This document shows, one piece after another, positions 1 to 53,651 of a DNA stretch of 53,651 bases. The stretch lies in contig JBDUXZ010000039.1 in the NCBI GenBank assembly GCA_039944855.1, positions 1 to 53,651 of the forward strand. The letters are read 5' to 3'. A program made the translations under genes and the position numbers. The notes beneath the pieces were generated by a model. The model worked only from the letters and a program-made list of their open reading frames with translations, made no database searches and was not told the DNA's origin. Source of the stretch: Rhodothermales bacterium (GTDB taxonomy: Bacteria; Bacteroidota; Rhodothermia; Rhodothermales; JANQRZ01). The number at the start of each line of letters is the position of its first letter. Position 1 is the stretch's first letter.

Positions 1-137
1 GGGGTCCGCAGCGTTCGAGGAGCCCGATGCGGTCGCGTCGAGCGAGGCGGACCCCCACCTGTCCTCCCCCTCCGAGGGGGAGGGACGCGATCTGAACGCG
101 CTCGCTGGGTTCGACTTACCTGAGTTCATAACACGCT
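1..137. repeat. Intergenic hairpin sequence at left edge
   Basis: No gene is visible here. The stretch holds a perfect 9-bp stem with a 3-nt loop (CCTCCCCCT at 63-71, AGGGGGAGG at 75-83) and an outer inverted repeat, GGGGTCCGC at 1-9 with GCGGACCCC at 47-55. There is no T-run on either side, so an intrinsic terminator is unlikely. A structured intergenic repeat is the better reading. It lies downstream of the lipoprotein gene that ends at 138. Confidence 0.5.
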
Positions 138-563
138 CTAGATGCCGTCGCGGCGTTCGAGGATCGTCCGCGTCTCGGTGCCGGGCACCGTCAGCGTGAG
201 GGTGATCCCGTCCACGTCGTAGGCGAAGCGCCGGGTTTCGGCGCTGTCCTCGACGGCGATGAGGTTATCCCCGGCGAGGCGGAAGGTGGAGCGATTGGTG
301 GAGCCCGCTTCGTTTTGGACGATGTAGTCGCCCTCGCGCGTGAACGTTACGAAGTAGAGGTCCTCGGGCGCGGTGCCAGCCTGCTCCGTGATGACCCACT
401 GCCCGAGGAGATCGTCGGCGCCCTCGATGATCTCTTGCGGCGCGGTCGGCACTTCGGGCCCGGAGGCGTCGGGGTCGATCGTGAGCGCGTCGGGCTCGGC
501 GGGTTCGCTGGCGCAGGCGGCGAGGAAGAGGGCGGTGAAGAGGGAAGTGGTCAGGATGCGCAT
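138..563 (-). CDS. Small lipoprotein with lipocalin-like domain
   Basis: The 141-residue product starts with a short positively charged segment and hydrophobic core ending in the lipobox LAAC (Cys about residue 17), so it should be lipid-anchored and face the periplasm or outer membrane. After a Pro/Glu-rich linker, residues about 53-138 hold a small beta-rich domain starting G-Q-W-V-I-T and including YFVTFTREGDYIV. The next gene upstream (603-1103) encodes a paralogue with the matching G-T-W-E-I-T opening, so the pair looks like a tandem duplication. The fold resembles lipocalin-like DUF domains. No ligand can be predicted. Confidence 0.75.
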   Translation of the reverse strand: MRILTTSLFTALFLAACASEPAEPDALTIDPDASGPEVPTAPQEIIEGADDLLGQWVITEQAGTAPEDLYFVTFTREGDYIVQNEAGSTNRSTFRLAGDNLIAVEDSAETRRFAYDVDGITLTLTVPGTETRTILERRDGI

Positions 564-602
564 TGGGCTGGGCGTTGGGTAGGCAATACGAAGCAGGCGG
601 CG

Positions 603-1103
603 TTACGGAGCGGGCGGCTGGGCGGGCGGCTGGGCGGGCGGCAGCTCATCGAGCGGCGCGTCCAACGGCGGCGAGTAGACGGAGTCGGGCGGCGGCGGCG
701 GCGGCGCGGGCGGCACCGGCGGGGCGTCCACGAGGCGGACGAGCAGCATCGGCTCGCCCGTGCCGAGCGGGCGGAGGAGGAGGGTGTCGCCGCGTACGAC
801 CGGGATGAGGTTCTCGGCGTCGAACTGCGAGCGGATCTGGAGCGTCGAGTCGTCGATGAAGTCGTAGGCGGCGTTGATCGTCGAGGCGGGCCCGAGCGGG
901 CGCGGGCGCGTGATCTGGAGGCTGCCGTTCTCGGCGAAGACGTAGAGCTGGCCGTTGCGGTTGAGCGTGCCAGCCTCGCCCGTGATCTCCCACGTGCCGA
1001 CGAGCGCGGCGGCGGGGTCGACCGGCGGTTCGTCCTGTGCGCAGCCGGGCATGAGCGCGGCGGCGAGGGCAAGCGAGAGGAGGGCGTGGAGCGGTCGGGG
1101 CAT
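603..1103 (-). CDS. Small lipoprotein, paralogue of its neighbour
   Basis: I chose the ATG at 1103 because it places a clean lipoprotein signal at the N terminus (hydrophobic run, then LMPGC with Cys about residue 21); an in-frame ATG at 1142 would add 13 residues that look untranslated. The 166-residue protein has a beta-rich domain beginning G-T-W-E-I-T, matching the one in the gene at 138-563, and a C-terminal tail made almost only of Pro, Ala and Asp with a short repeated PPAQ unit. The two genes are 39 bp apart and probably co-transcribed. Function unknown; surface or envelope location is likely. Confidence 0.75.
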   Translation of the reverse strand: MPRPLHALLSLALAAALMPGCAQDEPPVDPAAALVGTWEITGEAGTLNRNGQLYVFAENGSLQITRPRPLGPASTINAAYDFIDDSTLQIRSQFDAENLIPVVRGDTLLLRPLGTGEPMLLVRLVDAPPVPPAPPPPPPDSVYSPPLDAPLDELPPAQPPAQPPAP

Positions 1104-1365
1104 AGCGCGTCGGGGGCGAGTCGTTGCCTGGAGCGGGGGCACGGTGACACGGAGGATACCGGGGCGCGGGTTCCTCCGCAGGCCGATAAGTTAGACTACG
1201 AACGCGGTACGGAGTGCCGCCGAATCGTGCCCCTGTCCGCTCGGCCCGCCTGTTCGGTCCGGCCCGTGCCGGTGGGGCAGAACCGCGCGGCGGATGCCGG
1301 ATACAACGCCCACTCGCCCCGGCCGCCGCTCCGTCGCGGCCCGCCCGTTTCTCCACCTCTGCCCA

Positions 1366-1965
1366 ATGTTTCTCGAATCGCCCGTCACCCTCATCCTCCT
1401 CGTCATCAACGTGCTCATCGGCGTGTACACGATGACGAGCGACCCGTCCCTCCTGGACCGGTGGTCGTTCAAGCCGTACCAGTTCCTGCGCGGGGAGTAC
1501 TGGCGCGCGCTCACGGCGGGGTTCGTCCATGTCGGCCTCGCCCACCTCGCCTTCAACATGATCACGCTCTACTTCTTCGGGCCGTGGATCGAGGGCCTGC
1601 TCGGGCCGGCGAAGTTTCTGGCGATCTACTTCGGCTCCGAGATCGCGGCGAACATGCTGACGCTGGCCAAGCACAAGGACAACCCGGCGTACTCGGCCGT
1701 CGGCGCGTCGGGGGCGATTTCGGGCGTGCTGTTCTCGTTCTGCCTGTTCCAGCCGTTCGCGATGCTCGGGGTGATGTTCATCATCCCGATGCCGGCGATC
1801 CTCTTCGCCGTGCTCTACGTCGTCGGCTCGATCTACGCCTCGCAGCAGGGCGGCGGGCGGATCGCGCACGAGGCGCACCTCGGCGGCGCGCTCGGCGGCG
1901 TCCTCCTGACCCTCCTCGTCTACCCCGACGCGCTCTCGATCTTCCTGCACCAACTCGGGCTCTAG
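1366..1965 (+). CDS. Rhomboid family intramembrane serine protease
   Basis: Rhomboids cut transmembrane substrates within the inner membrane using a Ser-His dyad. The 199-residue protein, counted from the ATG at 1366, has about six hydrophobic segments. The motif GASG (residues 113-116) supplies Ser115, and AHEAHLGGALGG in the last helix supplies the likely His171. HxxxAHLxFN at about residues 55-64 is the typical second-helix signature. A reading frame open from 1294 would add a non-conserved 24-residue N terminus. The gene meets the HAD gene tail to tail: the two stop codons overlap within CTAG at 1962-1965. The substrate is unknown. Confidence 0.88.
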   Translation: MFLESPVTLILLVINVLIGVYTMTSDPSLLDRWSFKPYQFLRGEYWRALTAGFVHVGLAHLAFNMITLYFFGPWIEGLLGPAKFLAIYFGSEIAANMLTLAKHKDNPAYSAVGASGAISGVLFSFCLFQPFAMLGVMFIIPMPAILFAVLYVVGSIYASQQGGGRIAHEAHLGGALGGVLLTLLVYPDALSIFLHQLGL

Positions 1966-2660
1966 CCGAGGAGCGCGTCGACCAGCGCCGTCCACTCGGC
2001 GAACACGAACGCCTCCGAGCGCGCGGGGTCGCCGCCGTACCACGCGACCTGCCAGCCCGCGCCGCGCCCGCCCTCCACGTCCGAGTGCAGCGAGTCGCCG
2101 ATGTAGAGGATCGCGCCGGGCTCGACCCCGGCAACGTCGGCCGCGTGCGCGAAGATCGCCGGATGCGGCTTCATCACGCCGACCTCCTCGCTGATGACGA
2201 CGGCGTCGGACCGCTCGCGGAGTACGGGAAAGCGGTCGAGCTTGGCGTGCTGCACGTCCGCAAAGCCGTTCGTGAGGAGGCCGACAGGGAAGCGGTCGGC
2301 GACGGCGTGAAAGGCGGCTCCGGCGCCGTCGGTCCAGCGCCAATGCGCGGCGTAGCGGTCGAGGTAGGTCTCGCCGAGGTGGGCGGCGTCGAGTCCGTCG
2401 AGCTCGAGCGCGGCATGGAGCCGCTCGAAGCGGAGGCGCTGCACGTCGTCGCGGCCGATCTCGCCGGCGGCGTAGCGTCGCCAGAGCGGGACGTTGTGCG
2501 CGTGGTAGGTCTCCTGCACGTGCGCGAGGGCGTGCCCGTCGAAGTGGGTGGCGAACGTCGAGCAGCAATCGGCGAGGGCCTCCCGCTCGGCGGCGCGGTG
2601 GTCGAGGAGCGTGTCGTCGAGGTCGAAGTAGACGAAGCGGACGGCGGATACGTCGAGCAT
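1962..2660 (-). CDS. HAD-superfamily hydrolase, YjjG-like phosphatase
   Basis: The 232-residue protein carries the HAD motifs in order: DLDDT at 13-17 (nucleophile Asp13 and acid/base Asp15), LLTNG (motif II), KPHP (motif III Lys) and IGDSLHSD (motif IV). The helical cap between motifs I and II and the overall length fit the YjjG subgroup of 5'-nucleotidases acting on (non-canonical) nucleoside monophosphates, but HAD substrate calls are weak. The reading frame is open to 3281; I used the ATG at 2660 because the HAD domain begins there and because it sits 2 bp after the stop of the GNAT gene, indicating translational coupling. Confidence 0.85.
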   Translation of the reverse strand: MLDVSAVRFVYFDLDDTLLDHRAAEREALADCCSTFATHFDGHALAHVQETYHAHNVPLWRRYAAGEIGRDDVQRLRFERLHAALELDGLDAAHLGETYLDRYAAHWRWTDGAGAAFHAVADRFPVGLLTNGFADVQHAKLDRFPVLRERSDAVVISEEVGVMKPHPAIFAHAADVAGVEPGAILYIGDSLHSDVEGGRGAGWQVAWYGGDPARSEAFVFAEWTALVDALLG

Positions 2661-2662
2661 CG

Positions 2663-3814
2663 TCACAGCGCTTTCTCCATCATCGCGTACTCCTTGTCGC
2701 GGACGGCGCCGAGCTTGTCGAGGGAGTTGACGAGCGGCATGTTCACGTCGAGCACCCAGCTCATCTCGCAGGCGTCGTAGCCGGCTTCGAGCCCGTTCTG
2801 GATCGTGGCGTCCACGAGGATCGCGTCGAAGCCGCGGCCGTGGTATTCGGGGAGCACGCCCATCAGCGGGAGCCGGATCTCGTAGACCGCGCCGAGCTTG
2901 GCGTAGGCCAGCAGCTTCGGCAGGCCGAGTGGGAAGAGCCGACCGCTCGGGACGTGGCGGAGCGCCTGGTTGAGGTTTGGGATCGAGATGGCGAAGGCGA
3001 CGGGTTCGCCCTCCATTTCGAGGATGTACACCAGTTCGGGCTCGATGACCTGTTTGAGGTCTTTGGCGAGGTGCTTGAACTCGTGCTCCGTCATCGGGAC
3101 ATGGCCCCAGTTCTGCGACCACGCCTCGTTGTAGATCCGCAGGATGGCGTCGGCGTCCTCCCAGAACCGGTCCACGTCGAGCGTGCGGAGGCTCAGGCCG
3201 GGGTTCCGCCGCATCACGATCTCGGCCCCGCGCCGCAGCTTGTCTTTGTTGACGTAGGCCTCGTGGACGTAGTACGCCCACATTGTCATCGCCCGCTCGA
3301 ACCCGTAGCGCTGGAGGAAGTCGACGTAGTACGGCGGGTTGTACGGCATCAGGATCGACGGCTCGCGGTCGAATCCCTCGACGAGCAGCCCTGCCGTGTC
3401 GTTCATCGACGGGTTGACGGGGCCGCGCACGCCGGTGTAGCCGCGCTCGCGCAGCCAGCCCGTCGCCGCGTCGAGGAGCGCCTCGGCCACGGCGTAGTCG
3501 TCGACCGATTCGAAGAAGCCGAAGAACGCGTTGTTGTCGGCGTACTTCTTCAGGTGCATCCCGTTGACGATCGCAGCGATGCGGCCGACGACCTCGCCGC
3601 CCGCATCTTCCGCCAGGAAAAGCTGGATCTCGCCGTGCTCGAAGAACGGGTTCTTCTTCGGGTCGAGCACCTTTGCCTGGTCCATCCGTAGCGGGGCGAT
3701 CCAGTGCCGGTTCTCCGCGTAGTGGCGGTACGGGAAGTCGATGAACCGGCGTTTGTCGCTGTTGGACGATACAGGCCGGACGGTGGCGCGGGAGGCGGTA
3801 TCGGCTTCGCTCAT
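2663..3814 (-). CDS. GNAT-fold acyltransferase, candidate bacterial ceramide synthase
   Basis: This 383-residue protein has a C-terminal GNAT-like half (residues about 200-370) with the region G-V-L-P-E-Y-H-G-R-G, which fits the acyl-CoA/ACP pyrophosphate loop, and an N-terminal half with a second degenerate GNAT-like domain. Proteins of this kind are usually labelled hypothetical N-acetyltransferases. It lies directly downstream of serine palmitoyltransferase, on the same strand. Bacterial ceramide synthases described in Caulobacter are GNAT-type proteins encoded near spt, so N-acylation of the sphingoid base is a reasonable inference, not a demonstration. The ATG at 3814 was preferred over an in-frame one at 3865, since the extra residues overlap a repeat element. 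Confidence 0.7.
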   Translation of the reverse strand: MSEADTASRATVRPVSSNSDKRRFIDFPYRHYAENRHWIAPLRMDQAKVLDPKKNPFFEHGEIQLFLAEDAGGEVVGRIAAIVNGMHLKKYADNNAFFGFFESVDDYAVAEALLDAATGWLRERGYTGVRGPVNPSMNDTAGLLVEGFDREPSILMPYNPPYYVDFLQRYGFERAMTMWAYYVHEAYVNKDKLRRGAEIVMRRNPGLSLRTLDVDRFWEDADAILRIYNEAWSQNWGHVPMTEHEFKHLAKDLKQVIEPELVYILEMEGEPVAFAISIPNLNQALRHVPSGRLFPLGLPKLLAYAKLGAVYEIRLPLMGVLPEYHGRGFDAILVDATIQNGLEAGYDACEMSWVLDVNMPLVNSLDKLGAVRDKEYAMMEKAL

Positions 3815-3849
3815 AGGGGGCGCGGTGGATGAGGGGCTACAAGAAACGA

Positions 3850-3879
3850 CGTAGGGGCACAGCACGCTGCGCCCCTACG
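3850..3879. repeat. REP-like palindrome, copy A
   Basis: Two 14-nt arms, CGTAGGGGCACAGC at 3850-3863 and GCTGCGCCCCTACG at 3866-3879, pair at 13 of 14 positions. A near-identical palindrome occurs at 36364-36395. It lies in the 86-bp gap between serine palmitoyltransferase and the GNAT gene. No T-run follows. It could act as a REP-type mRNA stabiliser or be a mobile palindrome; a transcript crossing from spt to the GNAT gene would contain this hairpin. Confidence 0.75.
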
Positions 3880-3900
3880 GGAAACGGTGGCGTGAGGCGG

Positions 3901-5238
3901 TCAGTCGTCGTGGTGCCCATTGACGCCGTTGCTGCCGTTCGCGCCGATGACGCCGTAGCGGAGGCCGATGCGCTTGAACGCGTCGAGGATGAAGTCGAGC
4001 TCCTCGTTCGTGTGCGTCGCCATGTAGCTCGTCCGCATGAGGGCCTGCCCCTTCGGCACGGCGGGCGGGACGACGGCGTTGACGAACACGCCCTCGTCGA
4101 GGAGGTCGTGCCAGAACTGGAAGCACGTCATCATGTCGCCGACGACGACGGGGATGATCGGCGTCTGGCTCGTCCACACGTTGAAGCCGAGGTCGCGGAA
4201 GCCGGCGCGCATGTAGTTCGAGATCTCGTCGAGGCGAGCGAGCCGCTCGGGCTCCTCGATCAGGATGTCGAGGCAGGCGAGGACCGTCGCCACGTTCGCC
4301 GGAGGCATCGAGGCGCTGAAGATGTGGGTGCTGGCCGAGTGGCGGATGTATTCGGTGACGGACTCGGAGCCGACGGCGAAGCCGCCGAGCGAGGCGAAGC
4401 TCTTCGAGAACGTGCCCGTCACGAGGTCCACTTCGTCCATCAGCCCGAAGGCGCTGGCCGAGCCGCGCCCGCCCTCGCCGACGACGCCGATCGCGTGCGC
4501 GTCGTCGAGCATGAGCGCTGCGCCGAACTCGTTCGCGAGGTCGACCAACTCGGGCACTTTGGCGAGCGTCCCGTTCATCGAGAACACGCCGTCGGTGACG
4601 ATGATCTTGCCGGCGTCGGGCCGCTCCTCGGCGTACTTCTCGAGGAGGAGCCGGAGGTGGCGCATGTTGTCGTGGCGGTACCGGACAGTCTCGGCGAGGC
4701 TGGCCTGCGTGCCGGCGACGATGCAGGCGTGGTTGTCCTTGTCCGAGAAGATCAGGTCGCCCTTCGACGCGACGCTCTGGATGACGCCCTGGTTCGTCAT
4801 GTAGCCCGTCGAGAAGAGGACGCAGGCGTCCTTCCCCATGAACTCGGCGAGGCGTTGCTCCAACTCCAGGTGGAGGTCGAGCGTGCCGTTGAGGAAGCGG
4901 CTGCCGGTGCAGCCCGTTCCGTAGTCGGCAATCGCCTGCTGCGCGGCTTCGACGACGCGCGGGTGGTTCGTCAGGCCGAGGTAGTTGTTCGACCCGGCCA
5001 TAATGACCTCGTGCCCGCGGATGACGGCCCGCGTGCCCTCCGCCACCTCGATGGGGCGGAAGTAGGGGTAGAGATCGGCGGCTTTGACCTGGGCGTAGTC
5101 GTTGTCCGGATCGAAGAACCGGCGGGTCTTGTCGAAGATGGAGCGGCTGTTGCGCTCGGCCGCCCGCTCGGCGGCGGCGGATTTCTCCACATCCGTCTCC
5201 ACACGTCGGGGTCCCCCCGTGAAATCAGGCAACGTCAT
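3901..5238 (-). CDS. spt: Serine palmitoyltransferase (alpha-oxoamine synthase)
   Basis: This PLP enzyme condenses L-serine with an acyl thioester to 3-ketosphinganine, the first step of sphingolipid synthesis. The 445-residue chain has the alpha-oxoamine synthase layout: YGTGCTGSR at about 106-114, His170 stacking on the cofactor, DDAHAIG at 245-251, and GTFSKSFASLGGF with the Schiff-base Lys279. The TFSKS form separates serine palmitoyltransferases from BioF and Kbl, which carry different residues there. The C terminus is an unusual Gly/Asn/His-rich tail. A GNAT acyltransferase lies downstream and a glycosyltransferase upstream. A promoter with a palindromic operator lies about 80 bp upstream. 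Kbl- or BioF-like activity is the less likely alternative. Confidence 0.88.
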   Translation of the reverse strand: MTLPDFTGGPRRVETDVEKSAAAERAAERNSRSIFDKTRRFFDPDNDYAQVKAADLYPYFRPIEVAEGTRAVIRGHEVIMAGSNNYLGLTNHPRVVEAAQQAIADYGTGCTGSRFLNGTLDLHLELEQRLAEFMGKDACVLFSTGYMTNQGVIQSVASKGDLIFSDKDNHACIVAGTQASLAETVRYRHDNMRHLRLLLEKYAEERPDAGKIIVTDGVFSMNGTLAKVPELVDLANEFGAALMLDDAHAIGVVGEGGRGSASAFGLMDEVDLVTGTFSKSFASLGGFAVGSESVTEYIRHSASTHIFSASMPPANVATVLACLDILIEEPERLARLDEISNYMRAGFRDLGFNVWTSQTPIIPVVVGDMMTCFQFWHDLLDEGVFVNAVVPPAVPKGQALMRTSYMATHTNEELDFILDAFKRIGLRYGVIGANGSNGVNGHHDD

Positions 5239-5315
5239 AGGCGCTCTCCAGGTCGCTAAAGTCTTCCGGCCGCACGATCTTTGCGAAGCTACGGCGCGGC
5301 ACCGGACGCGCCCGG

Positions 5316-5353
5316 CAAAATATAGTGAAACGCTTCCACCCGTTCGGAAGCGT
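5316..5353 (-). promoter_or_regulatory. spt promoter with overlapping palindromic operator
   Basis: On the minus strand the box TATATTTTG (5316-5324) is a good -10 / Bacteroidota TAnnTTTG match, about 78 nt before the spt start. Immediately upstream lies TGGAAGCGTTTCA (5326-5338), and the arms ACGCTTCC (5330-5337) and GGAAGCGT (5346-5353) form an 8-bp inverted repeat. The sites resemble LacI-family operators with a central CG, and related palindromes occur at 24045-24062 and 36934-36949. A regulator bound here would cover the promoter spacer. Confidence 0.55.
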
Positions 5354-5376
5354 GCCGTTGGGCCGCGCGAGTGCCT

Positions 5377-6447
5377 TCACGAGGCGAGAGCGAAGGTGCG
5401 GCGCGGGCAGACCGCTTCAATGTGATCGGCGGCGAGGGCGTTCCCGAGCGGCCCGCCCCCTGCGACGGGAGGCAGCACACGCAGAAACCGCTCGATCGCC
5501 GGTGCGGTGAGGCGGCCGAGCACGGCATCGCCCCGCCCGGAGCGGCGGAGGTAGAGGGCGTTGACGGCTTGCTCGAAGAACCCCCGGTTCGGCGCTGCGA
5601 GCACGGGCTTACCGAGGTGGAGCGCTTCGGAGAGGAGGGTGAACCCGGCCGTGCTGACGACGGCGCGGCACGCCGCGAGGTCGTCGACGAACCCCCGGCG
5701 CGACGCTGCGCGGAAGGTGAGGTTCGGGTAGGCTGCTGAGTCTGCGGGCGCGGGCACGTTGTAGACCACGAACGGCGCGTCCACGCGGCGCAACACGTCG
5801 AGCAGGCGGTCGGAGCCCTCGGGGTGGTTGACGTAGACGAGGAGGTGCGCGCCCCGACGCGGCGCGGCGTCGAGCACGTCGGGCCGGAGGATCGGCGGGA
5901 CGAGCGCGGCGTCGCTGCCCGCCCGATGCGGCGGAAAGAAAAACGACGGCACGACGACGCGGTCGAACAGCCCGCGCGGAGCCATCACGCCGATACCGAG
6001 CCGGGTGAGCGCGGCGCTCGCGGCGTAACGTAACGGGACGTGGCAGCGCGTCTCGGTTAGAATCTGCTGGTGGCTGAGCGCCACGACCGGAAGGCCGAGC
6101 CGCCGGGCCGCGCGCGGGGCGAACGGCTCGAAGTCGGCCACGACGAGGTCGGGGTCGAGGTCGTCGATCCGCTCGGTGAGGGCCTCCACAATCTCGGGCG
6201 TGCGGACGGCGAGCGGCGCGTTCTGCCACGCCGTCGCGAGGAGGCGGACGCGGTTGCCGCGGACGAGTTCGGCGGGGGCGGGGACGTCGAGCACGAATTC
6301 GCCCTGCCGGCGTAGGCGGTCGGCGGCGTCGGCACCGCAGCAGAAGAGGACGTCGTGTCCGCGCTGGCGGAGGGTGTGGGCGACGCCGAGCGCGCGGGAC
6401 GTATGGCCGCGGCCCTGCCCGTTGAGCGCGTAGAGGATGCGAGCCAC
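5377..6447 (-). CDS. MJ1255-type glycosyltransferase (GT-B fold)
   Basis: The 356-residue protein begins ILYALNGQGRGHTSRALG, the glycine-rich loop and GH signature of MurG/GT28-like transferases, and has the C-terminal nucleotide-sugar half with V-S-T-A-G-F-T-L-L-S-E-A-L (about 265-277) followed by the GKPVLAAP segment. It most resembles the MJ1255/VC2487 family of predicted glycosyltransferases. Such enzymes transfer a sugar from a UDP- or related donor to a lipid or polymer at the inner face of the membrane. It is immediately upstream of spt in the same direction, so glycosylation of a sphingolipid is possible but unproven. Donor and acceptor cannot be read from sequence. Confidence 0.8.
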   Translation of the reverse strand: MARILYALNGQGRGHTSRALGVAHTLRQRGHDVLFCCGADAADRLRRQGEFVLDVPAPAELVRGNRVRLLATAWQNAPLAVRTPEIVEALTERIDDLDPDLVVADFEPFAPRAARRLGLPVVALSHQQILTETRCHVPLRYAASAALTRLGIGVMAPRGLFDRVVVPSFFFPPHRAGSDAALVPPILRPDVLDAAPRRGAHLLVYVNHPEGSDRLLDVLRRVDAPFVVYNVPAPADSAAYPNLTFRAASRRGFVDDLAACRAVVSTAGFTLLSEALHLGKPVLAAPNRGFFEQAVNALYLRRSGRGDAVLGRLTAPAIERFLRVLPPVAGGGPLGNALAADHIEAVCPRRTFALAS

Positions 6448-6567
6448 AGCGAGAGGAGAGAGGGGAGAGGAGCGATCGGCCTACGCGCTAGCCCGCCCGT
6501 TGGCTCCCGATGGACCGCCGTAGATATGCCCCGCCGGGGCGTCTCTACCTTGCGGGCAGGCGCAGCG

Positions 6568-7176
6568 TCAGAAATTCCATCGCAGCGAGGCCGTCGCGCC
6601 GGTCGGCGTCGGGGCGAGATGGATCGACAGGTCCTCGCTCACGTCGAAGTCGGCGAGGTGGGCGCTGACATAGGCGTCGAGCGCTTGGAGGGCGTAGGCG
6701 AGGCCGGAGAGCAGGATCGAGAAGTCGCGGTCGCGGCGGCTGGCGTCGCGGAGCGCCCGGCTCGACGCGGCGGGCAGCATCCCGATCGCGATCCACTCGT
6801 CCTCGAACTGCTCGAAGCCGTCGCACGTGCCGGGCGGCACGGTCGTGCCGGTGTCGCAGTCGGCGTAGATGGCGGCGCGGCGGTAGCGCACGGTCCGCAC
6901 GTGGTTGACGACGGCGAGCGTGACGAGCCCGCTGACCGCGGCCACGGCTACGCCCGCTCTGACGTAATCGCCGTTCGAGACCTGGCCCCAGCCGGGGACG
7001 AGCAGGCTGCGCCGGAGCGCGGTCTTCGGCGCGAGCGGAAGTGGGGCGAGGGGCGGCAGCGCCTCTGTCGTGCCCACGACCACGGGCGACGTGGCGACCG
7101 TATCCGGCGCGGTGACGGGCTGCGCCGCAGCCGCGTGGCAGAGGGCCAGGGTCAGCAGCAGCGCCGCGCGGCGCAC
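6568..7176 (-). CDS. DUF5683 membrane/secreted protein
   Basis: About 202 residues from the GTG at 7176, which lies 1 bp after the parB stop codon and has GGAG upstream; this start also gives a clean signal peptide (RRAALLLTLALCHAAAAQ). A longer reading from a GTG at 7206 would overlap parB. The motif LVPGWGQ plus a downstream Tyr and hydrophobic helices are the hallmark of DUF5683, a family commonly placed behind parA and parB in Bacteroidota. The role is unknown; a cell-envelope function linked to chromosome segregation or division is only suggested by context. Confidence 0.82.
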   Translation of the reverse strand: MRRAALLLTLALCHAAAAQPVTAPDTVATSPVVVGTTEALPPLAPLPLAPKTALRRSLLVPGWGQVSNGDYVRAGVAVAAVSGLVTLAVVNHVRTVRYRRAAIYADCDTGTTVPPGTCDGFEQFEDEWIAIGMLPAASSRALRDASRRDRDFSILLSGLAYALQALDAYVSAHLADFDVSEDLSIHLAPTPTGATASLRWNF

Positions 7177-7177
7177 C

Positions 7178-8143
7178 CTACCGCTCCAGCAGGAGGTCGA
7201 GGACACGCTCGAGGTCGTCCTGCGAGTAGTACTCGATCTCGATCTTGCCGCTCCCGCTGTCCTTGTGGCGGATCTTGACCTGCGTGCTCAGCCGGTCGCG
7301 GAGAGCCCCCGTGAACTCGCGGAGCTGGAGGGCGTCGCGGCTGGGCGTCGTCACGGCCTCGGTGGCATTCTCGACGGCGTCCTCGGCCGGGGCGTCGGCG
7401 GCGTCGAGCCGCTTGCGGTACTCGCGGATGAGCTGCTCCACCTGCCGGACGGAAAGCTCGTTGGCCACGATCTCGCGGTAGAGCTCGAGCTGGGCGTCGT
7501 CGTCCTCGATCGAGACGAGCATCCGAGCGTGGCCCGACGTCAGCGTGCCGTCGCGGAGCGAGGCGAGGACGGGCGGCGGGAGGCGGAGGAGGCGGAGCGT
7601 GTTCGCCACCGTCGAGCGGTTCTTGCTGACCTTCTTGGCGACCTCCTCCTGCGTCAGCCCGCACTCGTCGATGAGGCGGAAGTAGCCGAGGGCCACCTCG
7701 ACGGGGTTGAGGTTCTCGCGCTGGATGTTCTCGACGATCGCCATCTCCAGCATCGCCTCGGTGTCGGCCTCGCGGACGTAGGCCGGCACACGCGTGAGCC
7801 CGGCGCGCTTAGCGGCACGGAGGCGGCGCTCGCCCGAGATGATCTCGAACCGGCTGTCGCCGAGGGAGCGGACGGTGATCGGCTGGATGATGCCGAGCTG
7901 GCTGATCGACGCGGCGAGCTCGTCGAGGGCCTGCTCGTTGAACGTCTCGCGCGGCTGGTACGGGTTCGGCCGGATCGCCTCCACATCGAGCTCGGCGACG
8001 CGGCCGAGCAGGCGGACGCGGTCCTCGAAGTTGTAGAGCTTCGGGCCGGAGGCCTGGCCTTCGCGCGCGTCCTCGCTCCGCTCCGAGGTGGAGGGGAGCA
8101 ACGCGCTGAGTCCTTTGCCGAGCGCTGCTTTCTTCGTCGCCAT
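7178..8143 (-). CDS. parB: Chromosome partitioning protein ParB
   Basis: ParB binds parS sites, loads CTP and slides as a clamp to build the partition complex near the origin. The 321-residue protein starts with a Lys/Gly-rich segment ending in LGKGLSALL (ParA-stimulating), then IRPNPYQPR (box I), GERRLRAAK (the CTP-binding GERR motif), IVENIQRENLNPVE, a helix-turn-helix (LTQEEVAKKVSKNRSTVAN) and a C-terminal dimerisation domain. It follows parA by 35 bp in the same direction. No parS-like 16-bp palindrome was found in the window, so its sites must lie elsewhere or diverge. Confidence 0.96.
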   Translation of the reverse strand: MATKKAALGKGLSALLPSTSERSEDAREGQASGPKLYNFEDRVRLLGRVAELDVEAIRPNPYQPRETFNEQALDELAASISQLGIIQPITVRSLGDSRFEIISGERRLRAAKRAGLTRVPAYVREADTEAMLEMAIVENIQRENLNPVEVALGYFRLIDECGLTQEEVAKKVSKNRSTVANTLRLLRLPPPVLASLRDGTLTSGHARMLVSIEDDDAQLELYREIVANELSVRQVEQLIREYRKRLDAADAPAEDAVENATEAVTTPSRDALQLREFTGALRDRLSTQVKIRHKDSGSGKIEIEYYSQDDLERVLDLLLER

Positions 8144-8178
8144 GGGGGTAGAGAGTGAGCCGGGGGGAGCGGGTCGCG

Positions 8179-9120
8179 TTACCGCGAGGGGGAGTCGGAG
8201 TGGAGGACGGAGTCGAGGTCACCGCTGGGCTGCGGCACGACCGCCGGGACGACGGGGCCGGCCGTCGGGTGCGCCGCCGTGCCGTTCCCCGCGCGCAGGC
8301 CCGCTGCGACGGGGCCGTTCGGGCGCCGCGCCCCCGCCTCCTCTTGCTGGAGGTACGTCTTGTTCGCGGTGATCACCTCTTTGGCGAGGCCGATGTAGTT
8401 GCGCGCGCCGATCGAGGTCGCCTCGTAGAGCAGCACCGGCTTGCCGAAGCTCGGGGCCTCGCTGAGCCGGACGTTCCGCTGGATGACGGTCTTGAACACC
8501 TTGTCGCCGAAGTAGCGGCGGACCTCGGCGGCGACCTGCTTCGAGAGGCGCAGCCGCGAGTCGTACATCGTCAGGAGCACGCCTTCGATCTCAAGACCGG
8601 GGTTGAGGTGCTGGCGGACGATCTTCACCGTGTTGAGCAACTGGCCGAGCCCTTCGAGCGCGAAGTACTCGCACTGCACGGGGATCACGACCGAGTCGGC
8701 AGCGGTGAGGGCGTTGAGCGTGAGGAGGCCGAGCGACGGCGGGCAGTCGATAACGACGAAGTCGTACTTCCGGCGGGCGTTCGTGATGGCCCGCTTCAGC
8801 ACGCGCTCGCGCTCCATCACGTCGATCATCTCGATCTCCGCGCCGACGAGGTTGATGTGGCTCGGGACGACGTCGAGGAACGGCATCTCCGTCTGGCAGA
8901 CGGCGTCTTCGAGCGAGGTGTCGCCCGTGAGGACCTCGTACGTCGAGAGCTCGACGGCGCGCTGGTCCACGCCGACGGCGGACGTGCCGTTAGCCTGTGG
9001 GTCGATGTCGAGGAGCAGCGTGGGGTGCTCCGTAGCCGCGAGGGACGAGGCGAGGTTCACGGCGGTCGTGGTTTTCCCGACCCCGCCTTTCTGGTTCGCT
9101 ACCGCGATAACCTTCCCCAT
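8179..9120 (-). CDS. parA: Chromosome partitioning ATPase ParA (Soj)
   Basis: The 313-residue ATPase drives segregation of ParB-parS complexes by ATP-dependent, DNA-bound dimer gradients. The deviant Walker A motif KGGVGKTT lies at residues 11-18, Walker A' [11 protein letters not shown] at about 40-50, and the [11 protein letters not shown] segment gives Walker B. The frame is open to 9264, but homology begins exactly at the ATG at 9120. The C terminus has a Pro/Ala-rich extension beyond the family core. A TTGCGA-17-TATATT promoter precedes it at 9235-9264; parA, parB and DUF5683 are packed tightly and should form one operon. Confidence 0.96.
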
Positions 9121-9425
9121 GGCCGCGCCTGCTGTGCGTGGTGATCTGTCCGGTGGCACCCGATGCCGGAGGGCATAAACGGGGGCGGTGGCTCTGTGTC
9201 TGCCGCCGCGCCGACCCGCTCGGGTGTGCGCCGCCAATATACCCGCGGCCCTCCCCCTTCGCAAGCGAAGACAGGCCGGAGACGCGGGCGAGAGCGGTCG
9301 CTGTTCGCCCCGCCGTAACGCGTTAAGTTCGGTCTGTTTCCCAGTCGTGCCGGGCCACTGTTTGCGGGGTCCAGACCGCGCGTACCTTCCGATTCTCGTT
9401 CGTCTCCCACACCCTCGTCCCGCCC
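9121..9425. promoter_or_regulatory. Divergent promoter region, parA and helicase gene
   Basis: This 305-bp gap holds no gene. On the minus strand TTGCGA (9259-9264) and TATATT (9236-9241) are separated by 17 bp and drive parA. On the plus strand TTTGCG (9361-9366) lies 16 bp before TACCTT (9383-9388), which would drive the helicase gene starting at 9426. A small inverted repeat, TTCGC-AA-GCGAA, overlaps the parA -35 box. No parS-like 16-bp palindrome was found. Confidence 0.65.
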
Positions 9426-11492
9426 GTGGCCCGCCGTTTCGTTCTCAAGAAAGAGCCCGAGCTCGCCGCCCCGTCGACCCTGACGATCGACTACGCGGGC
9501 GAACTCAACGAGCAGCAGCACGCGGCGGCGACGGCGGGCGACGGGCCGGTGCTGATCGTGGCGGGCGCGGGGACGGGGAAGACGCGCACGCTCGTCTACC
9601 GCGTGGCCTACCTCATCGAGACGGGGACGCCGCCCGAGGGCATCCTGCTGCTGACGTTCACGCGCCGCGCCGCACGCGAGATGCTCGGCCGCGCCGCGCT
9701 CCTCCTCGACGGTCGCTGCGAGCGCGTGCGCGGCGGGACGTTCCACGCCTTCTGCCTCCAGATCCTCCGCCGCTGGGCCGAGGCGGTGGGCTACCCGAAG
9801 AACTTCACGATCCTCGACGCCGTCGACGCCGCGGATGTGATCGACGTGCTGCGGTCCGAGCGCGGGCTGCACCTCTCGAAGAAGCGGTTCCCGAAGAAGC
9901 GCACGCTGCAGGGCATCTACTCCGCCGCCGCGAATCGCAGTCTCGACCTCGCGGACGTGCTCGAACAGACGTACCCGCAGTTCCTCATCCACCTCGACGA
10001 GATCGAAGACCTCGGCCGTGCCTTCACCGACTACAAGCGACGGCACGGGCTCGTGGACTATGACGACCTCCTCGCCCTCACCGTCCGCCTTTTGGAGAGC
10101 GACGACGCCGTACGGGCGAAGGTTGCGGGCGCGTGCCGGTACGTACTCGTCGACGAGTACCAGGACACGAACCGGCTGCAGGCCCGGCTCGTCGAACTCT
10201 TCGCGAGCGTGCACGGGAATGTCACCGCCGTCGGCGACGACGCGCAGAGCATCTACCGCTTTCGCGGCGCGGATGTGGGCAACATCCTCGCCTTCCCCGA
10301 GGTCTTCCCCGGCACGCGGCTCTACAAGCTGGAGCAGAACTACCGCTCGACGCAGCCCATCCTCGACCTCGCCAACCACGTCCTCCGCCGCGCGAAGCGG
10401 AAGTACGAGAAGGAACTGTACACCGAGCGCGAGGGTGGCGAGAAGCCCGCGCTCGTCGCCGCGCCCGACGACCGCTGGCAGAGCCGGTTCGTGTGCCAGC
10501 TCCTGCTCCAACTGCGCGAGGAGGGGACCGCGCTGAACCGGATGGCCGTCCTCTTTCGCAGCGGCTACAACTCGTACGACCTCGAAGTCGAGCTCGACCG
10601 GCGACGGATCCCGTTCGTGAAGTTCGGCGGGCTGAAGCTGACCGAGGCGGCGCACATCAAAGACGTGGTCGCGCACCTCCGCGTGGCGGAGAATCCGCTC
10701 GACGTCGTCGCGTGGAACCGTGTGCTGAAGCTGATTGAGGGCATCGGGCCGAAGACGGCGCGCGAACTCGTCGACTGGGTGCTGGCGGCCGACGACCCGT
10801 TCGCGCTCGACGCCCCGGCCGTCTCGCCGCGCTACGCCGAGCGCGTCCGCCACTTGGGCGAGACGCTCCAGCGGATGCGCGCCGCCGGCGTCACGCTCCC
10901 CGCGCAGATCGAACTCCTCCTCCAGTATTACCAGCCGCTCCTGGAGCGGGTCTACTTCGAGGACTTCGGGAAGCGGGCGCAGGACCTGGAGAGCTTCGCC
11001 GGGATCGCCGAAGGGCAAGGCTCGCGCGCCACCTTCCTCGAATCGCTCGCGCTCGACCCCATCGACCTCACGGCGACGGACGTGGAGGGCACGCACAAAG
11101 ACGAGCCGCCGCTCATCCTCTCGACGATCCACAGCGCCAAGGGGCTGGAGTTCGACACCGTCTTTTTGATCCAGGCGCTCGACGGCATCCTCCCGAGCCA
11201 GTACGCCGTGAAAGACGATGCCGAGCTCGACGAGGAACTGCGCCTGCTCTACGTCGCTCTCACGCGGGCCGAGACGAACCTCTTCGTGAGCTACCCGACC
11301 GTGCAGTACCAGCGCCGGAGCGGCGACTTCTTCACGAACCCGAGTCGTTTCCTCGCGGATGTGCCCGAGAAGCTGCTGGAGCCGTGGACGCTCGCTGAGG
11401 ACGAAGACAGCGAGCCCGCTGTACTCGAAGCGCCCGCGCCGCCACGCCTCCCGCCCGCGCGCCGCGACACGAGCGACGGGCTCCCGTTTTAG
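9426..11492 (+). CDS. UvrD/PcrA/Rep-type ATP-dependent DNA helicase
   Basis: A superfamily 1A 3'-5' helicase of 688 residues, the normal size for the group. Visible motifs: Q-motif (L-N-E-Q-Q at 27-31), Walker A GAGTGKT at 47-53, Ia ([13 protein letters not shown]), motif II DEYQDT near residue 242, motif [17 protein letters not shown], motif [12 protein letters not shown], motif [16 protein letters not shown] and motif [13 protein letters not shown]. It starts with GTG. The C terminus is a Pro-rich tail ending DGLPF. The likely role is DNA repair or replication restart; sequence alone does not separate UvrD, PcrA and Rep. The GNAT gene follows 13 bp downstream. Confidence 0.93.
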
Positions 11493-11505
11493 CCGAACCG
11501 TTTGT

Positions 11506-11991
11506 ATGCTACCGGCGTCCACCGCTCCCGTCCCGCCGCCCGCTGCCGTGCAGACCACCACCGACACCATTCAGATCGACCTCGTGGGGATGGCGTCCCT
11601 CCCGACGATCCAGCGGCTGAACCACACCGTGTTCGGCGAGGCGCGCGTCATCAATCAACTCGACCGGCGGGACTTGCTGATGTTTCTGGCCTCCGTCGGC
11701 GGCGAGCCCGTCGGGTTCAAAGTCGGCTACGGGCTGACGCGGACGACGTTTTACAGCGCGAAGGGCGGCGTGTTGGAGCCGTGGCGCGGGCGCGGGGTGG
11801 CGCGGGCGCTGCTCCACGCGATGGAGGCGGAGGTGCGGCGGCTCGGCTACCCGCGCTTCGCCTACGACACGTTCCCGAACATGCATCCCGGCATGACCGT
11901 CCTCGGCCTCCGCGAGGGCTTCGAGGTCACCGCCGCGGGCTACAACGCGACGTACCAGGACTACCGCATCCGGTTCGAGAAAGCACTGTAG
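11506..11991 (+). CDS. GNAT family N-acetyltransferase
   Basis: The 161-residue protein contains the GNAT acetyl-CoA pyrophosphate loop PWRGRGVARALLHAME (V/I-x-x-x-x-R-G-x-G type) near residue 90, followed by RRLGYPRFAYDTF and an aromatic-rich C terminus (NATYQDYRIRFEKAL). I used the ATG at 11506; the frame is open back to 11359 but that would overlap the helicase gene. It sits 13 bp after the helicase stop and probably shares its transcript. The acceptor substrate (small molecule, antibiotic or protein N terminus) cannot be told. Confidence 0.82.
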   Translation: MLPASTAPVPPPAAVQTTTDTIQIDLVGMASLPTIQRLNHTVFGEARVINQLDRRDLLMFLASVGGEPVGFKVGYGLTRTTFYSAKGGVLEPWRGRGVARALLHAMEAEVRRLGYPRFAYDTFPNMHPGMTVLGLREGFEVTAAGYNATYQDYRIRFEKAL

Positions 11992-12092
11992 GTCACATCG
12001 AGTAGGCGCGAGGCCGTCCGAATCCTCAGGGACGATGGCTGGCATCACGTTCGGGCGAAGGGCCGCCCCATCATCGACAGACTCCGACAGCC

Positions 12093-12323
12093 ATGAGCGT
12101 CAAAGAAATTATCGCCGCCATCGCCGACCTCCCCGACAGCGAGCGCCGCCGAGCGTACGTCGGACTGGACGAGCTGCGTAGCTCCGACCCGGTCGCCCCG
12201 CCACCGAGGCCGCTCAGCGCGCACGACAAAGCCAAGCACCTGATCGGGCCGGGCAGCGGCCTGAGCGACCTGTCGAGCAACAAGGATTACCTGAAAGACC
12301 TCGGCGAAAGCTCGCTCTCATGA
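12093..12323 (+). CDS. Antitoxin-like protein of VapBC/PIN module
   Basis: This 76-residue protein has an N-terminal amphipathic region (VKEIIAAIADLPDSERRRAY) and a flexible C terminus ending in L-S-S-N-K-D-Y-L-K-D, as in antitoxins whose tail wraps a PIN toxin. It overlaps the next gene by ATGA (12320-12323), the standard antitoxin-toxin coupling. I see no clear ribbon-helix-helix or AbrB signature, so its DNA-binding class is open. Because the partner is broken, the antitoxin may be relic DNA. Confidence 0.7.
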   Translation: MSVKEIIAAIADLPDSERRRAYVGLDELRSSDPVAPPPRPLSAHDKAKHLIGPGSGLSDLSSNKDYLKDLGESSLS

Positions 12324-12730
12324 GCCGATCTCTCATCGCCGACACCGGGTTGATCGTAGCGTATCTCGACCCCGACGACCGGCACCACGGCTGGGCGGCG
12401 GAGCAGTTCGACCGATCCCCGTCGTTCCTCACTTGCGAAGCGGTCATCACGGAGTCGTGTCATCTGGCTCAGCGCCAGCACAACGGGGTGGCGCGGGTAC
12501 TCGGGCTGTTGGAGGCGGGGGTGCTGTAGATCGCGTACAGTTTGCGCGGGGATGAGGCGAACGTGGCCGCGCTGATGGCGAAGTACGCCAACCGGCCGAC
12601 GGACTTCGCCGACGCCTGCCTCGTGAGGATGGCCGAGCAGCGCCCGAACTGCGAAGTCATGACGGTGGACGGCGACTTCCTCGTTTACCGGCGGCACGGC
12701 TACAAGGCGATCGACGTGACCCATCCCTGA
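12320..12730 (+). pseudogene. PIN-domain toxin (VapC-like), nonsense-disrupted
   Basis: The frame from ATG 12320 runs 69 codons, meets a TAG at 12527-12529, then continues in the same frame to a natural stop at 12730. Read through, it gives a full-size PIN RNase of 136 codons. All four acidic sites remain: Asp8 (IADTGLIVAYLD), Glu45 (VITES), Asp95/98 (DFADACL) and Asp117/119 (TVDGDF). A single C-to-T change of CAG to TAG would explain the lesion. No frameshift is present, so inactivation looks recent. Suppression, readthrough or a base-call error are the alternatives. Confidence 0.85.
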
Positions 12731-12833
12731 CGGCGCGCGGTCGACGGTGCGCGGTATGCTCGCCCGCGCAACTCCCGTTCGCCTCGCTCGTACGTGGTCG
12801 CATCCGTCGCCCTTTCCTCCGGCCCCCCGACCG

Positions 12834-14066
12834 TTGCCCGCCGCGCTCCTCGAATTCGTCGAAGGCCTCCGCATCGCCGTCCGCGCGATCTGGGCCAACC
12901 GGCTCCGCGCCATCCTCACCACGCTCGGCATCATCATCGGCATCGTCTCGGTGACGGCGATGTTCACCACCATCAACGGGATCGAGCGCGGGCTCGACCG
13001 CTCGATGGCGATGCTCGGGACGAACGTGCTCTCGGTGAGCAAGCAGCCGCAGACGTTCGAGAACGACTGGTGGAAGTACACAAACCGCCCGGCCATCACG
13101 CAGGACGTCGCCGAGCGCATCCGGCAGCACTCGCGTTACGCCGTCGCCGTGGCCCCGACGACGGGCACCGTCCGCGGCGTGCAGTACGAGGACCGGCAGC
13201 TCTCGACCGTCTTCGTCCGCGCCTCCACGCCCGACATCGCCGAGATCAACAACCTCGACCTCAGCGCGGGGCGATTCTTCGGCGAGACCGAGCAGCGCGC
13301 GGCGCGCAACGTCTGCATCATCGGGCAGGAGGTGGCCGAGGCGCTGTTCTTCAACGAGTCACCCATCGGCAAGCGGATCCGCGTCGGAGGGACGCGCTTC
13401 GAGGTGATCGGCGTGCTCGAGGAGCAGGGCAAGTTCCTCGGGTTGATCTCGTTCGACAACCAGGTGCTCATGCCGCTCTCGGCCTTCGAGAAGGCGTTCG
13501 GGCTGAGCGAGTGGCGCCAGATCTCGATCGAGGTGAAAGTGGACGCCGCCGAGAACATGGAGGCGGCCCGCGACGAGCTGACGGGCATCGTGCGGACGGC
13601 GCGCCAGCTCGACCCGATGGAGGAGGACAACTTCGCCATCAACCGACAAGATGCGTTCGAGACGCAGATTGCCGGGGTGAAGGGGGCGATCTACGGCGTC
13701 GGGCTCTTCCTCACTGGGCTCGCGCTCCTCGTCGGCGGCATCGGCGTGATGAACATCATGTTCGTGAGCGTGCGCGAGCGGACCCGCGAGATCGGGATCC
13801 GCAAAGCCGTCGGGGCGTCGCGGCGGGCGATCCTCACGCAGTTCCTGCTCGAAGCTATCATCGTGTGCATGATCGGCGGGCTCATCGGCGTGCTGATCTC
13901 GACGGGCATCACCTACCTCATCAACCTCGTGTTCACGGCCGTGCTCTCGCCGGGGACCGTCGTGCTCGCCTTCGGGATCTGCGTCGGCATCGGCATCCTC
14001 TTCGGGTTCATCCCGGCGTGGGCCGCCGCTCGCAGCCGCCCCATCGATGCCCTCCGCTACGAATAA
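12834..14066 (+). CDS. MacB/FtsX-type ABC transporter permease
   Basis: The 410-residue protein has one N-terminal membrane helix (LTTLGIIIGIVSVTAM), a large extracytoplasmic MacB core domain (residues about 50-275) and three C-terminal helices with the FtsX signature (GGIGVMNIMFVSVRERTREIG, IRKAVGASRR, PIDALRYE). This is the MacB/LolC mechanotransmission layout. The start is uncertain: TTG at 12834 gives an N terminus like that of the next paralogue; ATG at 12756 or GTG at 12747 would add 26-29 non-conserved residues. No ABC ATPase or membrane-fusion protein is adjacent, so the partner must be encoded elsewhere. The substrate is unknown. Confidence 0.87.
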   Translation: MPAALLEFVEGLRIAVRAIWANRLRAILTTLGIIIGIVSVTAMFTTINGIERGLDRSMAMLGTNVLSVSKQPQTFENDWWKYTNRPAITQDVAERIRQHSRYAVAVAPTTGTVRGVQYEDRQLSTVFVRASTPDIAEINNLDLSAGRFFGETEQRAARNVCIIGQEVAEALFFNESPIGKRIRVGGTRFEVIGVLEEQGKFLGLISFDNQVLMPLSAFEKAFGLSEWRQISIEVKVDAAENMEAARDELTGIVRTARQLDPMEEDNFAINRQDAFETQIAGVKGAIYGVGLFLTGLALLVGGIGVMNIMFVSVRERTREIGIRKAVGASRRAILTQFLLEAIIVCMIGGLIGVLISTGITYLINLVFTAVLSPGTVVLAFGICVGIGILFGFIPAWAAARSRPIDALRYE

Positions 14067-14078
14067 GTCTGAGGCTGT

Positions 14079-14126
14079 GGGTCTGAGGTTCTGAGTCGCT
14101 CACCCACATCCCCAAACCTCAAACCC
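14079..14126. repeat. Short inverted repeat, GGTTTGAGGTT family
   Basis: GGGTCTGAGGTT (14079-14090) and AACCTCAAACCC (14115-14126) pair at 11 of 12 positions in the gap between the two permease genes. The surrounding sequence repeats shorter GTCTGAGG and CCCCAAAC units. The 11-mer GGTTTGAGGTT recurs exactly at 53081-53091 between two tRNA genes. It looks like a degenerate short intergenic repeat, not a terminator. Confidence 0.55.
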
Positions 14127-14136
14127 CAAACATCTC

Positions 14137-15363
<1,227 letters not shown>

Positions 15364-15366
<3 letters not shown>

Positions 15367-15446
15367 TCCGTGGTCATTGGTCCGTTGTCCGTGGTTTCGT
15401 AGACTCCGGCACCCGCCACTGACCACGGACGAATGACCACGGACCA
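15364..15446. repeat. Inverted short repeats flanking rpiA start
   Basis: A left arm starting at the permease stop codon (TCCGTGGTCATTGG, 15367-15380) and a right arm over the rpiA start (CGAATGACCACGGA, 15430-15443) are inverse copies with about three differences in 21 positions. The rpiA ATG and its first codons (ATGACCACGGAC) lie inside the right arm. A direct copy of the left arm follows the queA stop codon at 50416-50450. RNA from this gap could fold so as to hide the rpiA start. Confidence 0.6.
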
Positions 15447-16149
15447 ACAGCAGGCCAAGCAAATCGTCGGGCGCGCTGCCGCCGAGTTCGTCGAGGACGG
15501 GATGCGCCTCGGCCTCGGCACGGGCTCGACGACGGCCTACGCGCTCGAAGCCATCGGCCATCGCATCGCGGAGGAAGGGGTGCACGTGGTCGGCGTCCCG
15601 ACCTCGTTCGCCGCCGAGCGGCTCGCCCGGCAGTACGGCATCCCGCTCGCCACCCTCGACGATGTGGACGGGCTCGACCTCGCGCTCGACGGGGCCGACG
15701 AGGTGGCGACGGATGCGGACGGCGCGATCCACCTCGTGAAAGGGCGCGGTGCGGCGCTGACGCGCGAAAAAGTCGTCGCCGCAGCGGCGGACCGATTCGT
15801 CGTGCTCGTCGACCCCTCGAAGGAGGTGGAACGGCTCGGGGCGACGATGCCGGTACCGGTCGAGGTGCTCCCCTTCGCGCTCGCGCCGGTCGAACGTGCC
15901 CTCCGCGGGCTCGGCGGCGAGCCCGCGTTACGGATGGGACAGAAGAAGGACGGTCCCGTCGTCACCGATCAGGGGTTCTGGATTCTCGACACCACGTTCG
16001 ACCCCATCGCCGATCCGGCCGCTCTCGGCGTGGCGATCCACGCGATCCCCGGCGTGCTCGACCACGGCCTGTTCGTTGCGATGGCGACGGACGTGCTCGT
16101 CGGCGAGCCAGGCGGTGAAGTTCGGCACCAGCGGTCGGCATCGAGGTAG
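15433..16149 (+). CDS. rpiA: Ribose-5-phosphate isomerase A
   Basis: Interconverts ribose 5-phosphate and ribulose 5-phosphate in the pentose phosphate pathway (cytoplasm). The 238-residue product has every RpiA signature: GLGTGSTT (phosphate loop, about 28-35), ALDGADEV (about 92-99, catalytic Asp), KGRGAALTREK (catalytic Glu/Lys region) and the C-terminal NxxD-like segment HAIPGVLDHGLF. Length is normal apart from a short Arg/Ser-rich tail. The start codon lies within an inverted repeat, and the gene probably ends its own transcript near the hairpin at 16205-16237. Confidence 0.95.
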   Translation: MTTDQQQAKQIVGRAAAEFVEDGMRLGLGTGSTTAYALEAIGHRIAEEGVHVVGVPTSFAAERLARQYGIPLATLDDVDGLDLALDGADEVATDADGAIHLVKGRGAALTREKVVAAAADRFVVLVDPSKEVERLGATMPVPVEVLPFALAPVERALRGLGGEPALRMGQKKDGPVVTDQGFWILDTTFDPIADPAALGVAIHAIPGVLDHGLFVAMATDVLVGEPGGEVRHQRSASR

Positions 16150-16204
16150 CGACGCGACATGTCGCGTCTCCACGGACGGCACCCGGCCTGACGAGCTACC
16201 CGAC

Positions 16205-16237
16205 AAAAAAGCCCCGGCCGCTGAGGCAGCCGGGGCT
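16205..16237 (-). terminator. Intrinsic terminator of first TonB gene
   Basis: On the minus strand AGCCCCGGC (complement of 16229-16237) pairs with GCCGGGGCT (complement of 16210-16218) across a 10-nt loop and is followed by a run of six T. The position, 22 bp past the stop of the gene at 16259, is typical. The hairpin is symmetric enough to slow plus-strand transcripts from rpiA, but that side lacks a T-run. A very similar terminator follows the third TonB gene. Confidence 0.9.
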
Positions 16238-16258
16238 CGATACGTCGATCCGCAGCGT

Positions 16259-16933
<675 letters not shown>

Positions 16934-16964
16934 AGGGGCGTCTGGGTTCGTGGGCGGCTTCCGG

Positions 16965-16993
16965 CAATATAAACGTTTTGTGGAGGCCCGAAA
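16965..16993 (-). promoter_or_regulatory. Promoter of first TonB gene
   Basis: The minus strand shows TATATTG (16965-16971) about 32 nt before the ATG at 16933, with TTTCGG (16988-16993) 16 bp further upstream. The -10 matches the box used at parA and queA; the -35 is weak. Confidence 0.5.
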
Positions 16994-17128
16994 GTATGGA
17001 CTCCAACGGAGCCGGGGCAAACGCGGTTCGCCCGACCCGTGATACTGGATAGACACCGCGCCGCCGCCGAAGTTGCTCAGCCGGGATTGACGCCGACGAG
17101 CGCGCCTGCAGCATTGCAAGCGCGCTCG

Positions 17129-17160
17129 CCCCACCCACCATCGGCCCCACCCACCATCGG
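17129..17160. repeat. 16-bp perfect tandem duplication
   Basis: The unit CCCCACCCACCATCGG occurs twice with no spacer (17129-17144 and 17145-17160), just downstream of the stop of the second TonB gene. It is a simple tandem duplication in a 244-bp gap that otherwise holds only the promoter of the first TonB gene. No terminator is visible for the second TonB gene. Confidence 0.8.
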
Positions 17161-17177
17161 ATGTGCCCTGCGGATCG

Positions 17178-17858
17178 CTACTGCAAGCGGAACTTGACGG
17201 GGAGGGAGAACCGGACCTTCACGGCCTTGCCGCGCTGGCGGCCCGGTTTGAACTTCGCATCCCGAATGACACGGAGGGCCTCGTCGCACGTGCCGCCGCC
17301 GGGGTCGCGGATGCACATCGGGTCGACGACGTTGCCGCGTTCGTCGACGATGAACTGGACGAAGACGGTGCCTTCCAACCCGGCGAGGCGGGCGACTTCG
17401 GGGTACTGGAGGCGGTCCTGCACGCCCTGAATGCCCCCGATCAACTCGGGCGGGTTCTCCACGATCACGAAGATCTCGATCTCGGGCTCCGGCTCCGGTG
17501 CGGGCGCGGGTGCGTCCGGCGGCGGGGGCGGCGGCACGGGCGCGCTCGTCACGGTCTCGCTGAGGTCGAGGTCCATGTCGAAGTCGAGGGCGATCTCCTC
17601 TACCATCGCCTCATTCGAGACCTCGATCGGGGCCGGGGCCTGGGGCGGCGGCGGCGGCTTCTCGAGCTGCTGCGTCTGTTCGATGTCCTCGACGTGGACG
17701 ACTTCCTGCTGCTGCTCGACGATGACGAAGTCGTCACTCGTCTCGAACGGCACCGTGAACAGGATCACGGCGAGGCCGAGGGACGTAGCGAGCCCGATCT
17801 CGAAGAACAGCGGGTAGCGTCGGCGGAGGTCGGCGGAGGCACTCTTGATGACGACCAT
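17178..17858 (-). CDS. tonB: TonB family protein, energy transducer (copy 2)
   Basis: Second of three tandem TonB paralogues, 226 residues from the ATG at 17858. It has the same plan: ADLRRRYPLFF, a membrane helix (EIGLATSLGLAVILFTV), a poly-Pro linker with E-P-E-P repeats, and a TonB C-terminal domain with YPEVARLAGLEGTVFVQFIV and CIRDPGGGTC. It differs more from copies 1 and 3 than they do from each other in the 3' half, yet its N-terminal half and linker resemble copy 1 closely. Several TonB genes in one locus usually serve different sets of SusC- or siderophore-type receptors; which ones cannot be told. Confidence 0.92.
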   Translation of the reverse strand: MVVIKSASADLRRRYPLFFEIGLATSLGLAVILFTVPFETSDDFVIVEQQQEVVHVEDIEQTQQLEKPPPPPQAPAPIEVSNEAMVEEIALDFDMDLDLSETVTSAPVPPPPPPDAPAPAPEPEPEIEIFVIVENPPELIGGIQGVQDRLQYPEVARLAGLEGTVFVQFIVDERGNVVDPMCIRDPGGGTCDEALRVIRDAKFKPGRQRGKAVKVRFSLPVKFRLQ

Positions 17859-18025
17859 GGTAGGGGGAGTTTGGTGGGACTCGCCTCTAATCAAGCCAAT
17901 ACGGGGGGGCGCGACTGAGAGGCCCCGTCGCCCCTCGCGGTAATGACGAAGTAGGCAGGGGTTGTACGCCATCCCGCCATCTGCGTGTGGGGGAAATCCC
18001 CAAGCCGGCCCGAGTGGCAGCCGAG

Positions 18026-18060
18026 AAAAAAGCCCCGGCTGCTTTCCAGCAACCGGGGCT
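18026..18060 (-). terminator. Intrinsic terminator of third TonB gene
   Basis: On the minus strand the complement of 18053-18060 (AGCCCCGG) pairs with the complement of 18031-18038 (CCGGGGCT), with an inner TGCT/AGCA stem at 18040-18051, and a run of T follows. Sequence and flanking CGATACGTCG match the terminator at 16205-16237, so gene and terminator were duplicated together. Confidence 0.9.
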
Positions 18061-18081
18061 CGATACGTCGCTCCGCGGAGA

Positions 18082-18741
18082 TCAGCGGAGTCGGAAGCGG
18101 ACGGGGAGTCGGAAACGGACCTTCACGGGCTTCCCGCGCTGCCGCCCTGGCTTGAACTCGGCGTCGCGGACGGCGCGGATTGCCTCCTCGCACGTCTGCC
18201 CGCCGGGGTCGCGGACGCAGACGGGGTCGACGACGTTGCCCTGCTCGTCGACGACGAACTGGACGAGGACCGTCCCCTCGATGCCGGCGCGCCGCGCGAG
18301 TTCCGGGTACCGCGCCCGCCGCTGGAGCTGTCGCAGCCCTTCCAACTCGTCGGGGAGCAGGACGGGCGGGTCCTCGACGACCTCGAAAATCTCTGACACA
18401 TCCGCCGCGGGCTCAGGCTCAGGCACGAGGTCCGGCGGGATGGGGAGGGGTGGGATCGCGAGCGGGGCCTCCGTCGTCGGGTCGAGCGGCGGAAGCTCGA
18501 CCGTTATCTCGTCCACCACCGTTTCTACTTCGATGGGCGCGGGCGGACGTGGCGGCGGCGGGTCGGGACGGTGCTGCGTGATCTCGATCTCGGTCGGCAG
18601 GATCGGCTCGTTCGGGACGCGAATGACCTCGATGTCCTCGCTGAAGCGGAGGGGGACGGAGAACGCGGCGATCGCGAGAGCGAGCGAGAGGAGGAGGCCG
18701 AGTTGGACGTAGAGGGGATAGCGGCGGCGGAGGTCTCGCAT
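18082..18741 (-). CDS. tonB: TonB family protein, energy transducer (copy 3)
   Basis: Third tandem TonB, 219 residues from the ATG at 18741 (an in-frame start at 18801 is less likely). N terminus MRDLRRRYPLYVQLG, one membrane helix, Pro-rich linker with fewer E-P repeats than its neighbours, and a TonB C-terminal domain with YPELARRAGIEGTVLVQFVV and CVRDPGGQTC. An 85-nt block (18182-18266) is identical to 16359-16443 in copy 1, although the linkers have diverged; this points to gene conversion. It carries its own terminator and may be the first gene of the TonB cluster to be transcribed. Confidence 0.92.
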   Translation of the reverse strand: MRDLRRRYPLYVQLGLLLSLALAIAAFSVPLRFSEDIEVIRVPNEPILPTEIEITQHRPDPPPPRPPAPIEVETVVDEITVELPPLDPTTEAPLAIPPLPIPPDLVPEPEPAADVSEIFEVVEDPPVLLPDELEGLRQLQRRARYPELARRAGIEGTVLVQFVVDEQGNVVDPVCVRDPGGQTCEEAIRAVRDAEFKPGRQRGKPVKVRFRLPVRFRLR

Positions 18742-18826
18742 GGGCGTCGGGGTCGAGTGAACGGGTCGGAGTCCACCAATCAGACCCCGGGAGCCCGCCA
18801 TCGTTGCTCTTCCCGACGAGCCGCGC

Positions 18827-19171
18827 TCACGTGACGGGGACCCGCTGCTTCTGCTGGAGCCAGAGCGCGAGCCCGAGGCCCAACGCCAAACCGATCACGT
18901 CGGCGACGACATCGTACACATCGGCGCTGCGGCCGAGGAAGGGCATGAGGCCTTGATACAACTCGGTCCCCACGCTAAAAGCCACGCCGATGACGAAGAT
19001 GCGCAACGCCCGGTCCGGCCACGTCCGGATCCACAGGAGAGCACCGATGAAAAAGACGCCGAAGTGCCCCGCTTTGTCGAAGGTGAAGAGGGTGTGGCTC
19101 GGGATGCTCTCGCCGGGGATCGAAAGGAGCGCGAGGATAAAGAGGATCCAGCCGATCGAGAGGGCTTTCAT
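18827..19171 (-). CDS. VanZ-like membrane protein
   Basis: The 114-residue protein has four hydrophobic segments and the VanZ family pattern: SIPGES near the N terminus, F-D-K-A-G-H-F-G-V-F-F in the second segment, T-E-L-Y-Q in the third, and R-S-A-D-V-Y-D-V-V-A-D-V-I-G before the last. VanZ relatives are linked to teicoplanin resistance in some Gram-positives, but in Bacteroidota they are common housekeeping membrane proteins of unknown role. The next gene upstream is the NAD(P)HX repair enzyme, 56 bp away. Confidence 0.85.
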   Translation of the reverse strand: MKALSIGWILFILALLSIPGESIPSHTLFTFDKAGHFGVFFIGALLWIRTWPDRALRIFVIGVAFSVGTELYQGLMPFLGRSADVYDVVADVIGLALGLGLALWLQQKQRVPVT

Positions 19172-19227
19172 GCGGGGATGTCGGGCGGGGCGATGGAGAG
19201 GAGAGCGGCGGCGGCAGCACGATAACG

Positions 19228-20814
19228 TCAGAGCCCGTCGAAGCGTACGTGCGGCAGTTCGCGCAGCAGATCCGTTGCGAGCATGGTGCGGGCTTCCCGG
19301 GTCGCGGTGTAGCGGTCGGCTGCCCGGCCGCCGAGGTGGAGCGCACAGACCGCAGCGTCAGTCGGCGCCAAGCCCTGCGCGAGCAGGCCCGCCGTCATCC
19401 CCGCGAGCACGTCGCCCGTGCCGGCCGTGGCGAGGGCCGGGTTGCTCACGCCCGCGACGAACACCTCGCCGTCGGGTGTCGCGACGACGCTCGGCATTCC
19501 TTTGAGCACGAGCACGCAGTTCCACCGCGCCGCCCACCGCGCAGCGAGCGCGATCCGGTCCGTCGTGTCGAGGTCGGCGTCGCCGACGAGGCGGCCGAGC
19601 TCGCCCGTGTGCGGCGTCAGCACCCACCGACCATCGGCGTAGTTCGAGATCAGGTCGGTGTGGCCGGCGAGCGCGTTGAGCCCGTCGGCGTCGACGACGA
19701 CGGGGCCTGTGAGCTTCGTGAGGAGGGTGCGGACGAGCCGCTGCGTCTCGGGATGCGTGCCGAGCCCGCAGCCGACGAGCACGGCGTCGGCACTGCCGGT
19801 GCGCTCGGTGAGGGCCGCGAGCGCGCCGTGAGAGATCGTGCCGTCGTCCGTTTCGGGGAGCGCGACCGTCATCACTTCCGTCAGCTTCGTCTCGACGATG
19901 GGGCGGGCGCTCGCGGCCGTGCAGCAGATGACGGCCCCGGCCCCGGCCCGCGCTGCTGCTTCCGACGCCATCACGGCCGCGCCGGGGAAGGCGTGCGACC
20001 CGACGACGGTGACGACGCGGCCGGCGGTGTACTTGTGCGCGTCGCGCGGGCGCTCGGGGAGGAGGGCGCGCACGGCGGCGTCCGTCGAGCGCCGCGCGCT
20101 GCCCGCGACGCCGAGCGCCTCGGCCATGAGGTGCGGCGGAATCCCGATGTCGACGACCTCGACCCGGCCGGCGTGCTCCGGTCCGTCGTTGTAGAGGAGG
20201 CCGGCTTTGCGCGCGGCCATCGTCACCGTGAGGTCGGCGCGGACGGCGTCGTGCTGCGCGGTGCCGGTCGTGCTGTCGAGGCCGGTCGGCACGTCGAGCG
20301 CGACGATGGGCGCGGACTGCCCATTCATCCACCGGGCGAGGGCATCGACCGGGGCACGCAGGGGCCCCGTCACCCCGATCCCGAGGAGCGCATCCACGAT
20401 GAGGTCCGGCGGACGAGCGGCGGCGACCTGCCGGATGTCATCGAACGGATCGACGGTCACGCGATCGTCGTGCTCGGCGACACGTCGGAGCAGGCGGAGG
20501 TTGTGCGCGGTGTCCTCCGTCGCGTCGTCCTCCGTCGCGACGACGATGACGCGGACGTGGGCGCCGCGCCCGGCCAGCACGCGCGCCACCACGAGTCCGT
20601 CACCGCCGTTGTTGCCTTTCCCGGCGAGCACGAGCACGTCGCGCCCGGCGGCGGCCCCAAACACGGACTCGATGACATCCGCCGCGCCGCGCCCGGCGAT
20701 CTCCATGAGTGTGAAGCCGGGCAGCCCGAACACGTCCATCGTGCGCTGGTCGGCGGTGCGCATGGCCTCGGTGGAGAGGACGGGCTCGAAGAGATCGCGC
20801 GGGGTGTCGGGCAT
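19228..20814 (-). CDS. nnr: Bifunctional NAD(P)H-hydrate epimerase/dehydratase
   Basis: This repair enzyme handles damaged, hydrated NAD(P)H: the N-terminal YjeF domain epimerises R- and S-NAD(P)HX, and the C-terminal ribokinase-like domain dehydrates S-NAD(P)HX using ADP. The 528-residue chain, counted from the ATG at 20814, shows LAGKGNNGGDGLVVAR (about 75-90) and DALLGIG in the first half, and HKYTAGRVVTVVGS, GCGLG, DADGLNAL, LTPHTGELGRL and ATAGTGDVLAGM in the second. Length and order match the E. coli Nnr fusion. The lipoprotein gene upstream ends 37 bp away, and a common transcript is likely. Confidence 0.95.
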   Translation of the reverse strand: MPDTPRDLFEPVLSTEAMRTADQRTMDVFGLPGFTLMEIAGRGAADVIESVFGAAAGRDVLVLAGKGNNGGDGLVVARVLAGRGAHVRVIVVATEDDATEDTAHNLRLLRRVAEHDDRVTVDPFDDIRQVAAARPPDLIVDALLGIGVTGPLRAPVDALARWMNGQSAPIVALDVPTGLDSTTGTAQHDAVRADLTVTMAARKAGLLYNDGPEHAGRVEVVDIGIPPHLMAEALGVAGSARRSTDAAVRALLPERPRDAHKYTAGRVVTVVGSHAFPGAAVMASEAAARAGAGAVICCTAASARPIVETKLTEVMTVALPETDDGTISHGALAALTERTGSADAVLVGCGLGTHPETQRLVRTLLTKLTGPVVVDADGLNALAGHTDLISNYADGRWVLTPHTGELGRLVGDADLDTTDRIALAARWAARWNCVLVLKGMPSVVATPDGEVFVAGVSNPALATAGTGDVLAGMTAGLLAQGLAPTDAAVCALHLGGRAADRYTATREARTMLATDLLRELPHVRFDGL

Positions 20815-20851
20815 GGCAGAATGGGCAGTCGGGGCGGTCGGGAAGGGAGGC

Positions 20852-22534
20852 CTACCCATTCGCGGGCTCGTCCGATCCCTCGAACCGGACGGTGTCGATC
20901 ACCGATTCCCACCGCGGGCGGACGGCTTGCGGGGCGTCGAGGAAGCGTAGCGGCTCCGGCGGGATGAGGGGCGCGAGTCGGCCGCCGTCCCACCGTCCGT
21001 TCCCGTTGCGGTCCACGAAGAAGCGGAGGCGGACCTCGCCCTCGGGCAAGCCCTCCAACCGGTACGCTCCCGTCGCATCGGCGAGGGCGACGTACCGCGC
21101 CGTACCCGCCCGCGCCTCTACGACGACGCGCCCGCTGTCCGGCGCGACGACGACGCCCGCGAGTTCGCCGCGTTCGCTGAGCGGGAGCGGCGTGAACCGG
21201 CGCACGAACGTCGAATCCGGCTGCGGCACGGCGACGCGGAACGGCTCCGACGGCGGCGGGACGATGCGGTAGCGCACGCCGTCGTCCGTCGTGAGCGCGG
21301 CGGGGAGTGCCGCGCCGAGCGTGTCGGTGACGGCGACGCCGGCGAGGGTGGCGGAGTCCGGCGGGGCGTTGAAGCGGACGCCGACCGTGTCGAGCGGCGC
21401 GAGCGCCCGCTGCCCGTCTACTGACGCGGGCAGGAAGTTGAGGAAGCGGACGGCGAGCGTGTCGGCGTCGGGGCTCGGGGTGAAGACGAGAGGCTCGGGG
21501 CGGGCGGCATTCCCGGCAGAGTCGGCGACGGCGGCGGACTCGGTCAGCCGGAGCCGGTGCGGGGTCTCGGCGAGCGGCTCCGTCCGCAGCACGATCTGCT
21601 GAAGGTCGTCGTCGGCGTAGACCTGCTCGACGGCGGCGGCGCGGCCCGTCGTGGTGTCGACGAGCGCCCACGCCGCCGGACTCCGGTCGCGGAGCACGAC
21701 GGGTTCGTCGAAGCGGACGGCGAAGCGGGCGCTGCTACGGGTGCGGACGCGGAGCGGCTCGGGCGGGATCGTATCGAGCCGGGTGCGGAACGCGCGCAGC
21801 GTCGGTACGGTGCGCGCGGAGTCGGGCGCGACGGCGCGGGCGACGGGCGTGTACGGCACGGCGAACGCCTCGCCCGGATCGGCCCGGCGGTTCCGGTTCG
21901 CATCCCTCACGGCGACGACGAAGAACGGCTCAGGACGGAGGTAATCGAGCGTGAATGTGCCCGCCTGCCCCGTCTGCGTCCGGTAGTCCGGAGCCGTCGT
22001 GCGTGGGTCGGGAAGCGCCGTCGAATCAAGCGCCGTCGAATCGGTCGCCGTCGTGTCGGGGAGGGCATAGGCGAACACGTCGAGGCCGGCGACGGGCGCG
22101 CCGGTCTGCGGGTCCGACACGCGCCCCGCGATCTGCCCGCGGTCGAGGACCGGCCCCGTGGCGAAAGCGAGCGTGATCGGCTGCGGGAGCGCGACGTTGC
22201 GGAGGTCGCGCAGGTTCGTGTCGAACGTGACGACGTAGGTCGTATTCGCCCGCAGCGAGTCGGGGAACGTTACCTCAATACGGCGACCTCGCACACGCAC
22301 GTCGGGCGGCGTCTCCCACGCGGGTGCGATCCCGAACGCGCGGGCGACGGAGCCCTCGTCCACGTTCTCCGAAAACGTCAGCACGAGCCGGTCGGCGCGG
22401 ACGTTGACGGCGGCGTCGGCAGGCTCGGCCGTTTCGAGCCGGGGCGGCGTGGTGTCCTCGGGGCCGCCGGACGGCGGGATCGGCGTGGCGCAGCCGGCGG
22501 CGAGCAGCAGGCAGAGGAGGAGGCAGAGGCGCAT
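20852..22534 (-). CDS. Ig-like domain lipoprotein
   Basis: The ~560-residue protein starts MRLCLLLCLLLAAGC (lipobox AAGC, Cys about 15); an in-frame ATG at 22543 would add three residues. After TPIPPSGGPEDTTPPRLETAEP, a stretch typical of Bacteroidota surface lipoproteins, it has an SbsA-like Ig domain (V-N-V-R-A-D-R-L-V-L-T-F-S-E-N-V-D), a second Ig/carboxypeptidase-regulatory-like region (G-Q-I-A-G-R-V-S-D-P-Q-T-G-A-P-V-A-G), and a similar segment near the C terminus (RNGNGRWDGG). It is probably an outer-membrane lipoprotein; its role is unknown. Confidence 0.82.
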   Translation of the reverse strand: MRLCLLLCLLLAAGCATPIPPSGGPEDTTPPRLETAEPADAAVNVRADRLVLTFSENVDEGSVARAFGIAPAWETPPDVRVRGRRIEVTFPDSLRANTTYVVTFDTNLRDLRNVALPQPITLAFATGPVLDRGQIAGRVSDPQTGAPVAGLDVFAYALPDTTATDSTALDSTALPDPRTTAPDYRTQTGQAGTFTLDYLRPEPFFVVAVRDANRNRRADPGEAFAVPYTPVARAVAPDSARTVPTLRAFRTRLDTIPPEPLRVRTRSSARFAVRFDEPVVLRDRSPAAWALVDTTTGRAAAVEQVYADDDLQQIVLRTEPLAETPHRLRLTESAAVADSAGNAARPEPLVFTPSPDADTLAVRFLNFLPASVDGQRALAPLDTVGVRFNAPPDSATLAGVAVTDTLGAALPAALTTDDGVRYRIVPPPSEPFRVAVPQPDSTFVRRFTPLPLSERGELAGVVVAPDSGRVVVEARAGTARYVALADATGAYRLEGLPEGEVRLRFFVDRNGNGRWDGGRLAPLIPPEPLRFLDAPQAVRPRWESVIDTVRFEGSDEPANG

Positions 22535-22551
22535 GGTTGGCATAAACGAGA

Positions 22552-22582
22552 GGAGCCGCGCCGAATGATCCGGCGCGGCTCC
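22552..22582 (-). terminator. Hairpin behind glutamate dehydrogenase
   Basis: A perfect 12-bp stem, GGAGCCGCGCCG (22552-22563) with CGGCGCGGCTCC (22571-22582) and a 7-nt loop, lies between the stop of the dehydrogenase (22609) and the start of the next minus-strand gene. The T-run after it on the minus strand is weak (CTCTCGTTT), so termination may be partial, or it may stabilise the upstream message. Confidence 0.75.
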
Positions 22583-22608
22583 CCAAAATACCCGACGTGC
22601 AGTCTGTG

Positions 22609-23967
22609 TCAGGCGTAGATCCCGCGCAGTTTGAGCGCGCCCGCCACCTTCTCGATGGCGATGATGTACGCCGCGATCCGAAGCTTAACGTCGTGCTTCT
22701 GGCCGGCGTCGTAGACCTTGTCGAACGCCTCGCGCATCATCCGGTCGAGGCGGCGGTTGACGCGGTCCATGCTCCAGAAGTAGCCGTGGCGGTTCTGGAC
22801 CCACTCGAAGTACGAGACTGTCACGCCGCCCGCGTTCGCGAGGATGTCCGGGATGACGAGGACGCCGTTCTCCTGCAGGATCTCGTCGGCCAACGTCGTC
22901 GTCGGGCCGTTCGCGCCTTCGGCGACGATCTTCGCTTTGATGTTGCCGGCATTGTCCTTCGTGATCTGGTTCTCTTTGGCGCAGGGCGCGAGGACGTCCA
23001 CGTCGAGTTCGAGGAGCTCCTCGTTCGTGATCTCCTCGGCGCCCTCGAAGCCGGCGAGGGAGCGGCCATGCGACGCGGCGTAGTCCATCGCGGCGATGAT
23101 GTCGATCCCGTTCTCGTTGTAATAGCCGCCCGAGACGTCGCTGACGGCGACGATCCGGCAGCCCTGCTCGTGGAGGAGCTGCGCCGCGATCGAGCCGACG
23201 TTCCCGAAGCCCTGCACGGCGACGGTGCACTGCGCGGGCCGGAGGCCGAGGCGCTCCATCGCCGCGAGCGTCGTCGTCATCACGCCGCGGCCCGTGGCCT
23301 CGCGGCGGCCGAGCGAGCCGCCGAGGAGGAGGGGCTTGCCCGTGACCACGGCCGTCTCCGTCCGGCGGACGTGCATGGAGTAGGTGTCGAGCAGCCACGC
23401 CATGATCTGCTCGTTCGTGTTCATGTCCGGCGCCGGAATGTCCTTGTCCGGACCGAAGACGTCCATCAAATTGGCCGTGTAGCGGCGCGTGAGCCGCTCG
23501 AGTTCGCCGGGGCTCATCTCTGCGGGGTTGCAGCGGATGCCGCCTTTCGCCCCGCCGAACGGGACGCCGACGACGGCGCACTTCCACGTCATCCACGCGG
23601 CGAGCGCTTTGACCTCGCCGAGGTTCACGTCGGGCGCGAAGCGGACGCCGCCCTTCGAGGGGCCGAGCACTTCGTTGTGGATCACGCGGTAGCCCTCGAA
23701 CACCTCGATCGAGCCGTCGTCCATCGCGACGGGGACCGACGTGATGTGGATGCGCGTCGGGTTCGAGAGGTATTTGAACAGCCCGGGATCGAGGCTGATG
23801 ATCTCGGCCGCCGAGGCGAACCGCTCCATCATCTCTTGGAAGGGGTTGTCGTGGGAGATGGGGCCGGGCTCTTGGTAGACGGCTCGGCGGTAGACGTCGC
23901 GTTTGAAGGGCATGGGTGGGGTGCTAGTCAGAGCAGCAGTGAGGGTGCCGTTGGCTTGAGCGTGCAT
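22609..23967 (-). CDS. gdhA: Glutamate dehydrogenase (Glu/Leu/Phe/Val family)
   Basis: Oxidatively deaminates glutamate to 2-oxoglutarate, or the reverse, with NAD(P)(H). Motifs: [26 protein letters not shown] (with the catalytic Lys), [32 protein letters not shown] (Rossmann loop) and PCAKENQIT. About 452 residues from the ATG at 23967; a shorter start at 23913 ([10 protein letters not shown]) fits the usual family length better, and translation could begin at either. A TATATTAG box lies about 25 nt upstream and a perfect 18-bp palindrome at 24045-24062. Cofactor preference is not clear from sequence. Confidence 0.93.
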
Positions 23968-23989
23968 AGCAAACCGGGGGTTCGCGGCG

Positions 23990-24062
23990 CTAATATAGCT
24001 AGGGCGCGGTTGTGGGAAGGAGACGGCGCGGGCTGCGCGTAATATTCGGAAGCGCTTCCGAA
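23990..24062 (-). promoter_or_regulatory. gdhA promoter with upstream 18-bp palindrome
   Basis: The minus strand has TATATTAG (23990-23997) about 22 nt before the ATG at 23967. Upstream, TTCGGAAGCGCTTCCGAA (24045-24062) is a perfect 18-bp palindrome with a CG-containing centre, and AATATTACG follows it on the minus strand as a possible second -10. The palindrome is the best copy of the motif also seen before spt and the E1 gene. It could serve either the dehydrogenase or the methyltransferase gene that starts at 24255. Confidence 0.6.
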
Positions 24063-24254
24063 AAATTACACGATGTCGTACAGCGCGGGCGTCGGGGAAA
24101 GCAGGATGTCGGCGTGGAGGATCACGGGGTAGCGTGTCGCGGAGTGGGTCGAAGGCGAACCGCGAGGGGTCGATCTGGAACGGGCTAGCGGGCTTCGGAG
24201 TGTGCGGACCGAGTGGTCGCCCGACCAACAGAAACCGTGCCCACCCTCTACCCT

Positions 24255-25031
24255 GTGCCCGAACTCACGCGCCGCCGCCTCAAGGACCTCGCCTCGCTCC
24301 ACCGCAAAAAGCACCGCGACCGCGCGGGAGAATTCCTCGTCGAGGGCCTTCGCTCGGTCGAGTCGGCCCTCGCGGCGGGGGCGTCGCTCGTGGAGATCCT
24401 CGTGACCGAGGAGGCGAGCCGTGACGAGCGCGTGCGCGCCCTCCTTGACAACGCGAGCGTGTCGGTCCACGCCGTCGCCGCGCGTGACCTCGACCGCATC
24501 GCCGACACCGCGACGACGCAGGGGATCGTCGCCGTCGCCCGCACCGCGCTCGCCGACGCCGACACGCTCACGGGTGCCATCGTCGCGCTCGACGGGGTGC
24601 AGGACCCCGGCAACGTCGGCGCGATCCTCCGTACGGCCGCGTGGTTCGGCGCCGACGCCGTGCTCGCCGGCCCCGGTACCGCCGACCCCTTCGGCCCCAA
24701 AGCCGTTCGCGCCGCGATGGGCGGATTGTGGGACCTGCGGATCGCCGCGACCGACGACCTCGCCGGTGCCCTCGACCGGCTCCGCGCCTCGGGCCACCCT
24801 CTCTTCGGCGCTGACCTCGACGGGGAGCCGGCCTCCGCGTGGTCGCCGCCGCACGCGGCCGTGCTCGTGCTCGGCAGCGAGGCGCACGGGCTCTCCGGCG
24901 ACGTGCGCGCCCGGCTCGACGGTCGCGTCCGCATCGGGGCGCCGCACGCGGATGCGGACCGGCCGGGCGTCGAGTCCCTCAACGTGTCCGTGGCGGCGGG
25001 CGTCCTCCTGCACCGCTGGCTCGGGGGGTGA
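24255..25031 (+). CDS. TrmH/SpoU family RNA 2'-O-methyltransferase
   Basis: A SPOUT-fold enzyme that methylates a ribose in rRNA or tRNA with S-adenosylmethionine. The N-terminal substrate-binding domain ([27 protein letters not shown]) is followed by the knotted domain: [32 protein letters not shown] and [17 protein letters not shown], the three SpoU motifs. I chose GTG at 24255, where homology begins; GTG at 24237 or 24213 are alternatives. Length (258 residues) fits RlmB/TsnR-like members. The target nucleotide cannot be told. Confidence 0.9.
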
Positions 25032-25186
25032 CGGCGGTGGGCTAACCGCGCGGCGCGGCGTGTTCGTCCCTCGCCGTCCGTGCTGCCGTGGGGCCGTTCT
25101 ATCTTCCGTCCCGCTACGCGGGGGATAGGCATCCTCCCCGAGGCTTCGTAGTTTCCACTGCTATTCCCTCCTCACCGTGGTGCCGC

Positions 25187-26407
25187 ATGGAGATACCGTC
25201 CATCCAAGGGTTCGGGGCTGAGCAATCGCTCATGCCGCTCGAAAAACCGCATGCGCTCTCGGAGCGGAAGCGCACGCTCCGCATCGGCGTGCCGAAGGAG
25301 GTCTCAGGCGAGGAGCGCCGCGTCGCGCTCGCGCCGTACGGAGCGGGCATCCTCGCCGCCGCCGGGCACGAGGTCGCCGTCGAGCGCGGGGCGGGGGAGG
25401 AGGCTCACTTCACCGACGCCGAGTACGCCGACGCCGGGGCCGAACTCGTCGACACGGCCAAAGAGCTCTACGGCAGGTCGGAGCTCGTCGTCAAAGTGTT
25501 CCCGCCGTGTGAGGAGGAGCTGGAGTGGATGCAGGAGAAGCAGGTGCTCATCTCCGCCCTCCACCTCGGCAACATGACGCCGACGTTCCTCCGCCGGCTG
25601 ATGGACCTCCGCGTGACCGGCATCGGCTTTGAGTTCATCGCCGAGCCCGACGGGACGCTGCCGATCGTCCGCATGATGCACGAGATCTCGGGCTCGATGG
25701 CGATCCAGGTGGCGGCCCGACTCCTCGAGAGCAGCAACGGCGGGCGCGGCGTGATGCTCGGCGGGATCTCCGGCGTGCCCCCGGCGACGGTCGTAATCCT
25801 CGGCGCCGGCGTGATCGGCGAGTGGGCGGCGCGGACGGCGCTCGGCTACGGCGCCCACGTGATCGTGCTCGACTCGGACCTCGGCGCGCTCCGCTCGCTC
25901 GAACACTACCTCGACCGCCGCATCACGACGGCGATGGCGAACTCGCAGTACGTCCGGCAGGCCGTGCAGCGCGCGGACGTCGTCGTCGGGGCGATGATGT
26001 CGGGGGGGCAGCGCTCGCCCGTCCTCGTCACGCGCGAGATGGTGGGGTCGATGCGGCCCGGCTCCGTCATCATCGACCTCGTGACCGACCAGGGCGGCTG
26101 CATCGAGACGAGCCACCCGACGAGCCACTCGGACCCGACGTTCGTCGCCGAGGAGGTGATCCACTACTGCGTCCCGAATATGCCGAGCAACGCGGCGCGG
26201 ACGGCGACCTACGCCCTCACGAACGTGCTCACGCCGTACCTCCTCGACGTCGGCGAGTCGGCCTCGATCAACGACGCGCTGTGGCAGAACACGAGCCTCC
26301 GCAGCGGGACGTACGTCTACCGACGGCACCTCACGAAGAAGAGCCTCGCGCTCCTCTTCGGGATGCCCCACCGCGACATCGACCTGCTCATCGCGTCGAA
26401 CATTTGA
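25187..26407 (+). CDS. ald: Alanine dehydrogenase
   Basis: Converts L-alanine to pyruvate and ammonia with NAD+ (AlaDH/PNT family). Visible features of the 406-residue chain: IGVPKEVSGEERRVALAP (N-terminal signature with the substrate Arg), V-K-V-F-P-P, ALHLGNM, VVILGAGVIGEWAARTALG (NAD loop), SVIIDLVTDQGGCIETSHPT and HYCVPNMPSNAARTATYAL. The ATG at 25187 was preferred to a frame opening at 25088. Its N terminus is about 30 residues longer than in classical Ald. The box TAGTTTCC (25149-25156) may be its -10. Lysine-ketoglutarate or saccharopine-type relatives are less likely. Confidence 0.93.
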   Translation: MEIPSIQGFGAEQSLMPLEKPHALSERKRTLRIGVPKEVSGEERRVALAPYGAGILAAAGHEVAVERGAGEEAHFTDAEYADAGAELVDTAKELYGRSELVVKVFPPCEEELEWMQEKQVLISALHLGNMTPTFLRRLMDLRVTGIGFEFIAEPDGTLPIVRMMHEISGSMAIQVAARLLESSNGGRGVMLGGISGVPPATVVILGAGVIGEWAARTALGYGAHVIVLDSDLGALRSLEHYLDRRITTAMANSQYVRQAVQRADVVVGAMMSGGQRSPVLVTREMVGSMRPGSVIIDLVTDQGGCIETSHPTSHSDPTFVAEEVIHYCVPNMPSNAARTATYALTNVLTPYLLDVGESASINDALWQNTSLRSGTYVYRRHLTKKSLALLFGMPHRDIDLLIASNI

Positions 26408-26449
26408 GTCGGGGAACGTGGAGCTCGAGGCCAGGATCACCCCGTTGAC

Positions 26450-26986
26450 TCACGCCGCCACGGGGTCGACTTCGACTTCACCGCGCGCGGGGTAGTCGTT
26501 CTCGAGAATGAAGTCGACGGACTTGAGGAACGAGGGGAGGTGGGGGCGGCCGAACGGCATTGAGTTGACGGCGGCGTAGTAGAGCTCGCCGTCGGGGCGG
26601 ACGAGGAAGAGGCCGGGCTCGGAGAAGAGGTCGGGCTCCGCGTCTTTGATGGCGGTGCTGAGCCAGAGGCCCCACGCCCGCGCCGTCGCCGCGTCGAGGT
26701 CGTAGCCGAGCGGGAAGTCGCCGAGGTCCCAGTCCATGCGCGCTTTCCGGGCCCGGACTTCGCTGTCCATGCTTACGGCGACGACGTCGACGCCGCGCTC
26801 GGCGTAGTCGGCCTGCAGGTCGGTGAGGGTCTGGAGGTAGTCTTTGCAGACGGGGCAGTGGAGGCCACGGTAGAACACGAGGAGGGTGAACTGCTCGGGC
26901 TCCTGGTCGGCGAGCGACCACGAGCCGCCGCCGACGAGGTCGACCGTGAGCGACGGGGCGGGGCGGCGGGGGAGGGGCGTGGACAT
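26450..26986 (-). CDS. AhpC/TSA-family peroxiredoxin-like protein
   Basis: The 178-residue thioredoxin-fold protein has FTLLVFYRGLHCPVCKDYLQ, with the CPVC pair near residue 46, then VDVVAVSMDSEVRARK and F-P-L-G-Y-D-L-D. The CxxC arrangement and FYRG start are typical of the peroxiredoxin-like subfamily (COG1225-like), which reduces peroxides or disulfides. No signal peptide is seen, so it is cytoplasmic. The ATG at 26986 was used over the open frame to 27091. It converges on alanine dehydrogenase with a 42-bp gap lacking a clear terminator. Confidence 0.88.
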   Translation of the reverse strand: MSTPLPRRPAPSLTVDLVGGGSWSLADQEPEQFTLLVFYRGLHCPVCKDYLQTLTDLQADYAERGVDVVAVSMDSEVRARKARMDWDLGDFPLGYDLDAATARAWGLWLSTAIKDAEPDLFSEPGLFLVRPDGELYYAAVNSMPFGRPHLPSFLKSVDFILENDYPARGEVEVDPVAA

Positions 26987-27059
26987 CGAATCCTCGGAGA
27001 GATGGGCGAGTTTAGAGGGGGCACGGCCGCATCGGCCGCCCGTCTCACACCGACTCATC

Positions 27060-28022
27060 ATGCGCGTTGTTTCGCTCCTGCCCGCCGCCACCGAGTGGCT
27101 CTACACCTTCGGCGCGGGCGATCTCCTCGTCGGCCGCTCGCACGCCTGCGACTACCCGGCCGCGGCGCGGGACTTGCCCGCCGTCACCCGGTCGACGTTC
27201 CGCGGCGACGGCGATTCGGCGGCGATCGACGCGGCCGTGCGCGACACGGTGCAGCGCGGGCTGAGTCTCTACGACGTAGACCTCGACGCGCTCCGCACGC
27301 TCGCGCCCGACCTCGTCGTGACGCAGGCGCAGTGCGACGTGTGCGCCGTCTCGCTCGACACGCTCGAAGCCGCGCTTGCCGATTGGACCGGCGCTCGGCC
27401 GCAGGTTTTTTCGCTAGAGCCGATGACGTTCAAGCAGGTGCTCGACGCCGCGCTCCGGCTCGGCCGCACCGTCGGCCGGCTACCCGACGCGATGCGTGTC
27501 GTCGCCGACGGTGAGCGCCGACTCCGCGACCTGCACGAGCGCATCGGCCGCCGCCGCGACGGTACGCTCGCCGACCGCCCGACGCCGACGGTGGCCTGCA
27601 TCGAGTGGATCGAGCCGCTGATGACGGCGGGGCACTGGGCGCCGGACCTCGTCGATCTCGCCGGGGGCCGCACCGTCTGTGCCGAGGCCGGGGCGCCGTC
27701 GCAGTACGTCGCGTGGGACGCCATCGTCGCGGCCGATCCCGACGTGCTCGCCGTCGTCGCGTGCGGGCTCGGAGTCGAGCAGGCGCTCCGCGATCTGCAT
27801 TTTTTGAGCGACCGGCCGGAGTGGACCGCGCTGCGGGCCGTTCGCGACGGCCGCGTATTCGTCTTCGACGGCGACGCCTATTTCAACCGGCCCGGCCCGC
27901 GTCTCGTCCGCTCCGTCGAACTCCTCGCCGCCGCCTTCCACGGCGATGCGGGCGCGGAGCCGGAGTCGTGGGAGATGCGTTCGCTCGCTGCTACTTCTCT
28001 TCCCTCTCTCTATTCCCGATGA
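27060..28022 (+). CDS. BtuF-like cobalamin/metal-complex binding protein
   Basis: The 320-residue protein begins MRVVSLLPAATEWLYTFGAG, then DLLVGRSHACDYP, the start of the TroA/BtuF-like periplasmic binding fold. Later come L-A-P-D-L-V-V-T-Q-A-Q-C-D-V-C and I-E-W-I-E-P-L-M-T-A-G-H-W-A-P-D. It lacks a signal peptide, as do many proteins of this cobalamin-binding subgroup, so a cytoplasmic role is possible. It overlaps alanine racemase by ATGA (28019-28022). No BtuCD permease or ATPase lies nearby. Substrate assignment rests on family resemblance. Confidence 0.85.
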   Translation: MRVVSLLPAATEWLYTFGAGDLLVGRSHACDYPAAARDLPAVTRSTFRGDGDSAAIDAAVRDTVQRGLSLYDVDLDALRTLAPDLVVTQAQCDVCAVSLDTLEAALADWTGARPQVFSLEPMTFKQVLDAALRLGRTVGRLPDAMRVVADGERRLRDLHERIGRRRDGTLADRPTPTVACIEWIEPLMTAGHWAPDLVDLAGGRTVCAEAGAPSQYVAWDAIVAADPDVLAVVACGLGVEQALRDLHFLSDRPEWTALRAVRDGRVFVFDGDAYFNRPGPRLVRSVELLAAAFHGDAGAEPESWEMRSLAATSLPSLYSR

Positions 28023-29161
28023 CCGACACCGCCCTCCTCGACCCGCAGACGGTCCGCGCCGCTGCGTCCCTCGCCCGCGCCGAGATCGACCTCAACGCGC
28101 TCCGCTACAACCTCCGTTACCTCCGCCGTCTCGCCGGCGATGCCGAGGTGATGGGCATCGTGAAGGCCAACGCGTATGGGCACGGCGTCGAGCACGTCGT
28201 GCCGGTGCTGCGGGCGGAGGGCGTCGGCGTCTTCGCCGTGGCGAACGTGCCCGAGGCGGTCCGCCTCCGCGAGATCGGGGTGACGGAGCGCGTGCTCGTC
28301 TTCGGCGCACCGCTGCCGGAGGCGCTGCCCGCGTACGCCGCGCACGACCTCGAGGTGACCGTGTCGTCGCGCGCCGTGGCCGAGGCCGCGGTCGCGCTCG
28401 GGCAGTCGCTCCGCGTCCACGTCAAAGTCGACACCGGGATGGGGCGGATCGGGCTGCAGCCGGACGAGGTCGCCGGAGTGATGGCGATGCTGCGGGCTGC
28501 GCCGCACGTCGAGATCGTCGGGTTGTGGACGCACTTCGCCACGGCCGACGAGCCGGACACCTCGTTCGCTGAAACGCAGATCGATGCGTTCGAGCACGTC
28601 GCCGCCGAGGTCGGGGAGCCGCTGCCACCGTTGCACCTCGCCAACAGTGGGGCGCTCGTCGGGTTGCCCGATGCCGTGCGGGGCCGTGCCTTCGTGCGTG
28701 TCGGCGGGCTGCTCTACGGAATTCCCTCGTCGGACGTCCTCGCCGAGCGGACGGAGACGAAACCGGTAATGCGACTCGTCACGCGCGTCGTCCACGTCAA
28801 AACCGTGCAGCCGGGCGAGACCGTGTCGTACGGCCGGACGTGGGCGGCCGAGGCGCCGACGCGCATCGCCACGCTCGCGGTGGGCTACGGCGACGGGCTC
28901 CCGCGTGCGCTCTCGAACCGGGGCGCCGTCGGCATCGGCGGGCGGCGCTATCCGATTGCTGGCCGCGTCTGCATGGACTTCACGATGCTCGATCTCGGCG
29001 CACCCGACGGTCCCGGCGCATCCGTGTCAGTGGGGAATGAGGCCGTCGTGTTCGGCCCGGGCGGCCCGTCCGCGTTCGAGGCGGCGGAGGCGGCGGGGAC
29101 GATCTCGTACGATCTCCCGTGCGGCCTCACCGCCCGCGTCCCCCGCGTGGTGAGCGAGTAG
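28019..29161 (+). CDS. alr: Alanine racemase
   Basis: PLP enzyme making D-alanine for peptidoglycan. The 380-residue chain has AEIDLNALRYNLR, MGIVKANAYGHG with the PLP Lys49, the V-K-V-D-T-G-M-G-R-I-G segment, HLANSGA, RVGGLLYGI, VSYGRTW with the catalytic Tyr, LAVGYGDGLPR and GRVCMDFTMLDL. The start overlaps the upstream stop by 4 bp, giving translational coupling with the BtuF-like gene, which is not a usual partner. The stop (29159-29161) directly abuts the last codon of the convergent gene at 29162. Confidence 0.95.
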   Translation: MTDTALLDPQTVRAAASLARAEIDLNALRYNLRYLRRLAGDAEVMGIVKANAYGHGVEHVVPVLRAEGVGVFAVANVPEAVRLREIGVTERVLVFGAPLPEALPAYAAHDLEVTVSSRAVAEAAVALGQSLRVHVKVDTGMGRIGLQPDEVAGVMAMLRAAPHVEIVGLWTHFATADEPDTSFAETQIDAFEHVAAEVGEPLPPLHLANSGALVGLPDAVRGRAFVRVGGLLYGIPSSDVLAERTETKPVMRLVTRVVHVKTVQPGETVSYGRTWAAEAPTRIATLAVGYGDGLPRALSNRGAVGIGGRRYPIAGRVCMDFTMLDLGAPDGPGASVSVGNEAVVFGPGGPSAFEAAEAAGTISYDLPCGLTARVPRVVSE

Positions 29162-30397
29162 CTACCGCGCCAGTGTCAGCCGCCGCGTCTGCACCGCGTC
29201 GCCAGCGGTGAGGCGGATGAGATAGAGCCCGGTCGGCAGCGACCCTGTCTCCCACGTCACCGTGTGTTCACCCTCCGAACCCACACCGTCTGCCAGCACC
29301 GCGACCCGCCGCCCGAGCACGTCGAACACTTCGATGCGGATCGGACCGGCATCGGCTATCTCGAACGAAATGCTTGCCTCGCTACTCACCGGGTTCGGGT
29401 GTGGCGCATGCAACTGCGCCGACTGCAAGGCAGATGATGGCTCGTTGGCAACGATGGTGGGAGCGAGTACCCACAGTTTTGAAGCGGAATCATCGGCGCT
29501 GTTGTAATCGAAGAAGAGGCGGTCGTCGTAGACAATGTATGAGGGTGACTCTGGATGACCATTGGGCTGGAGGTCAGCGGCGCGGGCTGCTGCCCCAGTA
29601 GCCGCGTCGTAGAACCAAGGCTGCCTTGCACTCTGACCGTCTGTGGCAGTGAAGAAGAGGCGGCCATCGTAGACCGTAAGTCCAGAGGGACGTGAGCCGT
29701 TTTGACCTGGGAAAACTTCGGCGGCGAGGGTGATAGTGTTTGAGGAAGCATCATAGGCCCAGAGTTCTTGGTTCGTTGGAGTACCAGGGCCAGCCTGTTG
29801 CAGATCCGTAGCTTGGAAGAAGAGACGATCGTCATAGACGACGAGGTAAAGAGGGTAAGAACTATCGCTACCAGAGAGGACTTCGCTGGCAATAGAGGCC
29901 ATAGCGGTGGCAGCATCGTAGACCCAAAGCTCCACTCCGTTTTGATCGTCCTGGGCAGTAAAAAAGAGGCGGTCGTCGTATATGGTTAGATTTCTTGGGA
30001 TAGAGCCGTAGGTAGATGAACTCAGGTCGGCAACAAGTGTGGCCTCACTCGTGGCCGCGTCGTAGACCCAAAGTTCAGCTCCACTCTGACCGTCGTTGGC
30101 ATTGAAGAAGAGACGACCGTCGTAGACCGTAAATCCAGAGGGACCTGAAACGTTATGAGCCGGGTTAATATCGACGGCGAGGTTTGCTTCCCCAGTAGCC
30201 GCGTCGTAGACCCAAAGCTCCTCTCCACTCTGGAAGTCGTTGGCATTGAAGAAGAGACGGCTGTCGTACACAGCAAAATCGATAGGAGGAGAGCCATTAA
30301 AGCCAAGGGTGATGTCAGCGGCGAGCGTGGCTTCGTACTGAGCGGAGGCAGGGAGCGCGGCGAAGACGATTGAGAGAGCGAGCAGAAGCAGGCGCAT
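29162..30397 (-). CDS. Secreted ELW-repeat propeller protein, T9SS-sorted
   Basis: The 411-residue protein has a signal peptide (MRLLLLALSIVFAALPASAQ), six repeats of about 46 residues of the form YDxRLFFxAxDxQSGxELWVYDAATxxA, and a C-terminal sorting domain of about 85 residues (PHPNPVSSEASISFEI, I-E-V-F-D-V-L-G-R-R-V, GLYLIRLTAG). The repeats match hyalin-like ELWxTDGT proteins, predicted beta-propellers. The end is a type IX secretion signal, so the protein should reach the cell surface or medium. The repeat DNA has visibly lower GC than its neighbours. No ligand can be named. Confidence 0.9.
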   Translation of the reverse strand: MRLLLLALSIVFAALPASAQYEATLAADITLGFNGSPPIDFAVYDSRLFFNANDFQSGEELWVYDAATGEANLAVDINPAHNVSGPSGFTVYDGRLFFNANDGQSGAELWVYDAATSEATLVADLSSSTYGSIPRNLTIYDDRLFFTAQDDQNGVELWVYDAATAMASIASEVLSGSDSSYPLYLVVYDDRLFFQATDLQQAGPGTPTNQELWAYDASSNTITLAAEVFPGQNGSRPSGLTVYDGRLFFTATDGQSARQPWFYDAATGAAARAADLQPNGHPESPSYIVYDDRLFFDYNSADDSASKLWVLAPTIVANEPSSALQSAQLHAPHPNPVSSEASISFEIADAGPIRIEVFDVLGRRVAVLADGVGSEGEHTVTWETGSLPTGLYLIRLTAGDAVQTRRLTLAR

Positions 30398-30622
30398 GGG
30401 AGGAGCGTGTTTAGCGAGGGATGGGATCAAGCTAACCGTCTTGCCACATCTCTCCAAGACGTAGACGGGGAGGGTATGAGGGATTGGACTCAAAGCCTAT
30501 GGGAACACAGGAGTGCTTTCGGAATCGCCTCGCGCTGTCGCCTGCATTTCCGCCGAACGAGAAGTGCGCTGCTGCGTATCATCTCCATTACGCACCTCCT
30601 TCACCCACCCTTCGCATCAATT

Positions 30623-31336
30623 ATGGCAACCCTCACGCCCTCTGAGATGACCATCCTCGTCGTGGACGATGAGGAAGACGTCGTCGAGATCATCAGCCAC
30701 TTCCTCCGCCAGGAAGGGTTCAACGTGCTCACCGCCTACGACGGCGAAGAGGCCCTCACCCAGGCCGCGCAGGACATCGACCTCGTCGTGCTGGACGTGA
30801 TGCTGCCGGGGCTCGACGGCTTCGAGGTCGCCCGCCGGCTGCGCGGGCGCGTCGAGACCGAGAAGATCCCGATCCTCTTCCTGACGGCGAAGGTCGAGGA
30901 GGAGGACCAGATCGAGGGCCTGATGGCCGGCGGCGACGCCTACCTCACGAAGCCAGTCAGCCCGCAGATCGTGCTGGCGAATGCGCGCGCCATCCTGCGC
31001 CGGACGGGCACCGAGGAGAGCCATATCCTCACCGTCAACAACCTGACCATCTACGAGGACGAGTACCGCGCCACGCTCCACGGCGAAGACCTCGGGCTCA
31101 CACTTACCGAGTTTGAGCTCCTCCGCTACCTCGTCCGCCACCCGCGCAAGGCGTTCACCCGGCAGCAGTTGCTCGAGACGATCTGGAAGGACGCGATGAT
31201 GGTGACCGAGCGGACCGTCGACGCCCACATCAAGAACCTCCGCGAAAAGCTGGGCGATTTCGCCAAGCACATCCAGACCGTGCGCGGCGTCGGCTACCGG
31301 TTCGTCGAAGAGGAACCGGCCGAAGAGGAGGTGTGA
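30623..31336 (+). CDS. OmpR/PhoB-family response regulator
   Basis: The 237-residue transcription factor has a receiver domain (ILVVDDEEDVVEIIS, phosphorylated Asp in VVLDVMLPG, Thr in LFLTAK, Lys in LTKPV) and a winged-helix DNA-binding domain (LTLTEFELLRYLVRHPRKAF, VDAHIKNLREKLG, VRGVGYRF). It is paired with the histidine kinase 65 bp downstream, separated by a strong hairpin region (31343-31395). The ATG at 30623 is used; 30647 is an alternative. PhoB-like sequence and the nearby polyphosphate kinase make phosphate sensing conceivable, but no input signal can be read. Confidence 0.94.
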   Translation: MATLTPSEMTILVVDDEEDVVEIISHFLRQEGFNVLTAYDGEEALTQAAQDIDLVVLDVMLPGLDGFEVARRLRGRVETEKIPILFLTAKVEEEDQIEGLMAGGDAYLTKPVSPQIVLANARAILRRTGTEESHILTVNNLTIYEDEYRATLHGEDLGLTLTEFELLRYLVRHPRKAFTRQQLLETIWKDAMMVTERTVDAHIKNLREKLGDFAKHIQTVRGVGYRFVEEEPAEEEV

Positions 31337-31342
31337 GCCCGA

Positions 31343-31395
31343 GGGCGGCGAGCAGGGGGCAGTGCCTGTTCCACTGCTCGCCGCCCCCTGCTCGC
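31343..31395 (+). other. Overlapping alternative hairpins between regulator and kinase genes
   Basis: Two perfect 13-bp stems share bases and exclude each other. Hairpin A pairs GGGCGGCGAGCAG (31343-31355) with CTGCTCGCCGCCC (31374-31386). Hairpin B pairs GCGAGCAGGGGGC (31348-31360) with GCCCCCTGCTCGC (31383-31395). B ends only 6 nt before the kinase ATG at 31402 and would cover its ribosome binding region, while A leaves a little more free. No T-run follows, so termination is unlikely. Control of kinase translation or RNA processing is an inference. Confidence 0.6.
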
Positions 31396-31401
31396 TGAGC
31401 C

Positions 31402-32898
31402 ATGAGCCGCTTCAAGGACCTCCAGAGCCTGCTGCTCCCCCGTCGCGCCTCCACGCAGACGTGGATGATGCTGACGTTCGCGCTCTTCGTCGGCACGGCC
31501 GTCGTGCTCGTGGGGCTCTACGCGTTCGTCGTGCTGCGCGGGCAGATCAACGACGCGGCGCGAGAGACGCTGCGCGGGCAGGCCCGCTACGTCGCGGCGC
31601 AGATCGAGACGGCCTCGGACTACGAAACCCTCTTCGAGACGATCCGCCGGACGAGCACCGTCACGCCGTACCGGATCGGCGTCGCCACGCGGGACTCGCT
31701 CGTGTGGGAGCTCGAGGGGAGCCGGATCATCACCGAGCGCGATTTCCTCCAGCAGCCGGAGGTGGAGCAGGCCCTCGCGACGGGCTTCGGGTACGAGGAG
31801 CGGACCGGCCCGAACGGCCGCCGGATGCTCTTCGCCGCGCTCTACCGCCCGGTCTCGGGCTACATCGTCCGCCTCGGCCAGCCGACGCCGCCCCTCCTCA
31901 CCGTCGTCGAGCGGATGCAGGCGACGCTCGTGATCGGGATGGCGCTCGCGCTCGCGCTCGCGCTCATCGGCGCGTGGCTCGCCGCGCTGCAGGTGACGCG
32001 CCCGCTCCGGGCGATCTCGAAGAACGCCCGCCGCATCAACGAGGGCGACCTCGACCGCGAGATCGTCGTGCGCACGCGGGCGGCCGAGGTGCAGGACCTC
32101 GCCAAGAGCCTCAACCTCATGGCCGAGCGCTTCCGCGAGGACATCTACGAGTTGCAGCGCGTGGCGCGCATCCAGAACGAGTTCATCGGCAACGTCTCGC
32201 ACGAGGTCAAGAACCCGATCTTCGCCGTCGGCGGCTACATCGAGGCCCTCGCCGCGCCGGACCTCCTGCCGGACCAGCGGCAGAAGTATGTGGCGAAGGG
32301 GCTCACGAACCTCCAGCGGCTCAATAACCTCTTCAGCGAGCTCATCGAGATCGCCAAGTTGGAGTACCGCGAGGACCTCCTCCGCCCCGAGGCGTTCGAC
32401 ATCCAGGAGCTGATTGCGGAGGTGGCCGAGATGCTGGAGCCGAAGGCCGTGGCGAAGGGGCTCGCGCTGACCTACGACAACCGCTCGGCCGAGGTGTGGG
32501 CCGACCGGAGCCGGCTGCGGCAGGTGCTCACGAACCTCATCGACAACGCGATCTCGTACACGGAGGAAGGCAACGTCCGCTGCCGGATGCGCCGCCACCG
32601 CGACAAGATCCGCGTCGAGGTGGTGGACACCGGGCGCGGCATTCCCGAGGACTCACTCGACCGCATCTTCGAACGGTTCTACCGCGTCGACGCCGCGCGC
32701 AGCCGGAAGCAGGGCGGCACCGGGCTCGGGCTCTCGATCGTCAAGCAGATCCTGCAGGCCCACGGCGAGCCGATCCATGTCGAGAGCACGGCCGGGCGCG
32801 GCACGCGGTTCTGGTTCGAGCTGCCTCTCGCCGGGTCCTCCGAGGAGCGGGCCGCGGCGAACAACGCGTTCGGCGAGGACGTGGAAGCGATGCTGTAG
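31402..32898 (+). CDS. Membrane sensor histidine kinase
   Basis: The 498-residue protein has a first membrane helix (MMLTFALFVGTAVVLVGLYA), an extracytoplasmic sensor of about 130 residues, a second helix (VIGMALALALALIGAWLAAL), a HAMP domain (TRPLRAISKNARRINEG), the HisKA H-box GNVSHEVKNP and an HATPase domain (N-box LTNLIDNAISYT, G1 VVDTGRGIP, F-box FERFYRVD, G2 GGTGLGLSIV). It is the partner of the OmpR-type regulator upstream. The sensor region shows no recognisable ligand domain. Confidence 0.94.
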   Translation: MSRFKDLQSLLLPRRASTQTWMMLTFALFVGTAVVLVGLYAFVVLRGQINDAARETLRGQARYVAAQIETASDYETLFETIRRTSTVTPYRIGVATRDSLVWELEGSRIITERDFLQQPEVEQALATGFGYEERTGPNGRRMLFAALYRPVSGYIVRLGQPTPPLLTVVERMQATLVIGMALALALALIGAWLAALQVTRPLRAISKNARRINEGDLDREIVVRTRAAEVQDLAKSLNLMAERFREDIYELQRVARIQNEFIGNVSHEVKNPIFAVGGYIEALAAPDLLPDQRQKYVAKGLTNLQRLNNLFSELIEIAKLEYREDLLRPEAFDIQELIAEVAEMLEPKAVAKGLALTYDNRSAEVWADRSRLRQVLTNLIDNAISYTEEGNVRCRMRRHRDKIRVEVVDTGRGIPEDSLDRIFERFYRVDAARSRKQGGTGLGLSIVKQILQAHGEPIHVESTAGRGTRFWFELPLAGSSEERAAANNAFGEDVEAML

Positions 32899-33015
32899 CC
32901 GGCCGTTGCCGCTAGCCCTATAGCCGAGCCCCCGAGGCTGGCGGCTCCCTTCTCCCTTCTCTTCGCCGACGGGCCCTCTCGCGCCGAACATCCGAGAGGC
33001 GTCCGTACTCCTACC

Positions 33016-33912
33016 ATGTCTGATCCCGTCCTCGACCCCGCCACGTTCCGGTTCTCCGACGCCGACCGGCTCGCCGACATCGACCCAGTGGACACCGGCC
33101 CGTTCGCGTCCGAAGACGAGGCCCGGGAGGTGATGGAGGACGAGGCCAAGCGGCTTGCCCGGCGCCAGCTCATTCTCGAAGCGCACGGGACGCACGGCCT
33201 CCTCGTCCTCTTTCAGGGGATGGATGCCTCAGGCAAGGACGAGGCGATCCACCACGTGATGTCCGTCGTGGACCCGACGGCGTGCTCGGCGCGGGCGTTC
33301 TCGCAGATGAATGAAGAGGAGGCGCGGCACGACTACCTCTGGCGCGCGATGCGGGCCGTCCCGGCGCGCGGGAAGATGGCCGTCTTCAACCGCTCGTATT
33401 ACGAACAGGTCGTCGCCGAGCGCGTGAGCCCGGACCTGATGGACGGGCAGCACCTCCCGGACGCGATCCGCGAGGCCGCGCGCGACGGCTCGCTCTGGCC
33501 GCAGCGCTACCGGCAGATCCGCGACGTCGAGCGCTACCTCGTCGAGAACGGGATCCACCTCGTCAAGCTCTTCCTCCACGTCTCGAACGAGGAGCAGCGC
33601 CGACGCCTGATCGAGCGGACGGAACGGCCCGAGAAGCGGTGGGACTTCTCCCGCGCCGACGTCGAGAAGCGCGACGACTGGGACGCATTCCAGGACGCCT
33701 ACGGCAACGCCCTCCGCGCGACGAGCACCGACGCCGCGCCGTGGTACGTCCTCCCCGCCGACCACAAGTGGTTCGCCCGCGCCGCCGCCGCGACGATCAT
33801 CTCCGACACCCTCCACCGCCTCCACGCCGACTTCCCCGAGCCCGACGACGAACTCGCCGAGACGCTCGCGTGGGCCCGCGACGAACTCGAAGCGCAGGGC
33901 GACGACGCCTAG
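33016..33912 (+). CDS. ppk2: Polyphosphate kinase 2 family protein
   Basis: PPK2 enzymes move phosphate between polyphosphate and nucleotides (ADP to ATP, AMP to ADP, or GDP to GTP). The 298-residue product has Walker A FQGMDASGKD (about 67-76), the following region DEAIHHVMSVVDP, the F-N-R-S-Y-Y-E-Q-V segment of Walker B/lid, and W-Y-V-L-P-A-D-H-K near the C terminus. Length fits a single-domain PPK2. Class (I, II or III) cannot be decided safely. It follows the two-component pair by 117 bp in the same direction and may be read from it. Confidence 0.93.
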   Translation: MSDPVLDPATFRFSDADRLADIDPVDTGPFASEDEAREVMEDEAKRLARRQLILEAHGTHGLLVLFQGMDASGKDEAIHHVMSVVDPTACSARAFSQMNEEEARHDYLWRAMRAVPARGKMAVFNRSYYEQVVAERVSPDLMDGQHLPDAIREAARDGSLWPQRYRQIRDVERYLVENGIHLVKLFLHVSNEEQRRRLIERTERPEKRWDFSRADVEKRDDWDAFQDAYGNALRATSTDAAPWYVLPADHKWFARAAAATIISDTLHRLHADFPEPDDELAETLAWARDELEAQGDDA

Positions 33913-33933
33913 ACCCGTCACGCCCGCTCGGCG

Positions 33934-36276
33934 TCACTCGCTGCGGAGCACATCGGCGGGGTTTGTGAGGGCGAGGTCGCGGGACTGCGCGGCGAGCGAG
34001 ACGGCGACGGTGAGGAGCACGAGCGCGTACGCCAGCACGAACGGCAGCGGCGTGATCGGCATCAGGTTCGCCACGTCGAAGCTCAGGGCGAACAGCAGCG
34101 CGCCGTAGACCACGACCGTAGCGAGGCTCGCCGCGACGGTGAGGATGACGAGGAACGGCCGGTTGACGAGGAGCACGATGTGGGCGACCGACGCGCCGAG
34201 CACCTTCCGCACGCCGACTTCCTTCCGCCGCCGCGACGCGTTCTGCGCGGCGAGCCCGAACAGGCCCATGCACGCGATGAGCAGGGCGAGCCCGGCGAGC
34301 GTCCCCACACTGCGCGTGAGGTTCGCCCACGACGCGTAGTGCGTATCGAACACCTCGCGCTGCGTGAAGCCCTCAAAGGGGAGGTCGGAGGCGAGAGCGT
34401 CCCACCGCGATTCCAGATGGGCGAGCACGGCTGCCCGTTGCTCTGGCGCCGTCCGCACGACGAGGAAGCGGTACGGCGCCTCGGCCTGCCGGATCAGCAT
34501 AGGTTGCGGGAGCGCGAACGGGACTTGCAGCACGTCCTCTGCGACGCCGACGATCGTGACGTCCCGCTCGTCGATGCGGAGCGTCTGGCCGATGGCGTCG
34601 GCCCAGCCGTGCTCGTCGGCGAAGCGCTGGTTGACGATGGCTTCGTCGGCTTCGCGTCCGAGACGTGGGTCGAAGGTGCGGCCGTGGTGGAGCGCGAGCC
34701 CCATCGTTTCGAGGTAGCCCGCCCCCACGGCGTACCCGAACGCCCACCCCTCTTCGCCGTCGACGGCGTACGTCGTCCGATTGCGGCCGAGCCCGACGTG
34801 GTCCCGCGCGCCGACGGCGCCGAGCACGGCCGCGTGCCCGAGCGCGGCGTCGCGGAGCGGCCCGAACTGCGCCGGGTCCGAGAGCGACACGACGACCGCC
34901 GCGTCGGGGTCGTAGCCCCAGTCCTGCCCCAGCATGAACCGGCCGTTCATCACGAGCAGGACGGTCGCGAGCACGGCGAGGCACGCGATCGCGAACTGCG
35001 CCGTCATCAGCCCCCGCGTGAGCCACCGCTTCTCCGCGAGCTGCCGCCGCCCCCGGAGCACGTCGGCCGGGCTGAACGACGCGACGTAAAACGCCGGATA
35101 CGCCCCCGAGACGACGGCGACGAACGCGAGCAGCCCCGCGAGAAATACCCACAGCCCCCAATCTTCGACGAGCGAGAGCGAGACGTCCAGCACGAACGTC
35201 TGGTTGAAGAGGGGCACGAGGAAGAGCCGCGCGATCCCGATGCCGACGGCGAGCGCGAGCGCGCACAGCAGCAGGTTCTCCGTCATGAACTGCGCGATGA
35301 GCGAGCGCTTGGTCCCGCCCATCACCTTCCGCACGCCGATCTCGTTGAGCCGCCGCGCCGCGCTGCCGAGCGCGATGTTGACGTAGTTGAAGCACGAGAG
35401 CGCCAGCATGAACGCCGCGAGCCCGACCATGATGAGCGACAGGGCCGGGTGCGGGGCCTCGGCCGGGCGGTTCTGCACGAGGTGCCCGTCCGGCGCGGGG
35501 TCGGTGAGGCGTTCCCACGCGAACCGCTCCGCCGCGTCGGTGCCCGTGGCCGCGTTCGTCGGCGCGACAAAGCGGGCCGCAGAGGCGGCGACGGCAGCGA
35601 GGTCGCCGGGGTCGCGGAGGAGGAGGAACGTGTGGCCCGTGTCCGCCCAGCTCGCGGCGTCGGCGGAGGGGTGGGCGGCGAGTGGGAGGAGGACCTCGAA
35701 GCGGAGGCTCGCGTTGTTCGGGAACGGTGCGGCGACGCCGCCGACGGTGACGGTCCGCATCGCGTCGCCGACGGTGAGGGTGAGGCGCTGGCCGAGGGGT
35801 TCGGCGTCGCCGAAGTATTTCCGGGCGGTCTCGTCGCTGAGGATCGCCGCGTCGGGGTCGGCGAGGGCGGCGGGGGAGCCGGCGCGGAGCGGGAACGAGA
35901 AGACCTCGAAGAAGGCGGGGTCCGCGAAGGCGATGCGCTCGCCGAAGGCGTGCTCCGCCGTCCGCACGTCGCCGCCCTCCCACACCACGCGCGCCGCCCG
36001 CTCGACGTGGGGAAGCTCGGCTGCGAGCGCTGGGCCGAGCGCGAGGGGCGTCGTTCCCCACGTCGTCGCCTGCTCGCCCCGGCCCTCGACGGTCTCCGCG
36101 ATCACGATCCGGTCGCCGTGTGCGTGGGACGTGTCGAGCGAGTAGTAGACCTGGAGGAAGAGGTAGACGACGATGCAGCTCGCGAGCGCGATCGAGAGCC
36201 CGACGACGTTGATGACCGAGGGGACACGGTCGCGGCGGAGGTTGCGGACGGCGGTCTTCAGGTAGCTCTTAAACAT
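33934..36276 (-). CDS. Large FtsX/MacB-type ABC permease (two FtsX domains)
   Basis: The 780-residue protein has the DUF-type duplicated layout common in Bacteroidota: an N-terminal helix (INVVGLSIALASCIVVYLFL) plus core domain, three helices with F-N-Y-V-N-I-A-L-G-S, N-E-I-G-V-R-K-V-M-G-G-T, a second single helix and core, and a final FtsX domain (LIACMGLFGLAAQNASRRRKE, VRKVLGAS, TNPADVLRSE). ATG at 36276. It converges on ppk2 with a 21-bp gap. No ATPase is adjacent, though this family pairs with LolD-like ATPases. Export of a lipid, peptide or antibiotic is possible; substrate unknown. Confidence 0.9.
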   Translation of the reverse strand: MFKSYLKTAVRNLRRDRVPSVINVVGLSIALASCIVVYLFLQVYYSLDTSHAHGDRIVIAETVEGRGEQATTWGTTPLALGPALAAELPHVERAARVVWEGGDVRTAEHAFGERIAFADPAFFEVFSFPLRAGSPAALADPDAAILSDETARKYFGDAEPLGQRLTLTVGDAMRTVTVGGVAAPFPNNASLRFEVLLPLAAHPSADAASWADTGHTFLLLRDPGDLAAVAASAARFVAPTNAATGTDAAERFAWERLTDPAPDGHLVQNRPAEAPHPALSLIMVGLAAFMLALSCFNYVNIALGSAARRLNEIGVRKVMGGTKRSLIAQFMTENLLLCALALAVGIGIARLFLVPLFNQTFVLDVSLSLVEDWGLWVFLAGLLAFVAVVSGAYPAFYVASFSPADVLRGRRQLAEKRWLTRGLMTAQFAIACLAVLATVLLVMNGRFMLGQDWGYDPDAAVVVSLSDPAQFGPLRDAALGHAAVLGAVGARDHVGLGRNRTTYAVDGEEGWAFGYAVGAGYLETMGLALHHGRTFDPRLGREADEAIVNQRFADEHGWADAIGQTLRIDERDVTIVGVAEDVLQVPFALPQPMLIRQAEAPYRFLVVRTAPEQRAAVLAHLESRWDALASDLPFEGFTQREVFDTHYASWANLTRSVGTLAGLALLIACMGLFGLAAQNASRRRKEVGVRKVLGASVAHIVLLVNRPFLVILTVAASLATVVVYGALLFALSFDVANLMPITPLPFVLAYALVLLTVAVSLAAQSRDLALTNPADVLRSE

Positions 36277-36363
36277 GGGAGCGCGCGGCAGGGGAGAGGC
36301 ATCGGACGATGCTGGCGCTACGCCCCCTCCACTCGCAGAGTTACGAGCCCCCCTCAAAACGAA

Positions 36364-36395
36364 CGTAGGGGCGCAGCGTGCGCTGCACCCCTACG
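36364..36395. repeat. REP-like palindrome, copy B
   Basis: CGTAGGGGCGCAGC (36364-36377) and GCTGCACCCCTACG (36382-36395) pair at 13 of 14 positions with a 4-nt loop. It matches copy A at 3850-3879 including the flanking A before and GG after. It lies between the permease start (36276) and the small gene ending at 36418. Confidence 0.75.
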
Positions 36396-36417
36396 GGCAC
36401 TGAGAGTCGGTAGCGTG

Positions 36418-36729
36418 TTACGCCTCGGCCGCGTCCGCCTGGAACGCGTCGCGGAGGCCGAAGTGCGTGCCGCGGATGTCCGTCTTCGCGACGCCGAGCA
36501 GGCCCATCTCCAGCAGCTTCTTCGCGGCGTGCGCGGCGCAGGGCTGGAGCGGCTCGCCCGACTTGTAGAACTGGTGGACCTTCCCGTTCGGGGACTGGAG
36601 CAGGACGTAGCCCTCCTGCATCTTGCGGAGCGCGAAGTTCGCCCACTGCGACTTCGAAACGGTCGGGTTCGCGTGGGACGGGGCGCCGGTGGACTCGGCG
36701 GGGGTGCTGTTGAGATCGAACGTGCTCAT
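36418..36729 (-). CDS. Small conserved-looking protein of unknown function
   Basis: A 103-residue protein with no recognised domain. It has a Ser/Thr/Ala-rich N terminus (about 1-22), then a compact mixed region (SQWANFALRKMQEGYVLLQS, GKVHQFYKSGEPLQPC) that could form a beta-hairpin followed by two helices, and an Ala-rich end. Two Cys/His residues lie close together (PCAAHAAKK). No signal peptide or membrane segment. Codon use is like its neighbours, and the frame ends in a normal stop. It faces away from the E1 gene with a 284-bp divergent gap. Confidence 0.65.
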   Translation of the reverse strand: MSTFDLNSTPAESTGAPSHANPTVSKSQWANFALRKMQEGYVLLQSPNGKVHQFYKSGEPLQPCAAHAAKKLLEMGLLGVAKTDIRGTHFGLRDAFQADAAEA

Positions 36730-36933
36730 GGGGGCGGACCAAGACGGCCGGTAAGGGGGGCGGGGACCGGGACGGAAGCGGCGCTCAAAGCCCGCGAAGG
36801 GCCGGGATGTTTCCGCCGATGACGACGAAATTTTTCGACGGTTCCAACCCCGCGCTGTGACGTGTGAATTGCCAGGTCATCCTCGGCCGGGCGTTCCCGC
36901 CGCGCGAACCCGGGCGGTATCTTCGAGGTCCCA

Positions 36934-36981
36934 TCGGAACCGCTTCCGAGTTCCGGTGGCGTCCGCTCCGTGTATATTCTT
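36934..36981 (+). promoter_or_regulatory. E1 gene promoter with palindromic operator
   Basis: TCGGAACCGCTTCCGA (36934-36949) is a 16-bp palindrome broken at one symmetric pair. It lies 23 bp upstream of TATATT (36973-36978), a clear -10, at the place of the -35 element. The ATG of the E1 gene is at 37014, leaving a leader of about 30 nt. The motif matches sites before spt and gdhA. Confidence 0.6.
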
Positions 36982-37013
36982 TTCCCGTCCGTCCCAGCCT
37001 TCGAATCCGACGC

Positions 37014-39143
37014 ATGAGCACGAAGACGCAGAAGAAAAGCCGCAAGTCCGCCTCCGCCCGCGATAAGAACGGCAAGCCCGCCGCAAACGGCGCCGCCGCC
37101 CTCGCCGCCTACGAGGGCGATCTCGACGTGACGCCCGTCAGTCCCGCCGACTTCGAGCCGGACGAGCTGAAGCAGGCGCTCCGCACGATGATGCTCTCGC
37201 GCCGGCTCGACGAGAAGATGCTGACGCTCCTCAAGCAAGGCAAGGGCTTCTTCCACATCGGCGCGAGCGGGCACGAGGCGGCGCAGGTCGGCCTCGGGAT
37301 GCACCTCAAGGGTGGGCACGACTGGTTCTGCATGTACTACCGTGACCTCGCGATGACGCTGACTCTCGGGATGACGGCGCGGGACACGATGCTCGCCCAC
37401 ATGGCGAAGGCGGACGACGTGAACTCCGGCGGGCGCCAGATGTCGGAGCACTTCGGTAACCGCGAGCTCAACATCATGACGACGAGCTCGTCGGTCGGCG
37501 CGCAGTACATGCCCGGCGTCGGGTTTGCCCTCGCCACGCAGCGCCGCGGCGACGACGCGATCACGTACATCTCGTCCGGCGACGGGGCGACGAGCCAGGG
37601 CGCGTTCCACGAGGCGCTGAACTGGAGCGCCCGCGCCGGCGCCCCCGCGCTCTTCCACATTCAGGACAACAAGTACGCGATCTCCGTCCCGATCGCCGAG
37701 CAGACGGCGGGCGCGAACATCCACAACATCACGGCCGGCTACCACGGCCTCACCCGCGCCTCGTACGACGGCACCGACTTCTTCACCGCGTGGGCGGTCG
37801 GCAAGGCCGCGGCCGAGCACCTCCGCGCGGGCAAAGGGCCGGTGGCCCTCGTCGCCGACGTGGTCCGCCTCCTCCCGCACTCGTCGTCGGACAGCCACGA
37901 CAAGTACCGCGTGGCCGAGGACCTCGAAAAGGACCGCACGCGCGACCCGATCACGAAGCTCGCCGCCCGCCTCGTCGAAGCCGGCGTGATGACGCAGGAC
38001 GAGGTCGACGCGCTCCAGAAGGACGTGCAGAAGGAGGTCGACGAGGCCGCCGTGTGGGCCGCGCAGCAGGCCGACCCCGAGCCCGAGACCGCCCTACTCC
38101 ACATCTACGACGAGAACCCGCCGGAGCTGGACTACGAAGCCTCCGAGCCGAGCGGCGAACTCATCGTGATGGTCGACGCGATCAACCACGCGCTCGACGA
38201 GGAGATGGACCGCGACGAGCGCGTGCTCGTCTACGGCGAGGACGTCGGCGGCGGGAAGGGCGGCGTGTTCACCGCCACGCGCGGTCTTACGGCGAAGCAC
38301 GGCGCCGATCGCTGCTTCAATTCGCCCCTCGCCGAGCACTCCATCGTCGGGAGCGCCGTGGGGCTCGCGGCGGCGGGGTACAAGCCCGTCGTCGAGATCC
38401 AGTTCGCGGACTACATCTGGCCCGCGATGCAGGCCATCCGCAACCAGCTCGCCCCGTTCCGCTACCGCTCGAACAACGCGTGGGAGGCGCCCGTCGTGAT
38501 GCGCGTCCCGTGCGGCGGCTACATCCACGGCGGCCTCTGCCACAGCCAGAACGTCGAGTCGATCTTCGCCCACTTCCCCGGGCTCAAAGTCGCGATGCCG
38601 AGCAACGCGGCGGACGCGAAGGGCTTGCTCAAAACGGCGATCCGGCTCAACGATCCGGTGATCTTCCTCGAACACAAGTCGCTCTACCGGCAGGGCCCGG
38701 CCCGCTCGCCCGAGCCCGACGCCGACTATCTCGTCCCCTTCGGCAAGGCGAAGACGGTACGCGAGGGCTCGGACCTCACGATCGTGACGTACGGCGCGAT
38801 GGTGTACAAGGCGATCAACGCGGCGAAGGCGCTCGAGAAGGAAGGCCACAGCGTCGAGGTCATCGACATTCGGACGATGTACCCGCTCGACACCGAGACC
38901 ATCCTCGCGTCGGTCGAGAAGACGAGCCGCGCGCTCGTGCTCTACGAGGACCACGAGTTCCTCGGCTTCGGCGCTGAGATCGCCGCGCAGATCGTCGACA
39001 AGGCGTTCGAGCACCTCGACGCCCCCGTGAAGCGCGTGGCCGGGGCGTTCACGTTCATCCCCTTCGCCGACCCGCTGGAGCGCGCCGTCCTCCCGCAGGA
39101 CGACGACGTGCTCACAGGAGCCCGCGAGGTGCTGGCGTATTAG
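37014..39143 (+). CDS. Fused E1 alpha-beta of 2-oxoacid dehydrogenase complex
   Basis: The thiamine-diphosphate E1 component decarboxylates a 2-oxoacid (branched-chain 2-oxoacid or pyruvate) and passes the acyl group to lipoyl-E2. In 709 residues both subunits are joined: alpha (about 45-370) with GHEAAQVGLGMHL, the TPP motif GDGATSQG and LPHSSSDSHDKYR; beta (about 385-709) with YGEDVGGGKGGVF, FNSPLAEHSIVGSAVGLA, E-I-Q-F-A-D-Y and HKSLYR. The N terminus is Lys/Ser-rich and precedes the fold. E2 and E3 are not in the window. Such fusions are common in Bacteroidota. Substrate is more likely branched-chain, by resemblance to 2-oxoisovalerate E1. Confidence 0.92.
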   Translation: MSTKTQKKSRKSASARDKNGKPAANGAAALAAYEGDLDVTPVSPADFEPDELKQALRTMMLSRRLDEKMLTLLKQGKGFFHIGASGHEAAQVGLGMHLKGGHDWFCMYYRDLAMTLTLGMTARDTMLAHMAKADDVNSGGRQMSEHFGNRELNIMTTSSSVGAQYMPGVGFALATQRRGDDAITYISSGDGATSQGAFHEALNWSARAGAPALFHIQDNKYAISVPIAEQTAGANIHNITAGYHGLTRASYDGTDFFTAWAVGKAAAEHLRAGKGPVALVADVVRLLPHSSSDSHDKYRVAEDLEKDRTRDPITKLAARLVEAGVMTQDEVDALQKDVQKEVDEAAVWAAQQADPEPETALLHIYDENPPELDYEASEPSGELIVMVDAINHALDEEMDRDERVLVYGEDVGGGKGGVFTATRGLTAKHGADRCFNSPLAEHSIVGSAVGLAAAGYKPVVEIQFADYIWPAMQAIRNQLAPFRYRSNNAWEAPVVMRVPCGGYIHGGLCHSQNVESIFAHFPGLKVAMPSNAADAKGLLKTAIRLNDPVIFLEHKSLYRQGPARSPEPDADYLVPFGKAKTVREGSDLTIVTYGAMVYKAINAAKALEKEGHSVEVIDIRTMYPLDTETILASVEKTSRALVLYEDHEFLGFGAEIAAQIVDKAFEHLDAPVKRVAGAFTFIPFADPLERAVLPQDDDVLTGAREVLAY

Positions 39144-39192
39144 CGCCCGCCGAACAGCAGTGCGCGGAGGCGGCGGGATCTTCTCGCCGCCT

Positions 39193-39221
39193 TTGCTTTT
39201 TACACCCGATCCCGCATATTC
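39193..39221 (+). promoter_or_regulatory. Promoter of DUF1573 gene
   Basis: TTGCTT (39193-39198) and ATATTC (39216-39221) are 17 bp apart, and the ATG at 39239 follows 17 bp later. The site lies in a 95-bp gap after the E1 gene. Confidence 0.5.
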
Positions 39222-39238
39222 CTCGCCTCTGCCTCGCT

Positions 39239-39958
39239 ATGCTCAAATCGCTCTTCGCGCTCGCCGTTGCCGTCCTGCTTGCCGTCCCGGCGCAGGCCCA
39301 ACTCTCGTTCGCCACGACCACGCACGACTTCGGCGGGATCACCGAAGGCGCCACCGCGACGCACACGTTCATCTTCACGAACGACGGGGCCAGGCCGCTC
39401 AAGCTCCGCTCCGTCCGCCCGTCGTGCGGCTGCACCGCGCCGACGTTTACGACGGAGGCCGTCGCGCCGGGCGAGACCGGCGAGATCGTCATCGCATACG
39501 ATTCGCAGGGGCGGCCCGGCCCGTTCCGCAAATCGATTCAGGTGACGGCCCAAACCGGCGACACGACGGTCGATGAGACGCTCTACATCGTGGGCGACGT
39601 GGCGCGGGAGACGATCTCCGCCGCGACAGGCGCGCCGCAGGGGAACGTCGTCTTCGACACGGACTCGTTCGACCTCGGGACCGTGACATTGGATCAGCAG
39701 GTGACACACGTCTTTAAGATGCAGCACGCCGGCACGAAGCCGATTCGCATCACCGAAGCCAAGAGCTACCCCGACGGGCTCCGCATTGTGTATCCGACCA
39801 CGCCCGTCTTCGCCGACGACCTCGTGAGCATCCGCGTCACCGTCCCGCCCGGCACGTCCGGCGACCTCGACTACGCCGTCGTCCTCACCACCGACGACGA
39901 CGCGCAGCCGACGAAGTCGCTCCGCCTCACGGGAAGGGCCGCGGGCGTGTCGCAGTAA
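39239..39958 (+). CDS. DUF1573 domain secreted protein
   Basis: The 239-residue protein has a signal peptide (MLKSLFALAVAVLLAVPAQAQ) and two Ig-like beta-sandwich regions of the DUF1573/ASPM-SPD-2-Hydin type: THDFGGITEGATATHTFIFTN with the family CGCTAP motif near 62-67, and VVFDTDSFDLGTVTLDQQVT further on. It should be exported, perhaps attached to the outer membrane; the role of this family is unknown. A strong terminator follows at 39980. Confidence 0.9.
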   Translation: MLKSLFALAVAVLLAVPAQAQLSFATTTHDFGGITEGATATHTFIFTNDGARPLKLRSVRPSCGCTAPTFTTEAVAPGETGEIVIAYDSQGRPGPFRKSIQVTAQTGDTTVDETLYIVGDVARETISAATGAPQGNVVFDTDSFDLGTVTLDQQVTHVFKMQHAGTKPIRITEAKSYPDGLRIVYPTTPVFADDLVSIRVTVPPGTSGDLDYAVVLTTDDDAQPTKSLRLTGRAAGVSQ

Positions 39959-39979
39959 AGCGCTTACCCTCCGCCTGCT

Positions 39980-40020
39980 GAGGCGCGATTCGCTCCAGCG
40001 AATCGCGCCTCTTTTGTTGT
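39980..40020 (+). terminator. Strong intrinsic terminator after DUF1573 gene
   Basis: GAGGCGCGATTCGCT (39980-39994) pairs perfectly with AGCGAATCGCGCCTC (39997-40011), a 15-bp stem, followed by TTTTGTTGT. It ends the E1/DUF1573 unit before the DUF547 gene. Confidence 0.93.
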
Positions 40021-40078
40021 ACGTTCCGGGAGGACCTGCCCGTTCTGCCTCGGCCCCGCGCATTCCCTCCTGACTCCG

Positions 40079-40897
40079 ATGCCCATGCTGACGCTTCTCC
40101 TCGCCCTCTTCCTCGCCCCGTCGCTCACCGCTCCCGAGGCGCCGTCGCCATCCGTCGCGTACGAACAGGCGTGGTCCGACCTCCTCCGGCGCGTCGTCAC
40201 CGACGATGGACTCGTGCGCTACGACCGGCTCGCCGGCCCGCTCGCCGACGAGTTCGCCGCCGTCGTCGACGCGGTGGAGACGTTCGACGCGAGCACGCTC
40301 ACGAGCGAGGCCGCGCGGCTCGCGTTCTGGATGAACGCCTACAACGTGAAGATGGTCGAGCGCGTGCTGGCGAAGGGCACGCCGCCGAACATCGAGCGCG
40401 CCGGCTTCGACGCGTTTTTCAAGACGCCCGTCCGCGTGGCGGGCCGAGACGTGACCCTCGATGAGATCGAGAACGTGATCCTCCGGCGGCAGCCGACGAC
40501 GACGCTCTCGGCGCTGCAGGTCCGCGCGCTCGACCCGCGCATCCACGTCGGGCTCAACTGCGGGGCCGTCTCGTGCCCGCGCCTGCGCAGCCGCGCGTTC
40601 ACCGCTGCGAACGTGGACGCCGAACTCGACCGCGCGATGGGCGACTTCGTCAACAGCCGCCACCACTTCCGCTACGACGGGGATACGGCCGTGCTGTCGA
40701 GCCTGCTCGACTGGTTCGGCGCCGATTTCGACGCAACGGGCGAGCCGGCGGGGGATTACCTCCTCGGGTTCATGGACGCCTCCCGGCCGAGCGCGGCGCG
40801 GTTGAGGGCGCTGTTCGAGGGCCGTACGGCGGCCGAAATCAAAGCGCAGCCGAACGTCCGGTTCGAATACCGCTGGGGCCTCAACGCGGCGAAGTGA
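40079..40897 (+). CDS. DUF547 domain protein
   Basis: The 272-residue protein has a signal-like N terminus (MLTLLLALFLAPSLTAPEAP) and the DUF547 pattern: Y-D-R-L near 45, RLAFWMNAYNVKMVERVL (about 80-97), and IHVGLNCGAVSCPRLRSRAF (about 155-174). DUF547 proteins show remote similarity to papain/transglutaminase-like folds; the Cys in NCGAVSCP and nearby His would be candidate catalytic residues, but activity is unproven. Likely secreted to the periplasm. Confidence 0.88.
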   Translation: MPMLTLLLALFLAPSLTAPEAPSPSVAYEQAWSDLLRRVVTDDGLVRYDRLAGPLADEFAAVVDAVETFDASTLTSEAARLAFWMNAYNVKMVERVLAKGTPPNIERAGFDAFFKTPVRVAGRDVTLDEIENVILRRQPTTTLSALQVRALDPRIHVGLNCGAVSCPRLRSRAFTAANVDAELDRAMGDFVNSRHHFRYDGDTAVLSSLLDWFGADFDATGEPAGDYLLGFMDASRPSAARLRALFEGRTAAEIKAQPNVRFEYRWGLNAAK

Positions 40898-40976
40898 AGC
40901 CCGCCCGCGCTTGCCCGCTCGTGCAGCAGCGCCGATCTTTGCTCGCCCGTTGCCTCTTCCGCCCGCCTGCGCCGCC

Positions 40977-41927
40977 ATGCTGAATCGGATCGCCGTCCTG
41001 CTCGTCCTTTGTTTCCCGGCTCTCGCGCACGCGCAGGCGTGGACGATGCAGCCCGGCGAGGTCTACCTCAAGATCACGCAGGGCTTCGCGAACGCCTCCG
41101 AGCGCTACGACGCGAACGGCGACGTCGTGCCTTACGACCCGGCCGTCGAGGGCGAGACCCCGTTCCGCGACCGCAGCCGCTACCTCTACGGCGAGGTCGG
41201 GCTGGCGCCGAAACTCTCGCTCTTCGGGACGCTCCCGTACAAACGCCTATTCATCACCGACGGCGGATTCGACGTGCCCGTGGAGCGGCAGGCATCGGAC
41301 CTCGGCTCGGCCGTGGTCGGGCTGCGGATCGGGCTCGACGAAGCCGTCGGACTGCGCGACGACCGCTCGGCGCTCGCGGCGAACGTCGCACTCGTCGTCC
41401 CCCTCGGCTACCGGCGCAACTTCGCGCCGGCGGTGGGGCCGGGGCAGGTCGATGCGCAGTTGCTGCTGGCGTATGGGCGAAGCCTGTGGCCGCTCCCGGC
41501 CTACGCGCAGGTCGGCGTCGGCTACCGCCACCGCACGTCCGTCTTCGGCCTCTCCCGCGTCGTCGATTGCCCGGCGACGCAGCCCGACGATGCCGAAGAG
41601 CTGTGCATCGCCGACGGCGGGGGGGAGGTCGCGTACAGCGACGAGTTGCTGTTCAAGTTGGAAGCGGGCTACACCCTGTTTGACCGCGTGCGGCTGCAGG
41701 GCCTGCTCGACCTCGTGTGGTCGGTCGATGCGCCGGAGTCCGTCAACGCGGAGGCGGGCGTGCAGCCCGAAGCGTTCCCGCAGCAGCGGTTTCTCCGGAC
41801 GGGCGTGGGCGCGACGTTCCTCGTGTTCGGCGAGACCGGGCTGAGCGTGCAGGCGTTCACGGCGCCCTACGCCCGCAACGCCCTCCGCGCCGTCGAGGTG
41901 TTCGTCGGGATCGAAACCAAACTGTGA
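40977..41927 (+). CDS. Outer-membrane beta-barrel-like protein
   Basis: The 316-residue protein starts with a signal peptide (MLNRIAVLLVLCFPALAHAQ) followed by alternating strands rich in Gly, Tyr and charged residues (GEVYLKITQGFANASERYD, RYLYGEVGLAPKLSLFGTLP), ending in an aromatic/charged segment VEVFVGIETKL. This is the look of a transporter/MetA-like or DUF-type outer-membrane barrel. Two Cys pairs lie in a presumed loop (DCPATQPDDAEELC). Function unknown. It follows the DUF547 gene by 79 bp. Frame open to 40911, but the signal begins at the ATG. Confidence 0.78.
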   Translation: MLNRIAVLLVLCFPALAHAQAWTMQPGEVYLKITQGFANASERYDANGDVVPYDPAVEGETPFRDRSRYLYGEVGLAPKLSLFGTLPYKRLFITDGGFDVPVERQASDLGSAVVGLRIGLDEAVGLRDDRSALAANVALVVPLGYRRNFAPAVGPGQVDAQLLLAYGRSLWPLPAYAQVGVGYRHRTSVFGLSRVVDCPATQPDDAEELCIADGGGEVAYSDELLFKLEAGYTLFDRVRLQGLLDLVWSVDAPESVNAEAGVQPEAFPQQRFLRTGVGATFLVFGETGLSVQAFTAPYARNALRAVEVFVGIETKL

Positions 41928-41961
41928 CTTGTGGAGGTGTGGGAGTGTGGACGAAAGCTTA

Positions 41962-42102
41962 GAGCCTATCCGAAAAGTATTCTTGTCATCCTGAGCGCAG
42001 CGAAGGATCTCCTCAAGGCAATCGATTTCGCTCGAATCAGGGAGATTCTTCAGTCGCTATGCTCCTTCAGAATGACAGACATTGGGCTTTTCGGATAGGC
42101 CC
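41962..42102. mobile_element. 141-bp MITE with 16-bp inverted ends
   Basis: The ends GAGCCTATCCGAAAAG (41962-41977) and CTTTTCGGATAGGCCC (42087-42102) are inverted with one mismatch, and TTA flanks both sides (41959-41961 and 42103-42105) as a target duplication. The interior carries GTCATCCTGAGCGCAGCGAA near 41985 and its imperfect inverse, and so would fold into a long hairpin. It holds no gene. The end sequence and 3-bp TTA duplication fit an IS5-family (IS1031-type) transposase in trans, which is inference. Confidence 0.82.
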
Positions 42103-42130
42103 TTAGAAAGGTACCGGGTCTTACAAATTA

Positions 42131-42162
42131 TGACCGCTGACTACTGACCACCGACCACTGAC
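42131..42162. repeat. Short repeat of TGACCAC-type units
   Basis: Four to five degenerate copies of a roughly 10-bp unit (TGACCGC, TGACTAC, TGACCAC, CGACCAC, TGACGG) lie directly before the MOSC start codon. The units resemble the ACCACGGACC repeat near rpiA. Between them and the MITE is a short stretch with nothing recognisable. Confidence 0.55.
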
Positions 42163-42166
42163 GGCC

Positions 42167-42628
42167 ATGAGCCACGTCTTCCAACTCAACACGTCGCCGG
42201 GCGGCGTGCCGAAGCGCGCGGTGCAGGCCGTCGCGGTCGGGCCGCTCGGGCTTGAGGGCGACGGCGTGAACCACCCGAAGGTCCACGGCGGACCGGAACG
42301 GGCCGTCTGCCTGTGGTCGCTCGACCGGATCCTCGCGTTGCAGGCGGAGGGCCACCCGATTTTCCCGGGCGCGGTCGGCGAGAACGTGACGCTCGCGGGG
42401 CTCGACTGGAGCGGGCTCGGCCCCGGCTCCGTGCTCGACCTCGGCGACGCCGTCCGGCTGGAGGTGACGAAATACACGACGCCGTGCAACACGATCGCGG
42501 CGTACTTCGCCGAGCGGCAGTTCAAGCGGATCAGCGAGGAGCGGCATCCCGGGTGGAGCCGGCTCTACGCCCGCGTCCTCCGGCCGGGCACGCTCCGCGT
42601 CGGCGACGTCGTGCGCATCGTGGACTAA
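42167..42628 (+). CDS. MOSC domain protein
   Basis: MOSC domains bind or transfer sulfur and molybdenum-cofactor ligands. The 153-residue protein is one MOSC domain: LGLEGDGVNHPKVHGGPERAV (about 27-47), H-P-I-F-P-G-A-V-G-E-N-V-T and the Cys in YTTPCNTIAAYF, a likely catalytic Cys. It is the size of YiiM-like proteins without the additional N-terminal domain. Some members detoxify N-hydroxylated bases. Cytoplasmic. Confidence 0.9.
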   Translation: MSHVFQLNTSPGGVPKRAVQAVAVGPLGLEGDGVNHPKVHGGPERAVCLWSLDRILALQAEGHPIFPGAVGENVTLAGLDWSGLGPGSVLDLGDAVRLEVTKYTTPCNTIAAYFAERQFKRISEERHPGWSRLYARVLRPGTLRVGDVVRIVD

Positions 42629-42640
42629 CAATTGCGTGGC

Positions 42641-43093
42641 TCAGCCGAGGTTGTCGCCGTACCAGAAGTAGAGAAGCTCTCCCTCGTCAACGTCGTAAGC
42701 GGCACGGAAGAAAAACTCGCCGCCGTGGAACCAGATAATCCAACCGCTCTCGATATCGCGGTCGCCACGAATCCCATTGGCAATGATGAGATCTCTGCCG
42801 CCCTCTACGACACCTACAAACTGAACGCCGTAGCGCCACACGGGTGTTCGAGCGGCAAGCGCTCGTTCGACCTGTCGGATTTGGTGCGGCGACGGCTTCC
42901 AGTAGCTCTCGTATGGCGGGAGTCCGAGGGCCACGTCGTCCTGAATTCCATCCTCGGGTCCGAATGCGACTCTCGGGAGTGGGTCGAACGTGTATCCGAT
43001 GTCACGAACGACACTGGCTGGAGAGCACGCGCTGAGGCTCACCGCAAGGAAGGCACATAGAGCGAACAGAGCCCGGTAGTTCGAGAGCCGCAT
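42641..43093 (-). CDS. Predicted lipoprotein of unknown function
   Basis: The 150-residue protein has a signal segment LFALCAFLAVSLSAC with a lipobox Cys about residue 23, then a globular region with many aromatics (WRYGVQFVGVVEGG, GWIIWFHGGEFFFRAAYD, LLYFWYGDNLG). No family is recognised. ATG at 43093; the frame extends to a TTG at 43099. GC content is visibly lower than the genes either side, so lateral gain is possible. It converges on the MOSC gene with a 12-bp gap. Confidence 0.72.
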   Translation of the reverse strand: MRLSNYRALFALCAFLAVSLSACSPASVVRDIGYTFDPLPRVAFGPEDGIQDDVALGLPPYESYWKPSPHQIRQVERALAARTPVWRYGVQFVGVVEGGRDLIIANGIRGDRDIESGWIIWFHGGEFFFRAAYDVDEGELLYFWYGDNLG

Positions 43094-43106
43094 AGCCAAC
43101 CTGTAG

Positions 43107-43865
43107 CTAGCGTGATCCTGCGGGCTCTTTCTCGGCCACGGGTTGCCCGTCGGACACCGCGATGCCGTTGGGCTCGGTCGGCAGCCCCGGTTTCGGCGGT
43201 GGGTCGAGCACGGCGAGCGTCGCCCGCTCCTTCAGCCCGACGACGACGTACGTCCCGAGCAGGATCGCCGTGCCGGCGATGCCGATCAGGCTGAAGAGCT
43301 GGAACTCGTAGCCCGCGACCGGGATCGTCGGGTTCGCGAGGAAGAACACGAGCGTGTTCGCCGCGATCATCGCGATCCGGCTCTCCGTCGGGCCGAAGCC
43401 GGCGAACGAGATCTTGAACACGTCGCGCGAGATCGTGACGAGGTTCACGAGGATCATCATCAGGTAGTAGCCGACGATGAGGAAGAGGGCGATCGAGAGC
43501 TCCATCAGCGGCGAGAACCCGAGGCCGAGGAAGATCAGCAGCGTCGAGATTGCATCGCTCTGGTGGTCGACGTAGAACCCGTAGCGCTCGCGGCGGATGT
43601 TGCGGACGCGGGCGAGCGTGCCGTCGAGCGAGTCGCCCCACCAGTGGACGACGAAGCCGACCGAGGCGAGCCACAGCCAGTCAAGGCTGTACTGCGTGAG
43701 GTAGTACGAGAGGCCGATGACGACGGCCGAGATCAGCCCGATCACCGTCAGCGTGTCGGGCGTGACCCACTGCGGAAGCCGCCGGGCCATCCGCGGGAGG
43801 GCCCACTGCTCGAAGCGAGCGAGCGCGATCCGGTTAACGCGTTGTTTGGCGACGGCCCGTTCCAT
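43107..43865 (-). CDS. CDP-alcohol phosphatidyltransferase
   Basis: An integral membrane enzyme that joins an alcohol to a CDP-linked lipid. The 252-residue protein has the full CAP motif: DSLDGTLARVRN followed by GFYVDHQSD (D-x2-D-G-x2-A-R ... G-x3-D-x3-D), metal-binding, and about five helices after it. N terminus MERAVAKQRVNRIALARFEQ is basic. The ATG at 43865 was used over the open frame to 43913. Products could be phosphatidylinositol, ethanolamine or other polar lipids; a sphingolipid headgroup reaction is possible given spt elsewhere in the window, but no evidence here. Confidence 0.9.
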   Translation of the reverse strand: MERAVAKQRVNRIALARFEQWALPRMARRLPQWVTPDTLTVIGLISAVVIGLSYYLTQYSLDWLWLASVGFVVHWWGDSLDGTLARVRNIRRERYGFYVDHQSDAISTLLIFLGLGFSPLMELSIALFLIVGYYLMMILVNLVTISRDVFKISFAGFGPTESRIAMIAANTLVFFLANPTIPVAGYEFQLFSLIGIAGTAILLGTYVVVGLKERATLAVLDPPPKPGLPTEPNGIAVSDGQPVAEKEPAGSR

Positions 43866-43909
43866 ACGTCGTGAGAGGCGGTGGGAGAGATGCGTCCTAC
43901 CGATACCGA

Positions 43910-45091
43910 TCAAACGGTGTTAAGTGCCCGGTCGAGGTCGTCCCGCAAGTCGTCGAGGTCTTCGACACCGACGGAGAGGCGGATGAGGGAATCCGAGAGG
44001 CCGGCCGCGAGGCGCTCTTCGAGCGGGATCGAGGCATGCGTCATCGACGCCGGGTGGCTCACGAGGCTCTCGACGCCGCCGAGGCTCTCGGCGAGGGCGA
44101 ACACGCGGAGCGCCTGCATCAGCTTCACGGCCCGCTCGTACGAGTCGTCCTTGAGCGTGAACGAGACCATGCCGCCGAAGTCGCTCATCTGCCGCGCGGC
44201 GATCTCGTGGCCGGGGTGCGAGGCGAGGCCGGGGTAGCGGACGGGACCGACGGCGGGGTGCTCGTCGAGGAAGGCGGCGAGGGCACTCGCGTTCGCGCAG
44301 TGGCGCTCCATGCGGAGGTGGAGCGTCTTCGTGGCACGGAGGACGAGGAAGCAGTCCATTGGCCCCGGCGCGGCGCCGGCCGCTTTGATCTGGAAGCGGA
44401 GGTGCTCGGTCCAGCCCGCGTCATTCGTCAGCACGGCCCCGCCGATTACGTCGGAGTGCCCGCCGATGTACTTCGTCGTGGAGTGGAGGACGAGGTCGGC
44501 GCCGAGGGCGAGGGGCTGCTGGAGGAACGGCGAGGCGAACGTGTTGTCCACGACGAGGTCGGCCCCGTTCGCCTTCGCGCGCTCGGCGACGGCGGCGATG
44601 TCGATGATGCGGAGGAGGGGGTTCGTCGGCGTCTCGGCCCAGACCAGCTTCGTGTCGTCGGTGAGCGCGGACTCGAACGCGTCGAGGTCGGTCATGTCGA
44701 CGAAGGAGAACCGCAGGCCGAAGGGCTCGAAGACCTGCCGCATGAGGCGGTACGTCCCGCCGTAGAGGTCGTTCGTGGCGACGACATGGTCGCCGGGCCG
44801 GAGCCGCTTGAGGAGCGCGTCGACGGCGGCGAGGCCGGAGGCGAAGCAGATCCCCTCGTCGGCTCCTTCGAGCGAGGCGAGGTTGGCTTCGAGCGCCGAG
44901 CGCGTCGGGTTCGAGACGCGGGCGTACTCGTGCCCCTGGTGGTCGCCGGGCGCGGCCTGCACATACGTCGACGTGAGGTAGACGGGCGTCATGATGGCGC
45001 CGGTCGTCGGGTCGGGCTCCTGGCCTGCGTGGATGGCGCGCGTGCCGAAGCCGAGTTGTTTGGTGGCGAGGCCGTTGGAGGAGTCAGCCAT
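43910..45091 (-). CDS. metB: Cystathionine gamma-synthase/lyase-type PLP enzyme
   Basis: A Cys/Met metabolism PLP enzyme of 393 residues. Features: FGTRAIHAGQEPDPTTGA, P-V-Y-L-T-S-T-Y-V-Q, Y-A-R-V-S-N-P-T-R, SGLAAVDALL, E-T-P-T-N-P-L-L, VVDNTFASPFLQQPL and LHSTTKYIGGHSDVIGG with the Schiff-base Lys. The C-terminal SLGGVESLVSHPASMTH favours cystathionine gamma-synthase or lyase over methionine gamma-lyase. Which direction it serves cannot be settled here. A 44-bp gap separates it from the phosphatidyltransferase gene downstream. Confidence 0.9.
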   Translation of the reverse strand: MADSSNGLATKQLGFGTRAIHAGQEPDPTTGAIMTPVYLTSTYVQAAPGDHQGHEYARVSNPTRSALEANLASLEGADEGICFASGLAAVDALLKRLRPGDHVVATNDLYGGTYRLMRQVFEPFGLRFSFVDMTDLDAFESALTDDTKLVWAETPTNPLLRIIDIAAVAERAKANGADLVVDNTFASPFLQQPLALGADLVLHSTTKYIGGHSDVIGGAVLTNDAGWTEHLRFQIKAAGAAPGPMDCFLVLRATKTLHLRMERHCANASALAAFLDEHPAVGPVRYPGLASHPGHEIAARQMSDFGGMVSFTLKDDSYERAVKLMQALRVFALAESLGGVESLVSHPASMTHASIPLEERLAAGLSDSLIRLSVGVEDLDDLRDDLDRALNTV

Positions 45092-45130
45092 GACGGTGCG
45101 GGAGCGAGAGGGTGGGGGGCGGTGTGCTGG

Positions 45131-45170
45131 CCTAAAAGGAAACGGGGGCGCAGGCTACCGCGCCCCCGTT
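45131..45170 (-). terminator. Intrinsic terminator of TPR gene
   Basis: An 11-bp perfect stem, AACGGGGGCGC (45141-45151) with GCGCCCCCGTT (45160-45170), is followed on the minus strand by TCCTTTTAGG, a moderate T-rich end. It lies 21 bp after the stop of the TPR gene and before the MetB-like gene. Confidence 0.85.
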
Positions 45171-45191
45171 CCGTATGAGGGAACCGGTCGG

Positions 45192-46379
45192 TCAGTTGAG
45201 GTCGAGGCCGGCGCACTCGGCGGCTTCCTGCGCCTTCTCGCCCTGGCCGAGAGCGGCGTAGACCTGGAAGAGGGCGCGGCAGATGTCGGCGGAGTCCTCG
45301 CCGGCAGCCTCGGTGAGGGCGCGAGCGCGCTCGAGGTTCGGCATCGCCTGACCCAGCAGCGACGTCCGTTCGGCGATCGCCGCGTCTACCTCGGCCTGGC
45401 TCGCGCCGGCGTCTTCGAGTTCGCCGACGCGCTTGTTGAAGCTCGCGGCCTTGTTCTGGTAGGCGGCGCCGAGGTTGTAGAACGCATTCGCGTTCTGGGC
45501 GTCGAGTTCCGTCGCCACCATGAGTTGCTCGGCGGCCTCGTCGTACCGCTCGGCCTGGAGGAGGAGGGAGCCGTAGTTGTAGCGGTAGAGCGGGTTCTCC
45601 GGATCGGCCGCGATCCGGGCGTTGTAGGCGTCGATGGCGCGGTCGGTCTGGCCGGCACGGACGTAGGCGTTGAGGATTTCGGTCTGCAGCTCCTCGTTGT
45701 CGGGGAAGGCGGCCTGGCCCTGCTCCAGCACGCCGAGGGCATCGGCGGCGCGGTCCTCGGAAGAGAGGTAGATCCGGCCGAGGTAGATGTACGCCTCGGC
45801 GCTGTTGGCGCCCTTGTCGATCGCCATCTGGAGCGGCACGGCGGCGTCGGCGGAGTTCCCGGCGGCGAGGTAGGCGAGACCCTGGTTGAGGAAGCCGGCC
45901 GAAGAGTCGGGGAGGATCACCGTGGCGTTGTTGAAGGAGGCGGCGGCCTCGTCGTAGGCGCTCGGGTCCTCGGCGGCGCGGCGGAAGGCGCGGGCTCCGT
46001 AGTTCATCTCCGCGCCCCAGGCCACCTGCAGCCGGTTCTCGATTTCGGCGGGGGCGTGGCCGAGTTCGAGCGAGCGGTTGTACGCCTGCGTCATCTCGGC
46101 GAGGAGGTCGGCGCGCTGGGAGGCGTCGTCCATCGCTTCGGCCTTCATCCGGTAGGCCTCGCCGCGGATGAAGTAGGCCTCCTCGTTGTCGGGATCTGCT
46201 TCGATGGCGGCGGCGGTGAGTTCGAGGACGCGGTCGTAGTCCTGGTTCTTCATCTCGAGCTTCGCCCCGGTCACGTTCGGGTCGCTGCCGCAGCTATCGG
46301 CCCCGGCGACGAGGAAGGCGAGGGCGAGGAGGCCGAGCGCGAAGGGGAGGCGGACAGCGGGCATGCGGGAGAGGTCCAT
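45192..46379 (-). CDS. TPR-repeat lipoprotein
   Basis: The 395-residue protein has a membrane-targeting N terminus (LPFALGLLALAFLVAGADSC); the Cys context A-D-S-C is an imperfect lipobox, so anchoring is likely but not certain. Then come about seven tetratricopeptide repeats: ILPDSSAGFLNQGLAYLAAG, DKGANSAEAYIYLGRIYLSS, NPLYRYNYGSLLLQAERYDE and NANAFYNLGAAYQNKA among them. TPR arrays bind partner proteins at the envelope. A longer frame to 46412 exists; the ATG at 46379 fits best, with 46364 as alternative. Partner unknown. Confidence 0.88.
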   Translation of the reverse strand: MDLSRMPAVRLPFALGLLALAFLVAGADSCGSDPNVTGAKLEMKNQDYDRVLELTAAAIEADPDNEEAYFIRGEAYRMKAEAMDDASQRADLLAEMTQAYNRSLELGHAPAEIENRLQVAWGAEMNYGARAFRRAAEDPSAYDEAAASFNNATVILPDSSAGFLNQGLAYLAAGNSADAAVPLQMAIDKGANSAEAYIYLGRIYLSSEDRAADALGVLEQGQAAFPDNEELQTEILNAYVRAGQTDRAIDAYNARIAADPENPLYRYNYGSLLLQAERYDEAAEQLMVATELDAQNANAFYNLGAAYQNKAASFNKRVGELEDAGASQAEVDAAIAERTSLLGQAMPNLERARALTEAAGEDSADICRALFQVYAALGQGEKAQEAAECAGLDLN

Positions 46380-46515
46380 GATGGTGTGGCGGATAGGTTG
46401 CAAAGGGGGCACAGAGGGGAGGCCGGTGGGCAGGCCGGGCCAAAATCGGCCGGTGCGTAGAGTGGGCGGGACGCACGTCAGGGTGCCTATTCCGGTCGAC
46501 TTTGTAAGCTAACAC

Positions 46516-46523
46516 TATCTTTG
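46516..46523 (+). promoter_or_regulatory. TAnnTTTG promoter box
   Basis: TATCTTTG is an exact match to the Bacteroidota -7 box TAnnTTTG. TTTG at 46501-46504 is only 11 bp upstream and so not a proper -33 partner; none other is clear. It would start a leader of about 90 nt before the gene at 46620. The 240-bp gap is otherwise unremarkable. Confidence 0.4.
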
Positions 46524-46619
46524 GGGACCCACAACCCCGGCCGCCTGCGGGGCCGATGGAACGGGACCCCCGGCTCTCGCGTGTGCCCCCGTCTCTGGCG
46601 CTTCACCCACGCCCCCCTC

Positions 46620-47624
46620 ATGACGACCTCTTCCTCGACCTCTGCCCACCCCCGCACGACGGCGTCCGCCGGGATGCGGGCCTTTCTCACCGGCCTCATC
46701 GACTACGCCGGACTCTTCCCGCCCGCCCGGCTCCCGCTGGACGAGGCCGTCCCGAGCTTCGCCGCCTACCGGCAGACGACGGATGCGTGGATGCTGAGCC
46801 GGTTCATCTGCCCCGCCGCCCGCCTCGACGGCCTCCGCACGTACACCGACCTCTTCGAGCCGGGCCGCCCGTTCCCCGTCTCCGTGCTCGGCACCGGCGG
46901 GGCCGACGCCGAGACGTTCCTCCGCACCTTCCGCAGCGATCTCAAGGCCGCCGAGGCTTGCGAGGCGGCCCACGACGGCCGCGTCCGCGCCGACCTCTAC
47001 GAAGTCCGCTTCCCCGACGTCGTCACCGAAGCCGGGGCCGATGCCGTCGCCGAGGTGCTGCTCCGCGTAAACGAGGCCCTGGCCGATGCCGACGTTTCCT
47101 TCGAACGCATCCACGTCGAGGCCGCGTTCGCCGGAGATTGGCGCGAGACCGTCCACGGCACGATTACCGCGCTCGCCAGGCACGACGCGAACGGCGGGCC
47201 CGAGTTCGGCTTCAAAGTCCGCTGCGGCGGCGTCACGCCCGACGCGTTCCCCACGCCCGAGCAGGTCGCCTTCGTGCTCGCGACGTGCCGCGATGCCCGC
47301 GTCCCCTTCAAAGCGACGGCCGGGCTCCATCACCCCGTCCGCCATTACGACCGGCAGATCGAGGCGATGATGCACGGCTTCCTCAACGTGTTCGGCGCGG
47401 GCGTGCTCGCCCACGCGCTCGACCTCAGCGAGGCCGCACTCCGGCAGGTGCTCCGCACCGAGTCCATCAAAGCGTTCGTCTTCGACGAGGCTGGCTTCGC
47501 CTTCCAGGACCTCCGCATCTCCGCCGAGCAGGTCGCCCGCGCCCGCGCGGAGTTCGCCACGTCGTACGGGAGCTGCTCGTTCGACGAGCCGCGCGAAGAC
47601 CTCCGTGCCGCCCGGTTGTTGTAG
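46620..47624 (+). CDS. Conserved-looking protein, possible TIM-barrel fold, unknown
   Basis: A 334-residue cytoplasmic protein, not assigned to a family I know. It has a Ser/Thr-rich start (1-18), F-L-T-G-L-I-D-Y-A-G-L-F-P-P-A (about 22-36), E-F-G-F-K-V-R-C-G-G-V-T-P (about 195-208) and V-P-F-K-A-T-A-G-L-H-H-P-V-R (about 228-241). The KAT-GLHHP block with Lys and two His and the GFKVRCGG loop look like active-site loops of a beta/alpha barrel. It is followed by fumarylacetoacetase in the same direction, so a role in aromatic or amino-acid catabolism is a guess. Confidence 0.75.
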   Translation: MTTSSSTSAHPRTTASAGMRAFLTGLIDYAGLFPPARLPLDEAVPSFAAYRQTTDAWMLSRFICPAARLDGLRTYTDLFEPGRPFPVSVLGTGGADAETFLRTFRSDLKAAEACEAAHDGRVRADLYEVRFPDVVTEAGADAVAEVLLRVNEALADADVSFERIHVEAAFAGDWRETVHGTITALARHDANGGPEFGFKVRCGGVTPDAFPTPEQVAFVLATCRDARVPFKATAGLHHPVRHYDRQIEAMMHGFLNVFGAGVLAHALDLSEAALRQVLRTESIKAFVFDEAGFAFQDLRISAEQVARARAEFATSYGSCSFDEPREDLRAARLL

Positions 47625-47765
47625 CCGCTCCGCGGCGGAAAGGAGGGGTGGAGCGTGTGGAGGGAAAGGAGAGGGCACGTTTATGTCCATCCCTTCGTAG
47701 TTCTAGTTCTCCCCACGCTCTTTCATTCCCTCCATTCCTTCCTCGCCCTCCCATCCTCCCCAGAA

Positions 47766-49061
47766 ATGAACCCCACCAACGATCCCGCCCTCCGCTCGTT
47801 CGTCAAGGTCGCGCCGGACTCCCACTTCCCGATTCAGAACCTCCCGTTCGGTGTGTTCAAACGGAAGGTTGGCGGGGCGGCGCAGGTAGGCGTGGCGATC
47901 GGGGATTACGTGCTCGACCTCGCGGTGCTGGAAGATCGGAAGCTGTTCACCGGGGAATATCTCGCCGGGCGGCGGCCGTTCTCGCAGTCGTCGCTGAACC
48001 TGTTCATGGGGCTCGGCCGTCCGGCGTGGCGCGAGGCGCGGCGCACCGTGCAGGACCTCCTCCGCCACGACAACGCGACGCTCCGCGACGACGAAGCCCT
48101 CCGCGAGCAGGCCCTCGTGCCCATCGACGAGGTCGAGATGCTGCTGCCCGCCCACGTCGGCGACTACACCGATTTCTACTCGTCGCGGCAGCACGCCACG
48201 AACGTCGGCTCGATGTTCCGCGACCCGGACAACGCGCTCCTCCCAAACTGGCTGCACCTCCCCGTCGGTTACCACGGCCGCGCGTCATCCGTCGTCGTCA
48301 GCGGGACCGACGTGGTGCGGCCCCACGGCCAACTCAAGCCGAGCGACGACGCGCCGCCCGTCTTCGGCACCTCGAAGCTCCTCGACTTTGAACTCGAGAT
48401 GGGTTTCTTCGTCGGGCCCGGCAACGAACTCGGCTGGCCCATCCCCATCGACGACGCCGACGAGCACATCTTCGGCCTCGTCCTCGTCAACGACTGGAGC
48501 GCGCGCGACATCCAGAAGTGGGAGTACGTCCCGCTCGGGCCGTTCCTCGGCAAGAGCTTCGCCACGAGCGTCAGCCCGTGGGTCGTGATGCTGGAGGCGC
48601 TCGAACCGTTCCGCGTCCCCGGCGAGCCGCAGACCGAAGAGGCCGGGAATCCCGCAATCCTCGACTACCTCAAGCAGCGGGACGACCGCTCGTTCGACAT
48701 CCACCTCGAAGTGGCGTTGCAGGCGGAGGGGATGAAGCGGCCCGCCGTCATCGCCCGGTCGAACACGCAAAACCTGTACTGGAGCGTCGAGCAGCAGCTC
48801 ACGCACCACACCGTCAACGGCTGCAACGCGCGCCCCGGCGACCTCATGGCGAGCGGCACGATCAGCGGCACCGACGAGGGCTCGTACGGCAGCATGCTGG
48901 AACTCTCGTGGCGTGGCTCGAAGCCGCTCCAACTCCCCGGTGGCGGCGAGCGGAAGTTCCTCCAAGACGGCGACCTCGTCACGATGACCGGCTGGGCGCA
49001 GGGCGACGGCTACCGCGTTGGTTTCGGGGAAGTAGCGGGCCGCGTGAAGCCGGCGATTTGA
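47766..49061 (+). CDS. fahA: Fumarylacetoacetase
   Basis: Last step of tyrosine/homogentisate breakdown: splits fumarylacetoacetate to fumarate and acetoacetate. The 431-residue enzyme has the N-terminal SH3-like domain ([20 protein letters not shown]), catalytic H-E region [17 protein letters not shown], metal ligands in [18 protein letters not shown] (Glu) and [20 protein letters not shown] (Asp), and G-T-I-S-G near the end. Length fits the animal/bacterial FAH, not the short FAH-like hydrolases. It lies 141 bp behind the unknown protein, a gap rich in GGAA/CTCC stretches. Confidence 0.95.
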
Positions 49062-49196
49062 CGGGGTTCCGCGTCGCGCTGCGATGACGGCTGCGGGTTC
49101 CGAACGGAGCCCACAGCCCCGAAGCGGAACGGGAGGAATGGGACGCATCGGCGCGCCGAACCGCGCGAAATGAAGCGGTATGGCCGTTCAAAAAGG

Positions 49197-49225
49197 TTGG
49201 CGCCGCCTGGGAACACGGTTATATT
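49197..49225 (+). promoter_or_regulatory. queA promoter
   Basis: TTGGCG (49197-49202) and TATATT (49220-49225) are separated by exactly 17 bp, a clean sigma70-like promoter about 95 bp before the queA start. It lies in a 262-bp gap after fahA, where no terminator is obvious. Confidence 0.7.
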
Positions 49226-49323
49226 AGCGGCCGATCTGTGGGTGGGGTTCACGACGCCTTCACGTTTTTCGGACGTATGCCCCTGCCCGCTGTGCTCCCG
49301 ACTCACCGCTTGCCCCCCGTCAT

Positions 49324-50418
49324 ATGAGTAGCGTTGCTACCGCGCCTCGCATTTTCCGCCCCACCCTCTCGCTGAAGCTCTCGGACTTCGACTACGAGTA
49401 CCCGAAGAAGCTCATCGCCAAGTATCCGGCGGAACCGCGTGACAGCGCTCGGCTGATGGTCGTGAACCGGAAAGAGCGGACTGTCGACCACCGCACCTTC
49501 CGCGACGTCGTCGACTACTTCAACGAGGGCGACGTGCTCGTGGTGAACAACACGAAGGTGTTTCCCGCACGGCTCTTCGGCAACAAGGAGAAGACGGGCG
49601 CCCGCATCGAGGTCTTCCTCCTCCGCGAGCTCAACCGCGACAGCCGGCTGTGGGACGTGATCGTCAACCCCGCCCGCAAGATCCGCGTCGGCAACAAGCT
49701 CTACTTCGATAACGGCCTCGTCGCCGAGGTCGTGGACAACACGACGAGCCGGGGCCGGACGATCCGCTTCATCTTCGACGGCACGTGCGAGGAGCTCTAC
49801 GAGCAGATCGACGAGATCGGCAACACGCCGATCCCGCCGTACATCAAGCGCGACGCGGAGGACGACGACAAGGAGCGCTACCAGACGATGTTCGCGCAGC
49901 GCCGCGGCGCCGTCGCCGCGCCGACCGCCGGGCTCCACTTCACCCCGGAGCTGATCGCCGACCTCGAAGCGAAGGGCGTCACGGTCTGCCCGGTCACGCT
50001 CCACATCGGGCTCGGGACGTTCCGCCCGGTCGAAGTCGAGGACCTCACGAAGCACCGGATGGACTCGGAGAACTTCATCGTCGAGGATCACGAGTGCGAG
50101 GCGATCAACCGCGCGCTCGCCTCGCCGCACAACAAGGTGACCGTCGTCGGGACGACGTGCGTGCGCGCCCTCGAGTCGAGCATCTCGGCGAACGGCGGGC
50201 TGAAGTCGGGCTCGGGCTGGACCGACAAGTTCATCTACCCGCCCTACGAGTTCCGCATCGCCGAGCAACTCATCACCAACTTCCACATGCCGAAGTCGAC
50301 GCTGCTGATGCTGGTCTCGGCGTTCTCGGACCGCGAGCTGATGATCCACGCCTACGAGCAGGCCGTCGAGCAGGAGTACCGGCTGTTCTCCTTCGGCGAC
50401 GCGATGATCATCGTGTAG
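49324..50418 (+). CDS. queA: tRNA preQ1(34) S-adenosylmethionine ribosyltransferase-isomerase
   Basis: Transfers the ribosyl unit of S-adenosylmethionine to preQ1 in tRNA, giving epoxyqueuosine. The 364-residue sequence has KLSDFDYEYPKKLIAKYPAE, DVLVVNNTKVFPARLFG, NTPIPPYIKR, ERYQTMFAQRRGAVAAPTAG, L-H-I-G-L-G-T-F-R-P-V, VGTTCVRALES, and the end LLMLVSAFSDRELMIHAYEQ: all family blocks. It has a 16-residue N-terminal extension. A repeat begins at its stop codon. Confidence 0.96.
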   Translation: MSSVATAPRIFRPTLSLKLSDFDYEYPKKLIAKYPAEPRDSARLMVVNRKERTVDHRTFRDVVDYFNEGDVLVVNNTKVFPARLFGNKEKTGARIEVFLLRELNRDSRLWDVIVNPARKIRVGNKLYFDNGLVAEVVDNTTSRGRTIRFIFDGTCEELYEQIDEIGNTPIPPYIKRDAEDDDKERYQTMFAQRRGAVAAPTAGLHFTPELIADLEAKGVTVCPVTLHIGLGTFRPVEVEDLTKHRMDSENFIVEDHECEAINRALASPHNKVTVVGTTCVRALESSISANGGLKSGSGWTDKFIYPPYEFRIAEQLITNFHMPKSTLLMLVSAFSDRELMIHAYEQAVEQEYRLFSFGDAMIIV

Positions 50419-50450
50419 TCCGTCGTCATTGGCTCGTTGTCCGTTGCTGA
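50416..50450. repeat. Short repeat copy at queA stop
   Basis: TAGTCCGTCGTCATTGGCTC and the following bases are about 85% identical to 15364-15398 at the end of the second permease gene; both begin on a TAG stop codon. The start codon assigned to the next gene, TTG at 50437, lies within this repeat. Confidence 0.6.
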
Positions 50451-50913
50451 CTTGTTTTTCTCCAAGACCATTGAGCTTGAGCTTCGGGAAGAACGGGGGG
50501 CTGTTGTCGCCCGGCTTCGTGAGCGAACGAAGTGGCGGTTCTTCGCTTGGCGGCTACGACTCTCAGGGCTCGTTAAAGAGACCTCGTTCTGGTTCTGCCT
50601 TCGGGGTCTGTGGCTCGGTGCCGCGATGATTGTCATCCGAGGAGTAATCGAAGAGCGGAAGGGCGGATCGTATTTGCAAGCACAAGCCGGCTTGGCTGCG
50701 TGGGCAATCCTCGTGAACGGGTTATTCGCATTCATGTGCACGGCCGCGATGATATCCATGCTACAGCGAGGAATACTGGATCCTATGGGGTTCTTTCTCT
50801 TCCCTGGGCTCATTGGATACTTCGTCGGATCTCTAGTTTGGGCACACAAGCGCTATGTACCTCGCGCCATTGATTTGTTAAAGGACGCAGTCTTTCCGCC
50901 GAAGGCTGGGTAA
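50437..50913 (+). CDS. Unknown membrane protein coupled to ispD
   Basis: About 158 residues from TTG at 50437, with three hydrophobic helices (FCLRGLWLGAAMIVIRG, LAAWAILVNGLFAFMCTAAM, MGFFLFPGLIGYFVGSLVWA) after a charged N terminus (LELREERGAVVARLRER). No family recognised. GC is clearly lower than neighbours, and codon choice differs, so it may be acquired. Its stop and the ispD ATG overlap (TAATG at 50911-50915), which supports translation. The start codon is uncertain because a repeat covers it. Confidence 0.62.
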   Translation: MSVADLFFSKTIELELREERGAVVARLRERTKWRFFAWRLRLSGLVKETSFWFCLRGLWLGAAMIVIRGVIEERKGGSYLQAQAGLAAWAILVNGLFAFMCTAAMISMLQRGILDPMGFFLFPGLIGYFVGSLVWAHKRYVPRAIDLLKDAVFPPKAG

Positions 50914-51632
50914 TGCATAGTGGTGAGACTACCGTATTAATCCCCGCCGCCGGATCGGGGCGCCGGATGGGGGGCGAGCGCAAGCAGTTCCGTACGCTCG
51001 GCGGTGCGCCCGTCCTCGTGCGGACGCTGGAGGTGTTCGAGCGGCACGCCGAGGTGGGTGCGCTCGTCGTCGTCGGGCCAGTGGGGGAGACGAATGCGCT
51101 ACGCAACGAACTACGAGACTACGGTCTCACGAAGCTCCACGCTGTCGTCGAGGGCGGGGCGACACGGCAGGCCTCGGTTGGGCGCGGGCTCGATGCGCTC
51201 CCGGCTGAGACCGAGATCGTGCTCGTCCACGATGCCGTCCGCCCGTTCCTCCCAGCTGATGCGCTGAGTGCGGTGGTCGAAGCCGCCCGCGCGCACGGCG
51301 CCGCCGCGCTCGCCATCCCGGTGGCCGACACGGTCCGGCGCGGCGACGAGACGTTCGGGGAGACGGTCCCGCGCGACGGGCTCTGGCGGATGCAGACGCC
51401 ACAGGCCTTCCGGCTGGACCTGCTCCGCGAAGCCCACGCCCGCTTCGCCGGCGTCCCCGGCACCGACGAGGTCGAACTCGTGCAGCGGCTCGGCCGGGCG
51501 GTGCGGATCGTCGAGGGTAGCGCGCTCACGTTCAAGATCACCACGCCTGCCGACTGGACGCTCGCCGAGGCGCTGTGGCCTTTTTGGGAAAGGGAGTGGG
51601 CGCGCGCGGAGGATGGGGAGCGGCGGCTGTAG
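50913..51632 (+). CDS. ispD: 2-C-methyl-D-erythritol 4-phosphate cytidylyltransferase
   Basis: Third step of the MEP isoprenoid pathway: MEP plus CTP to CDP-ME. The 239-residue protein has V-L-I-P-A-A-G-S-G-R-R-M (about 8-19, CTP loop), KQFRTLGGAPVL, GGATRQASVGRGL, VLVHDAVRPFL and QTPQAFRLDLL, with D-E-V-E-L near the end, all IspD motifs. Start overlaps the membrane protein gene by one base and lies 39 bp before ispF, the usual partner. Confidence 0.95.
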   Translation: MHSGETTVLIPAAGSGRRMGGERKQFRTLGGAPVLVRTLEVFERHAEVGALVVVGPVGETNALRNELRDYGLTKLHAVVEGGATRQASVGRGLDALPAETEIVLVHDAVRPFLPADALSAVVEAARAHGAAALAIPVADTVRRGDETFGETVPRDGLWRMQTPQAFRLDLLREAHARFAGVPGTDEVELVQRLGRAVRIVEGSALTFKITTPADWTLAEALWPFWEREWARAEDGERRL

Positions 51633-51671
51633 TTTCCGTCCCCTCGTGCTCTCACCCCTCCCTGTTTCGCC

Positions 51672-52148
51672 GTGCGCATCGGAATTGGCTACGACGTCCA
51701 CCGCCTCGCCGAAGGCCGCCCGCTCATCCTCGGCGGCGTCCACATCCCGCACGACCGAGGGCTCGACGGCCATTCCGACGCCGACGTGCTCGTCCACGCG
51801 ATCATCGATGCGCTCCTCGGCGCCGCTGCCCTCGGCGATATCGGCCAGCACTTCCCCGACACCGATGCCGAGTGGAAAGGGGCCGACAGCATGAAGCTGC
51901 TCGCGCACGTCCGGGGCCTCGTCCGCGAGGCAGGCTATAACGTCGGCAATGTGGACGCCGTCGTCGTCCTGCAACGGCCAAAGCTCCGTCCGCACATCGA
52001 CGCGATGCGCGCGAATATCGCCGACGTACTCGGCGTCGAGATCGGTCAGGTGGCCGTGAAAGCGACGACGGGGGAGACGATGGGCTTCGTCGGGCGCGAA
52101 GAAGGAGCCGCCGTGCACGCCGTCTGCCTGCTGCTCGCCGATGGGTGA
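51672..52148 (+). CDS. ispF: 2-C-methyl-D-erythritol 2,4-cyclodiphosphate synthase
   Basis: Fifth MEP-pathway step, releasing CMP to form MEcPP. The 158-residue product (GTG start) has [10 protein letters not shown] (Asp, His for zinc), [33 protein letters not shown] and [16 protein letters not shown], the full family pattern, at the standard length. It overlaps the DedA gene by 8 bp. Confidence 0.96.
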
Positions 52149-52809
52149 GCTCCTCGGCGATATCGTCACGTGGATGCAGGGGCTCTCGCCGGTGTGGATC
52201 TACGTCACCGTGTTCGGCGTCGCGTATCTCGAAAACGTCGTCCCGCCGATTCCCGGCGACATGATCGTCGTGTTCGGCGGTTACCTCGCCGGATTGGGGC
52301 AGGTCGGACTCGTCCCCGTCATCCTGCTCGCGACGGTCGCGGGCACGCTCGGATTCATGTCGATGTACGCGGTGGGGCGAACGGTCGGGGAGGCCGTGTT
52401 GGACCCGGATCGAATGCGGTGGATTCCGAAGCAGGCGGCGTGGAAGGTGCGCGCGTGGCTGCAGAAGTACGGCTACGGCGTCGTCGCGGCAAACCGATTT
52501 CTGAGCGGGGCGCGGGCCGTCATCTCGCTCATGGTCGGTGTCGCCCGGATGCCGGCGGGGCCGGTCGCGGTGTGGGCCGCGTTGAGCGCGGCGGTGTGGA
52601 CCGGGATCATTGCCTACCTCGGTGCCGTGGTCGGAGACAACTGGGCCTTAGTCGGCGAGTGGCTGAAGCGGTATGGGCAAGGCGTCACCGTCGTGCTCGT
52701 CGTCGTGGCTGTGGTTTACGTCGGCCTGAAGGCATGGCAGCGGCGGGCGGGCTCTCAAAGAAACGGCGAAGACCCCAAAACGGGGATTTCGGACGCTCCG
52801 GAGAGTTGA
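52141..52809 (+). CDS. DedA family membrane protein
   Basis: The 222-residue protein has the DedA/SNARE-associated pattern: [22 protein letters not shown] (about 31-52), two more helices, a membrane-embedded Arg segment [17 protein letters not shown] (about 119-135) and a last helix [20 protein letters not shown]. DedA proteins are undecaprenyl-phosphate or lipid flippases/transporters for the cell envelope. It overlaps ispF and probably belongs to the ispDF operon. Its stop overlaps the -35 box of the tRNA promoter. Confidence 0.92.
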
Positions 52810-52834
52810 CAGCGGACAGAACGCTCCCTACCTT
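52806..52834 (+). promoter_or_regulatory. Consensus promoter of tRNA-tuf operon
   Basis: TTGACA (52806-52811), a perfect -35, is 17 bp from TACCTT (52829-52834), a match to the TAnnTT -10 type. The DedA stop codon TGA (52807-52809) lies inside the -35. The tRNA-Thr start is at 52871, so RNA begins about 30 nt before it. This is the strongest promoter in the window, as expected for tRNAs and EF-Tu. Confidence 0.85.
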
Positions 52835-52870
52835 TCCTGTCTGTCTGCGCGCGTTAGATCTGCCATTCAG

Positions 52871-52943
52871 GCTGGCGTAGCTCAACTGGTAGAGCAGCTG
52901 ATTTGTAATCAGCAGGTTGGGGGTTCGAGTCCCTTCGCCAGCT
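52871..52943 (+). tRNA. tRNA-Thr (anticodon TGT)
   Basis: Acceptor stem GCTGGCG/CGCCAGC, D-loop TAGCTCAACTGGTAGAGCA, anticodon stem GCTGA/TCAGC around TTTGTAA (TGT, reads ACA), T-loop GGTTCGAGTC and discriminator T. No CCA is encoded. First gene of the tRNA-tuf cluster. Confidence 0.97.
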
Positions 52944-52992
52944 CTGCTCGCCGGCTGTGAAACGCTGGCAGTCTTGACGTGCTGATACACCT

Positions 52993-53075
<83 letters not shown>

Positions 53076-53080
53076 CAAAA

Positions 53081-53091
53081 GGTTTGAGGTT
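53081..53091. repeat. GGTTTGAGGTT repeat in tRNA spacer
   Basis: This 11-mer is an exact inverse copy of 14115-14125. The spacer 53076-53148 also holds GGGTTTGAAGAAGCCC, an inverted repeat of 16 bp; the rest shows nothing. Confidence 0.5.
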
Positions 53092-53148
53092 GGAAGTTCT
53101 GGGTTTGAAGAAGCCCACAACTCTCGACCTCGCACCTCCGACCCGTTT

Positions 53149-53225
<77 letters not shown>

Positions 53226-53236
53226 ATGTAGTATCC

Positions 53237-53308
<72 letters not shown>

Positions 53309-53511
53309 CCACGGCGTTCGAAGCGCCGCCCGGTACGCCGTCGATGACGGCCCGGGCGTGCGACCCGGCGCCGCGTGGCGTGTCCCACGCCCGTCTCATC
53401 GGGTGCGCCCGATGGGGCCAGGGGATGCGCCTTTTTGCTATACCCCTCGTTCTTCCGCGTTGCGCCAGCGACGCCCCTCATTCCACTCCGCATCACCAGT
53501 AAGCAAAGGCC
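53309..53511 (+). other. tuf leader with two hairpins
   Basis: The 203-nt leader between the last tRNA and tuf has stems CGGGCGTG/CACGCCCG (53353-53360 with 53386-53393) and CATCGGG/CCCGATG (53397-53403 with 53408-53414), then a T-run at 53431-53435 (CCTTTTTGC). This could attenuate or process the tRNA-tuf transcript. The AAAGG before the ATG at 53512 is a good ribosome binding site. Confidence 0.5.
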
Positions 53512-53651
53512 ATGGCAAAGGAAACGTTTCAGCGCACGAAGCCGCACGTGAACGTCGGCACGATCGGCCACGTCGACCACGGGAAGACCACGCTCACGGC
53601 GGCGATCACGTCGGTGCTCTCGCTGAAGTCCGGCGGCGAGGCGCGGTCCTT
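53512..53651 (+). CDS. tuf: Elongation factor Tu (5' end only)
   Basis: GTPase that brings aminoacyl-tRNA to the ribosome. Only the first 46 codons are inside the window. They read [20 protein letters not shown] and on into [12 protein letters not shown], with the P-loop GHVDHGKT (about 19-26). The ATG is at 53512, with AAAGG upstream. The tRNA cluster before it is the classical EF-Tu neighbourhood. Confidence 0.97.

Follow-up and report, generated by a model that had tools for sequence, protein, structure and literature searches.

A serine palmitoyltransferase-type synthase and a bCerS-family tandem GNAT in a predicted ceramide biosynthesis locus of a Rhodothermales bacterium

A predicted ceramide pathway in a little-studied lineage

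As judged from its sequence, the locus described here is a well-supported instance of a pathway already established in other bacteria, in a lineage that has received little study. It lies in the window (the whole stretch of DNA that was analysed, 53,651 nucleotides), and we consider it very probable that the core formed by SPT, bCerS and CerR is a bacterial ceramide pathway, an estimate given for this core apart from the GT and HAD genes beside it. The bacterial ceramide pathway itself is known (Stankeviciute et al.; Olea-Ozuna et al.). What the sequence shows is the order of the genes, the families to which they belong, their conservation together, and that the genome encodes all three predicted core enzymes. 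The preliminary description had read the locus as a candidate compact sphingolipid module, which proved largely right: the SPT and N-acyltransferase assignments agree with the protein families, the diagnostic residue, the position in the trees and the similarity to orthologues of Caulobacter CC_1154. A predicted complete bacterial ceramide pathway is thereby placed in the class that holds Rhodothermales and Balneolaceae relatives. A search of the literature on Rhodothermota sphingolipids found no sphingolipid paper for the class.

The four genes had been described as a series on the minus strand, and all four open reading frames were recovered, in the order GT, spt, GNAT, HAD. The genome is a 4.6-Mb draft in 41 contigs. 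Among named organisms, MAGs or strains of Rhodothermaceae, Salinivenus and Rhodothermus are nearest to it, in keeping with Rhodothermota. The relevant features are as follows.

5377–6447, minus strand: GT, glycosyltransferase PF13528, MJ1255/VC2487-like, 356 aa, GTG start (Pfam, 240 bits)
3901–5238, minus strand: spt, serine palmitoyltransferase-type α-oxoamine synthase (predicted), 445 aa (PF00155, 184 bits)
2663–3814, minus strand: tandem-GNAT N-acyltransferase, bCerS family (predicted), 383 aa (PF00583, 25 bits)
1962–2660, minus strand: HAD-superfamily phosphatase, 232 aa (PF00702, 71 bits)
6568–7206, minus strand: DUF5683 protein (Pfam), a flanking gene syntenic within the order and excluded from the module count
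Contig 19, 45538–46515, minus strand: CerR-type extended-SDR reductase, 325 aa, Pfam Epimerase (orthologue search of the same genome)

The intergenic gaps from GT to HAD are 138, 86 and 2 bp, the HAD gene starting 2 bp past the GNAT stop. GNAT and HAD thus look translationally coupled, and spt may have its own promoter. The genes parA-parB-DUF5683 (6568–9264 in the window) stand immediately upstream of the spt region in much of the order. A rhomboid protease gene is found on the other side of the module, at 1294–1965, and is present in the loci of many relatives as well.

The α-oxoamine synthase is assigned to the serine palmitoyltransferase type

The TFSKS lysine motif reported for spt is present, its PLP lysine being K279 (codon 4402–4404), and DDAH at residue 245 corresponds to the PLP-binding Asp/His. 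The best match in a PDB sequence search was the Sphingobacterium SPT 3a2b (386 bits); KBL and AONS entries scored 287–288 bits and the CFAT 28eh 231 bits. The top NCBIfam model was SerpalmtaseCFB, with 478.8 bits, under its curated cut-off of 640 bits, which is an annotation threshold and not a defining property of SPT. Since this cut-off was reached by none of the 36 genomes tested and by a single one of 14 controls, we judge the model to be narrow.

A further indication comes from one residue. SulA has Lys281 where SPT carries Ala, and its PLP lysine is Lys251 (Radka et al., PMC9304779); the diagnostic site therefore lies 30 residues beyond the PLP lysine. The window spt has Ala309 at this site, 30 past K279, and not the Lys of CFAT/SulA. 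An alignment of 75 α-oxoamine synthase (AOS) sequences, duplicates among them, had Ala at the site in the SPT-type rows from proteobacteria, Parabacteroides and Rubrobacter, Asn in KBL, Thr in BioF, and Lys in a separate CFAT-like clade. The corresponding tree contains, for each of the Ala, Asn and Lys sets, a branch that parts the set from all other rows (SH-aLRT 79, 100 and 100, respectively), and the window spt was placed among the Ala rows, with moderate branch support (79). A KBL or BioF reading was ruled out by the Asn or Thr of these enzymes at the diagnostic site and by their different clades. The only other AOS match in the same genome carries Thr at this position, and thus no CFAT was found there. 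By its best solved relative, its Ala residue and its place in the tree, the spt product is a predicted enzyme of the serine palmitoyltransferase type.

In two genomes of family f12, same class (G081 and G089; loci L225 and L226), an SPT-type synthase (Ala) and a CFAT-type synthase (Lys, FAKS) occur together, and sphingolipids and sulfonolipids may therefore both be made in a single organism.

The tandem GNAT is related to bacterial ceramide synthases

Searches by tblastn against plasmids recovered full-length relatives of the window GNAT within spt clusters. Identity over the full length was 38% for Rubrobacter, 34% for Sphingomonas, 39% for Roseomonas, 33% for E. coli YghO and 34% for Aureispira, and the alignment with these relatives contains 30 invariant columns. 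Kinship to Caulobacter CC_1154 (bCerS) was traced through published orthologues, namely YghO and the Sphingomonas gene: CC_1154 is equated with yghO (ECD_02850), Swit_3908 and S. paucimobilis DRN02_007910, and is needed for dihydroceramide (PMC9386255, Fig. 9). The Sphingomonas homologue is taken to occupy the position of DRN02_007910 because the gene order of S. parapaucimobilis (L039), which runs reductase, ACP, spt, ATP-binding protein, lptF, lptG, desaturase, N-acetyltransferase, fits the S. paucimobilis tags (epi 007875, acpR 007880, aca 007910; PMC9386255). With a tag step of five, there are eight genes from epi to aca, and the spacing matches this order.

The AlphaFold model of the GNAT (pLDDT 89.5, pTM 0.88) has its best PDB fold matches among tandem GNATs, namely MAB_4324 and the clavulanic-acid tandem GNAT, which bears out the two-domain architecture given in the preliminary description. 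Pfam PF00583 covers the C-terminal half only (25 bits). In this C-terminal repeat, HGRGFD at residue 325 is a degenerate GNAT acyl-CoA loop, which suggests that the acyl donor binds the C-terminal repeat. A PDB sequence search with the GNAT gave zero matches, and NCBIfam contains no model that matches either it or YghO. In a quick tree of 130 rows, whose short loci were not scorable for SPT, the window protein fell inside the spt-linked set, rather than clustering with unrelated acetyltransferases, and paralogues of other Bacteroidota formed separate clades. Homology, fold, tree and spt linkage thus support assignment of the GNAT to the bCerS family of N-acyltransferases, as had been proposed; the activity itself is predicted.

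The same genome also encodes a remote GNAT paralogue with 25% identity (L064, G000:C7:2361-3152). Two more tandem-GNAT clades (L238–L257) come from other Bacteroidota and family f12, with no SPT within their short flanks. Several of these proteins are from genomes with CFAT and could N-acylate other lipids. A link between the GNAT paralogues and CFAT was considered and set aside: the genes are not adjacent, and genome G053 has CFAT without a GNAT match, which makes the association imperfect.

The spt-GNAT pair is conserved across phyla

Gene neighbourhoods were compared across the class, and the close pairing first seen in the window held: SPT lies near GNAT on the same strand in 18 of 20 loci, one of these 18 with a 6-kb insert. 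In two loci of family f3 (L055, L057), GNAT and SPT are both present, unlinked. SPT was near GNAT in 63 of 80 named loci from about a dozen phyla, and a CerR-like gene was found in 39 of the 80. These loci come from Rhodothermota, Balneolota, Ignavibacteriota, Calditrichota, Zixibacteria, Gemmatimonadota, Planctomycetota, Acidobacteriota, Myxococcota and others; Myxococcus, where SPT is near GNAT, is named as a sphingolipid producer (PMC9278070). Matches to the GNAT were found in 192 of 198 genomes of the phylum.

In a survey of the three core genes over a hand-picked set of 36 genomes, SPT, GNAT and CerR all gave strong matches in each of the 22 class genomes, and three f13 genomes had none of the three. 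Genome G024 had no GNAT match; its SPT and CerR genes share a contig of 4 kb, which breaks off shortly after spt, and the absence may therefore be an assembly gap. The four-gene arrangement is not due to chance, since it is conserved over many genomes. The pair is present in cultured relatives, e.g. Salinivenus lutea and Rhodohalobacter, which makes the prediction accessible to lipidomics.

Other readings of the pair were also considered. That the GNAT is an unrelated acetyltransferase, a chance neighbour of spt, agrees with the generic and weak domain assigned by Pfam; it is scarcely credible in view of the linkage to spt over about a dozen phyla, the full-length homology to the CC_1154 orthologues and the tree position. 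It is equally improbable that the locus is a sulfonolipid module, in which the AOS enzyme would take cysteate (CFAT/SulA) and the GNAT would acylate capnine. Sulfonolipids are known from Bacteroidota, and within the class other families do possess CFAT-like genes, but the window enzyme has Ala at the diagnostic site and lies outside the Lys clade; the CFAT 28eh scored far under SPT, and the second AOS match of the genome has Thr. A CFAT reading of spt was accordingly discarded on the residue and the tree. Somewhat less remote, though still unlikely, is a related N-acyl lipid built from another amino acid, e.g. alanine (1-deoxyceramide) or glycine, since serine specificity is not fixed by sequence and 1-deoxyceramides have been reported from Bacteroidota (PMC11334938). 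However, the window spt groups with SPT-type enzymes that share the diagnostic Ala, including those of lineages with assayed SPTs (PMC9386255).

The predicted CerR reductase is encoded on another contig

The ceramide reading calls for a ketoreductase, which the preliminary description had expected outside the cluster; it was found on contig 19. The spt-linked oxidoreductases of Aureispira and Rubrobacter, used as queries, both led to this same gene in the genome; with the Aureispira query it scored 222.7 bits, and the second-best match 70.6 bits. The protein is 43% identical to the Balneolaceae-type CerR that adjoins spt and 27% identical to the product of E. coli epi, and its orthologues in relatives stand beside spt. 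No signal peptide was evident on it. Caulobacter CerR is periplasmic; the two proteins may differ in cellular compartment, and the pathways accordingly in which step comes first.

In the proposed pathway, SPT would form 3-ketosphinganine from an acyl thioester and serine. The tandem-GNAT bCerS would then N-acylate 3-ketosphinganine, probably with acyl-CoA as donor, and the contig-19 CerR would reduce the 3-keto group to give dihydroceramide, acylation presumably preceding reduction. The upstream GT would probably add a sugar to dihydroceramide, and the HAD protein may serve as an accessory phosphatase.

Comparison with known sphingolipid loci

The same three enzyme families (SPT, tandem GNAT and extended SDR) are found in Caulobacter crescentus (CC_1162, CC_1154, CC_1164), in the E. 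coli B yghO cluster and in Sphingomonas. Unlike in Caulobacter and Rhodobacteria, the window spt has no AcpR or AasR gene beside it, spt and bcerS are nearly adjacent, and cerR lies on another contig and lacks an evident signal peptide. The Rubrobacter radiotolerans plasmid and Myxococcus clusters have spt followed by GNAT on the same strand, as in the window (SPT identity 46% and 49%, respectively). However, a reductase gene (an NAD(P) oxidoreductase in Rubrobacter) directly follows GNAT in both, and no counterpart of GT or HAD was detected in the Myxococcus loci. The Bacteroides-type genes (SPT BT_0870, reductase BT_0972) share the SPT family, the Parabacteroides SPT being 47% identical, but their spt is not clustered with other sphingolipid genes.

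Within the class, a further comparison is the Balneolaceae cerR / GT4-GT4-spt-bcerS locus, where SPT is 66–68% and GNAT 38–46% identical to the window proteins. It shares with the window the presence of glycosyltransferase genes upstream of spt. However, two GT4 genes (PF00534/PF13439) replace PF13528, a divergent cerR lies alongside, and no HAD gene was detected.

The glycosyltransferase and HAD genes are accessory

The GT gene is found upstream of spt in 7 of the 20 class loci, two of these 7 belonging to a different order, and in 5 loci outside this set; the HAD gene lies downstream of GNAT in 12 of the 20 and in 11 further loci. Both genes are accessory, not universal. The nearest NCBIfam models of the HAD protein are the YjjG/YfnB nucleotidases, below cut-off, and it could act on a nucleotide or on a phosphorylated lipid or sugar.

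GT and HAD may instead be bystanders held in place by local synteny, outside the sphingolipid module, to which we give slightly less than an even chance. GT is missing from 13 and HAD from 8 of the 20 class loci, and the nearest HAD models are nucleotidases. Moreover, parA-parB-DUF5683 is common upstream over much of the order, so that synteny by descent is a concern: neighbours may persist through descent alone. Against this, a family of a different order (f10; L058, L059) has lost parA, parB, DUF5683 and the rhomboid gene, but keeps GT-spt-GNAT-HAD in order on one strand. In addition, 11 Balneolaceae-type loci have two GT4 genes, unrelated to the window GT, directly upstream of spt, and two more loci have one of them. 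Because unrelated glycosyltransferases recur beside spt-bcerS, a glycosylated ceramide is our best guess for the product of the GT, at about even odds. The two lineage-specific sets of glycosyltransferases are candidate ceramide glycosyltransferases. A bolder reading is rather doubtful: GT-spt-bcerS-HAD would be an ancestral Rhodothermota glycosphingolipid operon, with the PF13528 GT a novel ceramide glycosyltransferase and HAD dephosphorylating a lipid or sugar intermediate.

The divergent cerR / GT4-GT4-spt-bcerS layout is itself conserved, in L062 and in the Balneolaceae-type loci among L153–L199.
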